The translations under genes were made by a program, and so were the position numbers. The notes beneath the pieces are model-generated. The model saw only the letters and a program-made list of their open reading frames with translations, was not told the DNA's origin and ran no database searches. Of a stretch of DNA of 62,542 nucleotides, positions 1-62,542 are shown one piece after another (within the stretch, counting starts at the first letter, position 1; each line of letters opens with the position of its first letter). The stretch covers positions 1-62,542 of the forward strand of contig SXXL01000086.1 in assembly GCA_005789565.1 (NCBI GenBank), in the 5' to 3' direction. Source of the stretch: Bacteroidota bacterium (GTDB taxonomy: Bacteria > Bacteroidota > Bacteroidia > Chitinophagales > Chitinophagaceae).

Positions 1-913
1 CATCGACGAACAGCATCGTTTTGGCGTGGCCCAGCGGGCGCAGTTACAAAAGAAAGGAGCGATACCGCCGCATGTGCTGGTGATGACCGCCACGCCCATT
101 CCTCGAACGCTGGCCCTGACAGCTTACGGCGATCTCGACTATTCGGTGATCGATGAATTGCCTCCGGGCCGTAAACCGATCAAGACCGTCCATCGCTACG
201 AGAACCGACGGATCCAAGTGATGGCGTTTGTGCGCAGCGAGATCGATCAAGGCCGGCAGGTGTACATCATCTTTCCGCTGATCGAGGAAAGTGCCAAGTT
301 GGATTATGAGAACCTGATGAAGGGGTACGAACAGGTAAAATCGTGGTTGCCGGAGCAGCAGTATTGGATCAGTATGGTGCATGGGAAACAGCCCGCCGAG
401 GTGAAGGAGACCAACATGCGACGATTTGTAGAGGGCGACACGCAGATCATGGTGTCCACGACGGTGATCGAGGTTGGCGTAAATGTGCCCAATGCCACGG
501 TGATGGTGATCGAAAGTTCGGAGAAATTCGGGCTCTCGCAATTGCATCAGTTACGCGGTCGGGTCGGCCGCGGCGGGGAGCAGAGTTATTGTATTTTGAT
601 GACGGGCTCGGCCCTGGGAGCGGATGCCCGTGAACGGTTATCGATCATGACCGCCACCAACAATGGTTTTGAGATCGCGGAAAAAGATCTGGCTCTTCGT
701 GGTCCGGGTGATATCGAGGGAACCCGTCAGAGCGGGGCCCTGAACCTGAAGCTGGCCAGCCTGATACAGGACAGAGAGCTGCTGCTGCAAGCGCAAACAC
801 TCGCCGAACAGCTGGCTGAACAGGATCCGGACCTGAAGGCCCCGGAAAACCAGGCCCTTCGGCTGTTTCTCCAACAACGGGTGGGGCCGGTGCGCTGGAG
901 CCGCATCGCCTAG
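1..913 (+). CDS. recG: ATP-dependent DNA helicase RecG, C-terminal part
   Basis: Partial gene: the reading frame is open from the window edge (codons in phase with base 2) and the start lies outside. RecG is a branch-migrating helicase that remodels stalled forks and Holliday junctions. The fragment of about 303 residues opens at the DEQHRFGV motif, followed by TATPIPRT (helicase motif III region), the RecG-typical 'ELPPGR' segment, the STTVIEVGV motif and QLRGRVGRG (motif VI). The end of the protein is a normal RecG C-terminus (ALRGPGDIEGTRQSG), so it is cut only by the window border. It reads towards the PKD-repeat gene 74 bp downstream, which has its own promoter-like box. Confidence 0.96.
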   Translation, partial: IDEQHRFGVAQRAQLQKKGAIPPHVLVMTATPIPRTLALTAYGDLDYSVIDELPPGRKPIKTVHRYENRRIQVMAFVRSEIDQGRQVYIIFPLIEESAKLDYENLMKGYEQVKSWLPEQQYWISMVHGKQPAEVKETNMRRFVEGDTQIMVSTTVIEVGVNVPNATVMVIESSEKFGLSQLHQLRGRVGRGGEQSYCILMTGSALGADARERLSIMTATNNGFEIAEKDLALRGPGDIEGTRQSGALNLKLASLIQDRELLLQAQTLAEQLAEQDPDLKAPENQALRLFLQQRVGPVRWSRIA

Positions 914-974
914 CCTGATGTCCGTCAAGCCTGACTTAACAGATTCTTACCAACTTTATCCGGCATTTTTCGTT

Positions 975-982
975 TAATTTAT
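975..982 (+). promoter_or_regulatory. -7-like box of the PKD/T9SS cargo gene
   Basis: TAATTTAT matches 6 of 8 bases of the Bacteroidota -7 consensus TAnnTTTG and begins 13 bases before the ATG at 988. If used, the transcript would have almost no 5' leader. No clear -33 TTTG is visible. Confidence 0.4.
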
Positions 983-987
983 ACCGG

Positions 988-3900
988 ATGCGACTCCTTT
1001 CTAACTTGATCGGCCTGCTGCTGCTCCTTCCTTTCATCGGACAGGCACAACCGGCTATTCCCTTTATTGAGAACAAGGGGCAATGGCACGATCAGGTCCT
1101 TTATCGGGGAGAGGTCAGCAACGGTTATGTTTACTTGCGCCAGGGGGGTCTTACCATGCTGCAGCACGATCCCCACGACTTGAATAAGCTGGCCGAGCGC
1201 AAACACGGCATCGATGCAGAAGGCCGCTCCCTCGCACCCAATACGCCCTTGACGATCCGCTCACATGCCTGGCACGTGAATTTTGTGGGGGCTAATGAAA
1301 AAACTTTTGTACAGGCCGAAAAAACCTTGGCAGGACTTTCCAATTATTTTATTGGCAACGATGCTTCCAAGTGGGCCGGTGGTTGCCGCAGCTTTCAGTC
1401 CATCGTCGTCACCAACCTCTATCCCAACATCGACCTGCGGTATTACACCGATCGCGGGGTCTTGAAATATGATCTGGTGGTGCATCCGGGTGGTGATCCG
1501 GAACAGATCGAATTAGAATATGATGGGGTGGATGGACTCTCGTTAAAAGACCGTGCGTTGATCATACAGACCTCCTTGGGAGAGCGCCGCGAGGGGGCAC
1601 CTTACACGTATCAGGCCGGGGAGGCGGGACGACAGCTCATCCGCTCCGCGTATCAAGTGAAAGGGAACCGGGTGCGTTTCCAAATCAAATCCTTCGACCG
1701 TACCAAACCGCTGGTCATCGATCCGTCGATCGTGTTCTGTTCCTTCACCGGCAGCTCGAACGACAATTGGGGATTTACGGCAACGTATGGTCCCGATGGC
1801 AGTTTCTTCGGTGGCGGGGTGGTGTTCGAAACCGGTGGGAGTTTTCCGACTTCCCCCGGAGCTTTTCAGACCACCTATGTCAGTAGTCCCTTCGAGATGT
1901 GCATTATGAAGCTGACGCCGAACGGGTCGAATCGGGTCTATGCCACCTATATTGGCGGAAGCGGCGAAGATCAGCCACATAGTCTTGTCGTCGATCCGCA
2001 AGGAAATTTATTCCTGGCCGGCCGAACTAATTCAGGTAACTACCCCGTGGTCAACAACGGTGCCCTGGCCGGCAGTGGATTTGACATCGTCGTCACCAAA
2101 CTCAATGCAGCCGGATCCGCTTTGCTGGGCTCCCGACGCATCGGTGGTTCGGGCGATGATGGTGTTAACATCAGTACCGTTCGGGGTAGCAGCACCTCTT
2201 TGCAACGTAATTACGGAGATGACGGACGCAGTGAGATCATTTTGGATGGCGGAGGCAATGCCTACGTAGCCTCTTGCACGCAGTCCAATAATTTTCCGGT
2301 AACCGCCGGTTGTTTTCAAAGCAGTTTTGGAGGCAATACCCAAGACGGTGTGGTGATGAAATGGTCGTCCGATCTCTCTACCCTCCAATTTGCCAGTTAC
2401 CTCGGGGGCAACGGAAACGATGCGGCCTATGTGCTTTCGCTCAATCCGTTGAACAATAATATTTATGTGGCAGGGGGCACGGAAAGTAACAACCTGTTGC
2501 CGGGTACGCAGTCGGGTACGGTGGGACCTGCCCTCAGTGGCACCATCGACGGATTTGTGGCCATTCTCAACAACGCCGGCAGCGCGGTGATCAAAAGTGC
2601 CTACATCGGAACTGCAGGTGTCGATCAGGTGTTCGGGGTACAGTTCGATACTCGGGGCTTTCCGTACCTAATGGGACAAACCACCGGCAGCTGGCCCATA
2701 CAAAACGCGCTGTTCAACAATCCGACCGGAAAGCAATTCATCGTGAAGTTGCAGCCCGACCTCTCGGCCTATGTGTATTCCACCGCTTTTGGTTCGGGTG
2801 CCGCCACGCCGAATATTTCTCCGACCGCTTTTCTGGTGGACCGTTGTGAGAATGTTTACATCTCAGGTTGGGGCGGCTTTTTCGTGAACACGAATGGTTA
2901 CAACAGTGCCGGCACCAACGGTTTGCCCGTCACCGCTAATGCGTTCAAGACGACCACCGATGGACGAGATCTTTATTTCATCGTCATCAAGCGCAACGCA
3001 GAGGCCTTGTTGTTTGCCAGTTTCTTCGGAGAGAACAACCGGGCCAGCGAAGGATGTGATCACGTGGATGGTGGAACCAGTCGCTTCGACAAAGAAGGGG
3101 TCATCTATCAGGCTATCTGTGGAAACTGCAAAGCGTTAAGTACTCCGCCCTTACCTACCTATCCCACCACCATCGGTGCTTGGTCTACCACCAACAACGC
3201 TACCGGCGGCGGACAATGTAACCTTACCATGCTCAAGATCGATATGGATCTGGCCGGTATTCGTGCTTCCGTTCAGTCGAGCATCAATGGCGTGCCCCGC
3301 GATACCGCCGGATGTGTGCCCCTGACGGTCGACTTCCGCGATACCATAGCCAATGGCGTTTTCTACGAGTGGAATTTCGGCGATGGCTCGGCACAAGTGG
3401 TGACCAACACGCCCACGGCCTCGCACCAATACCAGGCGGCCGGACTCTATAATGTTATGCTCGTGGCCGTAGATTCATCCAGCTGTAATATCCGCGATAC
3501 TGCACGCATGCAGATCCGGGTCAGCGATCTCAAGGCCACCGTAGGATTCCTGCCAAATAAATTGCCACCTTGCGGACAGTTCAATTATCGATTTGATAAT
3601 ACGTCGATCCCGCCTGCCCCACGGCCTTTTTCAGGACAATCCTTTATCTGGGATTTTGGGGATGGCTCGCCGCGCGTGCGTGTAGGTCCAGCACCGGTCA
3701 CCCATACGTTTCCGGCCCCCGGAACCTACAACGTCAAATTGATCTTGGTCGACACCGTGTATTGTAATGCGCCCGACTCGATCACCATACCCGTCAGCGT
3801 GGCCGCCAATGTACGAGCGGCCTTCACAACGCCGTTGGAGGGATGTCGTCCCTACCAAGCTGCGTTTACGGATAATTCAGTATCCGGTCAGTCCTATCAA

Positions 3901-4572
3901 TGGAGTTTCGGCGATGGCGGTACGTCCACGCTGCCAAGTCCCACACATCTGTATAACAACCCGGGCATCTATAATGTGGTCTTGGTGGTCACCAATCCCA
4001 ATACTTGTAACATAACCGATACGGCTCGCTTCACCATTCGCGTACTGGATGCCCCCACGTCGGCATTTGCGTTTAGTCCCGTTCAATCCAACACGCCCAC
4101 CACCTTTACCAATAATTCCAGCGCCGATGCCGTGCGTTTCCGATGGGATTTTGGAGACGGCGACTCTTTGCTGACGACCTCCCGTGCACCGGTTTCCCAT
4201 CAATACCGGGCCACGGGTCAGTTCCGAGCCTGTTTGACGGCATTCAATTCGCTGGGATGTCCGCGCCAAGTTTGTCAGACCGTGGAAGCTCGGGTGGTGC
4301 CAGCCCTCGACGTCCCCAACGCGTTTACGCCTACGAAAGGAGATGCGAACAGCGTACTGTATGTGCGGGGTTATGGCATTGCACAACTCAAGTTCACGAT
4401 CTGGAACCGCTGGGGGCAGATCGTATTCGAGACCAACGACCAAAATAAAGGTTGGGATGGTACGTTCAAAGGAGTGGTGCAACCGATGGATGTATATGTG
4501 TATACGTTGAGCGCCACTTTCTTCGATGGGGTGGAGGTAAATAAAAAAGGAGACATTACGTTGATCCGATGA
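988..4572 (+). CDS. PKD-domain T9SS cargo protein with gliding-type (type B) C-terminal domain
   Basis: A secreted protein of 1194 residues. Residues 1-20 are a signal peptide ending in GQAQP. The next 220 residues begin 'ENKGQWHDQV', typical of the N-terminal domain found on SBBP/PKD surface proteins (DUF7948-like, from memory). Residues of about 245-760 are rich in SBBP-like beta-propeller strands ('YATYIGGSGEDQ', 'FASYLGGNGND'). Four PKD domains follow between about 770 and 1090, each with a W-x-FGDG motif (residues near 795, 890, 970, 1053). From about 1108 a CTD with 'DVPNAFTPTKGD', 'WNRWGQIVF' and the final 'GDITLIR' marks export by the type IX system as a type B cargo. The stop overlaps the start of the PorP/SprF gene by 4 bases, so the two are translationally coupled. 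Ligand unknown. Confidence 0.93.
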   Translation: MRLLSNLIGLLLLLPFIGQAQPAIPFIENKGQWHDQVLYRGEVSNGYVYLRQGGLTMLQHDPHDLNKLAERKHGIDAEGRSLAPNTPLTIRSHAWHVNFVGANEKTFVQAEKTLAGLSNYFIGNDASKWAGGCRSFQSIVVTNLYPNIDLRYYTDRGVLKYDLVVHPGGDPEQIELEYDGVDGLSLKDRALIIQTSLGERREGAPYTYQAGEAGRQLIRSAYQVKGNRVRFQIKSFDRTKPLVIDPSIVFCSFTGSSNDNWGFTATYGPDGSFFGGGVVFETGGSFPTSPGAFQTTYVSSPFEMCIMKLTPNGSNRVYATYIGGSGEDQPHSLVVDPQGNLFLAGRTNSGNYPVVNNGALAGSGFDIVVTKLNAAGSALLGSRRIGGSGDDGVNISTVRGSSTSLQRNYGDDGRSEIILDGGGNAYVASCTQSNNFPVTAGCFQSSFGGNTQDGVVMKWSSDLSTLQFASYLGGNGNDAAYVLSLNPLNNNIYVAGGTESNNLLPGTQSGTVGPALSGTIDGFVAILNNAGSAVIKSAYIGTAGVDQVFGVQFDTRGFPYLMGQTTGSWPIQNALFNNPTGKQFIVKLQPDLSAYVYSTAFGSGAATPNISPTAFLVDRCENVYISGWGGFFVNTNGYNSAGTNGLPVTANAFKTTTDGRDLYFIVIKRNAEALLFASFFGENNRASEGCDHVDGGTSRFDKEGVIYQAICGNCKALSTPPLPTYPTTIGAWSTTNNATGGGQCNLTMLKIDMDLAGIRASVQSSINGVPRDTAGCVPLTVDFRDTIANGVFYEWNFGDGSAQVVTNTPTASHQYQAAGLYNVMLVAVDSSSCNIRDTARMQIRVSDLKATVGFLPNKLPPCGQFNYRFDNTSIPPAPRPFSGQSFIWDFGDGSPRVRVGPAPVTHTFPAPGTYNVKLILVDTVYCNAPDSITIPVSVAANVRAAFTTPLEGCRPYQAAFTDNSVSGQSYQWSFGDGGTSTLPSPTHLYNNPGIYNVVLVVTNPNTCNITDTARFTIRVLDAPTSAFAFSPVQSNTPTTFTNNSSADAVRFRWDFGDGDSLLTTSRAPVSHQYRATGQFRACLTAFNSLGCPRQVCQTVEARVVPALDVPNAFTPTKGDANSVLYVRGYGIAQLKFTIWNRWGQIVFETNDQNKGWDGTFKGVVQPMDVYVYTLSATFFDGVEVNKKGDITLIR

Positions 4573-5606
4573 GGCGATTCGTACGATATGGCTGGATGGT
4601 CTGGTTGTGGCTGCTGGTTGGGTTCACCCCTTCGGCACAAGACCTGCATTTCTCGCAGTTCATGAATAGTCCGTTGCTCACCAATCCCGCCAACGCTGGA
4701 TTCATACCCGACGGAGACTATCGGATGGGTGCCCAATACCGGAATCAATGGGCTTCGGTGACGGCTTTTCCCTACAAGACCATGAGTATTTTTGGAGATA
4801 TGCAATGGATGCCGAACCCCGATGCCAACGGATGGGTCGGGTTGGGTGGTTTGTTGCTTCGGGATGTGGCCGGAGCCAGCGTACTCACTTCCACCAAGGC
4901 TTATGGGGCGATCGCCTACCACCAAATGCTGGGCGTAGGTAGCTTGTTGAGTGTCGGATTCAATGTGGGTTGGTCGAACAAACAGATCAATACGCAAGGG
5001 CTGACCTTTCCCAGCCAGTGGAACGGACAATTTTTTGATGTGCATCAGACGGGGGCACCGGTGTTGATGACCAATCAATCCAACTACCTCGACCTGCAAA
5101 CTGGCCTGAACTATGCATATTTCCCCAACGATCGGGTTTGGTTGAATGGCGGCATGTCGGTGATGCATGTCAATAGACCGCGCGAGAGTTTCTTTGCCGC
5201 TACTGATACGGCCGACAACCGCTTGAGCATGCGGTACAACGGATTTTTCAACAGCAGCTTCAAGTTGAACGACCGGGTGATCCTCAGTCCGGCTGCTTAT
5301 TACACCCTGCAGGCAAGGTCATCCCAAGTCATGGGCAGTTTGATCGCCCGGTATAATGCCAGTGGTGACGGGACGACGGAAATTCTCGCCGGCTTGGCCT
5401 ACCGGCACCGCGAATCGTTGATCCCGCTGGTAGGAATCGGACTCAATGAGCTGGTCTTTACTTTTTCGTACGATGCTACGATTTCCCAATTGAATGCCTT
5501 CAATGGTGCTCGTGGGGCCTTTGAGTTGTCTCTGGTCAAACAAGGCCGCCGCGACCGGTATCGGGGCAATGGACGGGAATCGATGTGCCCCTCTTTCCGG
5601 TATTGA
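4569..5606 (+). CDS. PorP/SprF-family T9SS outer-membrane protein
   Basis: 345 residues: signal peptide, then the family hallmark 'QDLHFSQFMNSPLLTNPANAGF' region followed by 'YRMGAQYRNQW', and alternating beta-strands of an outer-membrane barrel to the end. PorP/SprF-like proteins help T9SS export or anchor partner proteins carrying type B C-terminal domains. Here the partner is clear: the ATG lies inside the stop of the PKD gene (ATGA overlap), so the pair should be made together. Start chosen because of this overlap and the signal peptide that follows directly. A second pair of the same kind, on the other strand, lies at 17341-22757. Confidence 0.93.
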   Translation: MRRFVRYGWMVWLWLLVGFTPSAQDLHFSQFMNSPLLTNPANAGFIPDGDYRMGAQYRNQWASVTAFPYKTMSIFGDMQWMPNPDANGWVGLGGLLLRDVAGASVLTSTKAYGAIAYHQMLGVGSLLSVGFNVGWSNKQINTQGLTFPSQWNGQFFDVHQTGAPVLMTNQSNYLDLQTGLNYAYFPNDRVWLNGGMSVMHVNRPRESFFAATDTADNRLSMRYNGFFNSSFKLNDRVILSPAAYYTLQARSSQVMGSLIARYNASGDGTTEILAGLAYRHRESLIPLVGIGLNELVFTFSYDATISQLNAFNGARGAFELSLVKQGRRDRYRGNGRESMCPSFRY

Positions 5607-5616
5607 TCTCTTTGGG

Positions 5617-5640
5617 GTATTTCAACGGAATACCGACTTT
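5617..5640 (+). terminator. weak hairpin after porP/sprF-like gene
   Basis: GGTATT and AATACC form a 6-bp stem around a short loop, followed by GACTTTTG. The T-run is short, so this is a weak candidate for an intrinsic terminator; the same bases may belong to the promoter of the FAD oxidase downstream (GACTTTTG resembles a -7 box). Confidence 0.3.
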
Positions 5641-5666
5641 TGTGCGGCCCACCGGCCAACCTTCTT

Positions 5667-7079
5667 ATGACCTATAACCCCGTCTCAGAAAAGGACCTTG
5701 ATTTTTTTCGATCCACGCTCGGATCCGATTTTGTTTTGGTGGATGAAGAGTCCCGTCAACGGTATGGCCGCGACGAGACCGAGAACTTATTGTTTCCGCC
5801 GGAGGTCGTTCTCAAGCCCGCTACTACGGCCGAGGTGCAATCCATCCTGAAACATTGCCAGGCGCAACACATACCGGTTACGCCCCGCGGAGCGGGAACC
5901 GGACTCAGTGGCGGTGCGCTGCCACACCGGGGAGGCGTCTCTTTGTCGCTGGAGCGTTTCAATAAGATCCTGGACATCGACGAGCGAAATTTACAGGTCA
6001 CCGTAGAGCCCGGTGTGATCACCGAGGTGTTGCAAAATGCCGTGAAAGAGAAAGGACTTTTTTATCCGCCCGATCCCAGCAGTCGTGGTTCTTGCTTCAT
6101 TGGCGGAAACATTGCTGAGAATAGTGGCGGCCCCAAAGCCGTGAAATACGGGGTGGTCAAGGATTATGTATTGAACCTCGAAGTCGTGTTGGCCAGCGGG
6201 GAATTGATGTGGACCGGGTCCAACGTCCTGAAAAATTCAACCGGTTACAACCTGACCCAATTGATGGTAGGCAGTGAAGGAACGCTGGGCATTGTTACCA
6301 AGATCGTTTTAAAACTCATTCCTTTTCCCCGATACGACCTGTTGATGCTCGTGCCTTTCCGAAACCTCGAGCAGGCCGGGGAGGCCGTGAGCGCCATCTT
6401 CCGGGCGGGCTTTGTGCCCAGTGCCCTGGAGCTCATGGAGATCAATGCCCTGCGGATCGTGAGTGAATTGGTGCCCGATGCGATCGTTCCACTGACCGAG
6501 GATACCGCCGCACACCTGATCATTGAGGTGGATGGAAATAACCTGGATGTGCTGATGCAGGAGATGGAGTCGATCGGAACGCTGCTTACCCAATACGACA
6601 TTGGTGAGATCTATTTTGCGGACGATGCCCAGCAAAAGGCGGCCCTCTGGAAGTTACGGCGACGCGTGGCCGAAGCCGTCAAATTGGTCGGCTATACTAT
6701 TGAAGAGGACACCGTGGTGCCCCGCGCGGAGCTGCCGGCCTTGATCCGCGGGGTGAAAGCACTCGGGGTGGAGCACGGATTTGAAGTGGTTTGCTACGGC
6801 CATGCCGGCGATGGTAATTTGCATATTCGGATCCGCTATCCCGGCGTGCCGAATAGCTATGGGCACGAGGGCGTAAAGACCATCTTGCGGGAGCTGTTCC
6901 GGTTGGTGCATGTGTTGGGCGGGACGATCAGCGGTGAGCACGGCATCGGGCTCATCCAAAAGGATTTCATGGATATTGTTTTCTCTTCCGTTAATCTCGG
7001 GCTCATGCGATCGGTCAAACAAGCCTTCGATCCGCATCACATACTCAATCCCGGTAAGATCTTGCCGGGTACCGAATAA
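5667..7079 (+). CDS. FAD-binding oxidase, glycolate oxidase GlcD type
   Basis: 470 residues from ATG 5667; a TTG at 5640 in the same frame would add nine residues that do not look like family sequence. FAD-linked oxidases of this type oxidise glycolate or D-lactate-like 2-hydroxy acids. The PCMH-type FAD domain shows 'PRGAGTGLSGGALP' (about residues 75-90), 'GSCFIGGNIAENSGGPKAVKYG' region and 'GSEGTLGIVT'. The C-terminal part carries 'CYGHAGDGNLHIRI' and 'SGEHGIGL', both typical of GlcD/D-lactate dehydrogenase. No GlcE or GlcF partner is next to it, so the true substrate is open. The small beta-barrel gene follows after 14 bp and may be cotranscribed. Confidence 0.9.
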   Translation: MTYNPVSEKDLDFFRSTLGSDFVLVDEESRQRYGRDETENLLFPPEVVLKPATTAEVQSILKHCQAQHIPVTPRGAGTGLSGGALPHRGGVSLSLERFNKILDIDERNLQVTVEPGVITEVLQNAVKEKGLFYPPDPSSRGSCFIGGNIAENSGGPKAVKYGVVKDYVLNLEVVLASGELMWTGSNVLKNSTGYNLTQLMVGSEGTLGIVTKIVLKLIPFPRYDLLMLVPFRNLEQAGEAVSAIFRAGFVPSALELMEINALRIVSELVPDAIVPLTEDTAAHLIIEVDGNNLDVLMQEMESIGTLLTQYDIGEIYFADDAQQKAALWKLRRRVAEAVKLVGYTIEEDTVVPRAELPALIRGVKALGVEHGFEVVCYGHAGDGNLHIRIRYPGVPNSYGHEGVKTILRELFRLVHVLGGTISGEHGIGLIQKDFMDIVFSSVNLGLMRSVKQAFDPHHILNPGKILPGTE

Positions 7080-7093
7080 TAAATGACGTGGCG

Positions 7094-7708
7094 ATGAAAC
7101 GAAAGACAGGTCTCTGGTTGGTTGGGATACTTTTTCTGTCGGTGGTTGTGCAGGCGCAGCGCCAACCGGAAAAGGAACGAACACCTTTTCGGGAAAACCT
7201 GTTTACCGGAGGGAGCGTATCATTCTCTTTTTTTGGTAATACATTTTTGGTTGGTGGTTCGCCGGTACTGGGTTACAGCCTGACCAATTGGTTGGATCTG
7301 GGATTGGTAGCCAATTACACCTACTCCAGCTATCGCGATTACAATGGGGTGTTCAACGATAAACTCCGGCAAACCACCATAGGTGGTGGTGGCTTTGGTC
7401 GTATCTATCCCGTACGATTTCTTTTTTTACAAGCACAGTTGGAAAGCAATACGATCCGTCAGAAATACATTCCGGCAGGCGGGGGGCCTGTCGATCAGAT
7501 ATCGGTGGCTTCTTCCAGTACGCTGATCGGTGGCGGATATACGACCGGGCGCCGGGGTAAAGGGGGCACCCCGTTTTACTACTTGGCTATTCTTTGGGAT
7601 ATAGGCGGCGACTTGAATTCTCCATATACGGACGCCTATGGTCGGTCTATTCCCATCGTGCGGGGTGGCCTGCAGCTTCCGTTGTTTCAAGGGAGATCTG
7701 CTCGCTGA
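7094..7708 (+). CDS. putative outer-membrane beta-barrel protein
   Basis: 204 residues from ATG 7094 (a GTG at 7088 is possible but adds only two residues). A signal peptide ends at VQAQ; the mature part has short alternating strands rich in Gly, Tyr and Phe ('GGSVSFSFFGNTFLVGGSP', 'LGLVANYTYSSY'), as in small porin-like proteins of this phylum. Function not recognised. Its 3' end overlaps the 3' end of the convergent LOG-family gene by 22 bp. Confidence 0.75.
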   Translation: MKRKTGLWLVGILFLSVVVQAQRQPEKERTPFRENLFTGGSVSFSFFGNTFLVGGSPVLGYSLTNWLDLGLVANYTYSSYRDYNGVFNDKLRQTTIGGGGFGRIYPVRFLFLQAQLESNTIRQKYIPAGGGPVDQISVASSSTLIGGGYTTGRRGKGGTPFYYLAILWDIGGDLNSPYTDAYGRSIPIVRGGLQLPLFQGRSAR

Positions 7709-8244
7709 TCCAGCCAATCGTTGATCTCCTGCGGCGTTTTCATCACGTGTAATTTCTCATAGGCCCCTTCATAGAGGAACCCGCTTTTTTTAAGGTGTGT
7801 CAGGTGTTGCAGCAAGGAATCGTAGAAGCCGTGGGTGTTTAGGACCAGGATCTCTTTGTCGTGGATGGTGAGTTGGTTCCAGGTCAATACTTCAAACAGT
7901 TCATCCAAGGTTCCGAAACCACCCGGGAGAATGATCGCGGCCTCGCACCGACCATAGATCATTTGCTTGCGACGGTGCATATCGTCGCACACGATCAATT
8001 CGGTGAGGTTTCGGTGGGCCACTTCCCATTCCACCAATAGTTTGGGAATGATACCAATGACCTTTCCGCCTTTTTCCAGTGCGGCATCGGCTATGTTTCC
8101 CATGAGACCGGCACTGCCGCCGCCGTAAATGATGGTGAGCCTGCGTTGCGCCAGCATCGCCCCCAAGCTGGCCGCTGCCTGGGTGTATTCGGGCTGATCC
8201 CCATTTTTGGAGCCGCAGAATACGGCTACTGATTCGATTCTCAT
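7687..8244 (-). CDS. LOG-family (TIGR00730) nucleotide phosphoribohydrolase
   Basis: 185 residues. The family (plant LOG, bacterial lysine-decarboxylase-like Rossmann proteins) cleaves the N-glycosidic bond of AMP or cytokinin riboside monophosphates. The motif PGGFGTLDE is present with the expected upstream 'GRCEAAIIL', as are the N-terminal 'VFCGSKNG' strand-loop and 'YGGGSAGLMG'. ATG 8244 is chosen over TTG 8250 because a well-formed promoter box sits 12 bases upstream. It diverges from the symporter gene (46 bp between starts) and converges on the small outer-membrane protein gene with a 22-bp overlap. Confidence 0.92.
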   Translation of the reverse strand: MRIESVAVFCGSKNGDQPEYTQAAASLGAMLAQRRLTIIYGGGSAGLMGNIADAALEKGGKVIGIIPKLLVEWEVAHRNLTELIVCDDMHRRKQMIYGRCEAAIILPGGFGTLDELFEVLTWNQLTIHDKEILVLNTHGFYDSLLQHLTHLKKSGFLYEGAYEKLHVMKTPQEINDWLDQRADLP

Positions 8245-8247
8245 GGA

Positions 8248-8279
8248 CAAAAAGTAGTGGTTTTTTGGCTACCTTCAAA
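8248..8279 (-). promoter_or_regulatory. promoter of LOG-family gene (-33 TTTG, -7 TACTTTTTG)
   Basis: On the minus strand TTTG (8279-8276), 19 bases, then TACTTTTTG (8256-8248), then 3 bases and ATG at 8244. The TA begins 12 bases before the start codon, which implies a leaderless or nearly leaderless mRNA. The -33 element overlaps a plus-strand -7-like box for the symporter (TACCTTCA, 8270-8277), so the two divergent promoters share bases. Confidence 0.65.
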
Positions 8280-8290
8280 CTTTCAGTATT

Positions 8291-9808
8291 ATGACACCCA
8301 TCATCCTCTTCTCTTTTGTCATCGGCTACTTTTTGCTTTTGCTGGGCGTAGCCTGGTATACCTCCCGAAACGCCGACAATGAATCTTTTTTCATCGGCAA
8401 CCGCAACAGCAACTGGGTGTTGGTGGCCTTTGGAATGATCGGTACCTCCTTGTCGGGGGTCACGTTTGTGAGTGTGCCTGGGGATGTGGGCAAGGGGAAT
8501 TTTCACTATTTCCAGCTCGTGCTGGGCTACTTGCTGGGCTACCTCGTGGTGGCCTTTGTTTTGTTGCCATTGTACTACCGGTTGAACCTGACCAGTATCT
8601 ACACGTATCTGTCGCAGCGATTTGGTCGACTGGCCCACAAGACCGGGGCCTCTTATTTCTTGTTGTCGCGCACGGTGGGTGCCACCGCCCGCTTGTACTT
8701 GGTGGTGAATATTCTGCAGCTTTTTATTTTGGATGCGTTGGGCGTACCGTTTTGGTTGACGGCCGCGGTCATTCTCGTCCTGATCATGCTGTATACCATT
8801 GAGGGAGGGGTGCGGACCATCGTCTTCACCGATACGTTGCAGACCTCCGGAATGTTGATCGGCCTGATCGTTTGTTTGGTCGTGTTGCTGCAAACCATGG
8901 ATCTTGACCTGGTCTCGGCTTGGTCGAGCCTTGGCGAGAAAGGCTACACTAAAATTTTCAACTGGGATATTCAGCATCCGGGGTATTTCTGGAAGCAGTT
9001 CCTGGGTGGGATGTTCATTACCATTACGATGACCGGTCTTGATCAGGAGATGATGCAAAAAAATATCAGTGTGCGCACTCTGGGGGCTTCACAGAAGAAC
9101 ATGATGACGATGAGCAGCATTCTGGTCCTGGTTAATCTGTTGTTTCTGATACTGGGTGGCGTACTTTATTTATATGCGGCGCAGCATCCGGTGATGCTTA
9201 ATGGGGTGCCGGCCAGCGGCGACGATCTCTTTCCGGCCTTGGCATTGGGCGAAACTTTTTCCGGAGCCATTGGGGTCATTTTTATCATCGCCCTGATCTC
9301 GGCCTTGTTCCCGAGTGTGGACGGTGCGATCACGTCGCTGACCTCTAGTTTTTGCATTGATCTGTTGGGTTTTCGGGAGTCGGCCCGCAGCGAGTCCGAT
9401 AAGAAACGTACCCGGCTCTGGGTGCATGTATCGTTTGCGATCCTGTTCTTCGGCATGGTGATGTTGTTCAAGGCCATCAATGACAAGTCTATCATCCAGT
9501 TCATCATCAAGTTTGCGGGCATTACGTATGGTCCGCTACTGGGACTCTTCGCCTTTGGCATGTTATCCAACAGAAGCCTGAAGGATCGCTGGGTGCCCTT
9601 GATGGCTTCGATGGGGCCGGTGTTGACCTTTCTGCTGGACTTACTATCCAACCCCGGGTACTACGAAGCCAAATTGCATGTTCAGTTGGGATTGAATGAC
9701 CTCTCGGCTCAATTGTTTCATGGGTATAAGATCGGTCCGGAATTGATCCTGATCAACGGGTTGTTGACTTGTTTGGGGTTATGGACCATCTCCCGTAAGA
9801 AATCCTAA
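8291..9808 (+). CDS. sodium:solute symporter (SSS family)
   Basis: 505 residues with about 13 predicted hydrophobic helices spread over the whole length. N-terminal 'YFLLLLGVAWYTSRNADNESFF' and 'MIGTSLSGVTFVSVPGDVG', and later 'YTIEGGVRTIVFTDTLQT', are typical of the SSS family that couples uptake of sugars, amino acids or other solutes to Na+. The substrate cannot be told from sequence. A TACCTTCA box 21 bases upstream of the ATG (8270-8277) is a likely promoter, facing away from the LOG gene. An O-methyltransferase gene follows after 8 bp. Confidence 0.93.
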   Translation: MTPIILFSFVIGYFLLLLGVAWYTSRNADNESFFIGNRNSNWVLVAFGMIGTSLSGVTFVSVPGDVGKGNFHYFQLVLGYLLGYLVVAFVLLPLYYRLNLTSIYTYLSQRFGRLAHKTGASYFLLSRTVGATARLYLVVNILQLFILDALGVPFWLTAAVILVLIMLYTIEGGVRTIVFTDTLQTSGMLIGLIVCLVVLLQTMDLDLVSAWSSLGEKGYTKIFNWDIQHPGYFWKQFLGGMFITITMTGLDQEMMQKNISVRTLGASQKNMMTMSSILVLVNLLFLILGGVLYLYAAQHPVMLNGVPASGDDLFPALALGETFSGAIGVIFIIALISALFPSVDGAITSLTSSFCIDLLGFRESARSESDKKRTRLWVHVSFAILFFGMVMLFKAINDKSIIQFIIKFAGITYGPLLGLFAFGMLSNRSLKDRWVPLMASMGPVLTFLLDLLSNPGYYEAKLHVQLGLNDLSAQLFHGYKIGPELILINGLLTCLGLWTISRKKS

Positions 9809-9816
9809 AACGATAT

Positions 9817-10458
9817 ATGGATAGTTTGATCTCCCCGGCTTTGCAGGCTTATATGGATCGTTGGGTGAGTCCGCTGCCCGCCTTGTTACAAGAGCTGGAA
9901 GAAGTGACGCGGGAGCAACACCCGGAGGCCCACATGTTGAGTGGGGCGCAGCAAGGACAGTTCCTATCCATGATCAGTCACATGATCCGTCCCCGACGTG
10001 TATTGGAGATCGGCACCTTCACCGGTTACAGCGCCCTTTGTTTGGCGAGCGGATTGGAGGCGGAGGGTTTGCTGTATACGATCGAGTTACGCGAAGCAGA
10101 TGCGGAGTGGGCCCAGCGATATTTCGATCGCTCGCCGCACGGACAACAGATCCGATTGTTGCGGGGCAATGCTCAGGAATGGTTGCCGAAGCTGACGGAG
10201 ACCTGGGACTTGGTCTTTATCGATGCCGATAAGACGTCCTACACGGATTATTTTAACAAGGTGCTTCCGCAGGTGCGGTCAAACGGTTTTATCTTAGCGG
10301 ACAACATCTTCTTTCACGGTCAGGTGCTGCATCAACCCCTCTCGGGCAAGAATGCCCAGGCGATCTGGGCCTTTGCCGAGGCAGTGCGCGATTGTGCGGC
10401 GGTGGAACAAGTGCCCATCCCGCTGCGGGACGGGTTGATGTTAATTCGAAAAAAATGA
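9817..10458 (+). CDS. class I SAM-dependent O-methyltransferase (COMT-like)
   Basis: 213 residues. The Rossmann fold is clear: 'RVLEIGTFTGYSALCLASGL' region for SAM binding, then 'WDLVFIDADKTSYTDYF' with the metal-binding Asp and 'FILADNIFFHGQV'. This is the O-methyltransferase family 3 pattern (catechol / caffeoyl-CoA type), which methylates hydroxyls with a divalent cation. Natural substrate unknown. The gene lies 8 bp after the symporter and its stop overlaps the next start (ATGA), so symporter, methyltransferase, glucosaminidase and phosphoribosyltransferase form an operon-like run. Confidence 0.92.
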   Translation: MDSLISPALQAYMDRWVSPLPALLQELEEVTREQHPEAHMLSGAQQGQFLSMISHMIRPRRVLEIGTFTGYSALCLASGLEAEGLLYTIELREADAEWAQRYFDRSPHGQQIRLLRGNAQEWLPKLTETWDLVFIDADKTSYTDYFNKVLPQVRSNGFILADNIFFHGQVLHQPLSGKNAQAIWAFAEAVRDCAAVEQVPIPLRDGLMLIRKK

Positions 10459-11030
10459 ATTCGGCAAAACGCATATTGTTGTATTGGCTCCTGGCCGCTG
10501 CCTTGCCGGGTCGGCTGGTCTATTCACAACCCATCGAAAAGCCCAGTCAGAGAGTACTCGAATACATCGAGCGGTATCGTGTACTGGCCGTGGAGGAGAT
10601 GCGTCGAACCGGTGTACCTGCTTCCATCACGCTGGCGCAGGGGATCTATGAGTCCGGCGCCGGCACCAGCCGGCTGGCCACCGAAGGGAACAACCATTTC
10701 GGTATCAAGTGCAAGAAGGAGTGGACGGGACCAACGCTGACACATACCGACGATCGCCCTCGAGAGTGTTTTAGAAAATATGCTACCGCAGAGGAATCTT
10801 ACCGGGATCATTCCGATTTTCTTCGGACCCGCGCACATTATGGATTTCTCTTTTTGCTGGATCCGTTGGATTATAACGGTTGGGCATTTGGGTTGAAGAA
10901 AGCCGGCTACGCGACCTCTTCCACGTATCCGAGATCCTTGCTTCGGCTGATCGAGGGGTATCAATTACATCAATTCGACCGGTTGGCCCTGCAGGCGCCG
11001 GCTACTTCTACTGTCACCACAAACAAATGA
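10455..11030 (+). CDS. secreted glucosaminidase-domain protein (GH73/FlgJ-like)
   Basis: 191 residues from ATG 10455, which overlaps the methyltransferase stop. A signal peptide (to about LVYSQP) precedes a mannosyl-glycoprotein endo-beta-N-acetylglucosaminidase-like domain. 'ITLAQGIYESGAGTSRLA' contains the catalytic Glu; 'NNHFGIKCKKEW' and 'RKYATAEESYRDHSDFL' are the other family blocks. Such enzymes cut the glycan strands of peptidoglycan in the periplasm. No LysM or SH3 cell-wall-binding domain is present. An upstream in-frame extension (to about 10392) lies inside the previous gene and is not used. Confidence 0.92.
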   Translation: MNSAKRILLYWLLAAALPGRLVYSQPIEKPSQRVLEYIERYRVLAVEEMRRTGVPASITLAQGIYESGAGTSRLATEGNNHFGIKCKKEWTGPTLTHTDDRPRECFRKYATAEESYRDHSDFLRTRAHYGFLFLLDPLDYNGWAFGLKKAGYATSSTYPRSLLRLIEGYQLHQFDRLALQAPATSTVTTNK

Positions 11031-11572
11031 TTATGTCCCGGATACAAGTGTTGGATAAAACGTTTGAGATCTTTCTGGAATCCGACGCCATCCAGCGTCG
11101 GGTGAAGGAGATGGCGCAGCAAATCAGTGCCGATTGTGCCGGCACGCGGCCGCTTTTTCTTTCCATTTTAAATGGATCATTCTTGTTCACGGCCGATCTG
11201 GTCCGCCACCTCACCATCGAACCGGAGATCTCCTTTATCAAGTTGGCCTCCTACAAGGGCATGCGATCGACCGGCAGCTTCACCACGGCGATCGGGTTGG
11301 ACGTTGACCTGTTAGATCGAGAGGTGATCTTGGTGGAGGATATTGTGGATACGGGCAATACGTTGTTTCAATTCTTGCCTCACTTGTTGCAGCAACAACC
11401 TCGATCGGTTCGCATCGCCACCCTGCTGCACAAACCAGAGGCTACGCGGCATCCTCTTACATTGGACTATGTAGGTTTCTCGATCCCAAACAAATTTGTA
11501 GTGGGGTATGGATTGGACTATGACGGTTGGGGCCGGCAGCATGGTTCGATCTATCAATTGGCGGCCGAATAA
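11027..11572 (+). CDS. hpt: hypoxanthine phosphoribosyltransferase
   Basis: 181 residues from ATG 11027, which overlaps the glucosaminidase stop; an ATG at 11033 is also possible. The enzyme salvages hypoxanthine (and often guanine) with PRPP to give IMP/GMP in the cytosol. The PRPP-binding loop VEDIVDTGNTL is intact, preceded by 'SFIKLASYKGMRSTG' and followed by 'DYVGFSIPNKFVVGYGLDYDG', both typical of bacterial Hpt. An in-frame extension back to 10880 lies within the upstream gene and was rejected. Confidence 0.94.
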   Translation: MIMSRIQVLDKTFEIFLESDAIQRRVKEMAQQISADCAGTRPLFLSILNGSFLFTADLVRHLTIEPEISFIKLASYKGMRSTGSFTTAIGLDVDLLDREVILVEDIVDTGNTLFQFLPHLLQQQPRSVRIATLLHKPEATRHPLTLDYVGFSIPNKFVVGYGLDYDGWGRQHGSIYQLAAE

Positions 11573-11591
11573 TCGTTTCGGATTTTTGTCG

Positions 11592-11599
11592 TACCTTCT
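11592..11599 (+). promoter_or_regulatory. -7-like box of the VWA protein gene
   Basis: TACCTTCT begins 12 bases before GTG 11604. It matches TAnnTTTG at 6 of 8 positions and sits at the same distance as boxes of ten other genes in this window. It lies just past the hpt stop. Confidence 0.5.
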
Positions 11600-11603
11600 G
11601 TCG

Positions 11604-13355
11604 GTGTTTCGATCGTTGCTCCTATTCATTTGGGCTTTTGGGGTGGGCCAACTGTTCGCCCAGTCCTATTATTTCCGGGGCGTGATCAAGGACGAGCAGC
11701 AGAACATCCTGTCGCATGTGCCGATCATTCAGCTCTCTACCGGCACCCTGTTTCGTTCGAGTGAACTTGGCACCTTCGAGATCGTTTCGTCTGCTCCGGT
11801 CGATTCATTTCATTTTTATTTGGATGGCTTTTTGCCCCTGGTGGCGCGTTGGGAGTCGGTCAATTATGTGCAGGTGACTTTGAAAAGGCCCAGCGACCTT
11901 CGTCCGAAGTACACACTCTCATCCCTGACCCTGGGTTGGAACCGGCAGGAATCACGCAATTGGCTAACCGGAAATGAGACGTATGCCGACCTGCTCGAGA
12001 ACCGGTACGTGCCGGCCGCTCAGTATCCTCGTACCGGACTCTCGCTCAATATCGACCGGGCTTCGTACAGTAATATCCGGCGCTTTATACGACAGGGTAG
12101 TCCCGTGCCGTCGAACGCCGTTCGGCTCGAGGAGATGCTGAATTATTTTAATCTGGGATACACCCCGCCCGATTCCGGTCGCGTGTTCGATTTGCGGGCT
12201 CGGATGACCGACTGTCCATGGGACAATACAAGCCGCTTACTTTTTGTGCAGTCCAACGCCCGTCGCCTGAACCTCGACACCATGCCACCGGCTCATTTTA
12301 CCTTCTTGATCGATGTTTCTGCTTCGATGGAGACGCCGAACCGTTTGCCCTTGTTACAGTCGGCTTTCCGGATGTTGATCGATCACCTGCGGGACAAAGA
12401 TTCTGTAGCGATCGTGACCTATGGGGGCGTAACCGATATTCTGTTGAATACTCTTTCGGGTTGCGAAAAGGATTCGATCCGTCGGGTGATCGATTCGTTG
12501 GTAGCCGGTGGGGCAACGCCCGGGGAGTCGGGTGTGAAATTGGCCTATTCGGTAGCCCGCCGTCATTTCATTCCCGGTGGTAATAACCGGGTGATCTTGG
12601 CGACGGATGGTGATTTTAACGTTGGCATGAAAACCGAGGAGGAATTGGAAGCCTTGATCGAGCGGGAAAGCGCGCGGGGTATCTACCTCACGTGCCTGGG
12701 TGTGGGAATGGGTAATTACAAAGACTCCAAAATTCAAACTTTGGCCAAGCGGGGGAACGGAAACTTTGCGTACCTCGACGGATTTCAGGAGGCAGAGAAA
12801 GTATTGTTCAAGGAGTTTGCTCAAACCCTTTACTCGGTGGCGGATGAGGCCACCCTCAGTGTACAATTCAATCCCCATCGGGTACAGGAGTATCGATTGA
12901 TCGGGTTTGATAATAAAATGGGGGCGATGCGCGATTCGACTGCGCGTTTGTTCGGCGGTGATATTGGTTCGGCACAATCGGCGTGGACCATTTTTGAACT
13001 ACGCATGCAGCCAGCGGAGCAAGTCTCCGAGCCGTTGGCTACACTTCGGTTGGACTATCGAATCCCCAATGACACCAGCTGGCAATACCAGGCAGAGACC
13101 CTCCGGCCGGTTTGGGAATCGCTGACCTCGGTCGACACAACCTATCGGTTCGCCGCCGCCTTGGTTTGGTTTGGATCCGTGCTGCGTCAATCCGGTTACG
13201 TCCCGGAAAAGACCTGGGAAGGCTTGCTGCGCTATTTACCGGTTGCCATTGCGCGCGCCGATCCGTATCAGGTGGAGTTCGATCAGATCGTTCGGGCCGC
13301 CGACTTGATCTATCATCCCAAGAAAAAGCGAAAGGGCAAAAAAGGGAAAAAGTAA
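11604..13355 (+). CDS. VWA-domain protein, YfbK-like, with carboxypeptidase-regulatory-like N-terminus
   Basis: 583 residues from GTG 11604. This start gives the compact signal peptide 'MFRSLLLFIWAFGVGQLFAQ' and follows a well-placed -7-like box; ATG 11541 is an alternative but overlaps hpt and adds a charged, Asn-rich stretch. Order: a beta-domain resembling CarboxypepD_reg (about 20-105); the VWF_A N-terminal region ('SLNIDRASYSNIRRFI'); a VWA domain with MIDAS DVSAS (about 230-410); and a C-terminal YfbK-type domain ('ELRMQPAEQ...LRLDYRI'). The tail is very basic (KKKRKGKKGKK). VWA proteins of this type are exported and bind partners through a metal ion; the partner is unknown. Confidence 0.88.
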   Translation: MFRSLLLFIWAFGVGQLFAQSYYFRGVIKDEQQNILSHVPIIQLSTGTLFRSSELGTFEIVSSAPVDSFHFYLDGFLPLVARWESVNYVQVTLKRPSDLRPKYTLSSLTLGWNRQESRNWLTGNETYADLLENRYVPAAQYPRTGLSLNIDRASYSNIRRFIRQGSPVPSNAVRLEEMLNYFNLGYTPPDSGRVFDLRARMTDCPWDNTSRLLFVQSNARRLNLDTMPPAHFTFLIDVSASMETPNRLPLLQSAFRMLIDHLRDKDSVAIVTYGGVTDILLNTLSGCEKDSIRRVIDSLVAGGATPGESGVKLAYSVARRHFIPGGNNRVILATDGDFNVGMKTEEELEALIERESARGIYLTCLGVGMGNYKDSKIQTLAKRGNGNFAYLDGFQEAEKVLFKEFAQTLYSVADEATLSVQFNPHRVQEYRLIGFDNKMGAMRDSTARLFGGDIGSAQSAWTIFELRMQPAEQVSEPLATLRLDYRIPNDTSWQYQAETLRPVWESLTSVDTTYRFAAALVWFGSVLRQSGYVPEKTWEGLLRYLPVAIARADPYQVEFDQIVRAADLIYHPKKKRKGKKGKK

Positions 13356-13368
13356 TGCCTGACTTGAC

Positions 13369-14529
13369 CTAAGAGAAGATCTCCTTGACCTTATCAAAGA
13401 AACTCTTGTCGTTCTTGTCGGGGTTGGGTTTGAAGTTGGGGGACTGATTCAATTTTTCCAACATGGATTTTTCTTCGGTGCTCAGCTCCTGTGGTGTCCA
13501 AACCGTTACTTGCACCAATTGATCTCCTTTTTCATAGGAATTCACCGATGGAAAACCTTTTCCTTTCAGCCGGAAGATCTTTCCGCTTTGTGTGCCGGCG
13601 GGGATTTTGATCTTGGCTTTTCCGTCGATCGTTGGAACTTCTACTTGAGTGCCGAAGGTGGCATCGGGGAAGGAGAGGTGTAATTCAAAGGCGACGTTGA
13701 GTCCCTCTCGGTGCAACTCCTTGTGTGCATCTTCCTCGATCAGGATGATCAGGTCGCCGGGGGAACCGCCGCGTTCTCCGGCGTTGCCCTTGCCGCTGAC
13801 ATTGAGCTGCATACCTTCCTGTACACCGGCGGGTATATCGATGCTGACGGTCTCTTCGCCGAATACCCGTCCTTCTCCCTTGCAACTGCCACATTTTGCG
13901 GTGATGGTAGAGCCTTCGCCGTGGCAATTGGGACAAGTCGTAACGGTTTGCATCTGTCCCAGGAAAGTATTTTGTACGCGCCGTACTTGTCCGCTACCCC
14001 CACAGGTGCCGCAGGATTGCATACTTCCTTTGTCTTTGGCCCCGCTGCCATCACAGGTGGTGCAGGGAACATGTTTCTTGACCTTGATGTTCTTGTTGAC
14101 TCCTTTGGCGATCTCCTCGAAATTCAGTTTCAATTTCACGCGCAGGTTGTTGCCACGCACGCCTCGGCTTCTTTGTCCGCCTCGTCCACCGCGTTGTCCG
14201 CCCCCAAAGAAACTGCCGAACAGGTCGTCCCCGAAAATATCACCGAACTGACTGAAGATATCCTCCATGTTCATGCCGCCGCCGCCAAATCCACGGCCTT
14301 GTCCGGATACCCCGGTATGACCATAGCGATCATATTGAGCTTTCTTATCGGTATCGCTGAGTATTTCGTATGCCTCGGCCGCTTCCTTGAATTTTTCCTC
14401 GGCGGCCTTGTCGCCCGGATTCCGGTCTGGATGATACTGCATGGCCACCTTTCGGTAGGCCTTTTTGATCTCGTCCGCCGTGGCCGTTTTGGAAACGCCC
14501 AGTATTTCGTAGTAATCTCTTTTGCTCAT
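13369..14529 (-). CDS. dnaJ: chaperone protein DnaJ
   Basis: 386 residues, full length. The J domain at the N-terminus carries HPD (within '[11 protein letters not shown]'). A Gly/Phe-rich linker (about 75-120) leads to the zinc domain with four CxxCxGxG repeats ([32 protein letters not shown]; about 155-225) and the C-terminal substrate-binding domains. DnaJ delivers unfolded clients to DnaK and stimulates its ATPase. It lies 1 bp downstream of grpE on the same strand; dnaK is not in the window. It converges on the VWA gene with 13 bp between them. Confidence 0.98.
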
Positions 14530-14530
14530 G

Positions 14531-15058
14531 TTAGTTTCCGACGACGACTTTAGCGTGTCGGATGATCTTATCGTTCAGGTAATAGCCTTTCATCAACTCA
14601 TCGATCACTTTACCTTTCCATTCTTCGGAAGGGGCCGGAATCTCGGTGATGGCTTCATGCAGATCGGCATTGAATTCGGCCTGCCGGGTTTCCATTTGTT
14701 TTAGTCCCCGTTGTTGCAACGTGTGGCGAAGTTTATTGAAGACCAATAGTACGCCTTCTTTCAGGGCCGCTTCGGTTTCACTGGCTTCCAGTTGCTTTTG
14801 GGCTCGGTCGCAGTCGTCCAGTACGTCCAACAGGGACTGGATCACTTCCTTCCCGGCGGTTTGGATCAACTCCACCCGCTCCTTGGCATTGCGGCGTTTG
14901 AAATTGTCAAATTCAGCCACCAACCGGAGATGTTTGTCTTTCCATTCATTCAGCTCCGCAGTTTTCAATTCCAATTCGGAAGGGGCGGCCGTTTCTGCCT
15001 CCTGGCCCGAAATGTCGGACTGGGGCTCTTCGGGTAATAATTGCTCGGTGTTTTCCAT
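14531..15058 (-). CDS. grpE: nucleotide exchange factor GrpE
   Basis: 175 residues. An acidic, probably disordered N-terminus (about 1-30) leads into the long coiled coil ('[26 protein letters not shown]') and the beta-domain with '[21 protein letters not shown]' and '[17 protein letters not shown]', the usual GrpE C-terminus. GrpE releases ADP from DnaK. It is the first gene of a grpE-dnaJ operon. I see no CIRCE inverted repeat upstream. Confidence 0.97.
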
Positions 15059-15072
15059 ATGCTTTGGGCTCG

Positions 15073-15080
15073 CAAAAATA
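15073..15080 (-). promoter_or_regulatory. -7 box of the grpE-dnaJ operon
   Basis: TATTTTTG on the minus strand is a full match to TAnnTTTG; it begins 22 bases before the grpE ATG, leaving a leader of about 10 bases. It is back to back with the box of the divergent methyltransferase gene 66 bp away. Confidence 0.55.
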
Positions 15081-15145
15081 CTCTCAATTATGGCTCCAGC
15101 GAGGTTTCGGCCGACAATTTGTCCCCCCTCACCGCCGCTACCTGC

Positions 15146-15153
15146 TAACTTTG
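15146..15153 (+). promoter_or_regulatory. -7 box of rRNA methyltransferase gene, leaderless arrangement
   Basis: TAACTTTG is a full match to TAnnTTTG and begins exactly 12 bases before ATG 15158, with only CACC between. A TTTG lies at 15118-15121 (24-base spacing, longer than usual). There is no room for a ribosome-binding site. Confidence 0.65.
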
Positions 15154-15157
15154 CACC

Positions 15158-16330
15158 ATGTTAACCGCCAGATTGCGTCGAAAAATATCTCCCCGGGTGC
15201 TCTTGGGTCATCCCTGGGTCTTTGCCAACGAATTGGAAACCGTCGAGGCTTCCGCCACCGATGGGGACGTGCTGCGGTTGATGACACATGACGGGAAGTT
15301 TGTGGGACAAGGGTATTACAACAGCCAATCCCAGATCCGGATCCGCCTGCTGACCCGGGATCCCAAAGCCACCATCGATGCCGCCTATTTTTTTGACCAG
15401 TTGGAGCGTTGTTGGTCCTACCGAAAAAAACTCGGCTATGTCGAGAATTGCCGCCTGGTTTTTGGTGAGGCGGACGGACTGCCTCAACTCATCATCGACA
15501 AATTCAATGATTATTTTGTTCTTCAGACCCTGGCCCTGGGGATCGATCGGTGGAAACCGGCTCTAGTGGAGGCCTTGGAAAAGATATTTCAACCGAAAGG
15601 CATCTACGAGCGGAACGATGTGCCGGTTCGAGGGTTGGAGGGATTGCCGCTTCAAAAAGGTTTTTTGTCTGCTCCCTTCGATACCCGAATACAGATCCGG
15701 GAAAATGGATTGTCCTTTCACGTTGATCTGGACCAGGGACAAAAGACCGGATATTTTCTCGACCAGCAGGACAACCGCCGGGCCATTCAGCACATCGTGC
15801 GCGAAGCGGAGGTGTTGGGGGCCTTCACCTATACCGGAACCTTTGAGGTGCATGCAGCGCACTACGGTGCCCGTTCGGTGCTCGGGTTGGATATCTCCGC
15901 GTCCGCCGTAGAAATGGCCAATGCCAACGCGGCCCTGAATGGATTATCGGATCGCTGTCGTTTCGAAGTGGCCAATGCCTTCGATGTGCTGAAATCCTGG
16001 GGCAAGGAAGGAAAGTCGTACGATGTGGTGATGTTGGATCCGCCGGCCTTCACCAAGAGCCGCGAAACCATCCAAAAAGCCATAACCGGATATAAGGAGA
16101 TCAACCTGCGGGGGATGAAGTTGGTACGGCCCGGTGGGTTTTTGGTCACCTCCTCTTGTACCAATTTGATCCAACCCGAACTGTTTTTGCAGATCATCGA
16201 GATGGCGGCAAAGGACGCGAGAAGAAAGATCCGACAGGTAACCTATCAAACGCAATCGGCCGATCATCCGATCGTTTGGGGACAGGAGAATACACAATAC
16301 TTGAAATTCCTGATCGTTCAGGTTCAATAA
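15158..16330 (+). CDS. class I SAM-dependent rRNA (cytosine-C5) methyltransferase, RlmI-like
   Basis: 390 residues. An N-terminal PUA domain ('LGHPWVFANELETVE', about 1-75), the EEHEE-type linker, then a Rossmann methyltransferase domain. Key motifs are 'GAFTYTGTFEVHAAHYGA' for SAM binding, 'YDVVMLDPPAFTKS' (DPPxF motif) and 'LVTSSCTNLI' with the catalytic-type Cys. E. coli RlmI makes m5C1962 in 23S rRNA; this homologue probably modifies rRNA, but the exact site is inferred. The start is fixed by a promoter box 12 bases upstream and by the family N-terminus 'RLRRKISPRVLLGHPW'. Confidence 0.92.
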   Translation: MLTARLRRKISPRVLLGHPWVFANELETVEASATDGDVLRLMTHDGKFVGQGYYNSQSQIRIRLLTRDPKATIDAAYFFDQLERCWSYRKKLGYVENCRLVFGEADGLPQLIIDKFNDYFVLQTLALGIDRWKPALVEALEKIFQPKGIYERNDVPVRGLEGLPLQKGFLSAPFDTRIQIRENGLSFHVDLDQGQKTGYFLDQQDNRRAIQHIVREAEVLGAFTYTGTFEVHAAHYGARSVLGLDISASAVEMANANAALNGLSDRCRFEVANAFDVLKSWGKEGKSYDVVMLDPPAFTKSRETIQKAITGYKEINLRGMKLVRPGGFLVTSSCTNLIQPELFLQIIEMAAKDARRKIRQVTYQTQSADHPIVWGQENTQYLKFLIVQVQ

Positions 16331-16355
16331 AAAAGGGGAGGTTACTTGGAAACCT
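16331..16355 (-). terminator. candidate terminator of the sorting-domain gene
   Basis: On the minus strand AGGTT (16355-16351), a 7-base loop, AACCT (16343-16339), four C and then a run of T. The hairpin overlaps the stop codon of the short gene above it. Short stem, so only a candidate. Confidence 0.35.
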
Positions 16356-16683
16356 GAAACGTGGCACCACCCAAGTACGTGCCATTGGCACTGAACATCC
16401 GAAACACATAAAGGCCGGGTACATAATCACTCACGTTCAATCGAAGTGTATAGGAAGTAATGGATGCAGCCACCATTTGTTTGCCTGTTACGCCGTTCAC
16501 CACCAAGATGCGGGCAGGACGGAGTTGCGGATTCCAATCCACCTGAACATAGCTAACGGCCGGGTTGGGATAGAGGCGAACCTTGGGCTGGTCCGTTCCG
16601 ATCAGGACGGGACGAGCCGTTTGTGCCGCCAAGTCAAAGCCCAGGGCAAAAAACAACAGGGTTATGAGGTATAACTTTCGCAA
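16342..16683 (-). CDS. small secreted protein consisting of a T9SS type A sorting domain
   Basis: 113 residues from a TTG start. A signal peptide ('MRKLYLITLLFFALGFDLAAQ') is followed after about 12 residues by a complete type A sorting domain: 'VRLYPNPAVSYVQVDW', 'RPARILVVNGVTGKQM', 'YTLRLNVSDYVPGLYVFRMF' and a final 'GGATFQVSK'. In normal cargo this domain sits at the end of a large enzyme or adhesin; here there is no cargo at all. No upstream in-frame ATG exists, and a TAGCTTTG box begins 13 bases before the TTG. It could be a remnant of a larger gene, but the intact signal peptide argues against that. Function unknown. Confidence 0.85.
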   Translation of the reverse strand: MRKLYLITLLFFALGFDLAAQTARPVLIGTDQPKVRLYPNPAVSYVQVDWNPQLRPARILVVNGVTGKQMVAASITSYTLRLNVSDYVPGLYVFRMFSANGTYLGGATFQVSK

Positions 16684-16688
16684 CGTTT

Positions 16689-16696
16689 CAAAGCTA
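16689..16696 (-). promoter_or_regulatory. -7 box of the stand-alone sorting-domain gene
   Basis: TAGCTTTG on the minus strand matches TAnnTTTG fully and begins 13 bases before the TTG start at 16683. This supports both the promoter and the unusual start codon. Confidence 0.55.
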
Positions 16697-16711
16697 AATT
16701 TATTTCCTCAT

Positions 16712-16744
16712 AAAAAAAATACCGGGGCCAGCGCCACCGGTATT
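16712..16744 (-). terminator. intrinsic terminator after the peroxiredoxin gene
   Basis: On the minus strand AATACCGG (16744-16737), an 11-base loop and CCGGTATT (16725-16718) form a perfect 8-bp stem followed by a run of T (16719-16712). It lies about 70 bases past the peroxiredoxin stop and directly upstream of the promoter of the next gene. Confidence 0.8.
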
Positions 16745-16817
16745 CTTGGTCAGGTTGAAGGACGACCTTTGATAATCAGCTTGTTATTGCCGGCCGATCA
16801 AAAAGTTTGAAGCTTTT

Positions 16818-17288
16818 TTAACAGCGGCTGTTCAAGGCTTCCTGGATCTTTTCGAAATCGGGCAGGTTCCCGGGATTGTCGAGCACTTCGGCGTATTGTA
16901 CGATCCCCTCGGCATCGATCACAAAGGCTGCTCGCTTGGAGACTCCTTTCATGTCCAGGATCCATTCTTCGTACAGGCTTCCGTATGTGCGAGAGACTTC
17001 TTTATTGAAATCGCTGAGTAGCGGGAAGTTCAAGTTCTGAGTTTCCTTGAATTTGGCCAGTGTAAACACCGAATCAACGGAGATGCCGAGCACGGTGGCG
17101 TTGATTTGTTCGTACTGAGCCATGTTATCCCGGGCCGTGCAAACTTGTTGCGTACAGACGCCGGTGAAGGATTGCGGGAAGAACATCAGCAGCACCTTTT
17201 TGCCGCGCAGTTCGTGGAGGGTGATTTTATTCTTATCCGAATCGTACAGCGAAAAATCAGGGGCAGTTTGCCCAACAGTGATAGCCAT
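16818..17288 (-). CDS. peroxiredoxin (AhpC/TSA family)
   Basis: 156 residues from ATG 17288 ('MAITVGQTAPDFSLYD'); the longer in-frame reading to 17462 runs into the PorP/SprF gene and was rejected. The thioredoxin-fold enzyme reduces peroxides. The peroxidatic Cys lies in FTGVCT and a second Cys five residues later (QQVC), a pattern seen in one-domain atypical peroxiredoxins of the Bcp/AhpE type. 'KKVLLMFFPQSF' precedes it and 'SRTYGSLYEEW' follows. It has its own promoter box 41 bases upstream and a strong terminator downstream, so it is probably monocistronic. Confidence 0.92.
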   Translation of the reverse strand: MAITVGQTAPDFSLYDSDKNKITLHELRGKKVLLMFFPQSFTGVCTQQVCTARDNMAQYEQINATVLGISVDSVFTLAKFKETQNLNFPLLSDFNKEVSRTYGSLYEEWILDMKGVSKRAAFVIDAEGIVQYAEVLDNPGNLPDFEKIQEALNSRC

Positions 17289-17321
17289 AAAATAGATTTT
17301 AGTTAAGATGGTTGAGGACGG

Positions 17322-17329
17322 CAAAGGTA
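17322..17329 (-). promoter_or_regulatory. -7 box of the peroxiredoxin gene
   Basis: TACCTTTG on the minus strand is a full match to TAnnTTTG, 41 bases before the ATG, giving a leader of about 29 bases. No clear -33 element. Confidence 0.55.
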
Positions 17330-17340
17330 AAGGGAACCGC

Positions 17341-18351
17341 TTAGAATCGCGGGCAGCGGGCATCGGGTACCGATTCAGCCTTGTACCAGCGGTAAACCAA
17401 GCCCGCTTCGAATCCACCCCGTCCCTGGTTAAAGGGCGTGAGGCTGGAAACAGTGACGTCATAGCTGAACGAAGCTGAAACTGGGCCCATGTCGAGTTTG
17501 ATGACAGGAATGAAGGCCTCGTTCAATCGAAGAAAGGCGCCGGCTTGGATGGCATGCGTGGCATTTTCGGGATCGATCCCGAGGCGTAGTCCGTACAAGG
17601 CGCCCGCTACGGTTTGTTCAAAGCGGCCTTGACGGCTGTGGTCGGCCAGCACGGTGATGAAACCCTGTTCGGAAACACTCCATCTCATTCCCGCGGAGAT
17701 CACCCATTTGGCGTTCAATTCCACATTCGCGTTTCGGAAGTAAAAGGATTGCTGGGGTCGGTTGAAATGGTGATAGGCGAGTCCCACATAAAAATTATCG
17801 GTGGACCGATCGCGGATTTGAGAATTGTAACTGAGTCCCACGCTTCCATCGATGTATCCAAACGACGTATTCACCAGATTCTCGCCCGTACCACCGGTTT
17901 CATAGGTCGTATTGGTGGTCATTTTACTGGGATCAAATCGTCGTTGTACCCATCCGCCCATGGCACCCAGTGAGAGATATCGATTCTTGTCGGTGCTCAG
18001 CGATTTGTGATAATTGATCGCTGGCAGGAATTGAGTGGTCATCCACCCAATGGTTCCGGCCCGGTCAAAGAAACTTTGTAATCCCACGGTCAGGTAATCG
18101 TCGCCTGAACCGACCGCGATCTTATTTTCCAGGTTCAAGGAGCCGGTGCGATAGGCGTTCGTCAGATTGTTCCACTGGTCGCGGTAGATCGCTTGAACCC
18201 GGTAATCACCTTCAAAGAGTCCCGCCAGTGCGGGGTTACGCAGCAGCGGCGTCTCCCAAAATTGGGAGAAGTGTATGTCTTGCGCCCACAAGGGCAAACG
18301 AAATCCGAGCAGCCCGGCACAACAGATCGCTATGGCAAGAAATTTTTTCAT
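17341..18351 (-). CDS. PorP/SprF-family T9SS outer-membrane protein (second copy)
   Basis: 336 residues. Signal peptide ending at LWAQ, then the hallmark 'DIHFSQFWETPLLRNPALAGLF' region and 'YRVQAIYRDQWNN', followed by barrel strands and a short C-terminus with a Cys ('PDARCPRF'). It pairs with the giant PKD protein upstream: the ATG overlaps that gene's stop by 4 bases, exactly as in the pair at 988-5606. It is related to but clearly different in sequence from the first copy (345 residues), so the two pairs look like paralogues serving different cargo. Confidence 0.93.
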   Translation of the reverse strand: MKKFLAIAICCAGLLGFRLPLWAQDIHFSQFWETPLLRNPALAGLFEGDYRVQAIYRDQWNNLTNAYRTGSLNLENKIAVGSGDDYLTVGLQSFFDRAGTIGWMTTQFLPAINYHKSLSTDKNRYLSLGAMGGWVQRRFDPSKMTTNTTYETGGTGENLVNTSFGYIDGSVGLSYNSQIRDRSTDNFYVGLAYHHFNRPQQSFYFRNANVELNAKWVISAGMRWSVSEQGFITVLADHSRQGRFEQTVAGALYGLRLGIDPENATHAIQAGAFLRLNEAFIPVIKLDMGPVSASFSYDVTVSSLTPFNQGRGGFEAGLVYRWYKAESVPDARCPRF

Positions 18352-21300
18352 CGGATCAGCGAGATATTGCCGGTTAGGGTGAGTAGGGTGCCATTCTCAC
18401 AAAACACTTCTGCGGTGTAGATGTAGGTTTCGGCTTGAGGGGCTTGTCCCCGGTAGCGACCATCCCAGCCTTGGGAAGGATCGTTGGCGGGGAAGTTTTG
18501 TTTTTGGAATACGACCTGTCCCCACCGATTCACGATCTGGAAGGATTTGATCCGGTCCAATCCTCGTCCGCGTGGATAGTACACGTCATTACTGCCGTCT
18601 CCGTTCGGGGAGAACGTGTTGGGGAAGAATACGTTCGTCTGCTCGCAATACACCAGTGCCAGGATCTGGGCTTGGTTTCGGCAACCGTTGGCATCCTGCA
18701 CTTGTACCTGATACAGTCGGTCGTCTCGCGGGGCCACGGCAGGTCGGGGACACTGACTACAACTCAATCCGTCTGGCGGCGACCAAGACCACTGGTTCAC
18801 ATTGGGTGTATAGCTCACGGGCATGAACACCGGAAAACCATTTCGTACGGTCATTTGCACGGGCAGGTTGATGACCGGGAGCGGATCAATCCGAAGCGGA
18901 TGATTGACCGTGTCTTTGCAACCGCTGCTGTTGGTGGCGATCACGCGTATTTGAAAAGCACCGGCGGTATTGTAAGTCTGATTCGGGGGATTGATAGCCG
19001 ACGAACTGGCACCGTTGGGGAAATTCCATTGCCAGTTCACGACGGAGGTATCTGGCACGATAAAACTGCCTTGGTGTTGCAGGGTGCTGTTGATACAGGC
19101 TTGGGTGGCGCCGCTAACGCGGATGTGCGGCCGTTCCACGATTTTGATCAGATTGGGCTTGACCAGCGTATCCCGGCAACCGGCTTGGGTGGAGGTGATG
19201 AGTTGGACGGTATAATTTCCGGCTGCGGTGTACGGGTGCGTGGGATTGGCCAAGGTGGAAGTGCCTCCATCTCCGAATTGCCATAGATATTGAAGGGGGG
19301 CATTGTTGGTTATGGAAGAATCCCGGAATTGGATGCGCCCACCGTCGCAAAGGAAATTCAAGTCCGATCCAAATTCGGTTTCAACGCCTCGAATGCGGAT
19401 CCGACCGCCACCTACGATCGGGATGCGGCATCCGGCCGAATCTACCGCGATCACGGAGGGAAAGAAATCGCCCATCGTGGTGTAGGTATGCTGATAGGTA
19501 GCGGCATTGGTGACGGAGCTGCCGTCGCCGAGGTCCCAGAAATAACTGGCCATAGGACCGTTTGTCACCATCGATAAGGTGGCGGTGTAGGGGCGGCAGG
19601 CCGTCGCGGCGAGGTAGAACAAGCGGGTATTTGTTGTGTCAAAGACGCGCACGATCTGCACCGTAGTATCCTGGCAGCCACCCGGACTGGTGACGATCAA
19701 TTGTACCGGGAAGGAGTCGACCCGATTGAAGAAGTACACCGGATTGGTTTGGCTGGAAGGGCTTTCACCCGGACCAAAACTCCATTGACTCTGGTTAAAA
19801 TAAGTGGAGGTGTTGGTAAACTGCACGCGGAAAGGGGTGCAGGAACTGTTGGAGAAATCTTTGGTGAACACGGCGCGGGGCGTGTCGATGCGGATGTATT
19901 GGTTGCGTATCAATGAATCGGCACAACCATAGATATCGCGAACCACCAGTTTGACGTTGTATTGGCCTCCGTTTTGATAGCTATGCACAGGTTGTGCGGC
20001 CGACGATATGTTTCCGTCACCGAAAGTCCATTGATAGGTGAGTCCGCCCGGACTCGACCCGTTGCTGAACGATACATTGGCGCCCGGACAACTCAACGTA
20101 TCTGCACTGCTGAACGCCGGCAGTGGATCGGTTGAGTGAATCTGGTCGGTATTCGTGATGCTATCCTTACAGCCATAGGCATCGGTGATCACGAGTTTCA
20201 CGGCAAAATCACCCACGGTATTGTAGGTGTGCTGGAAAGGGCCAGGAGTGTATTGCTGTACGGCCCCGTCCCCAAAATGCCATTGCCATTGTGTGAGCGC
20301 ATGGTTGTTGTAGCTCGAGGATTGATCGAGGAAGGTGGTGGTGAATCCTTTGCAGCCCGACGTGTCGAGGGCGCGGAAGCGGGCAGTGGGACCATTCACT
20401 CGGATATAATTGGCTTGGATGGCGGTGTCTTTGCAGCCATTCAAATCGGTCGTTACCAGTTGTACACTGTACAACCCGTTATTGGTGTAGTTGGTCTGGA
20501 TCGAATCGATGGTGGTGTTGCCGGTGAGTCCGCCGCCAAAATCCCAGGCGTATTGATTGATCAGCGCGGTGTTGACCTGTGTGGCATAGAAGCGAACGGT
20601 ACCGATCTTACAGACCGTGGTTTGGTTGGCGGCAATCACGGGGATTTCATGGATCAATCGAATGTTTTTGGTGATCGTATCGGCACAGGTCCCGTTCTTG
20701 GCGATGAGTCGAACGGTGTAGGTGCCCAGCGCCGGGAATACGTGGGTGGGATTGGTAGCGGTAGCGGGGGGACTGCCATCGCCAAAATCCCACTCACTGC
20801 TGGTGGCATCAATGGATTGATTGGTGAAGCTGAAGGCAAGCCGATTCGTACAATTGGCCACGGGAGTAAAACGTGCAATGGCGGGGAGCACCCGCACAAA
20901 ATTGTTTTTGGTGATCGAACGTTCACAGCCATTGTTCAGGACGATCAGCCGCACGGTATAGAGTCCGGTATCACTGTATCGATGCGTGGGGTGTCGGGTG
21001 GTGGATCCGTTTCCGTCTCCAAAGGTCCAGATCCAGGTATCGACCGGAGGCGGGGTCAGGTCCGTGAACTGAACGGGTTGCGTACCACAGACGGGATTCG
21101 GCACTGCCGTGAAATTCGGGGCAGGAATGGTGCCTACTCGAATGGCGGCGTTTACCAGCAGCGTATCTCGGCAGCCGGTACTGGTGGTGATGATCAGCTG
21201 CACATTGTAGGTGCCTTGTGCCGTATACGTGTGCGAGGGCGTGGGTTGAATAGAAGTATTGCCGTCCCCAAAACTCCATTGGTAGGTCAGGATGTTGTCG

Positions 21301-22757
21301 AGCGCATTGATCGTGGCACTGAAGTTGTGGCTGTAGGGAACACAGTCCAGTACGGGCAAGCTGGGTATTTGGATCTGTGCTCGACGAATGATGATGTAAC
21401 CGGGCATCACCATCGTGTCTTTGCATCCGAATGCGCTCGTTACGATCAGTCGTACCGTAAAGGATCCGGCCGTGGTATAATTGTGCGAGGGATTTTGCAG
21501 CGTGGAGGTGTTGCCGTCACCGAAATTCCATTCCCAGGCGGTGAGATTTCCGGTCGACAGGTCCTGAAAATTCACCACCAGGTTGGGCGCACATTTGGTT
21601 CGCACCGGGGCCGTAAAGTTGGCGACGGGCTTCGGCCGAACGTTTACGATTCGGAAAGTAGAATCTTGGCAGGTGGAATACGTGTTGACGAGTTTAACGA
21701 GGTAAGTACCAACAGCGTTGTAGGTGTGGGTTGGGCTGGTGGTGGAGGAGCCGTTGCCATCTCCAAAACTCCATTGAGAGGAAACCGGTGCGGGAGTAGC
21801 AGTATTTGTGAAGGAGGCAGGGGAGCCGATGCACACATCATTGGGGGCATTGAAGTTGGTGGTGAAGCCACCAATGGTGATCGGGTTGCTTCGAATCGTA
21901 TCGACACAGCCCGCGCTGCTGGTGGCGACGAGGGTAACTGTGTAGGTTCCATTGGTGTTGAAGGTGTGTGTGGGGTTGGCCGCGGTGGAGGAAAAGCCAT
22001 CGCCAAAGTTCCAGGCATAACTGAGGGTTGGCGGACCCGTTGTGGTATTCGTAAATGTTATGGGAGCCGGGGCCGAGCATACGTTAGGTATGCCTGGGTT
22101 GAAGGAAGCATCCACGCCCGGGCTGACAGTTATGTAAGCAGTACGGGTAATGGTACGACTACATCCTTTATCATTGGTGACCCTCAGCGAGATGGTGTAG
22201 GTGCCCGACGTATTGTAGGTGATCCGGGGGTTTTGCTGAGTGGAGGTTTGTCCCCCGCCCAAATCCCAATTCCAAGTATTGTTGACTGTGCCGGCAGCGG
22301 CGGTGCTGGTATCGGTGAATTGTACCGTGAGCGGAAAACAGCCAGTGCGGATGTTGCTGCGAAAACCCACATTCGGGGTGCCGTAGGATATGATGTATTG
22401 GCTACGCGTGAGACTGTTGCTGCCACTGGCATTGGTCACGGTCAACTTAACGGTGTAATTCCCCGGGTTGAGATAGGTGGCAACCGGGTTGGCCAGCGTA
22501 GAGGTATTGCCGTTACCGAATTCCCACAAGTAGGCAGTCGGATTTCCGGTGGAAGTGTTTTGAAATTGGACGATCAGGGGGGCGCAGCCGGTGGTGAGGT
22601 TGGAGGTGAAATTAGCAACAGGTGCCTGCCCCCATAAAATCATCTTTAGGAAAATAAAGCTTAGGGATAAAACACCCCTGAAAAGGTCGGATTTAAAACG
22701 GCCTCTTATCCGTGAAAATTGCTTAGGAAGGATTCGGTTAAGGATCGATAAGACCAT
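18348..22757 (-). CDS. giant PKD-repeat T9SS cargo with gliding-type (type B) C-terminal domain
   Basis: 1469 residues. A long signal sequence (about 45 residues, basic n-region, ends 'LWGQA') is followed by about 15 tandem PKD-like domains of 80-90 residues, most with a W-x-FGDG or variant motif (FGNG, LGGG, FGGG, FGPG, FPNG). A spaced Cys recurs near the start of most repeats ('TGCAPL', 'TKCAPN', 'SGCKGF'). The last 90 residues ('TNVFFPNTFSPNGDGSNDVYY', 'IVNRWGQVVFQ', 'GNISLIR') are the type B sorting domain. Likely a surface adhesin or filament exported through T9SS with the coupled PorP/SprF protein. Ligand unknown. A lipoprotein gene ends 13 bp upstream on the same strand. Confidence 0.93.
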   Translation of the reverse strand: MVLSILNRILPKQFSRIRGRFKSDLFRGVLSLSFIFLKMILWGQAPVANFTSNLTTGCAPLIVQFQNTSTGNPTAYLWEFGNGNTSTLANPVATYLNPGNYTVKLTVTNASGSNSLTRSQYIISYGTPNVGFRSNIRTGCFPLTVQFTDTSTAAAGTVNNTWNWDLGGGQTSTQQNPRITYNTSGTYTISLRVTNDKGCSRTITRTAYITVSPGVDASFNPGIPNVCSAPAPITFTNTTTGPPTLSYAWNFGDGFSSTAANPTHTFNTNGTYTVTLVATSSAGCVDTIRSNPITIGGFTTNFNAPNDVCIGSPASFTNTATPAPVSSQWSFGDGNGSSTTSPTHTYNAVGTYLVKLVNTYSTCQDSTFRIVNVRPKPVANFTAPVRTKCAPNLVVNFQDLSTGNLTAWEWNFGDGNTSTLQNPSHNYTTAGSFTVRLIVTSAFGCKDTMVMPGYIIIRRAQIQIPSLPVLDCVPYSHNFSATINALDNILTYQWSFGDGNTSIQPTPSHTYTAQGTYNVQLIITTSTGCRDTLLVNAAIRVGTIPAPNFTAVPNPVCGTQPVQFTDLTPPPVDTWIWTFGDGNGSTTRHPTHRYSDTGLYTVRLIVLNNGCERSITKNNFVRVLPAIARFTPVANCTNRLAFSFTNQSIDATSSEWDFGDGSPPATATNPTHVFPALGTYTVRLIAKNGTCADTITKNIRLIHEIPVIAANQTTVCKIGTVRFYATQVNTALINQYAWDFGGGLTGNTTIDSIQTNYTNNGLYSVQLVTTDLNGCKDTAIQANYIRVNGPTARFRALDTSGCKGFTTTFLDQSSSYNNHALTQWQWHFGDGAVQQYTPGPFQHTYNTVGDFAVKLVITDAYGCKDSITNTDQIHSTDPLPAFSSADTLSCPGANVSFSNGSSPGGLTYQWTFGDGNISSAAQPVHSYQNGGQYNVKLVVRDIYGCADSLIRNQYIRIDTPRAVFTKDFSNSSCTPFRVQFTNTSTYFNQSQWSFGPGESPSSQTNPVYFFNRVDSFPVQLIVTSPGGCQDTTVQIVRVFDTTNTRLFYLAATACRPYTATLSMVTNGPMASYFWDLGDGSSVTNAATYQHTYTTMGDFFPSVIAVDSAGCRIPIVGGGRIRIRGVETEFGSDLNFLCDGGRIQFRDSSITNNAPLQYLWQFGDGGTSTLANPTHPYTAAGNYTVQLITSTQAGCRDTLVKPNLIKIVERPHIRVSGATQACINSTLQHQGSFIVPDTSVVNWQWNFPNGASSSAINPPNQTYNTAGAFQIRVIATNSSGCKDTVNHPLRIDPLPVINLPVQMTVRNGFPVFMPVSYTPNVNQWSWSPPDGLSCSQCPRPAVAPRDDRLYQVQVQDANGCRNQAQILALVYCEQTNVFFPNTFSPNGDGSNDVYYPRGRGLDRIKSFQIVNRWGQVVFQKQNFPANDPSQGWDGRYRGQAPQAETYIYTAEVFCENGTLLTLTGNISLIR

Positions 22758-22770
22758 CAGTGTTGTGCTA

Positions 22771-23178
22771 TTACTCCCTATCTAGTCGCAGGGATTTTAG
22801 GTTGCCGTTCTGCGTCATATTGGCTTCAACGAAACTCCAACCGTTACGCGTAATGTTCCAGGTGCCGTTGATGACCACCAGGGGTTGGGTCGCATTGGGA
22901 AACTCCGCCAGGATGCTCATGGTAGTGGCACTGCCGTTCCAAGTACCCGTTTTGTCAATCGCTCCGTTCTTGATCGCGTTCATGGTAAAGTCCGTGTTGT
23001 ACTTAAACCGATAGGATGAGAAATCAGCCGTGCGATCCACACCACCCTCCAGAAAGGAGGTCATTTTCCACTGCCCCTTGGTCATGGCCTGGATAACCAG
23101 GTCCTCCATTATTTCATCTTTCTTTTTACAACCCAACAGACACAGGGTCAATAAAAAGAAGGATATTGCATTTTTCAT
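22771..23178 (-). CDS. small lipoprotein, lipocalin-like
   Basis: 135 residues with a lipoprotein signal peptide and lipobox LLGC (Cys18), then KKK. The mature part ('AMTKGQWKMTSFLEGGVDRT', 'YRFKYNTDFTM', 'KTGTWNGSATTMSILAEF') has the strand pattern of lipocalin-like/DUF lipoproteins common in Bacteroidota. No specific function. It stands directly upstream (13 bp) of the giant PKD gene and may be cotranscribed with it. A TAACTTGC box begins 12 bases before the ATG. Confidence 0.8.
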   Translation of the reverse strand: MKNAISFFLLTLCLLGCKKKDEIMEDLVIQAMTKGQWKMTSFLEGGVDRTADFSSYRFKYNTDFTMNAIKNGAIDKTGTWNGSATTMSILAEFPNATQPLVVINGTWNITRNGWSFVEANMTQNGNLKSLRLDRE

Positions 23179-23182
23179 GAGC

Positions 23183-23190
23183 GCAAGTTA
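23183..23190 (-). promoter_or_regulatory. -7-like box of the lipoprotein gene
   Basis: TAACTTGC on the minus strand, beginning 12 bases before ATG 23178 (TAnnTT intact, TTTG replaced by TTGC). Leaderless geometry. Confidence 0.45.
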
Positions 23191-23229
23191 CATTCATAAT
23201 TTCGTTAATATAACCGTAAAACCCCTTAG

Positions 23230-23237
23230 TAGATTAA
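23230..23237 (+). promoter_or_regulatory. -7-like box of the Nif3-family gene
   Basis: TAGATTAA begins exactly 12 bases before ATG 23242. Only TAnnTT is kept, so this is weaker by sequence but matches the spacing seen elsewhere. Confidence 0.4.
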
Positions 23238-23241
23238 CATC

Positions 23242-24336
23242 ATGAAAATTGCTGATATCTGTCAGGTTTTGGAGCATTGGGCTCCTCCCACGCTTCAGGA
23301 ATCGTATGACAATTGCGGTTTGCTGACCGGCGATTCTCAAAGTATTTGTACCGGTGTGCTTTGTGCGCTCGATGTAACGGAAGAGATTATTCGCGAAGCC
23401 GAAGCCAAGGCATGCAATCTGGTCGTGGCACATCACCCCTTGATCTTTGGTCCGCTTCGTCGGATCGATCCGCATCATCCGGTGGGCCGAACCTTGATCC
23501 TGGCCATTCAAAAGGGAATCGCCGTCTATGCCATTCACACCAACCTCGACAATGTCATACACGGGGTGAACGGTGCGATGGCCGACCGACTGGGATTGTC
23601 CGACCGCCAAGTGCTTTCACCCAAGTCATCCCTCCTGAAAAAGCTTTACACGTTTGTGCCGGCTTCCCATGTAGAGGTGGTGGCCGATGCTTTGTTTGCG
23701 GCCGGAGCCGGTCACGTTGGACGCTACGATCAATGCAGTTTTCGGCAGGCGGGGGAGGGGAGTTTTCGTGCCTCGACCGGAGCCAACCCGTATGTCGGCA
23801 AGATCGGGGAACAGCACCGGGAGCCGGAGTGGAAATTGGAGGTCCTCTACCCGGCGCATTTGGAAAAAGTCGTGGTGGCGGCCTTGCAGGGGGCCCATCC
23901 TTACGAGGAAGTGGCGTATGACCTGGTAACGCTGAGCAACCCGCATCCCTCCCTGGGTTCCGGATTGATCGGGGTCTTGCCCCAGCCAATGGAAATCGCT
24001 GCGTTTTTAGACCGGGTCAAGTCGGCGTTTGGTTGTTCGGTGCTGCGGTATTCGGGTGCGAGCAGCACTCCGATCCGGCGGGTGGCCCTCTGTGGCGGGG
24101 CAGGAAGCTTCCTGATTTCCAAGGCCTTAGCCTCTAAAGCGGATGTCTATTTGACTGCCGACCTCAAATACCATGAGTTTTTTGAGCCCGACCAGCGGAT
24201 GTTGTTGGTCGATCTGGGACATTATGAGTCGGAACAGTTCACCATCGGACTCATTCAGAGCTTTTTAGCAGAAAAATTCCTTAACTTTGCCGTCCTTAAA
24301 ACGGAGCGGATCACCAATCCGGTCCGCTACCATTAA
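23242..24336 (+). CDS. Nif3-like dinuclear metal-centre protein with central PII-like insert
   Basis: 364 residues. Nif3/YbgI/GTP cyclohydrolase-1 type 2 family: the N-terminal half has 'DVTEEIIREAEAKACNLVVAHHPLIFGPLRRI' with the metal-binding HH pair, the C-terminal half 'GGAGSFLISKALASKADVYLTADLKYHEF' and 'LVDLGHYESEQFT' with the remaining His/Glu ligands. A middle domain of about 100 residues ('YTFVPASHVEVVADALFAAGAG') is the CutA/PII-like insertion of long family members. The protein forms hexamers; the physiological substrate is unsettled. The 3' end of this gene carries the promoter of the zinc-ribbon gene. Confidence 0.93.
   Translation: MKIADICQVLEHWAPPTLQESYDNCGLLTGDSQSICTGVLCALDVTEEIIREAEAKACNLVVAHHPLIFGPLRRIDPHHPVGRTLILAIQKGIAVYAIHTNLDNVIHGVNGAMADRLGLSDRQVLSPKSSLLKKLYTFVPASHVEVVADALFAAGAGHVGRYDQCSFRQAGEGSFRASTGANPYVGKIGEQHREPEWKLEVLYPAHLEKVVVAALQGAHPYEEVAYDLVTLSNPHPSLGSGLIGVLPQPMEIAAFLDRVKSAFGCSVLRYSGASSTPIRRVALCGGAGSFLISKALASKADVYLTADLKYHEFFEPDQRMLLVDLGHYESEQFTIGLIQSFLAEKFLNFAVLKTERITNPVRYH
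24282..24289 (+). promoter_or_regulatory. internal -7 box for the zinc-ribbon gene
   Basis: TAACTTTG, a full match to TAnnTTTG, lies inside the last 60 bases of the Nif3-family coding region, 74 bases before the next ATG at 24356. It would give that gene a leader of about 60 bases. Confidence 0.5.
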
Positions 24337-24355
24337 CACCAAATCGTTCCGTTGC

Positions 24356-25114
24356 ATGGCCGCCGTAAAAGATTTTTCCATCCAGGAGCGACTGAGCTCC
24401 GTGCTCCGTCTCCAAAAGATCGACAGCAAACTCGATGAGATCCATATCCTGAAAGGCGAGTTGCCCATGGAGGTAGCTGATCTGGAGGATGAGATCGCCG
24501 GACTGAAGTCCCGTCAGTTGCGCATCGAGGAGGAGATCAACGGGGTCAATGAATTTATCAAGCAACGCAAAGACGCGATCGCCGAGTCCGAGGCCTTGCT
24601 GAAGAAATACGAAAAGCAAAGCAGCAACGTCAAGAACAACCGCGAGTACGAGGCGATCAATAAGGAGATCGAAATGCAGCAGTTGGATATTGATCTGGCC
24701 AAGAAACACATCAAGGATGCCGAGGGGGAGATCGCCCTCAAGGCCGTGAATTTGGAAGAGGCTAAAAAGAACATCGACGTCAAGGATGGCGTATTGCAGA
24801 CCAAGAAAGGTGAACTGGATAAGATCATTGCCGCCAACGAAAAAGAAGAGAAGCAACTCAATAAACTGGCCGTAGAGGCAAAAGCCTCGGTGGAGCCCCG
24901 CCTGTTGCTCAGCTACGAGAAGATCCGTTCCAATTACCGCAACGGATTGGCTGTGGTGCCCGTGGAGCGGGATGCTTGCGGAGGTTGTTTCCATGCCATT
25001 CCGCCCCAAAAGCAAAGTGAGATCCGACAGCACAAGAAGATCATGATCTGTGAGAACTGCGGACGGATCCTGGTGGATGAGGAGTTGAACGGTAGTGTGG
25101 TGTTGGACAAATAA
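24356..25114 (+). CDS. coiled-coil protein with C-terminal C4 zinc ribbon
   Basis: 252 residues from ATG 24356 ('MAAVKDFSIQERLSSVLRLQ'). Residues of about 10-190 form a long antiparallel coiled coil rich in Glu, Lys and Leu. The C-terminus holds a zinc ribbon with two CxxC knuckles, CGGC and CENC, 33 residues apart. The family (CT398/HP0958-like, often annotated only as 'zinc ribbon domain-containing protein') has been linked to flagellar or nucleic-acid functions in other phyla; its role in Bacteroidota is not known to me. A strong terminator follows. Confidence 0.9.
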   Translation: MAAVKDFSIQERLSSVLRLQKIDSKLDEIHILKGELPMEVADLEDEIAGLKSRQLRIEEEINGVNEFIKQRKDAIAESEALLKKYEKQSSNVKNNREYEAINKEIEMQQLDIDLAKKHIKDAEGEIALKAVNLEEAKKNIDVKDGVLQTKKGELDKIIAANEKEEKQLNKLAVEAKASVEPRLLLSYEKIRSNYRNGLAVVPVERDACGGCFHAIPPQKQSEIRQHKKIMICENCGRILVDEELNGSVVLDK

Positions 25115-25131
25115 ATCCTGAAACAGCTTAG

Positions 25132-25158
25132 ATCCCGGCTTCGGCCGGGATTTTTTTT
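25132..25158 (+). terminator. strong intrinsic terminator
   Basis: ATCCCGGC (25132-25139), loop TTCG, GCCGGGAT (25144-25151), then T to 25158. Eight perfect base pairs with a stable UUCG tetraloop; ends the Nif3/zinc-ribbon transcription unit. Confidence 0.92.
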
Positions 25159-25206
25159 ACCCGGAAAATTGTAGCCGGTGCCACGCGGGGGGAAGGGATC
25201 ATGAAG

Positions 25207-25213
25207 TAATTTG
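25207..25213 (+). promoter_or_regulatory. -7-like box of recN
   Basis: TAATTTG (one base shorter than TAnnTTTG) begins 16 bases before ATG 25223, giving a leader of only a few bases. Confidence 0.4.
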
Positions 25214-25222
25214 CCTGTTCGG

Positions 25223-26890
25223 ATGTTGCAACAACTCTACATACGGAACTATGCCCTGATCCGAGAAGTGCGATTGGATTTCGCAAGCGGATTTTCGGTG
25301 CTCACCGGGGAGACCGGTGCCGGTAAGTCGATCTTATTGGGCGCCCTGGGTTTGGTACTCGGCGAACGTGCCGACACCACGGTATTGCAGGATCCATCCA
25401 ATAAATGCATCGTGGAGGGTTCTTTCCGGGACCCCCGACTCGCGCAACATCCGCTGGCGGTTGAACTCGACCTGACGGGGGAGACCGACTGGTGTATTCG
25501 CCGGGAAGTGGGCGCCAACGGCAAATCCCGGGCCTTTCTCAACGACACGGTGGTGACCCTCGGACAATTACAATCGTTTACCGCTGAACTGGTCGACCTC
25601 CACCAGCAATTCGATACGTTGGAGTTGACTGAAACCGATCGTCAGCGAGAACTACTCGATGTCATGGCTGGTTTGGTTCCGCAGGTGGAAACCTACCGGT
25701 CGCAGTATGAAGCCTGGCGTCGAGACCTGGCCTTGTTACAAGAGCTGGAAGTAAAGCAGGCGCGCGCACAACAGGAGCAGGCCTATCAATTGCATATTTT
25801 ACAGGAATTGGAGGAGGCCGCTTTTCAACCCGATGAGATCGAGACGCTAGAGGAAAAGGTCCGGATCGGCGGGCAATCGGAAGCCATGATGTTGGCCATC
25901 GCCGCCGCCACGCAACAGTTGCAAGGGGAAGGGGAGAATATTCAGCAACAACTTCGTCGGTTGCAGCAATCGCTGAGTCCCTTCGAAAAAAATGAGCAGC
26001 AGATCCGTGAATGGTTGGAGCGTTTGCGGTCGGTCGATCTGGAACTCCGCGAATTGTCGCGCGAGATGGACCGCTATGGCAGTCGGGACCCATACGATCC
26101 ACAAACCCTGGCGCATTGGCAGGAACGAGTTTCTTTGGGCTTTCGGTTGCTGAAAAAACATGGTCTGCAAAACACGGCCCAATTATTGGAGTTGCAGGAG
26201 AAGCTCCAACAACAATTGAAATCCGTTCAATCACTTGAATCCCACTTACGCGAATTGCAGCAAAGCACTCGGCAAAAAGAAACATCCCTTCGCTCGCAAG
26301 CCACCTCGATCCACGACGGCAGACAAGCGGCCATCACGCCGTGGACCCAAAAAATAAATGCGTTGCTGCTGCAGGTGGGGATGCCCGCCGCCCGTTTCGG
26401 GATCGCTCTGGAGCCCACCGATCTGCAGTCCACCGGCGCCGATGCCTGTTCTTTTCTATTCGATGCCAATTACGGCGGGGGCAAGAGCGAACCCAACTGG
26501 CAGCCCGTTCGTAAAGTGGCCAGCGGGGGAGAACTCAGTCGCCTGATGCTTTGCATCAAATCCTTGGTGGCCGACCAAATGCAGCTGCCTACCCTGATCT
26601 TCGATGAGATCGATACCGGTATCTCCGGAGAAGCAGCCAAGCAAGTGGGACGCTTGCTCAGTACACTCGGTACGAATCGACAAGTCATCTGCGTGACGCA
26701 TCAACCACAAGTAGCGGCCAAAGGGCAACACCATTGGCATGTCAGCAAAGCGGCGACTTCCGAGCGGATGGAAACACAGGTTCAATTGCTGACGGACACT
26801 CAACGAGTGGAAGTCTTGGCCCGGATTATGGGTGGAGAGCCGCCCACCGACCTGACCCGACAGAATGCCGCCGAACTCTTGGCCGGCTAG
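25223..26890 (+). CDS. recN: DNA repair protein RecN
   Basis: 555 residues from ATG 25223 ('MLQQLYIRNYALIREVRLDF'), the usual RecN N-terminus; an in-frame TTG at 25211 is less likely. RecN is an SMC-like ATPase that holds broken DNA ends together during recombination. Walker A is GETGAGKS (about 31-38), the middle is a long coiled coil interrupted near residue 270, the signature is 'SGGELSRLMLCIKSL' and Walker B 'TLIFDEIDTGISGEAA'. The C-terminus 'MGGEPPTDLTRQNAAELL' is also typical. Confidence 0.97.
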   Translation: MLQQLYIRNYALIREVRLDFASGFSVLTGETGAGKSILLGALGLVLGERADTTVLQDPSNKCIVEGSFRDPRLAQHPLAVELDLTGETDWCIRREVGANGKSRAFLNDTVVTLGQLQSFTAELVDLHQQFDTLELTETDRQRELLDVMAGLVPQVETYRSQYEAWRRDLALLQELEVKQARAQQEQAYQLHILQELEEAAFQPDEIETLEEKVRIGGQSEAMMLAIAAATQQLQGEGENIQQQLRRLQQSLSPFEKNEQQIREWLERLRSVDLELRELSREMDRYGSRDPYDPQTLAHWQERVSLGFRLLKKHGLQNTAQLLELQEKLQQQLKSVQSLESHLRELQQSTRQKETSLRSQATSIHDGRQAAITPWTQKINALLLQVGMPAARFGIALEPTDLQSTGADACSFLFDANYGGGKSEPNWQPVRKVASGGELSRLMLCIKSLVADQMQLPTLIFDEIDTGISGEAAKQVGRLLSTLGTNRQVICVTHQPQVAAKGQHHWHVSKAATSERMETQVQLLTDTQRVEVLARIMGGEPPTDLTRQNAAELLAG

Positions 26891-26894
26891 TGGG

Positions 26895-26903
26895 TGTGGA
26901 TAA
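26895..26903. promoter_or_regulatory. perfect DnaA-box sequence between recN and dnaB
   Basis: TGTGGATAA is the exact complement of the consensus DnaA box TTATCCACA. It lies 4 bases after the recN stop and 110 bases before the dnaB ATG. One isolated box can occur by chance (about 0.5 expected in a window of this size on both strands), so a regulatory role is a suggestion only. The rest of the 123-bp gap holds a TTATTTCG box (26967-26974) that could be the dnaB promoter. Confidence 0.35.
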
Positions 26904-27013
26904 CCCGGCTTCAGGGGTGCAGAAATCGTGCAGAAAGAAAAATTTTTTTCCCATTCGGGCAACGAGTTATTTCGTGGGACAAGGCCTTTTAAAGGTCACT
27001 CAACGGATTGGTT

Positions 27014-28582
27014 ATGGAGATCAAGAACACTCAAAAAGAACGCGACCGGAAACGGGGCAAGTCCACACTCGACATGAACAGCCTGGTCTATGGCAAGGTT
27101 CCGCCCCAGGCCAAGGACCTCGAGGAAGCGGTGTTGGGGGCTATTCTCTTGGAGAAAAAAGCGTTCGACCAGGTCACCGAACTCTTGAAGCCCGATTGTT
27201 TCTACGTGGAGGCCCATCAGCGGATCTACCGGGCCGTGCAGGCACTGGCTCAAAAAAATCAGCCCATCGATATCCTCACCGTTTCGGAGGAGTTGAAATT
27301 TCGGGAGGACCTGGAGATCATCGGCGGCAACTATTACCTGACGCGGCTCACCAATGCAGTGGTCTCCTCCAGCCACATCGAGGCCCATGCCCGCATCATC
27401 CTCCAGAAATTCATTCAGCGGGAATTGATCCGTGTCAGCGGCGAGATCATCGGCGATGCATACCAAGATTCAACCGATGTGTTTGAATTGTTGGATCAGG
27501 CCGAGTCCAAACTTTTTGAGATCACCAACAGCAACCTTCGTAAGAATTTTCAAACCATCGATTCGATCCTCGTGCAATCGATCAAACGGATCGAGGATCT
27601 GCGGAACAAGTCAGAGGACTTGACCGGTGTACCCAGCGGATTCCCCAGCCTCGACCGGGTCACCTATGGTTGGCAAAACACCGACTTGATCATCTTGGCG
27701 GCTCGTCCCGCCGTCGGTAAAACCGCCTTCGCCCTGAACCTGGCCCGCAACGCGGCCATGCACGCTTCCAAGCCCACGCCCGTAGCGGTGTTTTCCCTCG
27801 AGATGAGTGCGCCACAGTTGGTACAACGGATCCTGGCCGCCGAAAGTGAGATCCACATGGAGAAGATCAACCGGGGCAACCTGGCCGATCATGAAATGAA
27901 ACAATTATATGCCAAGGGGATTCAGCGCCTGGCGCAGGCACCCTTGTTCATCGACGATACGCCGGCACTCAACATTTTTGAATTGCGTGCCAAATGCCGC
28001 CGCTTGAAGAACAAACACAACATCGGCATGATCATCATCGATTACCTGCAATTGATGAGTGGTACCGGCGACAACCGCAACTCCAACCGCGAACAGGAGA
28101 TTAGCAACATCTCCCGAAACCTCAAGGCCCTGGCCAAAGAGCTGGCCGTGCCCATCATTGCTCTTTCCCAGTTGAGCCGTGCCGTCGAAACACGCGGGGC
28201 CAGCAAGGATGGTGTCAAGATCCCCCAGCTGAGCGACCTGCGGGAATCCGGTGCCATCGAACAAGATGCCGACCTGGTCATGTTCCTGTATCGTCCCGAG
28301 TACTATGAAGTGAACATGGACGAGAACGGCGAAAGCAACCGCGGCGAAACCATCGTCAAGATCGCCAAACATCGCAATGGCTCCTTGGAGACCATTCACC
28401 TGCGCGCGTTGTTGCATATCCAGAAATTCATCGACGAGAAAGACGGCGGAAACTATTCCGGCGCGATGTTACCCAACTGGAAACCGGTGAACGATGTCGA
28501 TGATCAGGGACAGGCCAAGATGTTTCTCCAGACTCCCAGCCGGATGAACGATTCCGAAGCCCCGGAAGACTTTGACGATTGA
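27014..28582 (+). CDS. dnaB: replicative DNA helicase DnaB
   Basis: 522 residues from ATG 27014. N-terminal primase-interacting domain ('PPQAKDLEEAVLGAILLEK', 'FYVEAHQRIYRAVQAL'), linker, and RecA-type C-terminal helicase with Walker A 'ARPAVGKTAFALN' (S/M of the usual GRPSMGKT replaced), Walker B 'IGMIIIDYLQLM' and 'LSQLSRAVETRG...LSDLRESGAIEQDAD'. No intein. DnaB unwinds DNA at the replication fork. rsmE follows after one base and is probably cotranscribed. Confidence 0.98.
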   Translation: MEIKNTQKERDRKRGKSTLDMNSLVYGKVPPQAKDLEEAVLGAILLEKKAFDQVTELLKPDCFYVEAHQRIYRAVQALAQKNQPIDILTVSEELKFREDLEIIGGNYYLTRLTNAVVSSSHIEAHARIILQKFIQRELIRVSGEIIGDAYQDSTDVFELLDQAESKLFEITNSNLRKNFQTIDSILVQSIKRIEDLRNKSEDLTGVPSGFPSLDRVTYGWQNTDLIILAARPAVGKTAFALNLARNAAMHASKPTPVAVFSLEMSAPQLVQRILAAESEIHMEKINRGNLADHEMKQLYAKGIQRLAQAPLFIDDTPALNIFELRAKCRRLKNKHNIGMIIIDYLQLMSGTGDNRNSNREQEISNISRNLKALAKELAVPIIALSQLSRAVETRGASKDGVKIPQLSDLRESGAIEQDADLVMFLYRPEYYEVNMDENGESNRGETIVKIAKHRNGSLETIHLRALLHIQKFIDEKDGGNYSGAMLPNWKPVNDVDDQGQAKMFLQTPSRMNDSEAPEDFDD

Positions 28583-28583
28583 T

Positions 28584-29288
28584 ATGGTCCCTTTTTTTTA
28601 CCACACCAACCTGACCACCGAAGCCATGCTGGTGCTGGATGCCGACACCAGCCACCACATCGCACAGGTGCTTCGCATGCGCACCGATATGCCTTTGCAT
28701 CTTACCGATGGTGCCGGTACCCTGATCCAGGCAAGACTCCAAGTTGTTTCTAAAAAATCATGTACGGTACGGGTCGAGGGACGTACCCATTGCGATCGAG
28801 ACGGACGTGCAGTATCGATCGCAATCGCCCCCGTAAAGAATAACAGTCGCTTCGAATGGTTTTTGGAAAAAGCAACCGAGCTCGGCGTGTCTCAAATCAT
28901 TCCTATACTGACCGATCGAACGGAAAAACAACGATTGCGTACCGATCGCTTGCGGCAGATTGCCGTGGCCGCCATGTTGCAGAGCCAACAAGTTTGGCTG
29001 CCCCAGATCGAGGAGCCGGTTGTCTATGCTCAATTGATCAACGATTGGAAAGACAAACCCTTGCAGCGATGGATCGCCCATTGTCAGCACCAAGCGAAAA
29101 ACGAGATCGCCCGGTGTTCATTGTCCGATGCGGTGGGCATGCTGATCGGACCGGAAGGTGATTTCACAGACCATGAAATTGCTCAGGCCTTGGCGGCCGA
29201 TTTCAAGCCGGTTCAATTGGGCCATACCCGACTCCGAACCGAAACGGCGGGCGTCGTGGCCGCAGCGTGGCTGCGTTTACAACAATAA
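28584..29288 (+). CDS. rsmE: 16S rRNA (uracil-1498-N3)-methyltransferase RsmE
   Basis: 234 residues from ATG 28584 ('MVPFFYHTNLT'), one base past the dnaB stop. A SPOUT (knotted) methyltransferase: N-terminal PUA-like domain, then 'KNSRFEWFLEKATELGVSQIIPILTDRTEK', 'MLIGPEGDFTDHEI' and 'LGHTRLRTETAGVVAAAWL', all diagnostic of RsmE. It methylates U1498 of 16S rRNA. Confidence 0.96.
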   Translation: MVPFFYHTNLTTEAMLVLDADTSHHIAQVLRMRTDMPLHLTDGAGTLIQARLQVVSKKSCTVRVEGRTHCDRDGRAVSIAIAPVKNNSRFEWFLEKATELGVSQIIPILTDRTEKQRLRTDRLRQIAVAAMLQSQQVWLPQIEEPVVYAQLINDWKDKPLQRWIAHCQHQAKNEIARCSLSDAVGMLIGPEGDFTDHEIAQALAADFKPVQLGHTRLRTETAGVVAAAWLRLQQ

Positions 29289-29310
29289 AGCGCTCCTTAA
29301 AATTTTTGGA

Positions 29311-30342
29311 TCAGGCGTTGCCGCTCGTGATCTGACGCACGATGCCGGGACCTTCGTAAACGAATCCGGTCCACACCTGTACCAATGATGCTCCGGCCAT
29401 CTGCATGCGACAAGCATCCGCGGCGGTGAATATTCCGCCGCTGGCAACAATGGGTAATTTTCCTTCGCTCTGTTGGTGTGCAAACTGAATCCACTCGGCA
29501 CATCGATCAGTCAGGGGGGCTCCGCTGAGTCCGCCTGCACCCATTTCCTCCACGGTTTGCGGGGATGTTTTCAATCCGCTTCGAGCGAGGGTGGTGTTGG
29601 AAAGGACCAATCCCTGCAAGCCGATCTCTCGGGCCAGATCGATCACTTCTTTCATGGCTTCTCTTTCCAGATCGGGGGCCACTTTCAGCAAGATCGGTTT
29701 GGGGTGGTTGATCTGGGAATCGGCTTGTTGCAGGGTGGTGAGAATTTTCCGGAGTTGTTCGGGCTCTTGCAGGGAACGGAGTCCGGGTGTATTGGGTGAG
29801 CTGACATTCACCGTGAAGTAATCGACATATGGATGCAGTTGCTCGAAGCAAATCAGGTAGTCTTGCCAGGCACCTTCGTTCGGGGTTTGTTTATTCTTAC
29901 CGATGTTGCCTCCAATGATCAGGCGGGTATGGGGATGGGCAACTCGCCAGTGCTTCAACCGATCGGCAATCACCTGAACACCGTCGTTGTTGAATCCCAT
30001 GCGATTGATCAGGGCTCTGTCGGCCGGCAACCGAAATAACCGAGGGGTGGGATTGCCGGGCTGGGGCAGGGGGGTGACGGTTCCGATCTCGAGGTGACTG
30101 AATCCCAGTGTCTCCAACTCGCGGAGGTAGCAAGCATTCTTGTCGAATCCGGCGGCGAGTCCTACCGCATGCCGAAAAGGAAGTCCCCACAACGTCACGG
30201 GCCGGTCCCGCGGTGAAAACATCTTTTTTAGGAGGATGCGAAGCGGCGCTACGGCACAGGCTCCCTGTAGCAAGGTCATGGATACTGTATGTGCCGACTC
30301 GGCCGGCATTAGAAAAAGGATCCTTCGAAGCAGCGCGTACAT
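29311..30342 (-). CDS. pyrD: dihydroorotate dehydrogenase (quinone), class 2
   Basis: 343 residues from ATG 30342 ('MYALLRRILFLMPAESAH'); the open frame continues to 30420 but those codons lie in the divergent promoter region. Class 2 enzymes oxidise dihydroorotate and pass electrons to menaquinone at the membrane. The amphipathic N-terminal helix is present, then 'LPFRHAVGLAAGFDKNA', 'TVNVSSPNTPGLRSLQ' with the catalytic Ser, 'VLSNTTLAR' and 'GGIFTAADACRMQMAGASLVQVWTG' for FMN phosphate binding. It converges on rsmE and diverges from the thiolase. Confidence 0.96.
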   Translation of the reverse strand: MYALLRRILFLMPAESAHTVSMTLLQGACAVAPLRILLKKMFSPRDRPVTLWGLPFRHAVGLAAGFDKNACYLRELETLGFSHLEIGTVTPLPQPGNPTPRLFRLPADRALINRMGFNNDGVQVIADRLKHWRVAHPHTRLIIGGNIGKNKQTPNEGAWQDYLICFEQLHPYVDYFTVNVSSPNTPGLRSLQEPEQLRKILTTLQQADSQINHPKPILLKVAPDLEREAMKEVIDLAREIGLQGLVLSNTTLARSGLKTSPQTVEEMGAGGLSGAPLTDRCAEWIQFAHQQSEGKLPIVASGGIFTAADACRMQMAGASLVQVWTGFVYEGPGIVRQITSGNA

Positions 30343-30348
30343 GATCGA

Positions 30349-30356
30349 CAAAGATA
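30349..30356 (-). promoter_or_regulatory. -7 box of pyrD
   Basis: TATCTTTG on the minus strand, a full match to TAnnTTTG, begins 14 bases before ATG 30342. Near-leaderless geometry. Confidence 0.6.
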
Positions 30357-30371
30357 CCACCAATGGCGGCC

Positions 30372-30402
30372 ATTGTGTCCCGATTTCATTTCGGTAATTT
30401 TG
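30372..30402 (+). promoter_or_regulatory. promoter of the thiolase gene (-33 ATTG, -7 TAATTTTG)
   Basis: ATTG (30372-30375), 19 bases, TAATTTTG (30395-30402, full consensus), 16 bases, ATG 30419. One of the best-formed promoters in the window. Confidence 0.7.
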
Positions 30403-30418
30403 AGAAAGCCCTTTCCAC

Positions 30419-31594
30419 ATGCACGAAGCCTACCTCGTTGCCGGTTACCGCACGGCCGTTGCCAAATCCAAAAAAGGCGGGTTTCGGTTTACCCGTCCCG
30501 ATGACTTGGCCGTGACCCTGATCCGGGAGCTGATGCGCTCCGTTCCTTCGCTCGCCGATCAGCGGATAGATGATGTGATCGTAGGCAATGCGGTGCCCGA
30601 GGCCGAACAAGGTTTGCAGGTGGGACGCATCATTGCGGCCCGCGCACTTGGCACCGATACCCCGGGCATGACCATCAATCGTTATTGTGCCTCGGGTCTG
30701 GAAGCCATCGCCATCGCCACCGCCAAGATCCGAGCCGACATGGCCGATATCATCGTGGCCGGTGGGGTGGAGAGCATGAGTTTAGTGCCCACCTCCGGAT
30801 GGAAAACCGTTCCGTCCTATGCCATCGCGTCGACCGAACCGGATTATTATCTCAATATGGGATTGACGGCAGAGGCGGTGGCAAAAGATTTTAATGTTTC
30901 CCGTGCCGATCAAGATGCCTTCTCGTTGCGGTCTCATCAAAAAGCCCTTGCCGCCATCGAACAAGGCCATTTTAAATCCGGCATCCTGCCCATCCCCGTG
31001 GAAGAAATTTATCTGGATGAAAAAGGGAAAAAACAAAAAAGACAATTCGTGGTGGATACGGATGAAGGTCCCCGTGCCGACACCTCCCTGGAAGCCCTGG
31101 CCAAATTAAAACCGGCATTTTCCCCTGTAGGCTCCGTGACGGCTGGCAACGCCTCCCAAACTTCCGACGGAGCGGCCTTCATGATCGTGATGAGCGAACG
31201 CAAGATGAAGGAACTCGGACTCTCCCCGATCGGAAGATTGATCTCCTGCTCGGTGGCCGGTGTACCGCCTCGTATCATGGGCATGGGTCCCGTTGCCGCC
31301 ATTCCCCTCGCTTTGAAACAAGCCAGCCTCTCGCTGGAACAGATCGATCTGATCGAACTCAATGAGGCCTTCGCCGCGCAAGCCCTGGCTGTGATTCGGG
31401 AGGCGCGACTGGATGAAAACAAAGTCAACATCAACGGCGGCGCCATCGCCCTGGGTCTCCCATTGGGCTGCACCGGCTGCAAACTGACCATACAGAACCT
31501 GCACGATCTCAAACGTTTAGGTAAACGTTTCGGGTTGATCACGGCCTGTGTGGGGGGTGGGCAGGGGATCGCCGGTATTGTAGAAGCTCTCTAA
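30419..31594 (+). CDS. acetyl-CoA C-acyltransferase (thiolase) with His-to-Leu change at the active site
   Basis: 391 residues, the normal length for FadA/AtoB-type thiolases. These carry out the last step of beta-oxidation or condense two acetyl-CoA. The nucleophile Cys90 is present ('INRYCASGLEAI'), as are 'VAGGVESMS', 'ELNEAFAAQAL' and the second Cys377 ('ACVGGGQGIAG'). The motif normally written GGAIALGHPLGCTG reads G-L-P-L-G here: residue 347, expected to be the catalytic His that activates the nucleophile, is Leu (codon CTC at 31457-31459). One base (A to T) separates CTC from CAC. The rest of the gene is intact, so either a recent mutation, a read error, or an altered activity. Confidence 0.92.
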   Translation: MHEAYLVAGYRTAVAKSKKGGFRFTRPDDLAVTLIRELMRSVPSLADQRIDDVIVGNAVPEAEQGLQVGRIIAARALGTDTPGMTINRYCASGLEAIAIATAKIRADMADIIVAGGVESMSLVPTSGWKTVPSYAIASTEPDYYLNMGLTAEAVAKDFNVSRADQDAFSLRSHQKALAAIEQGHFKSGILPIPVEEIYLDEKGKKQKRQFVVDTDEGPRADTSLEALAKLKPAFSPVGSVTAGNASQTSDGAAFMIVMSERKMKELGLSPIGRLISCSVAGVPPRIMGMGPVAAIPLALKQASLSLEQIDLIELNEAFAAQALAVIREARLDENKVNINGGAIALGLPLGCTGCKLTIQNLHDLKRLGKRFGLITACVGGGQGIAGIVEAL

Positions 31595-31619
31595 ACGGGT
31601 ACGTATTCTCACGGGTAGA

Positions 31620-31648
31620 GGGGCATGAGGCCGCCCACTTTGTTTTTT
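31620..31648 (+). terminator. candidate terminator after the thiolase gene
   Basis: GGGC (31621-31624) and GCCC (31633-31636) around an 8-base loop, then ACTTTGTTTTTT. The stem is short. The remaining gap to 31712 is AT-rich and includes TATTTTTA, a possible -7 box for the DUF1800 gene. Confidence 0.35.
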
Positions 31649-31712
31649 CAGGGGGATTACCCTAAACTTTTTGTTTATTTTTAGTCTATAGTAACAGCCC
31701 AATCCAACAGCT

Positions 31713-33377
31713 ATGGATAGAAGAGAATTTTTGACGGCGGCGCGGCGAACGTCTGCCGAGTCCGTCGTCAAGCTTCCCCGGACCTTATCCGGGATCGACA
31801 CGTATACCGGACCTTGGACGGAACAGGAAGTCATACACTTGCTGAAGCGAACCATGTTCGGGGCCAAACTCGCAGATGTCAATTATTTCAAAGGGCGTAC
31901 CCTGGCTCAAACCGTGAATGAGCTACTCAATCCCACTGCCCCCGATCCGACACCTCCCCTGAAGGAATACGTGACCTCCACCACACTCGGGGTCAATGCC
32001 GATGCCAACATCGCACAAGGCACCACCTGGATCAACGACATCAACAACGACGGAACCGTACAGTCTCAGCGCCGGGCGTCTTATAAGAAATGGTGGACCG
32101 GCGCGATGATCAACCAAGATCGAAGCATACGCGAAAAATTTATCATGTTCCTGGTCGACCACTTCGGAAATGAATCTACCGATGTCGGCAATGCTAATTG
32201 GGCATATCGACAGCATCAATTGGTTCGTCAATACGCCTTGGGAAATTACAAAGAGTTGGTGCGCAACATCACGAAAGATCTGATGATGCTTCGCTATCTC
32301 AATGGCTACCTCAACAACGCTTCTGCGCCCGATGAAAATTATGCCCGTGAATTATTTGAATTATTCACGTTGGGTAAAGGGCCGGATTCTCTGTACACCG
32401 AAAGTGACGTGAAGGAAGCTGCCAAAGTGCTCACCGGCTGGCAGATCAACTTCATGACCTGGCAAACCATCTTTACTACCTCCCGTCACTCAACTGCCAA
32501 CAAGACGTTTTCTTCTTTTTTCAATAACACGGTGATTACCGGTCGCACCGGTGCCACGGCCGGCGATCTGGAGTTGAACGATCTGATCAACATGACCTTT
32601 GCCCAAAACGAGGTCGCTAAATTTCTGGTGCGCAAGCTCTATCGTTGGTTTGTGTATTACACCATCGACGATGCTGCCGAGACCAACGTCATAACGCCGC
32701 TGGCAACGATCTTCCGCAACAACAATTACGAGTGGAAGCCTGTTTTATCTGCGCTGTTTCAAAGCCAGCATTTCTTCGACATGATGAACCGGGGTTGTGT
32801 GATCAAGAATCCCGCCGATCAGGTGATCGGCGCCATTAGGGAGATGAATACCGTTTTCCCGGATCCTTCCAATTATCTGGCCAACTACGGGATGTGGAAT
32901 ACGTTCTACAGTTGGATGACCAATATGGGTATGAACCTGCATGATCCGCCCAATGTATCCGGTATGCCGGCCTATTACCAAGAGCCGCTTTTTCACGAGA
33001 TCTGGATCAATTCCGATTCTTTGCCTAAGCGAAACCAGTATACCGATATCATGGTGAACACCGGCTATCTGATCAGTGGTGTTCGGGTACGCTTCGATTG
33101 TGTGGCGCTGGCGCAAACGTTTTACAATCCGGGCAATCCCAATGATCTGATCGATGAGGCCGTGAATCGTTTTTTCCGCAATCCCATCTCTACGGCCAGT
33201 CGCTCGCAGATCAAAACACAGATCCTGCTGACCGGACAGCAGTGGGATTATTATTGGACCAACGCTTGGATGGCCTATCAGGCCAATCCCACCACGGCCA
33301 ATTTCAATACGGTCAACACCCGCCTGATGAACCTGTTCAAATACTTGTTTAACCTGGCCGAATATCAACTCATTTAA
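31713..33377 (+). CDS. DUF1800 domain-containing protein
   Basis: 554 residues. It begins 'MDRREFLTAARRT', resembling a Tat-type export signal (two Arg, then Phe-Leu) but without a clear hydrophobic core. Family blocks: 'HLLKRTMFGAKLADVNYFKGR', 'FLVDHFGNES...NANWAYRQHQLVRQYALGN', 'NENYARELFELFTLG' (here DENYARELFELFTLG), 'DVKEAAKVLTGWQI', and 'FLVRKLYRWFVYY'. DUF1800 proteins almost always sit next to a DUF1501 protein, as here (20 bp to the next gene). The biochemical role is unknown to me; export or cell-surface work is suspected from the partner's sorting domain. Confidence 0.92.
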   Translation: MDRREFLTAARRTSAESVVKLPRTLSGIDTYTGPWTEQEVIHLLKRTMFGAKLADVNYFKGRTLAQTVNELLNPTAPDPTPPLKEYVTSTTLGVNADANIAQGTTWINDINNDGTVQSQRRASYKKWWTGAMINQDRSIREKFIMFLVDHFGNESTDVGNANWAYRQHQLVRQYALGNYKELVRNITKDLMMLRYLNGYLNNASAPDENYARELFELFTLGKGPDSLYTESDVKEAAKVLTGWQINFMTWQTIFTTSRHSTANKTFSSFFNNTVITGRTGATAGDLELNDLINMTFAQNEVAKFLVRKLYRWFVYYTIDDAAETNVITPLATIFRNNNYEWKPVLSALFQSQHFFDMMNRGCVIKNPADQVIGAIREMNTVFPDPSNYLANYGMWNTFYSWMTNMGMNLHDPPNVSGMPAYYQEPLFHEIWINSDSLPKRNQYTDIMVNTGYLISGVRVRFDCVALAQTFYNPGNPNDLIDEAVNRFFRNPISTASRSQIKTQILLTGQQWDYYWTNAWMAYQANPTTANFNTVNTRLMNLFKYLFNLAEYQLI

Positions 33378-33397
33378 GCCTACGTCAACCGCTTCAT

Positions 33398-34993
33398 ATG
33401 AAACGTAAAGACTTTTTATTCAGTTCGATCCCGGCGGCGGCGATGCTGCCGGAAATGATCAATGGATATTCGATCAAGGCGTTCAACGCGCAATCGCCCT
33501 TGGTGCAAGCGCTGATGCAGGGCACGACGCTGACCGACCACGTGCTGGTCATCGTGCAGTTGTCGGGCGGTAACGACGGTTTGAATACCGTGATCCCGGT
33601 AGCGGATTATTCCCGCTACTTCAACGCCCGCAGCAACGTGGCCATTCCGGAGAACCGGGTACTCTCCATTGCCGGCGTGACGGGAACAGGGATCCATCCC
33701 TCGATGACGGGTGTGCAGTCTTTATTTGCCGAGGGGAAAGCCAAGTTGATCCAGGCGGTCGGTTATCCGCAACCAAACTTCTCGCATTTCCGGGCTACAG
33801 ACATTTGGATGAGTGGCTCCAACAGCAACCAGGAGGTGTATACCGGTTGGGCAGGTCGGTACTTGAATTACGAGTATCCGGATTTCCCCATCGGTTATCC
33901 CAATACAGACATGCCCGATCCGTTGGCGATCCAGATCGGATCGACCACGTCGCTGACCCTGCAAGGTCCGACCGTGAACATGGGCATGAGCATCACCAAC
34001 CCCACCAGTTTCTATAACCTGATCAACGGTACCACCGACCCCGTTCCTAACACCCGTGCGGGAAAGGAATTGAAATTCGTCCGACAAGTCAATCAGCAAA
34101 CCCAAGGATATGCCAGTTCGGTTCGCACCGCGGCCAACAGTGTTACTTCTCAATACACTTATCCTACCAATAACGCGCTGGCCGATCAGCTCAAGATCGT
34201 AGCCCGGCTCATCAAAGGCGGTTTGCGTACCCGCGTGTACATGGTGAGTTTTGGCGGATTCGATACACACTCCGTGCAAGTGAATGCGGCCGATACTACC
34301 ACCGGATCGCATGCGACCTTGTTGCAGCGGGTTTCGGATGCGATCAAGGCCTTTCAAGAGGACCTCAAATTTTTAGGTGTGGAGGAACGCGTGATGGGAA
34401 TGACCTTCAGCGAATTTGGCCGACGCATCAAATCCAACTCGAGCTCCGGTACGGATCATGGAGCGGCTGCCCCCATGTTCCTCTTCGGAAAATCTGTCGA
34501 CCCCGGCATGTTGGGCGTGAACCCTACCTTGCCGGCCACCGCTACGGTGAACGACAATATTCCGATGCAATATGATTTCCGAAGCATTTACTCGACGTTG
34601 CTCGAAAAATGGTTTTGTTTGGATCGCTCGGTGGTCAACTCCTTGTTTCCGCCGAACATCAATAGCCAGCTACAGAGCCTGCCGCTTATCAAGGCGGGTG
34701 TTTGCAACAGCGTCATGCCGCCCAATCCCTCACCGGTAGAGGTGATGGTCACCAATTATCCGAACCCCTTCCAGACCACCACGACCATCAAGTTCCGCAC
34801 GGCTGGCGGACATACCCTGATCCAGATCATGGATACGCTGGGAAGGGTTCTGACGAATTTGGTGGACAAGGAATACGCTGCGGGCACCTACACCGTCACT
34901 TTCGACAGCGAACCATTGCCACCCGGTGTTTACTATGCCCGTTTCCAAAACGGCGTCAACCAACATGTTCGGGCCATGCTGAAAGTCCGCTGA
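33398..34993 (+). CDS. DUF1501 protein with T9SS type A sorting domain
   Basis: 531 residues. 'MKRKDFLFSSIPAAAML' is the export signal. The DUF1501 domain (sulfatase/alkaline-phosphatase-like fold) shows 'VLVIVQLSGGNDGLNTVIPV', 'QAVGYPQPNFSHFRATDIWMSG', 'TGWAGRYL', 'VYMVSFGGFDTHSVQ', 'MTFSEFGRRIKSNSSSGTDHGAAAPMFLFG'. These contain the Asp/His residues that would bind metal in that fold. Residues of about 445-531 ('VTNYPNPFQTTTTIKF', 'GVYYARFQNGVNQHVRAMLKV') are a type A sorting domain, so the protein is predicted to be exported by T9SS to the cell surface. Sits in a three-gene cassette with DUF1800 and a haem-motif lipoprotein. Confidence 0.93.
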   Translation: MKRKDFLFSSIPAAAMLPEMINGYSIKAFNAQSPLVQALMQGTTLTDHVLVIVQLSGGNDGLNTVIPVADYSRYFNARSNVAIPENRVLSIAGVTGTGIHPSMTGVQSLFAEGKAKLIQAVGYPQPNFSHFRATDIWMSGSNSNQEVYTGWAGRYLNYEYPDFPIGYPNTDMPDPLAIQIGSTTSLTLQGPTVNMGMSITNPTSFYNLINGTTDPVPNTRAGKELKFVRQVNQQTQGYASSVRTAANSVTSQYTYPTNNALADQLKIVARLIKGGLRTRVYMVSFGGFDTHSVQVNAADTTTGSHATLLQRVSDAIKAFQEDLKFLGVEERVMGMTFSEFGRRIKSNSSSGTDHGAAAPMFLFGKSVDPGMLGVNPTLPATATVNDNIPMQYDFRSIYSTLLEKWFCLDRSVVNSLFPPNINSQLQSLPLIKAGVCNSVMPPNPSPVEVMVTNYPNPFQTTTTIKFRTAGGHTLIQIMDTLGRVLTNLVDKEYAAGTYTVTFDSEPLPPGVYYARFQNGVNQHVRAMLKVR

Positions 34994-35000
34994 TCCACTC

Positions 35001-35567
35001 ATGCGAAATCCACTTGTCCATATTATCGGGATGCTATTGCTCGTGCTGGTGATCGGATCCTGCACCGGCGATGCCCCGCCCAATCCCTGCACCGGGGTCC
35101 AACTTGATATTATTTTTTCGGCCACCCCCGCCATCGGTACCAGCAACAATGGTTCCATTGCGGTATTCAATCCGGCCGGCGACTCCGTGAGCTACAAATT
35201 GGATAACGGTTCGTTTCAGTCCTCCGGCCTGTTTGCCAATCTCGCACCCGGAAAATATGTGCTCACCGTACGAAACAACCGGGGTTGTTTGGATACGGCA
35301 CAGGTCACCATCCTGAACTACGGCCCCAAATACGCCCAGGTCAAACAATTGATCACGGGTTATTGTGGTCCCTGTCACCTCAATGCCGGCAACAGCGGCA
35401 ACGCGAATTTCGATACCGATGCCAGTATTGTGGCGGGGTGGGACCGCATCCGAGCCCGCTGTGTAACAGGCACCCCCAGTTTCATGCCCCAGGGTGGTCA
35501 GCTCACGGCCATCGACAAGCAACGCATTACCGATTGGGTGAATGCAGGTCATCGGATTTCCGATTAA
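35001..35567 (+). CDS. lipoprotein with SprB-like repeat and c-type haem motif
   Basis: 188 residues. Lipobox 'VIGSC' (Cys near 17) predicts a lipoprotein. Residues of about 30-105 ('GSIAVFNPAGDSVSYKLDNG', 'NLAPGKYVLTVRNNRGC') look like one SprB-type repeat. The rest holds a CxxCH motif (Cys122, Cys125, His126) followed about 40 residues later by 'SFMPQGG', the usual Met ligand region of cytochrome c domains, and ends 'ITDWVNAGH'. Haem is therefore predicted to be covalently bound outside the cytoplasmic membrane. It lies 7 bp after the DUF1501 gene, so electron transfer may be linked to that system; this is inference. Confidence 0.85.
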   Translation: MRNPLVHIIGMLLLVLVIGSCTGDAPPNPCTGVQLDIIFSATPAIGTSNNGSIAVFNPAGDSVSYKLDNGSFQSSGLFANLAPGKYVLTVRNNRGCLDTAQVTILNYGPKYAQVKQLITGYCGPCHLNAGNSGNANFDTDASIVAGWDRIRARCVTGTPSFMPQGGQLTAIDKQRITDWVNAGHRISD

Positions 35568-35574
35568 ATTTTTC

Positions 35575-35604
35575 TTGCTCCCGCGCTGACTTTTCTTATT
35601 TTTG
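35575..35604 (+). promoter_or_regulatory. promoter of the TonB receptor cassette (-33 TTG, -7 TATTTTTG)
   Basis: TTG (35575-35577), 19 bases, TATTTTTG (35597-35604, full consensus). Expected transcript start around 35609-35611. Confidence 0.7.
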
Positions 35605-35654
35605 CAACATTGGTGCAAAAATATACTATTTCAATGCTTCCCTTGCCAGTCTGC

Positions 35655-37952
35655 ATGAAGCTTTATACCTGCTTTTTATTTTTGATGATCTTGGGTGTGG
35701 CTAATATGGCAAAGGCGCAGGATTCTACTTGTGTGCTTGCGGTATCCGGGAGTGTGTCCGATGCGGACGAGCGGACGCCCTTGGAGGGGGCACAGGTACT
35801 GATCAAAGAGTTGGGGCGTATAACGCAGACCGATGACGAGGGGCATTATCATTTTTATCAGTTGTGTGCGGGTAGCTACACCTTTGTACTCACGCATGCG
35901 GATTGTGATACGCTTTATGTTCGGGTAAAGTTGGAGGCCAACCTTGTTCGAAATTTTCAGTTGCCACATCATTATAATGTTCTCTCTTCCGTGCAGGTGC
36001 AAGCAACGAAGGCGGGACAGCTACAGGCCATTCGGGACCAACTGAAGGGGCGGGATGTGGAGGAGACCCGGGGCCAAACCCTCGGTGAGATCCTGAGGCG
36101 CATCACGGGTGTTAGTGTTTTACAGACTGGGAGTACCATATTCAAGCCGGTCATACATGGATTGCACAGTCAACGAGTTCTTCTCCTGAATCAGGAGATT
36201 CGTTTGGAGGGCCAGCAATGGGGCAGTGAGCATGCGCCGGAGATCGATCCGTTCATTGCCGACCGATTCGTAGTCTTGAAAGGGGCCGGAGCTATCCGAT
36301 ATGGCTCGGATGCCATTGGTGGCGCGATCCTGATTGAACCTCGTCCTCTGCCATACGATCTGCGCTTTCACGGGGAGGTCAATGCCGGCTACTTCACCAA
36401 CAACCGGCAATATGTTTTTAATGTGCAGTTGGAGGAAAATGTAAAAAGCACTCCTGCGCTGAGTTGGCGGGCCAATGTTACCTACAAGCTGGGAGGGAAT
36501 GCCCGTACGCCGGATTACTGGTTGCAAAACACCGGTTTGCAGGAGTTGAATTTTTCCGGGATGGCTGCTTACCGTAAGCCTGGCTTTCGAGCCGACCTGT
36601 ATCTAAGCTCCTTTTCAACTGAATTAGGAATTTTTACAGGCGCACACATCGGTAATCTGACCGATTTACTGAACACGATTGCTAGTCCGCGCCCGCTCCA
36701 GAACAAGGATCAATTCTCTTACCAGATCGGTCGGCCAAGCCAGCAAGTCAACCACCTTTTTGGAAAATTGAAAATGGGTTGGAATGGCACCGACGGTACT
36801 AAATGGCAAATGATTTTGGCTCATCAGGAAAATCGACGAAAAGAATATGACCGGGCCATGATCAGTAACCGCCCTGAGTTGTCACTCAGTATCGGATCTA
36901 CGACGGTTGATCTGAGCCGCGAGCAGATCCGTTCGGCCCAACGCGTGGGAAGCGCTGGGTTTCAAGTGTTGTACCAGCAACATGTTTGGTCGGGAAGTCG
37001 TTTTTTCATTCCTAATTTTTCTCTTTGGAATCTGGGGGCCTATGCAACCGAAAAATGGGCTTTCAAGAAATGGTTGATCGAGGGTGCGCTGCGGACCGAC
37101 TTCCGTGATTTAAAAGTATATCGAAACCGAAACGGTGTGATCTCCTCGAATGCGCATCGGTTTTTTAATCCCTCCGCCACCTTGAGTGCCGGTCGTAACG
37201 TATCAAAGTACTTGATGCTACGGTGGAACAGCAGCTATGCCTGGCGGGCGCCACACGTTAACGAACTATACGTCAACGGCCTGCATCATGGCACGGCCAA
37301 TTTTGAAATTGGCGATTCCAGCTTTCGGCCGGAGAAATCCCTTAAGAATTTGATCCAATTTCAATATTCGAAGGACAGTGCCCTCGTAATCGACCTGACA
37401 CTTCACGTGAATCGACTGAATGGCTTTATCAACCTCGTTCCCAGCACACCGCCGACATTAACCTTGCGCGGAGCTTATCCCACCTTTCGATTTTTACAAA
37501 CACAGGCAATGATCAGCGGGATCGATTTTCGAGTTGAGAAAATATTCAATGCCCGCTGGAGCACGGGTGCAAAAGCCGCATTTCTTTGGGCCAGAGACCT
37601 GCAGGCCAGGGACTGGCTGGCACAAATGCCGGCTAACCGGGTGGAGGGGCAAATTACCTACTCCTTCTCCCTACCGAAGTTTCAGCAATCTTACTTGAGC
37701 CCTTCTTTTGTACACGTCATGCGCCAAACACGAGTGCCGGTAGGAGGCGATTACTTGCCTCCCCCCGGCGCCTATACATTGCTCAACCTGCAACTATCTA
37801 CCACTGTTTCGATCCGGAGAAAGCCAGTGCATCTGCAATGGGGTATCAACAATCTTTTGAATGCCCAGTATCGCGACTATATGAACCGCTTCCGCTATTT
37901 CAATGATGAGGTGGGACGAAATGTCATCATGCAAATCAAATACAAGTTATGA
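35655..37952 (+). CDS. TonB-dependent receptor, possibly for a metal
   Basis: 765 residues from ATG 35655, which gives a canonical signal peptide ('MKLYTCFLFLMILGVANMAKAQ'); ATG 35634 and TTG 35610 (13 bases after the promoter box) are in-frame alternatives. Order: CarboxypepD_reg-like domain (about 30-115), plug domain ('QTLGEILRRITGVSVLQTGS', 'VIHGLHSQRVLLLNQ', 'HAPEIDPFIADRFVVLKGAGAIRYGSDAIGG'), then a 22-strand-type barrel ending '...YFNDEVGRNVIMQIKYKL'. The 'HAPEIDP' plug loop recalls zinc receptors of the ZnuD type, and the coupled lipoprotein downstream has His residues, so metal uptake is a fair but unproven guess. Lower G+C than neighbouring genes. Confidence 0.9.
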   Translation: MKLYTCFLFLMILGVANMAKAQDSTCVLAVSGSVSDADERTPLEGAQVLIKELGRITQTDDEGHYHFYQLCAGSYTFVLTHADCDTLYVRVKLEANLVRNFQLPHHYNVLSSVQVQATKAGQLQAIRDQLKGRDVEETRGQTLGEILRRITGVSVLQTGSTIFKPVIHGLHSQRVLLLNQEIRLEGQQWGSEHAPEIDPFIADRFVVLKGAGAIRYGSDAIGGAILIEPRPLPYDLRFHGEVNAGYFTNNRQYVFNVQLEENVKSTPALSWRANVTYKLGGNARTPDYWLQNTGLQELNFSGMAAYRKPGFRADLYLSSFSTELGIFTGAHIGNLTDLLNTIASPRPLQNKDQFSYQIGRPSQQVNHLFGKLKMGWNGTDGTKWQMILAHQENRRKEYDRAMISNRPELSLSIGSTTVDLSREQIRSAQRVGSAGFQVLYQQHVWSGSRFFIPNFSLWNLGAYATEKWAFKKWLIEGALRTDFRDLKVYRNRNGVISSNAHRFFNPSATLSAGRNVSKYLMLRWNSSYAWRAPHVNELYVNGLHHGTANFEIGDSSFRPEKSLKNLIQFQYSKDSALVIDLTLHVNRLNGFINLVPSTPPTLTLRGAYPTFRFLQTQAMISGIDFRVEKIFNARWSTGAKAAFLWARDLQARDWLAQMPANRVEGQITYSFSLPKFQQSYLSPSFVHVMRQTRVPVGGDYLPPPGAYTLLNLQLSTTVSIRRKPVHLQWGINNLLNAQYRDYMNRFRYFNDEVGRNVIMQIKYKL

Positions 37953-38497
37953 GACGTTCCTTATTTGTGCTATTGCTAGGTGTAATAGCCAACGCTATGC
38001 TGTCTGGTTGTAAAAAGCCCTCTGAGCCTAGAGATGAGAACGAGCACGAGGCGATCAATAAATTGGAACTCACCTTTCGTAGGGCAGGACAACCCGACCA
38101 AATTTGCCTTGCCGAAGATCCCGATGGGGATGGCGGACTTCCCCCTACACGGATCGATACAATCCGGCTGGCCGCGGGACAAAACTACTCGGTTACCCTT
38201 CGAGCACTGAATGTAGTAAATGGAGTCGTTCGAGATATCACGCCTGGCATTCAGGCGCAGGCCAATGCGCATGAGATCTTTTATGTACCGAGCGGAATCA
38301 CCCTGCAGATCACCAAGCTTGATAAGGATTCAAGGGGGTTTCCCTTGGGGCTCAATTCTATCTGGCAAACCGTCAATCCCGGCGCCGGCTCCGTCTTGGT
38401 GAAGCTGATGCACAAGACCGGGATCAAAGGGCCCAATGATGGCCCAGACCTCGGTCACAGCGACCTGGAACTTGTCATGCGGACGGAAATAAATTAA
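37949..38497 (+). CDS. lipoprotein coupled to the TonB receptor
   Basis: 182 residues. Lipobox 'LSGC' followed by KK. The mature protein has 'NKLELTFRRAG', 'DPDGDGG', 'DTIRLAAGQNYSVTLRALNVVNG', 'ANAHEIFYVPSG' and 'GHSDLELVMRTEI'. From memory this pattern belongs to a lipoprotein family often encoded beside TonB receptors in Bacteroidota (annotated as 'type 1 periplasmic binding fold superfamily protein'). The ATG overlaps the receptor stop by 4 bases, so the two are made together; a role in capturing or handling the receptor's ligand follows from that. Ligand unknown. Confidence 0.82.
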   Translation: MRRSLFVLLLGVIANAMLSGCKKPSEPRDENEHEAINKLELTFRRAGQPDQICLAEDPDGDGGLPPTRIDTIRLAAGQNYSVTLRALNVVNGVVRDITPGIQAQANAHEIFYVPSGITLQITKLDKDSRGFPLGLNSIWQTVNPGAGSVLVKLMHKTGIKGPNDGPDLGHSDLELVMRTEIN

Positions 38498-38548
38498 TTT
38501 TTTATTTGCAACAATGTTTCAATAACTTTAACACCTAAACCCAATTGT

Positions 38549-39154
38549 ATGAAAAAAATCATCCTTCTATCTTCCTTGATGCTGGCAATTGTCAGTCTGT
38601 CTGCACAAACTAAAATTGGTATCACTTCGGGACTCGTGTTGGCTTCTATTTCGACCGATGATGAAGACTTGCAGTCAGAGAAGTCAATGTTACTGACCTC
38701 CCAAATTGGCTTGATGATCGATCGAACGTTATCGGATAAGTTTTCCCTTCAGTCTCAATTGCTGTTGATCGGTAAAGGAACTTCCATTGAACATGTAGGG
38801 CATAAAGATAAAGTACGGTTTACCGCCTTAGATATTCCAATTCAATTTTTGTATCGCACCAAAGGAGGTTGGTTCATTGGTGGAGGTCCGAACCTTGGTT
38901 TTAATCTTTCCGCCAGATCAATCCACGAGGATGAAAAAGAAACCATTGACATTGGCGATGAAGCCGGTGCAGTAAAGGGTTTTGATGCAGGATTGAATTT
39001 CCGTACTGGCGTGACCTTGAAAAACGGATTGGTGCTAAGCATAAACAAGCTTTTTGGTTTGACCAACCTGCAAAATGTTCCCAATTTCCGTTGGAACAAT
39101 AATGCTATTGGAATCAATGTGGGTTATTTCTTTTCCGCAAAGCCCAAGAAATAA
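38549..39154 (+). CDS. porin-family outer-membrane beta-barrel protein
   Basis: 201 residues: signal peptide 'MKKIILLSSLMLAIVSLSAQ' then an eight-strand-type small barrel ('KIGITSGLVLASI', 'LTSQIGLMIDRTL', 'IPIQFLYRTKGGWFIGGGPNLGFNL', 'NNNAIGINVGYFF'). This is the outer-membrane protein beta-barrel domain (PorT-like/OmpW-like) family; function not assigned. The two sequence lines I counted here are near 40-45 % G+C against about 55 % in core genes. It is the last gene of the TonB cassette, 51 bp after the lipoprotein, and is followed by a strong terminator. Confidence 0.85.
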   Translation: MKKIILLSSLMLAIVSLSAQTKIGITSGLVLASISTDDEDLQSEKSMLLTSQIGLMIDRTLSDKFSLQSQLLLIGKGTSIEHVGHKDKVRFTALDIPIQFLYRTKGGWFIGGGPNLGFNLSARSIHEDEKETIDIGDEAGAVKGFDAGLNFRTGVTLKNGLVLSINKLFGLTNLQNVPNFRWNNNAIGINVGYFFSAKPKK

Positions 39155-39190
39155 TTCATCTAGCAAAAAATCTAAATTCTGATTTTATAT

Positions 39191-39218
39191 CCCCCAGCAT
39201 GGCTGGGGGATTTTGTTT
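39191..39218 (+). terminator. intrinsic terminator of the TonB receptor cassette
   Basis: CCCCCAGC (39191-39198), loop ATG, GCTGGGGG (39202-39209), then ATTTTGTTTT. Perfect 8-bp stem. Its T-rich tail runs into the -7-like box of the DUF2721 gene. Confidence 0.9.
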
Positions 39219-39225
39219 TACTTTG
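39218..39225 (+). promoter_or_regulatory. -7-like box of the DUF2721 gene
   Basis: TTACTTTG matches 7 of 8 bases of TAnnTTTG and begins 12 bases before ATG 39230. It directly abuts the terminator of the previous unit. Confidence 0.5.
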
Positions 39226-39229
39226 TTTC

Positions 39230-39679
39230 ATGGACATCAACCTCAACACCCCTGCCTTGTTGTTTCCCGGCATTACCTTGCTGATGCTGGCCTACACCAA
39301 CCGATTCCTCGCCTTGGCCAATTTGGTTCGTCGGCTGCACGAGGAATACAAAAAAGGCAAACCCCATCCTACACTGCTGGCCCAGATCGCCAGCTTGCGC
39401 AGACGGATCAATATCATTCGCTATATGCAGGCCTTGGGCGTAATTAGTTTTTTGGGATGTGTGGCCTCCATGTATGCGTTATATCGCGGCTCGTTGCAAG
39501 TGGCGGAGTGGATCTTTGCCCTGAGTTTATTGTCGCTGATCGCGTCTCTCATCCTCTCGCTGGTAGAGATCACCCAAAGCACCAAGGCCATTGAGCTGGA
39601 GCTGAGCGATATGGAAGAGCTGGAGCGGTCCAATATTTTCTATGATATCGTAACCGACCGCTCGGAGAAAAAAGAGTAG
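39230..39679 (+). CDS. DUF2721 membrane protein
   Basis: 149 residues with three hydrophobic segments (about 8-28, 65-85, 95-118) and a charged C-terminus. 'PALLFPGITLLMLAYTNRFLALANLVRRLHEEY' and 'RRINIIRYMQALGVISFLGCV' are the DUF2721 signature. Inner-membrane location; function unknown. Monocistronic by layout, since the next genes are on the other strand. Confidence 0.88.
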   Translation: MDINLNTPALLFPGITLLMLAYTNRFLALANLVRRLHEEYKKGKPHPTLLAQIASLRRRINIIRYMQALGVISFLGCVASMYALYRGSLQVAEWIFALSLLSLIASLILSLVEITQSTKAIELELSDMEELERSNIFYDIVTDRSEKKE

Positions 39680-39680
39680 G

Positions 39681-39986
39681 CTATAATTTTTTCAAGAGGG
39701 ACTGCCAACTGCCTCCGTTGTACACTTCTTTGATCCCGGCTTTCTTTAAGATCGTCTTGGCCATCCCCGACCGCATGCCGGAGGCACAGCAAACGACGAT
39801 GGGCCGGTCCATGCTTTTCAACCGATCGATCTGGCTGGCGATTCGGTTCACCGGAATATTAATAGAACCCGGAATTTTTCCCTGATCGAATTCTTGCGGG
39901 GTGCGCACATCCACGATGGTAGCCCCGGAGTCCAATGCTTTTTGGAGTCCGTTATTGCCGAGTCCCAGCCATGAAAATAATCCCAT
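39681..39986 (-). CDS. rhodanese-like domain protein
   Basis: 101 residues, a single rhodanese domain without signal peptide. 'GATIVDVRTPQEFDQGKIPGSINIPVNRI' is the typical N-terminal block, and the active-site loop is 'VVCCASGMRSGMA' with two adjacent Cys, the second being the expected catalytic one. Such proteins carry persulfide sulfur. The start overlaps the ABC transporter stop by one base (TAATG), so it is translationally coupled to it. Confidence 0.93.
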   Translation of the reverse strand: MGLFSWLGLGNNGLQKALDSGATIVDVRTPQEFDQGKIPGSINIPVNRIASQIDRLKSMDRPIVVCCASGMRSGMAKTILKKAGIKEVYNGGSWQSLLKKL

Positions 39987-41779
39987 TACGATTTCGTTTG
40001 CTCATTTTTCCGTTCGCCGATCTGCTGTCGCCACATCGCAAAATACAATCCTTTTTCGGCTAATAATTGCTCGTGCGTGCCGGTTTCGACAATGTCGCCT
40101 TTTTCTAACACATAGATCCGGTCGGCATGCAAGATGGTCGACAAGCGGTGGGCGATCAGAATGGTGATCTGTTCGCCGCGCAATGAAACATCCCGGATCG
40201 TCTTATTGATCTCCTCTTCGGTGATGGAATCCAGGGCAGAGGTGGCCTCGTCGAACAGCAGGAGCCGGGGCCGGCGTAGCAGGGCCCGGGCAATAGAGAG
40301 TCGTTGTTTCTCGCCGCCGGAGAGTTTGAGTCCCCCTTCCCCGATCAGCGCATCCAATCCTTGTTCCGATCGATTTAGTAAGTTTTGACAAGCAGCCCGG
40401 TTGATCACATCGATCAGTTCCTCCTCGGTGGCTTCGGGTCTTACAAACAGCAGGTTTTCCCGGATGGTACCGGAGAACAGTTGGGTGTCTTGCGTCACAA
40501 AACCGATCTGGTCGCGGATCTCCTGAAAATGAATCTCGTTTTCGGGAAGACGGTTGAAATAAATGGTTCCCTCTTGGGGGCGATACAGTCCCACCAGCAA
40601 TTTCATCAGTGTGGTCTTTCCGGAACCGGAGGGTCCTACGAAGGCGATGGTCTCGCCCCGGCTCGCCTCAAAACTGATCCCGTTCACGGCGGGTTGTCCG
40701 CCTTCTCGGTTCCGAAACAGCACACGGTCAAAGGCGAGTTGTTCGATGGCTCCCAGTTTTTTAGGAGCAGCAGGAGCGGGTTCCGGTTTTTTGGCCATCA
40801 GGTTGCCGAAATTTTCCAACGAGGCCTGGGCTTCTCGGTAGGTGAGGATGATGTTGCCGATCTCTTGCAGCGGACCAAACACAAAAAAGGAGAAGATCTG
40901 CATGGTCACCAGTTGTCCCGCATTCATCTCCTCCCGGAAGATCAGCCACATCAACATAAAGAGGATCACTTGTCGCAGGGTATTGACAAAAGTTCCCTGC
41001 ACAAAGCTGATGCTACGCACCCGTTTCACCTTGGTCATTTCCAATCCCAGTATCTTGAACGTATTCTGGTTGAGTCGTTTTACTTCCTGGTTGGTGAGCC
41101 CCAAACTTTTTACCAATTCAATGTTCCGGAGCGACTCGGTGGTGGCACCGGCCAGGGCCGTGGTTTGTCCCACGATCTGCTTCTGGATCCGCTTCACCTT
41201 CTTGCTGAGCAGGTTCGAGATCAGCGTCAGCAAAAAGATCCCACCAAAGTAGATCAAGGGTAAACTCCAGTGGATGGCCGCCGCATACACAGCTACGAAG
41301 AAGATCCCGACAATGACCGGGAAAAGAATATTAATGAAGGAGGAGACGAATTTCTCCGTATCGGTCCGAACTTTCTGCAGCACACTCAAGGTCTCTCCGC
41401 TGCGGGCATCCTCAAATTCCTGGTAGGGGAGTCGCATCGCATGTTGCAACCCTTCCGTAAAGACGGTGGCCCCGAATTGCTGGGTGATTCGGGTCAGTAA
41501 ATAATCCTGGAAGGCTTTGGCAATGCGGCTGACCATGGCAACCCCGATGGAGGTGAGCAGCAGGGCCATGACGCCGTAATGTGGATTCTCCTCAAAGGAG
41601 AGAAAGAACTTTTGAAAATCGTATTCGGCCGGATGGGTGGAATAATGGCCGGCGAGGTTGACCAGCTTTCCGAGCAGGATCGGATCGATCAGGGAAAAGC
41701 CGATGTTGATCCCCGAGAGCAAGAGCAGCAGTGCTACCCAGGCCCGGTGCGGGCGTAAATAATGGAGCAGAATTTTCAT
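39986..41779 (-). CDS. ABC exporter, fused permease and ATPase (MsbA-like)
   Basis: 597 residues: six transmembrane helices (about 15-320) followed by one nucleotide-binding domain with Walker A GPSGSGKTT, signature LSGGEKQRL, Walker B 'RLLLFDEATSALD' and the H-loop 'ILIAHRLSTI'. Half-transporters of this kind dimerise to export lipids, LPS or drugs. It lies 17 bp after a family 25 glycosyltransferase gene, which makes an envelope glycolipid substrate plausible but not shown. Confidence 0.94.
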   Translation of the reverse strand: MKILLHYLRPHRAWVALLLLLSGINIGFSLIDPILLGKLVNLAGHYSTHPAEYDFQKFFLSFEENPHYGVMALLLTSIGVAMVSRIAKAFQDYLLTRITQQFGATVFTEGLQHAMRLPYQEFEDARSGETLSVLQKVRTDTEKFVSSFINILFPVIVGIFFVAVYAAAIHWSLPLIYFGGIFLLTLISNLLSKKVKRIQKQIVGQTTALAGATTESLRNIELVKSLGLTNQEVKRLNQNTFKILGLEMTKVKRVRSISFVQGTFVNTLRQVILFMLMWLIFREEMNAGQLVTMQIFSFFVFGPLQEIGNIILTYREAQASLENFGNLMAKKPEPAPAAPKKLGAIEQLAFDRVLFRNREGGQPAVNGISFEASRGETIAFVGPSGSGKTTLMKLLVGLYRPQEGTIYFNRLPENEIHFQEIRDQIGFVTQDTQLFSGTIRENLLFVRPEATEEELIDVINRAACQNLLNRSEQGLDALIGEGGLKLSGGEKQRLSIARALLRRPRLLLFDEATSALDSITEEEINKTIRDVSLRGEQITILIAHRLSTILHADRIYVLEKGDIVETGTHEQLLAEKGLYFAMWRQQIGERKNEQTKS

Positions 41780-41796
41780 GGGAGGGATAAAATCAA

Positions 41797-42567
41797 TCAG
41801 CGAATATACGAAGGGTTGGACTCTCCCCCCGAGCCCTCATCGTGTAGGAACATTTTGGGCCAAGCCGTGAAGGCCTTCACTTTTTCCTCCGTAGCCGCAT
41901 GCGCCAGCAGATTATCGGCAATGTATTGTAAGGGTGTTTGCAGCTGGATCAGTTTGGCCGCCGCAGTGGATGAAACGGCATACGCATAGGTGAAGTCGTG
42001 AAAGCCTGCTTTTTTTAGGTGTTGACTGAACGGTCTGGCATAGAGATTGCGGATGATCCGGTGGTTCCATTTCAAGAGGCCCAGGGCATGTTGTAGGTGG
42101 TAGAGTTGCTGTTTGCACCAGCCGGACCAATCGCGAGAACCGTTTTTGCCCCAGCCCCAGAAGACCAGCTCGGCATCGGTTGGTAACTCGTTCAGCGCGG
42201 CCTTCAGTTGTTCCAATGCCGCCGGATCCGGTACGGCATCATCCTCCAGGATCAGTGCGCGCCGATATCCTTTTTGGAGTATGTCTTCATAGATCATCCG
42301 ATGACTCCAAGAGCAGGCGATCTCTCCGGGGCGAAGTGTTTTACCGAAGCGATGTTGCGCGCGGGCCAGTTGCTCACTAAAGATCTGCTGTGTTTCCAAT
42401 TGTGGTATGGTGAATCGATCTTTATCGGCCCCATAGAAGTATTCATAGTGCAGTCCGGCAAACCGCTGGTCGAATCGCAACCGGCGTTCGGTTGCTGCGG
42501 CCACGCTGAGCACGTAAATGTGATCGTAGTGACGGTTGATTATTTCGAAGGCGGGGTGTGGTATCAC
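41797..42567 (-). CDS. family 25 glycosyltransferase (LPS biosynthesis type)
   Basis: 256 residues from GTG 42567 ('MIPHPAFEIINRHYDHIYVLSVA'). The frame stays open to 42651 inside comM, but those residues are not family sequence, and a full -7 box lies 12 bases before the GTG. Family blocks: 'HYDHIYVLSVAAATERRLRFDQRF', 'LRPGEIACSWSHRMIYEDIL', 'ALILEDDAVPDP' with the acidic metal-binding residues, 'ELVFWGWG', and 'FTYAYAVSSTAAAKLIQ'. These enzymes add galactose or similar sugars to lipooligosaccharide cores. The gene stands between comM and an ABC exporter on the same strand. Confidence 0.9.
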   Translation of the reverse strand: MIPHPAFEIINRHYDHIYVLSVAAATERRLRFDQRFAGLHYEYFYGADKDRFTIPQLETQQIFSEQLARAQHRFGKTLRPGEIACSWSHRMIYEDILQKGYRRALILEDDAVPDPAALEQLKAALNELPTDAELVFWGWGKNGSRDWSGWCKQQLYHLQHALGLLKWNHRIIRNLYARPFSQHLKKAGFHDFTYAYAVSSTAAAKLIQLQTPLQYIADNLLAHAATEEKVKAFTAWPKMFLHDEGSGGESNPSYIR

Positions 42568-42571
42568 CGGG

Positions 42572-42579
42572 CAAAGATA
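42572..42579 (-). promoter_or_regulatory. -7 box of the glycosyltransferase gene, leaderless GTG start
   Basis: TATCTTTG on the minus strand, a full match, begins exactly 12 bases before GTG 42567. The 16-bp gap between the comM stop and this gene consists of little more than this box and four spacer bases. Confidence 0.65.
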
Positions 42580-42583
42580 CTTG

Positions 42584-44131
42584 CTAGCGGCTCCAGTTTT
42601 CCCGGTCCAAGCTCCGGTATTGGATCGCCTCGGCCACATGCTCGGTTTCAATGTTTTCTTTTCCGTCGAGGTCCGCGATCGTTCGGGCCACCTTTCGAAT
42701 GCGGTCGTAGGCCCTTGCGGACAGATTCAATTTATCCATCGCGGCTTGCAACAGTCTGCTGCTAGCGTCATTCAGCCGGCAGTGTTGTTGTATAGTTTTT
42801 CCTTGCAGGGTGGCATTGGCATTTTTTTGCGGGTGGCGATGGAATCGTTCCTGTTGGATCCGTCGCGCCCGCATGACCCGCTCGCGAATGGTTGAGGATG
42901 TTTCACCGGACTGTACCGATGCCAAGTCGGAATAGGTAACGGGTGTTACTTCTACGTGCAGGTCGATTCGATCGAGTAGGGGACCCGACACCCGGTTTAA
43001 GTAGCGTTGTACTTGTCCCGGTGCACAATGACAACTCCGTTCGGGATGGTTGTAGTAACCGCAGGGACAAGGATTCATCGAGGCCACGAGCATGAACGAG
43101 GCCGGAAAATCTACCGCGATCCGGGCCCGCGAGATACTCACTCTTCGTTCTTCCATGGGTTGTCGCATCACATCCAGCACCGTACGTTTGAATTCCGGCA
43201 ATTCGTCGAGAAACAAAACCCCGTGATGGGCCAGTGAGATCTCTCCGGGCTGTGGCTGACTGCCCCCGCCCACCAAGGCGATGTCGGAGATCGTATGGTG
43301 GGGGGCACGAAAAGGTCTTTCCCGCACCAACGCGGTTCTACCCGCGAGTTTTCCGCTGACGGAATGGATCTTGGTCGTTTCCAACGCTTCTTCCATCGAC
43401 AGGGGCGGAAGGATCGTAGCCAACCGTTTGGCCAGCATGGTTTTTCCGGAGCCGGGTGGACCGATCAAAATGGCATTATGCCCGCCGGCGGCAGCGATCT
43501 CCAGGGCTCGCTTGACCTGTTCCTGTCCCCGTACATCCGAAAAATCGATCGCATCCAACATCGGTTCCCCAGCCGGTTGATCTAAGAAATCGCTGACCAC
43601 ACGGATCAGTCGGATTTCCTCCTTCGAAAAAAAATCGATCACCTCCGCCAGGGTGGATACGCCGTACACCTCCAATCCCGCGACCAAGGCAGCTTCCGGT
43701 GCGTTGTCGGAGGGAATGAGCAGGCCCTTGAATCCGTCGCGCTTGGCCTGCCAGGCAATGGGAAGTGCGCCTTTGATGGGACGGATCACACCATCCAGCG
43801 CCAGTTCTCCCATCAGTACATATTCCATCATCCGATCGGTATGATCCAATTGCTCGGAGGCAGCCAGAATGCCGATGGCCATGGGCAGGTCGAACGCAGT
43901 GCCGCTTTTGCGAATGTCGGCCGGAGCCAGGTTGATCACCACTTTGGTACGCGGCATATCGTATCCATTGGTCTTTAACGCACTTTCGATCCGCTGCATA
44001 CTTTCCCGGATCGCATGGTCGGGCAGACCTACGATCAAGGGGTCCTTCGTACTGCTCATCCCGTTTACTTCCAGGGTGATGGTGATGGCATCCACGCCTT
44101 GAACGGCACTGCCAAAGGTTTTGATCAACAT
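42584..44131 (-). CDS. comM: YifB/ComM-family Mg-chelatase-like AAA+ ATPase
   Basis: 515 residues. N-terminal Lon-protease-like domain ('VQGVDAITITLEVNG', 'MPRTKVVINLAPADIRKSGTAFDLPMAIG'), then an AAA+ module with Walker A GPPGSGKTM (about 215-222), Walker B 'GVLFLDELPEF' and a zinc-like cluster 'CPCGYYNHPERSCHC'. The C-terminal Mg_chelatase_C domain ends 'HVAEAIQYRSLD'. ComM is a hexameric helicase that promotes branch migration during natural transformation; most bacteria have it, so it does not by itself show competence. The promoter has both -33 and -7 elements. Confidence 0.94.
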   Translation of the reverse strand: MLIKTFGSAVQGVDAITITLEVNGMSSTKDPLIVGLPDHAIRESMQRIESALKTNGYDMPRTKVVINLAPADIRKSGTAFDLPMAIGILAASEQLDHTDRMMEYVLMGELALDGVIRPIKGALPIAWQAKRDGFKGLLIPSDNAPEAALVAGLEVYGVSTLAEVIDFFSKEEIRLIRVVSDFLDQPAGEPMLDAIDFSDVRGQEQVKRALEIAAAGGHNAILIGPPGSGKTMLAKRLATILPPLSMEEALETTKIHSVSGKLAGRTALVRERPFRAPHHTISDIALVGGGSQPQPGEISLAHHGVLFLDELPEFKRTVLDVMRQPMEERRVSISRARIAVDFPASFMLVASMNPCPCGYYNHPERSCHCAPGQVQRYLNRVSGPLLDRIDLHVEVTPVTYSDLASVQSGETSSTIRERVMRARRIQQERFHRHPQKNANATLQGKTIQQHCRLNDASSRLLQAAMDKLNLSARAYDRIRKVARTIADLDGKENIETEHVAEAIQYRSLDRENWSR

Positions 44132-44135
44132 GCCA

Positions 44136-44167
44136 CGAATCTAGTGGTGCCGAGGGGTCAAGTCAAT
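44136..44167 (-). promoter_or_regulatory. promoter of comM (-33 ATTG, -7 TAGATTCG)
   Basis: On the minus strand ATTG (44167-44164), 20 bases, TAGATTCG (44143-44136, 7 of 8), four bases, ATG 44131. TA begins 12 bases before the start codon. Confidence 0.6.
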
Positions 44168-44182
44168 ACCGCAAAGCGTGTA

Positions 44183-44767
44183 CTACTGTATGTGGAGGGT
44201 GATGTCCTGCGGGGCAGTTTCATCGCCGCCAAAAAAAGGGTAGAGCTGATAACCGTTGGCGATTGTGCTGCTGAGTCCGCGCGGCATGGTCACCGTGATT
44301 CCATTTACCGATATCTCGTAGGTCGCTCCATTTAGTTTGATGCTGCAAGGGATGACGGTATTCAGCACAACGGGTGTGATCTCCCGATGGGAACGAACCC
44401 CTTTGTCGTAGGTGTATGCATAGAGTCGCAACGCTCCGGTATGATAGGCCCAGCCGATCCGGGCACTGTTGAATTGATGATCGTTCCCTTCGGAAAATCC
44501 CCAGAGTTTATTGATGTCGGTCTGGTTGGCCGGGTCCACGGTGGTATATACGGCGGATGAATTGAATTTGACCGTAAAACTCATGTTCGATGTGCTGATG
44601 ACTTTGACCCGGCTCTGTTCGCAGAAGTGATTTCCTCTTCGAATGGTATACAACGTGGAATCCGGTAGGTTGTCTGCCGAGGGATCGGTGGGGGTCTCCT
44701 TTTGACAGGCGGTCAGCACTAGTAGGACAAGTGGCAGGATCATTCCCCAGCCTGACAAGAATTTCAT
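44183..44767 (-). CDS. lipoprotein of unknown function
   Basis: 194 residues from ATG 44767 ('MKFLSGWGMILPLVLLVLTAC'): lipobox LTAC, then a Thr/Pro/Asp-rich linker and a mainly beta domain ('TLYTIRRGNHFCEQSRVKVIS', 'MSFTVKFNSSAVYTTVD', 'SARIGWAYHTGALRLYAYTYDKG', 'SIKLNGATYEISVNG'). The last blocks recall beta-sandwich folds of the concanavalin type. No function recognised. A TATCTTGG box begins 12 bases before the ATG; comM starts 52 bp downstream on the same strand with its own promoter. Confidence 0.82.
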   Translation of the reverse strand: MKFLSGWGMILPLVLLVLTACQKETPTDPSADNLPDSTLYTIRRGNHFCEQSRVKVISTSNMSFTVKFNSSAVYTTVDPANQTDINKLWGFSEGNDHQFNSARIGWAYHTGALRLYAYTYDKGVRSHREITPVVLNTVIPCSIKLNGATYEISVNGITVTMPRGLSSTIANGYQLYPFFGGDETAPQDITLHIQ

Positions 44768-44771
44768 GTTA

Positions 44772-44779
44772 CCAAGATA
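44772..44779 (-). promoter_or_regulatory. -7-like box of the lipoprotein gene
   Basis: TATCTTGG on the minus strand (7 of 8), beginning 12 bases before ATG 44767. Confidence 0.5.
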
Positions 44780-44806
44780 CAATAAAAAGGAGAAGGACCG
44801 GGAACA

Positions 44807-46432
44807 TTACTCTCGCTGAACGACGATCAACTTATCTAACAGTAAAGCTGTATCCGGATCTACTATTATACCCTCAACGGGATCGCTGACAGGAATGACA
44901 AATAGCTGCTGGGATTTACTGACATCGACCTTGGTTCTCTTTTTGGTTCCGTTTTTCTGGATCAGGTCCACCGTAACGGCCAACTGAAACGGAAGGGTTT
45001 GCTGAAGTTGTGCTATGCTCAGGGTAATGAATTTCCCATCGGCATTGTTTTCCCATTGGAGCTTCAGGGAGGGGTTTACTTTTTCGGTCAGCCATTGCCG
45101 GAAGAAAGCGGACCAATCCTGTTGCGTGATCAATTCCACGATGCGACGAAAATCGTCCGTATCCGCATTCTTTCCTTCATAGGTTTCGTAATACGCTCGC
45201 AGGATCCGTCTGAAATTTGCATCGCCCACTTGTTGGCGGATCATGTGGAGCACCCAACCGCCTTTTTCATAGCTGTTGGCATTGAGCAGACTCATATACT
45301 GGGCCGAGGAGTCGATTACCGATCGGGGCGTGCTGCTGAGAAATTCATTGATCTTCTCCCGATCAGCCTGTAACCGGGCTTTCAGGATGGAATCTCCGTA
45401 TTGCGATTCCAGGTACAGGTGCGTCATATACGTGGCGAATCCCTCGCTGAGCCAAAGGTGATGAAAAATTTTTTCGGTGGCCATATTGCCGAACCACTGG
45501 TGGGCGATCTCGTGCGCGATCAGCGATTCCTCATTGCGTTTTCCTTTAACGGAGTTCTCATAATAAAATATGGCACTCGCATTTTCCATTCCGCCGAAGA
45601 TGGTCTTGGATTGTACATTGGCCAGTTTATCATAAGCATAAGGGCCGATGTACTGATGCATCCATTCCAGAATGGGAAGTGCTTGTGCATAGGTTTTGAA
45701 TCCGCTGGCCGTGTCTTGCGGAAAAACCCAGCTGGTGACCGGCTTGGTTTTCCAGAAGAATCCCACCGTATCGACGGTGAAGCGCGCGGCTCCGATCACC
45801 ATCACTTTGGTCGGCAAGGGTTTTTTCTCTGTCCAGTGGGAGACGCGATTTCCATCCGGCATCACCCGATCGGGATTGCCCGTGAGCACGCCGTTGGAAA
45901 CAACTTTGTAAGGGTGCGGAGCCGAAACGATGAAATCAACGGAGGCTTTATCCGCCGGGTCGTCTACGCAGGGTATCCATTGGTGTGCACGGTTGGGCCA
46001 GTTGTCGGCAAAGAAGGTTCGATCGCCGTGAAGATTTTTGGAGATGATCAGGCCATCGCGGGGTATTCCATGGTATTCGATCCAAATCCGGACTACCTGG
46101 TCGATCCATAAGGGTTTATCCAGATCGATCCGAATGCGGTCGTTGGAGATCCACTGGAAGGCCAAGAGCGGTGACTGGGTTTCTGGTCGTTGGGCATAAC
46201 GACCCACTCGGGTCACTTGCATCCCTTTGCCGTTTTTGTCCAATTTGCCCAGGTCGATTTCGATGTGCTGAAGTGGTTGCTGGGCTCGGCATTCGATGTC
46301 TGCCTTTCCGTAGATCCGGTTGGAGCTGTCGGACAGGTTGATCGCGAATCGGTAATGCAGCACATCGATGGCTCGTTGGCCGTACAATGAAATGCTCAGG
46401 AAGCAAGTTGCGATCAGCAGGAATTTTCTCAT
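44807..46432 (-). CDS. M1-family metallo-aminopeptidase
   Basis: 541 residues with a signal peptide (ends SLYGQ). The N-terminal beta-domain is followed by the exopeptidase motif 'GGMENASAIFYYE' and the zinc site 'LIAHEIAHQWFGN' (His307, His311) with the third ligand in 'LWLSEGFATYMTHLYLE'. It lacks the long C-terminal ARM-repeat domain of E. coli PepN but has a small beta-domain at the end, like the cold-active/LTA4H-like short members. Periplasmic or outer-membrane-associated peptide trimming is expected. Its start overlaps the MutS-like stop by 4 bases. Confidence 0.93.
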   Translation of the reverse strand: MRKFLLIATCFLSISLYGQRAIDVLHYRFAINLSDSSNRIYGKADIECRAQQPLQHIEIDLGKLDKNGKGMQVTRVGRYAQRPETQSPLLAFQWISNDRIRIDLDKPLWIDQVVRIWIEYHGIPRDGLIISKNLHGDRTFFADNWPNRAHQWIPCVDDPADKASVDFIVSAPHPYKVVSNGVLTGNPDRVMPDGNRVSHWTEKKPLPTKVMVIGAARFTVDTVGFFWKTKPVTSWVFPQDTASGFKTYAQALPILEWMHQYIGPYAYDKLANVQSKTIFGGMENASAIFYYENSVKGKRNEESLIAHEIAHQWFGNMATEKIFHHLWLSEGFATYMTHLYLESQYGDSILKARLQADREKINEFLSSTPRSVIDSSAQYMSLLNANSYEKGGWVLHMIRQQVGDANFRRILRAYYETYEGKNADTDDFRRIVELITQQDWSAFFRQWLTEKVNPSLKLQWENNADGKFITLSIAQLQQTLPFQLAVTVDLIQKNGTKKRTKVDVSKSQQLFVIPVSDPVEGIIVDPDTALLLDKLIVVQRE

Positions 46433-47763
46433 GATTCAATATTACGTTGAATTTGGCGTAGCAGGTCGGTCACCCCCTCCCGTTCCAGGATCCGATAACC
46501 GATACGGTCCTCGCTGATCCCTTCTTTCAATTGGTAGGAAAAGTGCAGGGCATCGGGTCTGACTTCCGTTTCAAAGTATCGAAATAGGATTGCGGGTTCT
46601 TGTTTCAGCGATTCGCCGATCTCGTAAAGGTGTGTGGAGAGTAGGGTAAGGGCGTTGGGCAGGTGGATGACGCCCTGGATTACCGCCAAAGAGCAACGAC
46701 GGGCGTCTTCCACATTGGTGCCTTTGAAAAGTTCGTCGATCAGCACCAGCCATTTTCGTCCGTCCATCATGTGCTGCAACGTTTTTTTGATGCGTTGCAC
46801 TTCATTGAAGAAATAACTTTCGCCCCGCACGATGTTGTCGGTGATGGTGACGTTGCTGAGTAATCCCTCGAACAAACTCAATTCCATTCGCCGAGCTGGA
46901 ACCCCCATGCCCAGGTGGGCGAGGTATACCGCAATCCCGATGGATTTGATCAGGGTGCTTTTCCCGGCCATGTTGGCGCCGGTCAGAAAAAGCAATCGGT
47001 TGGCTGGTCCCAGTTCCAGGTCATAGCCGACCGGATTTTCCAATTGAAGATGGGTCAATGCCTGTGTTCGCAGAAAGGGTACTTCTGAATCTTGAAAGAC
47101 CGGAAAGGTCAGGTTTAGTTCTCGGGTGGCTTTGGCCATCGCATACCAGGCATCCAGCTGATAGTACAGGGCTACCAACTCAACCAATTCGTTTCGGTTT
47201 TCGGTACGGGTGAGGCGTGCCAGTTGCAGACCGAGAAGGTAGGTATCTCGTGCTTTTTTCTTTCCGACGGACAAGCGGTTCAGCGCGCTTTGCTGCAGGA
47301 GATATCGAAATCGTGTGATCTGTTTTTGGAGGGGATTATTTCCGTCAATTGCGCCAAGCAGTTCCAGGATTTGCTGACATCCGTCATAAAAATCCAACAA
47401 GTGCGGTAAGCTATAACGGATCATGGAATGATCGGCGGGGTGAAGCCAGCGGTAGAGGATATTTCCCAGTGCGAAGGAGGATTCATGGATGGGGTCGAGG
47501 GGGTATTCCAGCCATTTTTCGATGGCATGCAAGGTACCGTTGGTCAACTGACTGGGCCATTGGGGCAGCTGCTCACCGATCTGTTGTAGGAGTTGCTGGC
47601 GGGCTTCGATCTGGGTTCGGTCCGACAACGGCCGCTCAAACAACATGCGCCATTCTTCTCGTCCCCCATCGGTGATGGTATAATTCAACCGGTGGAAAAT
47701 GGAAAAACGTTCCTCCGGATGGAACAGGTTCAGGTCGGCGCGGGTAATGGGGTCAACGTGCAT
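46429..47763 (-). CDS. MutS-related ATPase lacking the mismatch-recognition domain
   Basis: 444 residues, about half of MutS. The MutS lever/clamp-like helical region (about 1-230) leads into the ATPase with Walker A 'LTGANMAGKSTLIKSIG', 'ESYFFNEVQRIKK', Walker B 'WLVLIDELFKGTN' and 'ALTLLSTHLYEIGESL'. The N-terminal mismatch-binding domain (with the F-x-E motif) is missing, so a role other than classical mismatch repair is likely; such short proteins are common in Bacteroidota and poorly studied. First gene of an operon with the M1 peptidase. Confidence 0.92.
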   Translation of the reverse strand: MHVDPITRADLNLFHPEERFSIFHRLNYTITDGGREEWRMLFERPLSDRTQIEARQQLLQQIGEQLPQWPSQLTNGTLHAIEKWLEYPLDPIHESSFALGNILYRWLHPADHSMIRYSLPHLLDFYDGCQQILELLGAIDGNNPLQKQITRFRYLLQQSALNRLSVGKKKARDTYLLGLQLARLTRTENRNELVELVALYYQLDAWYAMAKATRELNLTFPVFQDSEVPFLRTQALTHLQLENPVGYDLELGPANRLLFLTGANMAGKSTLIKSIGIAVYLAHLGMGVPARRMELSLFEGLLSNVTITDNIVRGESYFFNEVQRIKKTLQHMMDGRKWLVLIDELFKGTNVEDARRCSLAVIQGVIHLPNALTLLSTHLYEIGESLKQEPAILFRYFETEVRPDALHFSYQLKEGISEDRIGYRILEREGVTDLLRQIQRNIES

Positions 47764-47840
47764 AGGTTCTCGGGCTAAGTGCTACCTTCGGTGGGGGTTT
47801 GCGATTTGTTTTAGGAGATGTCGTATTCAATAAAAATGCA

Positions 47841-47848
47841 TAGTATCC
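47841..47848 (+). promoter_or_regulatory. possible -7-like box of the Wzi-like gene
   Basis: TAGTATCC begins 12 bases before ATG 47853. It keeps the position but only part of the consensus, so it is weak. Confidence 0.25.
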
Positions 47849-47852
47849 AGCC

Positions 47853-49526
47853 ATGAATCTACGTCAATATAGAAAATGTTTGCTGTTGGGCAGTGGGTTG
47901 TTGCTCTTGGTGACCATCCGAGCCCAGCAGACCTATTGGATGCCGGGTAATTCGGTGAACCACACGCTGCGGCGGATCGAGATCCTCGCCGGATCTTCCT
48001 CGGAGCAATCTGTTTTTACCAAGTGCTGGCCGGCACCCCGATCGGCGAGTTGGATAAAACCCATTCCGAATGGATCCGCGGCCGACCAATGGAATCTGCA
48101 AGCCATCGAAGGGGGGCAGCTCACACGGCCGCATCCTGATAGTATGAAAGGCGTGCAGACATTGTTCTCTCAAAAGTCTCCATTTTTCAAGCGCCCCTCG
48201 AACTTGTATGAAGTCCATGTACCTGATCTCGACCTGATCGTAAATCCGGTGTTGGGTGTCGGCATTGGCCGGGAGCCCGGCAGCGGCGAGCGGCTGTTTC
48301 AAAATACCCGCGGCGTGGTGATCGATGGTCGCATTGCCAACAAGATCGGATTTCATTCCTATCTCACCGAGAACCAGGAGCGGTTGCCACTGTATGCGCA
48401 GGAGTGGGAACGCACCCGTAAAGCTCTTCCCAATCATGGTTTCTATAAATCGTTCAAAGGATCAGGCTATGATTTTTTTGATGCCCGGGGCTACATCACG
48501 TTTCCCGCAACCAAATATGTGGAGGTGGCCTTTGGATACGATCGGCACTTCATCGGCAACGGCCACCGCAGTTTGTTTCTGAGCGATTGGGGGAACAGCA
48601 TGATGTTTCTTCGCTTAAACACGAAAATCTGGAAATTCAACTACCGGAATTTGTTCCTGGAATTGGATCAGGCCGATAATCGCTCGGGCGATCGTCTGCT
48701 GGCCAAAAAATACGCTGCCATGCATCACCTCGACCTTCAAGTCAATCGCTGGCTGCAGTTGGGGGTTTTCGAGGGTGTGATCTTCTCCAGACCGAATGGC
48801 TTCGATTTTACCTACTTGAATCCTGTTATTTTCTATCGGTCGGTCGAGCACCAACACGGAAGTCGGGATAATGCTGTGGCAGGATTGGATTGGAAGATCA
48901 AGCCGTTTAAAAATGCTCAGTTCTACGGCCAATTTTTATTGGATGAATTCTATTTGTCAGAGTTAAGGGCCGGCAATCAGTGGTGGGCGAACAAGTGGGG
49001 ATATCAGGCGGGGCTTCACTACCTGAACGTGGGGGGTATTCAAAATTTGGATCTACAGGTTGAGTATAACCGAGTGCGTCCCTTTACGTATTCGCACCGG
49101 GATTCGGTGGCTAACTTCACCCATTACAATCAACCCTTGGCGCATCCCTTGGGAGCCAATTTCTCGGAGTTCATAGGCATAGTTCGTTACCAACCGATGC
49201 CCCGCTTGCGGATGGAGGCGAAGTTGATCTCGTATCGGCAGGGAAGGGACAGTACCGCACGTAGTTTTGGCTCCAATATTTTCCTGCCATACAATCCGCC
49301 CTATCGCGTGGGCGATTATGGGTATTCCATTGGCAGTGGTCGGGATACCCGTGTGCTGCTGGCCAATCTTTTCGTATCGTACGAATGGGTCCGCAATCTA
49401 TTTGTGGAAGTACAGGCCGGTTACCGTCGCGAGCGTTCGGTGACGGCGCCCGTTTCCGATGTCAATACGAAATGGTACAGCTTGGGGATTCGGTGGAATT
49501 GGATGCGGCGGGAGATCGATTATTGA
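47853..49526 (+). CDS. capsule assembly Wzi-like outer-membrane protein
   Basis: 557 residues. Signal peptide ending IRAQ, then a long region of barrel strands with family blocks 'KIGFHSYLTENQERLP', 'YDFFDARGYITFPATKYVEVAFGYDRHFIGNGHRSLFLSDW', 'NPVIFYRSVEHQHGS', 'YGQFLLDEFY' and 'VRPFTYSHRDSVANFTHYNQPLAHPLGANF'. E. coli Wzi is an outer-membrane lectin that anchors capsule. No capsule export genes are nearby, so the link to a polysaccharide is by homology. The gene ends back to back with porT (stop codons abut). Confidence 0.9.
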   Translation: MNLRQYRKCLLLGSGLLLLVTIRAQQTYWMPGNSVNHTLRRIEILAGSSSEQSVFTKCWPAPRSASWIKPIPNGSAADQWNLQAIEGGQLTRPHPDSMKGVQTLFSQKSPFFKRPSNLYEVHVPDLDLIVNPVLGVGIGREPGSGERLFQNTRGVVIDGRIANKIGFHSYLTENQERLPLYAQEWERTRKALPNHGFYKSFKGSGYDFFDARGYITFPATKYVEVAFGYDRHFIGNGHRSLFLSDWGNSMMFLRLNTKIWKFNYRNLFLELDQADNRSGDRLLAKKYAAMHHLDLQVNRWLQLGVFEGVIFSRPNGFDFTYLNPVIFYRSVEHQHGSRDNAVAGLDWKIKPFKNAQFYGQFLLDEFYLSELRAGNQWWANKWGYQAGLHYLNVGGIQNLDLQVEYNRVRPFTYSHRDSVANFTHYNQPLAHPLGANFSEFIGIVRYQPMPRLRMEAKLISYRQGRDSTARSFGSNIFLPYNPPYRVGDYGYSIGSGRDTRVLLANLFVSYEWVRNLFVEVQAGYRRERSVTAPVSDVNTKWYSLGIRWNWMRREIDY

Positions 49527-50246
49527 TCAGCCTTCGAGGTGAATGCTGAAGATGATCATGCGCGATTGGATCCGGTCGAATACGTTGGAGTATTTCAGGT
49601 TCTCATCTCGTGCGTGAATGTTTCGTAGGCCATTGCTGATCTTGATCTCCGGCGAAAAAATAAAACTTTCAAAGAAGAAGTTGAAGCCGATCCCGAACTC
49701 CGGTCCGTAATCATTTTTTTCTATTTTGACCAATTCTTCGGCACGTTTGGCTCGGGCGTTGCTGGCCATATCGATGTCGGCTTTCATGCCGGCCAGGGTG
49801 TAGACCCGAAAATTGCCGATGCGGTCGCTTTGGAATTTGATCTGAAGGGGGAAGGACATGGTGACGGATTCAACCGTTTTCTTGATCTCGGTCAGCCCGT
49901 TGATATCCGGATGTTTCAATTTGTAAAAGATGTTGCGTTCGATGAACATCAATTGCGGGTTGAAGCGTATTAGAAAGCGGTCCGACAACCGGGCGGTAGC
50001 GGAGAGTCCGAGTGAGAGTCCGCCGCTGTTGATCGGTTCCGCCACCAGCACACTGTCGTTTTCCAGAAAACGCGGGTGCAAGGCGGTATGGAAGCGGGCC
50101 AGGTTGCCACCCAGGGTGATCCCGAAATAATAGGGCTTGCTGTCGTGGTCGAACATATTCAGCTCCACGCGCTCGAACTGTGCGCTCGCTCCCCGGGGAA
50201 GGATCGAGAGAGCGGCCAGCGATAGGAGTTTTAGGATTCGGTTCAT
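49527..50246 (-). CDS. porT: type IX secretion protein PorT/SprT
   Basis: 239 residues: signal peptide ending GASAQ and a small outer-membrane barrel. 'FGITLGGNLARFHTALHP', 'RFNPQLMFIERNIFYKL', 'VTMSFPLQIKFQSDRIGNFRVYTLAGMKADIDMAS' and 'IFSPEIKISNGL' match the PorT family. PorT is needed for T9SS in Porphyromonas gingivalis (SprT in Flavobacterium). It overlaps the ubiE stop by 4 bases, an arrangement that, from memory, recurs in other Bacteroidota. Confidence 0.88.
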   Translation of the reverse strand: MNRILKLLSLAALSILPRGASAQFERVELNMFDHDSKPYYFGITLGGNLARFHTALHPRFLENDSVLVAEPINSGGLSLGLSATARLSDRFLIRFNPQLMFIERNIFYKLKHPDINGLTEIKKTVESVTMSFPLQIKFQSDRIGNFRVYTLAGMKADIDMASNARAKRAEELVKIEKNDYGPEFGIGFNFFFESFIFSPEIKISNGLRNIHARDENLKYSNVFDRIQSRMIIFSIHLEG

Positions 50247-50995
50247 AGGGGACGGGTAGCGAGGTAGCGGGAGCAGATGCCGCCGGTGTAGGTTTTATAT
50301 TCCCCTTCGGTGTAGCCGACGGATTCTAACATACTCAACAAGGCCGTGCGTTCGGGAAACAAACGTGCCGATTCATCCAAGTAGGCATAGGCTTTTTTGT
50401 CTTGTCCCAACCAGCCGGCCAGGGTAGGCGCGAACCGTTTCATGTAGAATTGGTAGAGTGCTCGCCAGACCGGGTTTTGGGGACGGGAGAATTCCAGGAT
50501 CAATAGTTTTCCACCCGGACGAAGGACGCGAAACATTTCGTGTAGTCCGGCGGTCAGGTCCTGAAAATTTCGGATTCCATAGGCTACCATGACCAGATCA
50601 AACGACTCATCGGGGTGCTTTATTGCCTCCGCGTCGCCAGACTCGAGGCGGATCCGAGTGCTTTTATTCGCCTGCTCGATCTTTTGTTTTCCGACACTCA
50701 GCATTTGGGTGGAGATATCGATCCCCACGATCGAATCGGGTTGCAGGATCTTTTCGGCCAACAGGGCCAGGTCGGCAGTTCCGGTGGCTACGTCCAGGAT
50801 CTTTTTGGGGGCGAATGGAATCAGGTGCCGCAAGGCATCTTTTCTCCAGTACAGGTCGATCCGGGCGGAAAGAAATCGGTTCAGCAGGTCGTACCGGGGG
50901 GCGAGGCGATCGAACATCCGGGCCACTTGTTCCTTTTTGCTGGCACCCGAATGGGGTTCGGGTACAACGCTGTCGTGAGGCAGGGGAGTATTCAT
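50243..50995 (-). CDS. ubiE: demethylmenaquinone/ubiquinone C-methyltransferase UbiE/MenG
   Basis: 250 residues from ATG 50995 ('MNTPLPHDSVVPEPHSGASKK'); the longer open frame to 51220 lies inside engB and was rejected. The SAM-binding Rossmann fold shows 'FDRLAPRYDLLNRFLSARID', 'KILDVATGTADLALLAEK', 'VGIDISTQML', 'VMVAYGIRNFQDL' and 'LLILEFSRPQNPVWRALYQFYM', all UbiE signatures. It makes the last step of menaquinone synthesis. A full TACCTTTG box begins 14 bases upstream; the divergent engB start is only 37 bp away. Confidence 0.95.
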   Translation of the reverse strand: MNTPLPHDSVVPEPHSGASKKEQVARMFDRLAPRYDLLNRFLSARIDLYWRKDALRHLIPFAPKKILDVATGTADLALLAEKILQPDSIVGIDISTQMLSVGKQKIEQANKSTRIRLESGDAEAIKHPDESFDLVMVAYGIRNFQDLTAGLHEMFRVLRPGGKLLILEFSRPQNPVWRALYQFYMKRFAPTLAGWLGQDKKAYAYLDESARLFPERTALLSMLESVGYTEGEYKTYTGGICSRYLATRPL

Positions 50996-51001
50996 GCGAC
51001 G

Positions 51002-51026
51002 CAAAGGTAACATTTGCCGACCTTTG
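51002..51026. promoter_or_regulatory. back-to-back -7 boxes of ubiE and engB
   Basis: Minus strand TACCTTTG (51009-51002) begins 14 bases before the ubiE ATG; plus strand GACCTTTG (51019-51026, 7 of 8) begins 14 bases before the engB ATG at 51033. Only 9 bp lie between the boxes, so each promoter's -33 region falls in the other gene's 5' end. Confidence 0.6.
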
Positions 51027-51032
51027 CCTTTC

Positions 51033-51650
51033 ATGGAGATCATTCGCGCCCAATACCTCATCAGCAATGCCACGCATAAACAATGTCCGGCGGCAGACCG
51101 TCCGGAGTTTGCTTTCATCGGAAGAAGCAATGTGGGCAAGTCCTCTCTGATCAATATGCTCACCCGGCAGCAGGGCTTGGCCAAGACCTCGGCCCGTCCG
51201 GGTAAAACCCAATTGATCAATCATTTTAGCGTTACCTCCGCCGATAAAAAAAATTGGTATTTGGTCGACCTGCCCGGTTACGGATACGCGACCGTCTCGC
51301 AGAAAGCCCGTCGCAATTGGGGCAACATGATCGAATCCTATATCCGTAAGCGGGAGAACCTGCTTTGTTTGTTCGTGTTGATCGATAGCCGGCACTCGCC
51401 GCAGACCATCGATGTGGATTTCGTGAATGCGTTGGGGAATTGGGAAATTCCCTTTGTGCTGGTCTTTACCAAGGCGGATAAGAACAAGCCGGGGGCCACG
51501 CTTCGTCACCGCGACGAATTCTTATCCATCCTCGCCCAAACCTGGGAAGAACCTCCGCCGCACGTGATCACTTCGGCCGTCGACCGACAAGGCCGGGTGG
51601 AGTTGTTGGCGCACCTCCAGGCGTTTCTGCAGGATTATGCGACACGCTGA
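51033..51650 (+). CDS. engB: ribosome biogenesis GTP-binding protein EngB (YsxC/YihA)
   Basis: 205 residues from ATG 51033 ('MEIIRAQYLISNATHKQCP'); the in-frame ATG at 50994 lies over the ubiE start and is not used. TRAFAC-class GTPase needed for 50S assembly: G1 'GRSNVGKSSLIN', G2/switch I 'TSARPGKTQLINHF', G3 'DLPGYGYA', G4 'TKAD', and G5 near 'VITSAVD'. All intact. Confidence 0.96.
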   Translation: MEIIRAQYLISNATHKQCPAADRPEFAFIGRSNVGKSSLINMLTRQQGLAKTSARPGKTQLINHFSVTSADKKNWYLVDLPGYGYATVSQKARRNWGNMIESYIRKRENLLCLFVLIDSRHSPQTIDVDFVNALGNWEIPFVLVFTKADKNKPGATLRHRDEFLSILAQTWEEPPPHVITSAVDRQGRVELLAHLQAFLQDYATR

Positions 51651-51693
51651 CCGGCCTCATCTTTTCGCTCATGATTTTTGAGCAAGGCTGCAT

Positions 51694-51701
51694 TACCTTC
51701 G
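51694..51701 (+). promoter_or_regulatory. -7-like box of the 51-codon ORF
   Basis: TACCTTCG matches 7 of 8 bases of TAnnTTTG and begins exactly 12 bases before ATG 51706. Confidence 0.5.
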
Positions 51702-51705
51702 TGTC

Positions 51706-51861
51706 ATGCGCATGCGGATCTCGGATCGACTGGTATTATTGATCACCTACTTGGCACTGTTCTTGGTTTTTTGGCAGGCGCAATCCGTCGCGGGGCCTTT
51801 TGAACAATCCATTCGTGCCCGGATCGCTCAGCCCTCAGCCCATCAAGCTACACACCCTTGA
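51706..51861 (+). CDS. putative 51-residue single-pass membrane protein
   Basis: A short ORF in a region otherwise read as intergenic. It starts 'MRMRISDRLVLLITYLALFL': four basic residues, then a hydrophobic helix of about 15 residues, then 'FWQAQSVAGPFEQSIRARIAQPS' and a polar tail, ending in TGA. The helix is a plausible membrane anchor or signal sequence. Support comes from the promoter box 12 bases upstream and from the 6-bp spacing to the next gene. Against it: no recognised family and small size. The first or second ATG (51706 or 51712) could be used. Confidence 0.5.
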   Translation: MRMRISDRLVLLITYLALFLVFWQAQSVAGPFEQSIRARIAQPSAHQATHP

Positions 51862-51867
51862 TAGCCT

Positions 51868-52164
51868 ATGTACCGTACAACCCTTCTCATAATCATTAGT
51901 TCTTGCTTATCCCTTGCCCTCCTTGCCCAACCCGGCCTCAAGGGAAAGCGATTGGATACCACGCAAGCCATTTTAAGTGCTGACACCACGTTGGCCAAAT
52001 TGGTTGAATTCAGGGACAGTTTGGCACAGGTAGGGCCCTCTGCCGGCGACCTTCGGGAGCCCGAGCCTGCCGACAATACTCTTTTTATTCTCTTGATCGT
52101 AGGGGCGGTAATCGTGATCGTGTGGGCGGGTCGCCGAGCCTGGCTTCGCGGTCGGAAAGCATAG
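51868..52164 (+). CDS. small exported protein with C-terminal membrane helix
   Basis: 98 residues: signal peptide 'MYRTTLLIIISSCLSLALLAQ', a polar middle part ('KLVEFRDSLAQVGPSAGD'), then a transmembrane helix 'LFILLIVGAVIVIVWAG' and a basic tail 'RRAWLRGRKA'. By the positive-inside rule the tail faces the cytoplasm. No family recognised. It follows the 51-codon ORF by 6 bp and could be its partner. Confidence 0.7.
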   Translation: MYRTTLLIIISSCLSLALLAQPGLKGKRLDTTQAILSADTTLAKLVEFRDSLAQVGPSAGDLREPEPADNTLFILLIVGAVIVIVWAGRRAWLRGRKA

Positions 52165-52174
52165 CTTTTCCGGA

Positions 52175-52648
52175 TTAGTTTACGGCTTTGTTGGCGCAAC
52201 TGCTGCTGGCAAAGGCCTCTGGTTTGGCCTTGAAGGCAAATCCCATTCCGAGAATATAACCCATGGCTTCCCGAAGCGCATCGTTGCTTTTGAACTGGGG
52301 ATTGGTGTTGATATCGGCGTGCACCTCCATGTCGACCTGATAAGTATTGAATAATGGACAGAGTTGATAGGCGATATCGATGCTTTTAGCGACCTCGGTG
52401 AGCATTCGTTCCTTGATTCCCAAGGGCTGCTGACTTCTCTCGTTGTGGATGTACATGAAACCGCCCCGCCCGGAACGAAGGAATACGATCACGGTGGCAT
52501 ACTCCGTCTCGCTTCCTTTTACTTGTGAATCGGTACCGATGCAGACTTTTAGTTTATGTCCGGCTTCCGTCTCCCGACGGAGGGTACTCTCCACTGCATC
52601 GTAGATGGGTTGTTCGAGGGGTTCGCCGTTGAAAGTTCTCCAGAGCAT
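52175..52648 (-). CDS. ribonuclease H-like YkuK-family protein
   Basis: 157 residues. The RNase H-like fold shows 'KVCIGTDSQVKGSETEYATVIVFLR' (Asp at the first strand), 'RMLTEVAKSIDIAYQL' and 'VDMEVHADINTNPQFKSNDALREAMGYILGMGFAFKAKPEAFASSSCANKAVN'. This is the DUF458/YkuK family, with conserved acidic residues but unproven nuclease activity. The ATG follows a T-run that belongs to a terminator hairpin of the upstream gene. Confidence 0.88.
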   Translation of the reverse strand: MLWRTFNGEPLEQPIYDAVESTLRRETEAGHKLKVCIGTDSQVKGSETEYATVIVFLRSGRGGFMYIHNERSQQPLGIKERMLTEVAKSIDIAYQLCPLFNTYQVDMEVHADINTNPQFKSNDALREAMGYILGMGFAFKAKPEAFASSSCANKAVN

Positions 52649-52682
52649 AAAAAAGAGGTTTCCCTAAGTTAGGAAAACCTCT
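52649..52682 (-). terminator. terminator hairpin with a -7-like loop before the YkuK gene
   Basis: On the minus strand AGAGGTTTTCC (52682-52672), loop TAACTTAG (52671-52664) and GGAAACCTCT (52663-52654) form a 10-bp stem with one bulged base, then T's run to the ATG at 52648. It would end the metzincin operon. The loop itself is a 7-of-8 match to TAnnTTTG, 23 bases before the YkuK start, so the same bases may act as the YkuK promoter. Confidence 0.75.
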
Positions 52683-52730
52683 GGAAGAAAAGGGCACGGA
52701 CCATCGCTCCTTTTGGAGCGGAAAAAATAG

Positions 52731-54320
52731 TTAGGGGCGGATCAGCTTTTCCGTCCATTGATTACCTCCCTGCGTAAATCGGATCATGTACATGCCGCTA
52801 CCCAGGGTTGTCGCCGGCAGGTTGTTCAAGCCGTTCCGGAGCTGACCGCGCATCAGGGTCTTTCCGTTGATGTCGTACACGACATAGTCAAATGAACCGG
52901 GACTATTCACCGCGATGACATTCCCCGTGAGGAGGGTGCCCAATACGCGGGGCTGGTCCTGACCGGGCTCATGACGAAGCGCCACCAAATTGGAATAATG
53001 CGTTTTGCCGTCGTCGAAACTGACTTTCATCCGGTAGCGTAGCACGCCTGAAGACAGGGGTTTGTATTGGTATACCCGGCTATCGATCGACACGCCCGAT
53101 ACGGTCGTAAAGGTTCGGCCGTCGACAGAAACTTCCAACACCTGCTCGGTTACGGCCTCATCCGCATCGATCAACCATTGGAAGTGATGGCGGTCGCCTT
53201 TGATCACCCCTTTCAACAACAATTGTCGCAGTGGTAAAACACTTCCGGGCGTATAGCGTCCGCTAAGGGAGTAAGAGCCCAAGCTGGCATAATCGGGGGC
53301 GAAACTGTTGCCTTTGCCTTCCACCATCAGGTACCAGGTATTGTTGCTCAGGTTGGTATCAATTACAGAATTCAGTAACGTACCCGGGTTGTAGGATTTT
53401 ACCAAGTTCATTTGGTTGTCGTAAAGTGAGACCTGCAGGTCTACATTGGATCCGGAATTGCCGGTTCCCACATTGTAAGGGATCGCATCCAATTGGAAAC
53501 GAGAACCGACGGGTAAGGTGAAGCGTATATAATCAACATCATCGCTTTTCTCCACCACTCCATTCATGACGAATAGGCTGTTGGTGAAACCGATTTGTGT
53601 CGCTTGCGAAAGCGTGTTGGGATAATCGTCGGTGCGGAGACCAAATCCATTGTTACTGGTAATGATCTGGAGGTCATTTTGCAAGTTGGTACAACCGTAG
53701 GAGTTGGGTCCGTTGTGCCACAGGGTCATATTCTTGTAGTATCCCACCCCCATGATAGGTGCCCAGGCGATCTCTCCGGTACCGGTACCGCCGTTGTATT
53801 CGGATGTTTTTACGCAGCTGCTGTTATAGGCTGCCTGGTGGTAAAGTCCCAACGTATGACCTGCCTCGTGGGTGGTAGCCTCGGCAACAAACTTTTCGTT
53901 GTAACCCAGCAGTGCAGAGAAAACGAAGCAGGGGGTATCGTCGCCCCAGTTGAAGGATCCCACAAATGCTACGCCACCAGCATTTCCGTACCAGCTGGAG
54001 GTAACGGTGAGGATCACTCGTATCCGTTTGGTGAGCGGGGCGGTCAGGAATTTGGTGGAGTCGGTAGTGACATTCACATTAAAGGGTCGATAATCTTCTG
54101 CAACCCGATTGAAGATCGAGGTGATCTTGGTATTGTCCAACCCGGCGGGTGCGCAAAAGATCGGGCCGTTGTAGTTCCACCCGGTGCCATCCACTGTGTG
54201 ACCGTCAAAGTCCAGAAAAATTACGGCACTCGCCGACGGATAGCTGCTCATGGCCGGAACCTGGGCCTGACCGGTTCGTCCCGCCAACAGCAGCAACAAA
54301 AAGAAGAGCGTCTTTTTCAT
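52731..54320 (-). CDS. secreted metzincin metalloprotease with T9SS type A sorting domain
   Basis: 529 residues. Signal peptide ending GQAQ, then a zinc protease domain with the metzincin motif HEAGHTLGLYH (His151, Glu152, His155, His161) and a Met-turn 'PIMGVGY' about 35 residues later. After this, residues of about 245-350 ('DVDYIRFTLPVGSRFQLDAIP', 'VDLQVSLYDNQMN', 'NNTWYLMVEGKGN') resemble a pre-peptidase C-terminal (PPC) beta-domain. The end ('GTLLTGNVIAVNSPGSFDYVVYD...GMYMIRFTQGGNQWTEKLIR') is a type A T9SS sorting domain, so the enzyme is exported to the surface or medium. Cleaved substrate unknown. Confidence 0.92.
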   Translation of the reverse strand: MKKTLFFLLLLLAGRTGQAQVPAMSSYPSASAVIFLDFDGHTVDGTGWNYNGPIFCAPAGLDNTKITSIFNRVAEDYRPFNVNVTTDSTKFLTAPLTKRIRVILTVTSSWYGNAGGVAFVGSFNWGDDTPCFVFSALLGYNEKFVAEATTHEAGHTLGLYHQAAYNSSCVKTSEYNGGTGTGEIAWAPIMGVGYYKNMTLWHNGPNSYGCTNLQNDLQIITSNNGFGLRTDDYPNTLSQATQIGFTNSLFVMNGVVEKSDDVDYIRFTLPVGSRFQLDAIPYNVGTGNSGSNVDLQVSLYDNQMNLVKSYNPGTLLNSVIDTNLSNNTWYLMVEGKGNSFAPDYASLGSYSLSGRYTPGSVLPLRQLLLKGVIKGDRHHFQWLIDADEAVTEQVLEVSVDGRTFTTVSGVSIDSRVYQYKPLSSGVLRYRMKVSFDDGKTHYSNLVALRHEPGQDQPRVLGTLLTGNVIAVNSPGSFDYVVYDINGKTLMRGQLRNGLNNLPATTLGSGMYMIRFTQGGNQWTEKLIRP

Positions 54321-54327
54321 GGTCGGG

Positions 54328-54801
54328 TCATTCGTTGATCAGGTCGTAGAAATTTCTTTTTACCAGCACCCATCCGGTATCTTCCAAGTTGAGTTGATAC
54401 AGATCGCCGTGTTGCAGGCTGATGATGCGACCCGTGTACGTTGTTGTGCCATCGGGTAAGATGATCTTGCTGAGGGTGAGTCGGGCCCCGTCGAATCCGG
54501 TGCAGCGGATCACAACGCTTTGAAGGGTTTGATTGTATTTGCTGACCTGGCTGACCACTTCGCCATCGATCTCGCCGGGTTGACCGTTATCGTACGTGAT
54601 CTTGGCTGACTCCCCGGAGGGCGTCGCGATCAGTTGCAGTAATTTTTCCGAACCGATCACGATGCGCTCGGGCAGGGCGTTGAACAGCCGGGGCTTGTTG
54701 TAGTTCGGCTCGTTCAGGGGCACGGTAGGATCCTGTGCCTGTACCTGAAATGACACGAACAGCATCAGCAGGCTGAGAACGAGTAGTGACTGGTTTTTCA
54801 T
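54328..54801 (-). CDS. small exported protein, operon partner of the metzincin
   Basis: 157 residues: signal peptide 'MKNQSLLVLSLLMLFVSFQVQAQ' then a beta-rich domain ('PERIVIGSEKLLQLIATPSGESAKITYDNGQ', 'LQSVVIRCTGFDGARLTLSKI', 'YTGRIISLQHGDLYQLNLEDTGWVLVKR'). No family recognised. It lies 7 bp upstream of the metalloprotease gene on the same strand, so a role as chaperone, inhibitor or substrate of that protease can be suspected but not shown. Confidence 0.72.
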   Translation of the reverse strand: MKNQSLLVLSLLMLFVSFQVQAQDPTVPLNEPNYNKPRLFNALPERIVIGSEKLLQLIATPSGESAKITYDNGQPGEIDGEVVSQVSKYNQTLQSVVIRCTGFDGARLTLSKIILPDGTTTYTGRIISLQHGDLYQLNLEDTGWVLVKRNFYDLINE

Positions 54802-54915
54802 TCGTAAGGGCTAATCGGTCGATGTTGGAGAAAATGTTTTCCTGTTTGCTGATCTGACAGGACCTTTCAAAATTGGCCGGTCTAGTCCCCTGTTGCCAAG
54901 AAATGCAGGAAGAAT

Positions 54916-54945
54916 ATGCCCCGCACAAGGGCATTTTCATTTTTT
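54916..54945 (+). terminator. plus-strand intrinsic terminator with no plus-strand gene in front
   Basis: ATGCCC (54916-54921), 7-base loop, GGGCAT (54929-54934), then TTTTCATTTTTT. Both neighbouring genes are on the minus strand, where the same hairpin is not followed by T. The 183-bp gap (54802-54984) holds no ORF of note. Confidence 0.55.
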
Positions 54946-54984
54946 AAATCGTAAAACTTCGATGTGTCATCGGAGAACTCCGCG

Positions 54985-55362
54985 TCAATACTGGTTTGTG
55001 CTTAACAACACCAGGGTACAAGCCTGTAGGGGCTGGATGCCATTTTCGATGGCTAATTGTTCGAGTGGGGGATTTTCGGTACCGGGATTGAAAATGATCC
55101 GTCGCGGCTTGGCCGCCAGGATCCGGTCATATTGCTCGGGCTGTCTGTCCGGTCCGATATATAATGTAACGGTGTCAATGGATATCCCCTCCAATTCCTC
55201 CCAGTTGGTATGAATGATCACATCTCCAATCTTTCCGGCACGGCTGCCCAGTGCCAACACCGGATGGTCGGCCGCTCGCAGCCGCTCGATGGCCAGATAG
55301 CTGTAGCGTGCCGGATTCGTGGAGGCGCCCAGCACGAGGGTATGACCGACCGTTGAATTCAT
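54985..55362 (-). CDS. CoA-binding domain protein (YccU-like)
   Basis: 125 residues from ATG 55362 ('MNSTVGHTLVLGASTNPARYSY'); seven codons further upstream are open but follow the promoter box less well. Rossmann-type CoA_binding_2 domain: 'LVLGASTNPARYSYLAIERL', 'VLALGSRAGKIGDVII', 'IDTVTLYIGPDRQPEQYDRIL', 'RRIIFNPGTENPPLEQLA'. Family role unclear (possible CoA or NAD sensing). Confidence 0.9.
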   Translation of the reverse strand: MNSTVGHTLVLGASTNPARYSYLAIERLRAADHPVLALGSRAGKIGDVIIHTNWEELEGISIDTVTLYIGPDRQPEQYDRILAAKPRRIIFNPGTENPPLEQLAIENGIQPLQACTLVLLSTNQY

Positions 55363-55367
55363 GTGCA

Positions 55368-55394
55368 CAAGGTAACCATCCATACACTAAATTG
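55368..55394. promoter_or_regulatory. back-to-back -7-like boxes of the CoA-binding and phosphoesterase genes
   Basis: Minus strand TACCTTG (55374-55368) begins 12 bases before ATG 55362; plus strand TAAATTG (55388-55394) begins 12 bases before ATG 55400. The starts are 37 bp apart and only 13 bp separate the boxes. Confidence 0.5.
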
Positions 55395-55399
55395 TGTGC

Positions 55400-57244
55400 A
55401 TGCTTCGTATTCTTCTGTTACTGCTCGTGGGCTCTGTACAGGGCTCACTGCAGGCACAATCCTCCGCTTTTCGGTTCGCGTTTATCAGCGACACCCATAT
55501 TGCTGCCCCGAATGGTACCCAGGAGGAGGACCTCAGGAGGACCGTAAAAGACATCAATGAGCAGGCCGATCTGGATTTTGTATTGGTCACCGGCGATATC
55601 ACAGAAATGGGCACCGATGCCGAGATCCGACTCGCCAAAGCGATTTTGGATGAGCTGCGCATCCCCTGGTATCCCAGTCCCGGAAATCACGATACGGGTT
55701 GGAGTGAGTCGGGCGGACAATCCTTCATTCGTCTCTTCGGCAGTGATAAATTTCATTTTGTTCACAAAGGCATTCATTTCATCGGCTGTGCCTCCGGTCC
55801 CTATGTACGCATGAGCGACGGGCATATTCCCCGCGATGCGGTGAATTGGTTGGACAAGGTGCTGGACTCCATTCCCACGACCGAACCGCTGGTGTTCGTC
55901 AATCATTATCCGATCGACAGCAGTCTCGATAACTGGTACGAAGCCACCGATCGCTTGCGCACCCGCCACACGCTGCTGGCACTTTGTGGTCACGGGCATG
56001 CCAACCGAAAATTTGATTTTGAGGGTATCCCCGGCGTGATGGGGCGCTCCAACCTGCGTGCCAAAGCGCCCGGTGGCGGATACAATTGGGTAGAGATGCG
56101 ATCCGACAGTGCTTTTTTCACGGAGCGTAAGCCCTTGGAGGGAACGACCCGTCTGTGGGCTTCGGTGAAAACCGGTGTGCGTCAGACCTCGACTGCATTT
56201 CGTCGGCCTGATTTTTCGATCAATCAGCAATTCCCCCAGGTAAAAGCGAAGTGGGTGGTTCAGTCCTCCGCCAATATCCTCTCCGCACCATTGGTCGCGG
56301 GCAAGTTGGTCGTGGTGGGGAATCACATCGGCACCCTTACTGCATATCAGGAGCAAACGGGAAAACCGCAGTGGACCTATCAGGCCGCTGGCGCGATATA
56401 CTCGACACCAGCCGCAGCGGGCGATCGAATTGTATTTGGATCGGCCGAGGGCACCGTGCATTGCATCAGCAGCCGAAATGGAAAGAGCATTTGGAAGGTA
56501 GCGATGCCCGGACCGGTCTTGGGTAGTCCGCTGATTCAAGAAAATATTTTATACATCGGCGGCAGCGCCGGTGAGATCTATGCGATGCGGATGGAAGATG
56601 GCAGCCGGGTCTGGACCTATCGTGGGTTGGAAGGGCCTGTTGTCAGCACCCCGGTGATCGCCGACGGGAAATTGATCCTGGGAGCCTGGGACCGCCATCT
56701 CTATGCATTGGATCTTCGTTCAGGCGAGTTGATCTGGAAATGGAACAACGGCACCTCGGTCCGAAATTTCTCGCCGGCCTCCTGTACGCCGCTGGTACGC
56801 GACTCCGTGGTCTATATCGTGGCACCAGATCGATACCTTTCGGCGATCCACCTTAAGGATGGTAAAACATTATGGCGTACGAAAGAAGGGGGTTTGCGTG
56901 AATCGATCGGGCTGTCAGCGGACGGTGAGGTGATCTATGGTAAGAGCATGCAGGATACGATAGTGGCCTATGCCACACGAGCCGATCATCCGAAGGTATT
57001 ATGGAAAATGCCGGTTGGGTTTGGATACGACCATGTGCCCTCCATGTTGATAGAAAAAGAAGGGTTGGTTTATTTCGGCACCCGAAACGGCGTGGTCTAT
57101 GCCGTCGATCCGAAAAAACGATCGGTACAGTGGGCGCACAAGATCGACCATTCCATGGTCAATACGGTTCGCGTCAGCAACGGAAAAGAATTATTCGTAA
57201 CCACCATGGATGGTCGGTTGGTTCGATTGCGGGTCGATCGCTGA
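55400..57244 (+). CDS. calcineurin-like phosphoesterase fused to a PQQ-type beta-propeller
   Basis: 614 residues from ATG 55400 (GTG 55394 also possible). Signal peptide 'MLRILLLLLVGSVQGSLQAQ'. Residues of about 22-260 are a metallophosphoesterase with all metal motifs: 'ISDTHI', 'VTGDITEMG', GNHD, 'VNHYPID' and 'GHGHANRKF'. Residues of about 285-610 are PQQ-like (BamB-type) propeller repeats, e.g. 'GTLTAYQEQTGKPQWTYQAAGAIYSTPAAAGDRIVFG', 'GKSIWKVAMPGPVLGSPL', 'GSRVWTYRGLEGPVVSTP'. The propeller may bind substrate or a surface partner. Substrate unknown; exported and probably periplasmic or surface-exposed. Confidence 0.93.
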   Translation: MLRILLLLLVGSVQGSLQAQSSAFRFAFISDTHIAAPNGTQEEDLRRTVKDINEQADLDFVLVTGDITEMGTDAEIRLAKAILDELRIPWYPSPGNHDTGWSESGGQSFIRLFGSDKFHFVHKGIHFIGCASGPYVRMSDGHIPRDAVNWLDKVLDSIPTTEPLVFVNHYPIDSSLDNWYEATDRLRTRHTLLALCGHGHANRKFDFEGIPGVMGRSNLRAKAPGGGYNWVEMRSDSAFFTERKPLEGTTRLWASVKTGVRQTSTAFRRPDFSINQQFPQVKAKWVVQSSANILSAPLVAGKLVVVGNHIGTLTAYQEQTGKPQWTYQAAGAIYSTPAAAGDRIVFGSAEGTVHCISSRNGKSIWKVAMPGPVLGSPLIQENILYIGGSAGEIYAMRMEDGSRVWTYRGLEGPVVSTPVIADGKLILGAWDRHLYALDLRSGELIWKWNNGTSVRNFSPASCTPLVRDSVVYIVAPDRYLSAIHLKDGKTLWRTKEGGLRESIGLSADGEVIYGKSMQDTIVAYATRADHPKVLWKMPVGFGYDHVPSMLIEKEGLVYFGTRNGVVYAVDPKKRSVQWAHKIDHSMVNTVRVSNGKELFVTTMDGRLVRLRVDR

Positions 57245-57252
57245 AACTAATC

Positions 57253-58878
57253 TCAGAGGAACATCTGGAGCGGATTCTCCAAGTATTTTTTCACGGTTTG
57301 CAGGAACGCGGCACCACTGGCTCCGTCAACGCTGCGGTGATCACAGCTTAAGGTCACTTTCATGACATTGGTGACACCAAATCCGCTTTCTTTTCGGACC
57401 ACCACCTCTTTGATCCGGCCCACCGCTAGAATACAACTGTCCGGCGGGTTGATGATAGCCGTGAATTCTTCGATATCCATCATGCCCAGGTTGGAGATGG
57501 TAAATGTATTTCCGGAAAATTCCTGGGGTTGCAGTTTTTTACTCTTGGCTTTGCCAGCCAGTTCTTTGGCTTCGGCGGCGATTTGGGGAAGTGTTTTTTG
57601 ATCGGCAAAACGAATCACCGGTACGATCAGTCCGTCTTCGATGGCCACGGCCACGCCGATATGCACGTGCGAATAACGACGGATCTTGTCGCCTAGCCAG
57701 GAGGCATTGATGGCGGGGTGTTTTTTCAGCGCGAGGGCCACGGCTTTTACGATCAGGTCGTTGAAGCTCACTTTCACCGGACTCACCTCATTCAATTGCG
57801 TACGGGCCGTAATGGCTTGGTCCATGCCGATCTCCATGGTCAGGTAGAAATGTGGCGCACTGAATTTGCTTTCTCCCAAACGCTTGGCGATCACATTGCG
57901 CATCTGCGAGTTAGGGATATCCGTAAATCCTTCCGTGAGCTGGGCAGTTGGCGCAGACGCAAAAGAGATGGCGCCCGAGCTCGGTTGGTAATTATCAATA
58001 TCGGCTTTAGTGATCCGACCGCCATCACCCGAACCTTGCAAGGCTCGCAGGTCCACTCCTTTTTCCTGAGCGATTTTTTTTGCCAGCGGAGAGGCTTTGA
58101 TGCGCTCGTTACCGGCATCGATCGAAGGGGCAGGGGTTGTGACGGTGGGTACCGGTGCGGTCGCAACAGTGGTGGCAGGAGCCGGCGTGCTGGCCGGCGT
58201 GGGGGCAGAGGGGGTTGCAGTGGTGGCCGTGGCACCGACCTGTGCGGCCTGCACCAATGCGGTTACATCTACTTTGCCCGGCTCGCCGATGATACAAAGC
58301 AGGGCGTTGACGGCGATCTTCTCACCGGCTTGAGCTCCGATGTGCAGCAGGGTTCCGGTCTTATAACTTTCCAACTCCATCGTAGCCTTATCGGTTTCGA
58401 TGTCGGCCAGGATCTCTCCTTTTTTAACGGGGTCTCCTACGTTCTTGTGCCAAGAGGCGATCACACCGGATTCCATCGTATCGCTGAGGCGTGGCATGAG
58501 CACGACTTCTTCCACTTTGGAAAGATCGAGGGAAGGCGTGGCATCACTGGCCACGGCAGGTGTTGCAGGCGTGGGTTGGGGTGTGGGGGCTGCCGGGATT
58601 GTATGGGAGGTATTCGCGAGCAACGAACTGATATCTTCTCCGGCTTGGCCGATGATGGCGAGCAGATCGTTCACTTGCAGCTTACCGCCTTTTGCTACGC
58701 CGATGTGGAGCAGGGTGCCATCTTTATAACTCTCCAGCTCCATGGTGGCCTTGTCGGTTTCCACTTCAGCGAGCAATTCTCCTTTGCGGACGGGATCGCC
58801 CACGTTTTTGTGCCAGGCGGCAATCACGCCTTCTGTCATCGTATCGCTCAATCGGGGCATCAAGATCACCTCAGCCAT
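57253..58878 (-). CDS. pdhC: pyruvate dehydrogenase complex dihydrolipoamide acetyltransferase (E2), two lipoyl domains
   Basis: 541 residues. Two N-terminal lipoyl domains with lipoylated Lys in DKATM (near residues 44 and about 170), joined by Ala/Pro/Thr-rich linkers; a peripheral-subunit-binding domain ('IKASPLAKKIAQEKGVDL...GRITKADIDNY', about 258-298); and the catalytic domain with 'FTISNLGMMDIEEFTAIINPP' and HRSVDG (the H-x-x-x-D-G active site). It moves the acetyl group from lipoamide to CoA. E1 and E3 genes are not in the window. A TAATTTCG box (58906-58899) lies 28 bases upstream. Confidence 0.95.
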   Translation of the reverse strand: MAEVILMPRLSDTMTEGVIAAWHKNVGDPVRKGELLAEVETDKATMELESYKDGTLLHIGVAKGGKLQVNDLLAIIGQAGEDISSLLANTSHTIPAAPTPQPTPATPAVASDATPSLDLSKVEEVVLMPRLSDTMESGVIASWHKNVGDPVKKGEILADIETDKATMELESYKTGTLLHIGAQAGEKIAVNALLCIIGEPGKVDVTALVQAAQVGATATTATPSAPTPASTPAPATTVATAPVPTVTTPAPSIDAGNERIKASPLAKKIAQEKGVDLRALQGSGDGGRITKADIDNYQPSSGAISFASAPTAQLTEGFTDIPNSQMRNVIAKRLGESKFSAPHFYLTMEIGMDQAITARTQLNEVSPVKVSFNDLIVKAVALALKKHPAINASWLGDKIRRYSHVHIGVAVAIEDGLIVPVIRFADQKTLPQIAAEAKELAGKAKSKKLQPQEFSGNTFTISNLGMMDIEEFTAIINPPDSCILAVGRIKEVVVRKESGFGVTNVMKVTLSCDHRSVDGASGAAFLQTVKKYLENPLQMFL

Positions 58879-58898
58879 CGGTCAAAAAAAATTTTGCT

Positions 58899-58906
58899 CG
58901 AAATTA
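58899..58906 (-). promoter_or_regulatory. -7-like box of the E2 gene
   Basis: TAATTTCG on the minus strand (7 of 8), beginning 28 bases before ATG 58878, giving a leader of about 16 bases. Confidence 0.4.
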
Positions 58907-58940
58907 AGGCAAAACATCAGAATACGGGGAGGTGGGGCGG

Positions 58941-60731
58941 TCAATAGTCCAGGTCCAACCCCAGCTTCTCCTTGAGGGCTTCCACCAAGGGATATTGGGC
59001 TATCATGGCTTGGTATTGATCCCGGCTGGACAGCGGGGCCGGCTCGGTGGATGAAGCTTCGGGGTCGGGCTCCCCCAGAACCACCTGGAATTGCAGGCCC
59101 TTCACCGAAATGTGGCGGCTCAGAAATTCGTAGAGGGCATTGCGCTCCTGCTCGATGAATCGTTGTTCGATGTTGTTGTGAACGATCACCTGGAATTCGG
59201 TGGGGCCGGCAACCTCAAGCCTTGCCCGTTCGAAGGAGGGCAGGGCGGGATCCTTTTGCGTGCGCAACCGTTCGGTGTATTGTTTCCAGGCGAGGTGAAG
59301 CTCTTCGTCAGAGAGGGTTTTGTGGTTGGCGGCGGTGTTCTCTTTTACTTGTTGGGCGAACTGATCCCTGATCTTGCTTAGGGCACTGATCTTGGGAGAT
59401 GGAGTGATGAGCCCAGGGGTGGAAGGAGTGGTCGTGGGCGTAGCCGTGGGAGTGGCGGGTTTTGGCTCCTTTTTTTCGGTGGTTTCGAGGATGAGTTTCG
59501 CCTCGGGTTTGGTCACCTGCGCTTGGGTAGAGGAATCGGGGCGAGCGGTAGCGATGCGGATGGGCCGGATGCGAAAAGCCAGGGGGCTATCCGTCATTTT
59601 TTTTTTACTCCTGCCATCGGACGAGCTCAGGTCAAGGGCTTGGTTGAGGTAGGCCAGTTTGATCAGGGCCATCTCCACTTGTAGGCGTTTATTTCGCGCG
59701 GTACGGAATTGTATCTCGGCCTGGTTGATCAGGTTCAGGGCGCTGACCAAATAGCCGGCGGTGTATCGCGGGGCGGTTTGTCGGTATCGCTCCTGGAACC
59801 CTTCTGCTACATCGAGGAGGGCAGCAGCTTTTTCATCCAGACTCACCAACAGGTTTCGGATGCATTCGGCCAGGCCGGAGAGAAATTGGTCTCCCTCAAA
59901 ACCTTTTTGATGGATGCCATCATACAGCACCAGTGCCTCACTGAGTTTTTGTTGATGCAACAGGTCCATCAATTGAAAGTACAGGTCGGCGTCCAGGATG
60001 TTGAGGTGCTCCAGGGTTTGAGCGTAACTCAATTGTCCACCGCTGAAGCTGACGAGTTTATCGAGCAGGCTGAGGGCATCGCGCAGACAGCCTTCACTTT
60101 TTTGGGCGATGAGCTGAAGCGTGTTCTCATCGGTCTTGATGGATTCCTTTTGGCAAATGGCGGACAGGTGATCGATGGTGTCGCGCAGGGTGATCCGTTT
60201 GAAGTCGAATATCTGGCACCGACTCAGGATCGTGGGCAGGATCTTGTGTTTTTCGGTGGTGGCCAGAATGAAGATCGCGTAGGAGGGAGGTTCTTCCAGG
60301 GTTTTCAGGAAGGCGTTGAAGGCCGAGGTGCTGAGCATGTGTACCTCGTCGATCACATAGACCTTATAAGCACCGCCTTGGGGCATGAAGCGGACTTGCT
60401 CCGTGAGGTCGCGCATCTGATCCACCGAATTGTTGGAAGCCGCATCGAGTTCAAAATAATTCAGGGAAGCACCCTCGTTGAAAGAGCGGCAATGAGTGCA
60501 TTGATCGCAAGCCTCGCCTTCCGGGGTGCGGTCGGTGCAATTGATGGTTTTGGCCAGGATGCGGGCACAGGTGGTTTTGCCGACGCCACGTGGACCACAA
60601 AACAGGAACGCATGTGCCAGGTGTTGCTGGCGGATCGCGTTGCGCAGGGTGGTGGTAATATGGGATTGTCCAACGACCGATTCGAAGGTCTGCGGACGAT
60701 ACTTACGGGCGGAAACGATGAATTTATCCAT
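58941..60731 (-). CDS. dnaX: DNA polymerase III subunit gamma/tau
   Basis: 596 residues from ATG 60731 ('MDKFIVSARKYRPQTFESVVGQ'); the frame stays open to 60827 without family sequence. AAA+ clamp-loader ATPase: Walker A GPRGVGKTT, zinc module with four Cys (CTDRTPEGEACDQCTHC), Walker B 'KVYVIDEVHML', sensor 1 'FILATTEKHKI', SRC motif 'ILSRCQIFDF', then domains III and a Thr/Pro-rich linker (about 430-470) before the tau-like tail. No obvious slippery A-run for gamma formation stood out. A TATCTTGC box is at 60755-60748, 24 bases before the ATG. Confidence 0.97.
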   Translation of the reverse strand: MDKFIVSARKYRPQTFESVVGQSHITTTLRNAIRQQHLAHAFLFCGPRGVGKTTCARILAKTINCTDRTPEGEACDQCTHCRSFNEGASLNYFELDAASNNSVDQMRDLTEQVRFMPQGGAYKVYVIDEVHMLSTSAFNAFLKTLEEPPSYAIFILATTEKHKILPTILSRCQIFDFKRITLRDTIDHLSAICQKESIKTDENTLQLIAQKSEGCLRDALSLLDKLVSFSGGQLSYAQTLEHLNILDADLYFQLMDLLHQQKLSEALVLYDGIHQKGFEGDQFLSGLAECIRNLLVSLDEKAAALLDVAEGFQERYRQTAPRYTAGYLVSALNLINQAEIQFRTARNKRLQVEMALIKLAYLNQALDLSSSDGRSKKKMTDSPLAFRIRPIRIATARPDSSTQAQVTKPEAKLILETTEKKEPKPATPTATPTTTPSTPGLITPSPKISALSKIRDQFAQQVKENTAANHKTLSDEELHLAWKQYTERLRTQKDPALPSFERARLEVAGPTEFQVIVHNNIEQRFIEQERNALYEFLSRHISVKGLQFQVVLGEPDPEASSTEPAPLSSRDQYQAMIAQYPLVEALKEKLGLDLDY

Positions 60732-60747
60732 GCGGGCGGTCAGAGTT

Positions 60748-60755
60748 GCAAGATA
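60748..60755 (-). promoter_or_regulatory. -7-like box of dnaX
   Basis: TATCTTGC on the minus strand (TAnnTT intact), beginning 24 bases before ATG 60731. Confidence 0.4.
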
Positions 60756-60786
60756 ACGAACCAAGACGGATTGAGCGGCTGTCTTC

Positions 60787-61950
60787 CTAGAGCACGGGGT
60801 GGGTGTGGAAAGTTCGGCCCCTGTCAAACAGGTATCGGTAGGTAATTAGTTTGCGGGAGGGGAAGGTGTCGCCTATATGCTGTGCCACATTCATCATTTT
60901 GGGGTTGAACTCCCCGATCCATTGCAATTCGTAGGTGTCGTAGCGGTTCAGGGGTTGGATCACTTTTTTGGCCTCGTTGATGAGGTAGGAGTCGATCCCT
61001 TTACCCTGGAATTCAGGCACAATACCGAAGGCGATACCGGTGAAGCGGGTGTTGGGGCGGGTCCGCTTGATCCACAAAAATTTCAATTTCTGCCAGACCC
61101 CGAATTTTCCGTGCAGGTGTTGAAACCATTGGTTGAGGTCGGGCAGGTTCAGGAATAGGGCGATGGGCTCTTGGTGGTGATAGGCAAACCAGACGATCTT
61201 TTCCTCTACCACCGGCATCATTTTCTTGAACAGGCTCAGAACCTGTTCTTTTCGGAGTTCTTTCATACCGGCATGTCCGGCCCAGGCCCGGTTGTAGACG
61301 GTCATGAAATCCATCGCGTATTTTTTCCAGTTTCGCTTGCGCAGGTATTCGGTCCGAAAGGCAGGATCGCTGGCCACCGCCGCATGTCGGTCCAGGATCT
61401 TTTGGCTGAGCTCCTTGCGGGGATCGAGGCCAAAGCAGATCTGGTTGTAAAAATTTTTGAAGCCGTAGTGTTCAAATAGTTCCTGGTAATAAGGGGGATT
61501 GTAGTTCATGCCATAGAGGGGCGATTGAAATCCCTCCACGATCAGTCCCCACCACCGGTCCCTTTCGCCGAAATTGATGGGACCATCCATCGCCTCCATC
61601 CCTCGTTGCATCAACCAGTGTTTGGCTACGTCGAATAGCTTGTCGGCCGCGGATTGGTCGCGGATGCAGTCGAAAAAACCAATACCACCAACCGGCAGGT
61701 CATCCCCTTTATTCTTGTATTTTTTGTTGACGAAAGCGGCGATGCGTCCGATCGGGTCCCCGGCATCATTATATAAGATCCAGCGACTGGCCTCCCCGAA
61801 CCGAAAGGCTTTGTTTTTTTGGGGATCGAATACATCGGCTACGTCCTTGTCCAGCGGACGTATGTAATGCGGGTCATGGCCCTGGATCAGGGGGTTGACT
61901 TCCAGGAAGGTCCGGGCCAGGGCCGGCGTATTCACCTCGATCAGCTGCAT
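60787..61950 (-). CDS. GNAT-like acetyltransferase family protein of unknown substrate
   Basis: 387 residues from ATG 61950 ('MQLIEVNTPALARTFLEVN'); open frame to 61983 adds eleven residues of no known motif. Blocks 'YIRPLDKDVADVFDP', 'ASRWILYNDAGDPIGRIAAFVNKKYKNKGDDLPVGGIGFFDCI', 'AMDGPINFGERDRWWGLIVEGFQSPLYGMNYNPPYYQELFEHYGF' and 'FTGIAFGIVPEFQGKGIDSYLINEAKKV' (GNAT-like acetyl-CoA-binding pattern G-x-G-x-x-x-x-L) suggest an N-acyltransferase related to proteins of the 'YghO' kind. Cytosolic. Diverges from atpD with 139 bp between. Confidence 0.85.
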   Translation of the reverse strand: MQLIEVNTPALARTFLEVNPLIQGHDPHYIRPLDKDVADVFDPQKNKAFRFGEASRWILYNDAGDPIGRIAAFVNKKYKNKGDDLPVGGIGFFDCIRDQSAADKLFDVAKHWLMQRGMEAMDGPINFGERDRWWGLIVEGFQSPLYGMNYNPPYYQELFEHYGFKNFYNQICFGLDPRKELSQKILDRHAAVASDPAFRTEYLRKRNWKKYAMDFMTVYNRAWAGHAGMKELRKEQVLSLFKKMMPVVEEKIVWFAYHHQEPIALFLNLPDLNQWFQHLHGKFGVWQKLKFLWIKRTRPNTRFTGIAFGIVPEFQGKGIDSYLINEAKKVIQPLNRYDTYELQWIGEFNPKMMNVAQHIGDTFPSRKLITYRYLFDRGRTFHTHPVL

Positions 61951-62032
61951 GACGCAAGTAACGAAGATTCGGGAGTTTTCCACCCACTCAATTTTCCCCT
62001 TACTCCTTGCTCGGTTTCAGCCCGCCGGCCCT

Positions 62033-62040
62033 TACCTTTG
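62033..62040 (+). promoter_or_regulatory. -7 box of atpD
   Basis: TACCTTTG is a full match to TAnnTTTG, 57 bases before the atpD ATG; a TTG lies at 62007-62009 (23-base spacing). The leader would be about 45 bases. The rest of the 139-bp gap has no other feature I can support. Confidence 0.6.
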
Positions 62041-62053
62041 CACCCTGAAATAA

Positions 62054-62542
<489 letters not shown>

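Follow-up and report, generated by a model that had tools for sequence, protein, structure and literature searches.

A short gene for a stand-alone T9SS type A sorting domain without cargo, and its conservation among Chitinophagaceae

The window, by which we mean the whole stretch of 62,542 nucleotides that was analysed, carries on its minus strand a short gene (16342..16683; TTG start, TAA stop) for a protein of 113 residues, identified by its open reading frame and by profile matches as a stand-alone type A sorting domain (CTD) of the T9SS and referred to here as the mini-CTD. The signal peptide (residues 1-20; 16624..16683, minus strand) was called by eye from RK, a hydrophobic core and the site LAA|Q, and residues 2-13 form a helix in the structural model. 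It is followed by a linker (residues 21-34; 16582..16623, minus strand; sequence and model), which is the sole mature part outside the CTD, and by the CTD itself (residues 35-113; 16345..16581, minus strand), which profiles and model describe as a seven-stranded Ig-like beta-sandwich reaching up to the last residue. The CTD is the only Pfam domain in the protein, and no cargo domain is present between it and the signal peptide, where 14 residues are found. Open reading frame, profiles and model thus confirm what an earlier note on this DNA had described, namely a sorting domain with a signal peptide and no cargo in 113 residues.

Both flanking genes are conserved neighbours. An RlmI-like 23S rRNA methyltransferase (15158..16330, plus strand; profile and synteny) is convergent with the mini-CTD gene, and a peroxiredoxin (AhpC-TSA; 16818..17288, minus strand; Pfam and synteny) lies upstream. 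RlmI is convergent downstream within 400 nt at all 30 loci of the genus, and the peroxiredoxin is upstream on the same strand at 27 of them. Among 59 loci of other genera (one of 60 gave no match), RlmI is convergent downstream at 40, the peroxiredoxin upstream at 39, both are found at 32 and neither was detected at 12, the neighbours having been sought with the window's proteins and some of them being cut off by locus ends. GrpE and PorP/SprF complete the gene order at many loci; the latter, a T9SS membrane protein family, is encoded one gene further upstream, both here and in some relatives (17341..18351, minus strand; profiles and synteny). The stretch 17341-22757 also holds a gene for a PKD-repeat protein of 1469 residues with a type B CTD, which overlaps the PorP/SprF gene by 4 nt. 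These two are likely a cargo-carrier pair, situated upstream of the peroxiredoxin and the mini-CTD.

Residues 37-103 of the mini-CTD match TIGR04183 (25.5 bits; cut-off 23) and the protein matches PF18962 (28.3 bits; cut-off 27), both above the curated cut-offs for membership. These scores are marginal for the window's protein alone, whereas the matches of the family profile (E from 4.4e-26 to 1.7e-47 in 177 genomes) are decisive for the family. An AlphaFold model built from 76 orthologues (mean pLDDT 82.9, pTM 0.60) predicts the N-terminal helix at residues 2-13 and seven strands from residue 35 to 111, with residues ~21-30 less certain. Foldseek returned zero matches to this model at E<=0.001. 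VIA re-alignment ranks an Ig-like domain from a Flavobacterium endodextranase first, in the top four rows (Z 10.2-10.6), and next the T9SS CTDs of mirolase (10.2), PorZ (10.1) and translocon-bound NucA (10.1), while the CTDs of RemA, FspA, RemZ and PorU (8.6-8.7) are level with fibronectin domains (8-9). Because the endodextranase domain tops the PDB matches and fibronectin domains reach such scores, the predicted fold alone is little proof of CTD identity. The domain identity rests on the TIGR04183 and PF18962 profiles, helped by the VIA re-alignment; moreover, the family profile matches translocon-bound CTDs by sequence (8glj_D, E = 1.2e-10; 8glk_D, E = 6.7e-7). Like other T9SS type A sorting domains, the mini-CTD lies above both cut-offs, has a seven-stranded beta-sandwich and stands at the very C-terminus. 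However, a type A CTD usually makes up the last ~70-90 residues of a larger cargo, whereas here it is almost the entire mature protein.

The start region is conserved as well. A -7 promoter box, TAGCTTTG (TAnnTTTG; 16689..16696, minus strand), was recognised by orthologue comparison 5 nt upstream of the TTG start. The start codons of 88 orthologues, assigned by a scoring rule favouring ATG, are TTG in 43, ATG in 41 and GTG in 4, and the box stands exactly 5 nt 5' of the start in 44 of these 88 (35 of 43 with TTG, 8 of 41 with ATG and 1 of 4 with GTG), whereas boxes at 4-7 nt number 0.47 on average and at most 5 in shuffled upstream DNA, the shuffles ignoring kinship. The comparison indicates that the TTG start and the 5-nt spacing are conserved, and since ATG and TTG stand at an equal distance from the box, the start is well supported, as is a leader that spans very few nucleotides. 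In line with the TTG start and near-leaderless promoter of the earlier note, the box implies that the message is almost leaderless. In Flavobacterium psychrophilum the TAnnTTTG box is reported at -12 to -5 (PMC9723704), so by analogy +1 would fall one base before the TTG. Leaderless mRNAs are reported to be 5.5% of those mapped in that species, and transcripts of F. johnsoniae are reported as mostly leadered (PMC6847099). A TAnnTTTG box also occurs 4-6 nt before the start codon of RlmI (15158) and of a few other open reading frames, a spacing that suggests other near-leaderless transcripts in the window. A sigma-70 promoter scan, which does not cover Bacteroidota promoters, gave a sole site on the other strand.

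A strong terminator-like hairpin with a T run (16708..16750, minus strand; -20.4 kcal/mol, z -4.59), located by folding, lies 3' of the peroxiredoxin gene and 5' of the mini-CTD promoter; it sets the mini-CTD gene apart and fits a promoter of its own. The hairpin behind the mini-CTD gene is weak (5-bp stem, -3.5 kcal/mol, z -0.32), and a separate scan found no terminator 3' of the gene. The earlier note had argued for a working gene from an intact signal peptide, an own promoter box and an own terminator-like hairpin; the working gene and its promoter box are supported, the terminator is not.

A single-sequence search matched 94 of 97 related genomes and 234 of 244 genomes of the family, which is Chitinophagaceae by the titles of the RlmI relatives, and its best matches are partly long cargo CTDs. 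From 90 candidate loci (L001-L030 and L039-L098), L005, whose fragment has no start, and L091, which is missing from the tblastn hits, were excluded, leaving 88 orthologues, of which alignment A1 omits 12 (long or uncertain N-termini and one near copy) and hence holds 76, the window replacing L001. The A1 profile, searched at E<=1e-14, matched 195 of the 244 family genomes and left 49 without a match at that threshold. The best match lies between 4.4e-26 and 1.7e-47 in 177 genomes and between 8.5e-15 and 2.0e-17 in 18, with none between, and this gap separates stand-alone orthologues from long cargo CTDs. The 177 strong-match genomes belong to 70 of the 92 genera (a match occurs in 82, of which 12 have only weak ones), 173 of them have a single A1 match at 1e-14, and the strong matches, among those listed, lie in open frames of 108-186 aa from stop to stop. 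The earlier note had named orthologues that are all full-length cargo proteins as the outcome against its reading; the strong matches, short in all those listed, contradict it, and reading the locus in carriers revealed no longer homologue there. In named records the mini-CTD is present at 71 of 80 RlmI loci, with Niastella, Flavisolibacter, Flavihumibacter, Terrimonas, Lacibacter and Sediminibacterium magnilacihabitans among them, and absent from 9, some of them cut short, including two of Pinibacter, one of Sediminibacterium and that of Taibaiella soli.

In a quick RlmI tree of 95 rows (70 with mini-CTD and 25 without), all 70 carriers fall inside one group of 73 rows (SH-aLRT 99), and the carrier label requires 3 changes versus 22.3 in shuffles. 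On this quick tree, in which 36 of 92 inner branches are open and L169, L170, L171 (a distant second match in G171) and L055 are long rows, the mini-CTD appears to have one origin and few losses and to be vertically inherited. One genome, G302, retains the GrpE-RlmI-peroxiredoxin order with the mini-CTD absent between the last two, and has kept SprA. At the other 24 of the 25 non-carrier RlmI loci, searches of the 1500-nt flanks for the window's GrpE and peroxiredoxin gave no match, and three of these 24 have a CTD in a longer open frame nearby. The mini-CTD is dispensable, since 67 of 244 genomes have no strong match, SprA is kept in 27 of the 32 such genomes tested, and G302 has lost the gene.

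Where it is present, the gene is maintained. Of 45 listed pairs, 29 have a finite dS, several of them near saturation, and their dN/dS ratios (Nei-Gojobori) are 0.028-0.13; the remaining 16 pairs are saturated at synonymous sites. The comparison of synonymous with non-synonymous change that the earlier note had proposed hence indicates purifying selection on the mini-CTD. Over 12 pairs, pN/pS is lowest in the CTD (0.086; linker 0.234, signal peptide 0.36), showing that selection sits on the CTD. We compared 105 pairs from 15 genomes that encode the mini-CTD as well as PorU. The mini-CTD has a median identity of 0.556, compared with 0.529 for the PorU CTD and 0.583 for the PorU body, and the mini-CTD is more conserved than the PorU CTD in 50 of these pairs. 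The window is an exception, as its mini-CTD shares an identity of 0.30-0.37 with ten distant congeners, versus 0.45-0.53 for the PorU CTD. The linker, measured from Q to YPNP, spans 14-19 residues in 42 of the 47 orthologues with a clear AxA|Q-type site (the count omits the 41 of 88 without one), and Arg recurs at mature position 4 in 21 of the 47.

We then compared the distribution of the mini-CTD with that of T9SS components. SprA is found in 41 of 46 genomes tested, that is, in all 14 carriers of this set and in 27 of the 32 genomes without a strong mini-CTD match, as well as in 13 of 13 genomes of another carrier set (three genomes are in both). Its presence in 27 non-carriers shows that the mini-CTD is not needed for a T9SS. 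The five SprA-less genomes (G102, G190, G242, G284 and G316; one genus) are also without mini-CTD, and an RlmI search of three of them returned nothing at 1e-60. In the window genome TIGR04183 has 16 matches at E<=0.001 and PF18962 has 18 at E<=10, so the mini-CTD is one of many CTDs there.

Canonical PorU, taken as NF033707 above the 420-bit cut-off, is present in 17 of 30 genomes of the genus (two as fragments: G004 and G007) and in G302, and the window's own genome has one (L195). It was not found in the other 13 genus genomes (G029, G033, G022, G010, G006, G016, G003, G025, G012, G034, G015, G035 and G039), where nothing closer than a distant, larger relative below the cut-off turned up; six of these (G033, G010, G003, G025, G012 and G039) gave zero PorU-like matches at 1e-20. 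All 13 have the mini-CTD, SprA and PorV-family matches. The porV locus was read in 11 of them (all but G022 and G039); in 10 PorU is missing between porV and the adjoining GldJ-like gene, and a contig edge marks the start of the 11th (G012). PorU lies beside porV in the controls G000 and G037. Family scans were made on the G025 locus (TIGR03524 GldJ, 399 bits, below the 458 cut-off; NF033710 PorV, 434 bits, cut-off 250; PF19572 PorV), to which the other porV loci were likened by eye. As G006, G016 and G012 are <90% complete and others of the PorU-less genomes are in many contigs, single absences are unsure and the clean porV loci are the stronger evidence. The porU gap between the GldJ-like gene and porV is seen in nine small-genome congeners and in G035 (L242-L247, L249-L251 and L253). 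Those congeners have a T9SS without the canonical sortase, in which SprA, PorV and several CTD proteins remain.

Mini-CTD pairs within the PorU-less genomes have dN/dS of ~0.04-0.11 (L009-L012 0.088, L007-L008 0.042, L022-L028 0.057). Since the mini-CTD is kept where PorU is not found, its role cannot depend on PorU there, and the proposal of the earlier note that it might prime or compete for the sortase or attachment step is disfavoured. It may compete for PorV itself, or be the surface spacer that the note also proposed. With PorU absent, the CTD would stay on the protein in these genomes, unless another protease acts. This independence is not special to the mini-CTD, because other CTD proteins are kept too (8-21 TIGR04183 matches in each of eleven small genomes). 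A second PorU-like protein of ~1700 aa (L200-L211 and others) is encoded beside a PorV-like gene in several genomes (e.g. G000:C76), and is present even in the SprA-less G102 and G190.

A single CTD side chain is reported to touch PorV in every structure, that of a nearly invariant lysine close to the C-terminus (Lys1110 in RemZ; PMC10994853). It corresponds to position 108 of the mini-CTD by the end points of the VIA aligned ranges, if these are ungapped. Of the 76 orthologues, 69 have K at this position, 3 have R and 4 have T; the four with Thr are the window and its three nearest relatives, L002-L004. In the small genomes without PorU the protein ends in GKFQVTK or GKFQVSK, in one case GKFLITK (L026), with the lysine kept. 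Judged from this alignment, Thr108 weakens the claim of PorV carriage for the window sequence more than it does domain membership, which is less affected because the domain family is defined by profile.

The reading that we favour, tentatively and at somewhat short of an even chance, is that the mini-CTD is a dedicated, vertically inherited CTD-only protein whose uncleaved CTD fold is the product, exported by SprA-PorV to act on the cell surface or on PorV. Once past the Sec step the CTD would fold and, as with other type A CTDs, PorV would take it through SprA, but without later cleavage; the functional product would then be the folded CTD on the outside of the cell, most likely on PorV or beside it. 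The mini-CTD may accordingly be an accessory of the secretion machine and not a label for cargo. There are reported precedents for uncleaved CTDs in PorU and PorZ (PMC7712824, PMC10202324), which keep the domain in the mature protein as is proposed here. However, unlike the mini-CTD these are large proteins, and PorU is not found in 13 genomes that have the mini-CTD. The NCBIfam name 'T9SS type A sorting domain-containing protein' is read as cargo, while a protein consisting of the tag only suggests that the tag fold may have a job of its own. Survival of the mini-CTD without canonical PorU separates the carrier step (SprA-PorV) from the sortase step and makes this idea testable, and cultured carrier species exist, those of Niastella, Flavisolibacter, Flavihumibacter, Terrimonas and Lacibacter among them. 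A CTD-only family of Chitinophagaceae was not found described in the T9SS literature among open-licence PMC papers.

The main and serious rival, which we hold to be somewhat unlikely, is that the mini-CTD is a small Ig-like protein, secreted or periplasmic, in which the CTD fold is put to another use and whose export does not need the T9SS. For instance, sprA and porV mutants reportedly still secrete Fjoh_0547 of Flavobacterium johnsoniae, a CTD protein of 112 aa (PMC7712824), and the mini-CTD resembles it in size (113 aa), in its CTD and in having no room for cargo. The Thr at the PorV-contact site in the window and L002-L004 would fit such a protein, as would a presence that is not one-to-one with SprA, given the 27 of 32 tested non-carriers that have it. 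However, position 108 is K or R in 72 of 76 orthologues, SprA occurs in every carrier tested in both sets (14/14 and 13/13), and the mini-CTD is missing from the five SprA-less genomes, which may lie outside the carrier group.

Two related ideas treat the protein as a dummy substrate. In one, which seems distinctly unlikely, an uncleaved and cargo-free CTD would be a dedicated dummy substrate that sits on PorV or in the SprA pore and sets an idle or loaded state without the sortase. If true, the proteins annotated as 'sorting domain-containing proteins' would include a T9SS component of a new class, to which the stand-alone CTDs of other families would be analogous. In the broader version, rather improbable in our view, a dummy substrate or regulator would occupy PorV or the SprA pore and tune export or report the state of the T9SS, as in PorA-like signalling. 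The complete CTD, the one match per genome and a conservation like that of the PorU CTD are in agreement with such a role, and PorA of Porphyromonas gingivalis is reported as a CTD protein that feeds T9SS signalling (PMC7712824), likewise small and serving another purpose than to deliver an enzyme. However, PorA is described as having 246 aa and a FimH-like N-terminal domain (PMC7712824), and no sensor domain of this type is present in the mini-CTD, for which identity with PorA was rejected on this ground; moreover, SprA-bearing genomes without the mini-CTD exist.

It is improbable that the protein is a minimal cargo, in which the CTD would deliver the linker peptide as an effector and PorU would cut or attach it. 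The narrow linker length (14-19 residues in 42/47), the Arg at mature position 4 (21/47) and a linker pN/pS of 0.234, which still shows constraint, would be expected of such a peptide, but the linker is less constrained than the CTD, and the gene is kept in 13 carriers where canonical PorU is not found, six of them without any PorU-like match at 1e-20, so that a PorU-dependent micro-cargo is disfavoured. A drifting remnant of a deleted cargo gene, the tail that the earlier note had considered, has its short length as the one point in favour and practically no chance of being right, a truncated cargo or pseudogene being ruled out by the 177 strong-match genomes with short frames (108-186 aa among those listed), by synteny, by dN/dS far below 1 (0.03-0.13) and by the conserved promoter and start.

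Stand-alone CTDs are also found outside the family. Among 392 genomes of the phylum the A1 profile matches mostly long cargo outside Chitinophagaceae, and also stand-alone frames of 113-148 aa in other families. Those of the two groups described next score 44-61 bits (one second copy 37), not above long cargo CTDs, and common descent with the mini-CTD is therefore unsupported. Stand-alone CTD proteins of ~105-140 aa seem to occupy other conserved loci in two other groups, the family names of the neighbours being taken from one locus in each. In the first, with eleven loci (L127-L129, L132, L133, L135 and L137-L141), the neighbours are a LuxE-like gene at 10, a TonB receptor at 9 and a conserved protein without Pfam match at 9. 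Five loci of another group than the mini-CTD encode 112-aa forms, likened to Fjoh_0547 by length and not established as orthologues; they differ from the mini-CTD locus in their LuxE-like and TonB receptor neighbours and score 44-48 bits with the profile (one second copy 37). In the second group (L130, L131, L134 and L143), the stand-alone CTD lies behind an NAD(P)H-hydrate repair gene.
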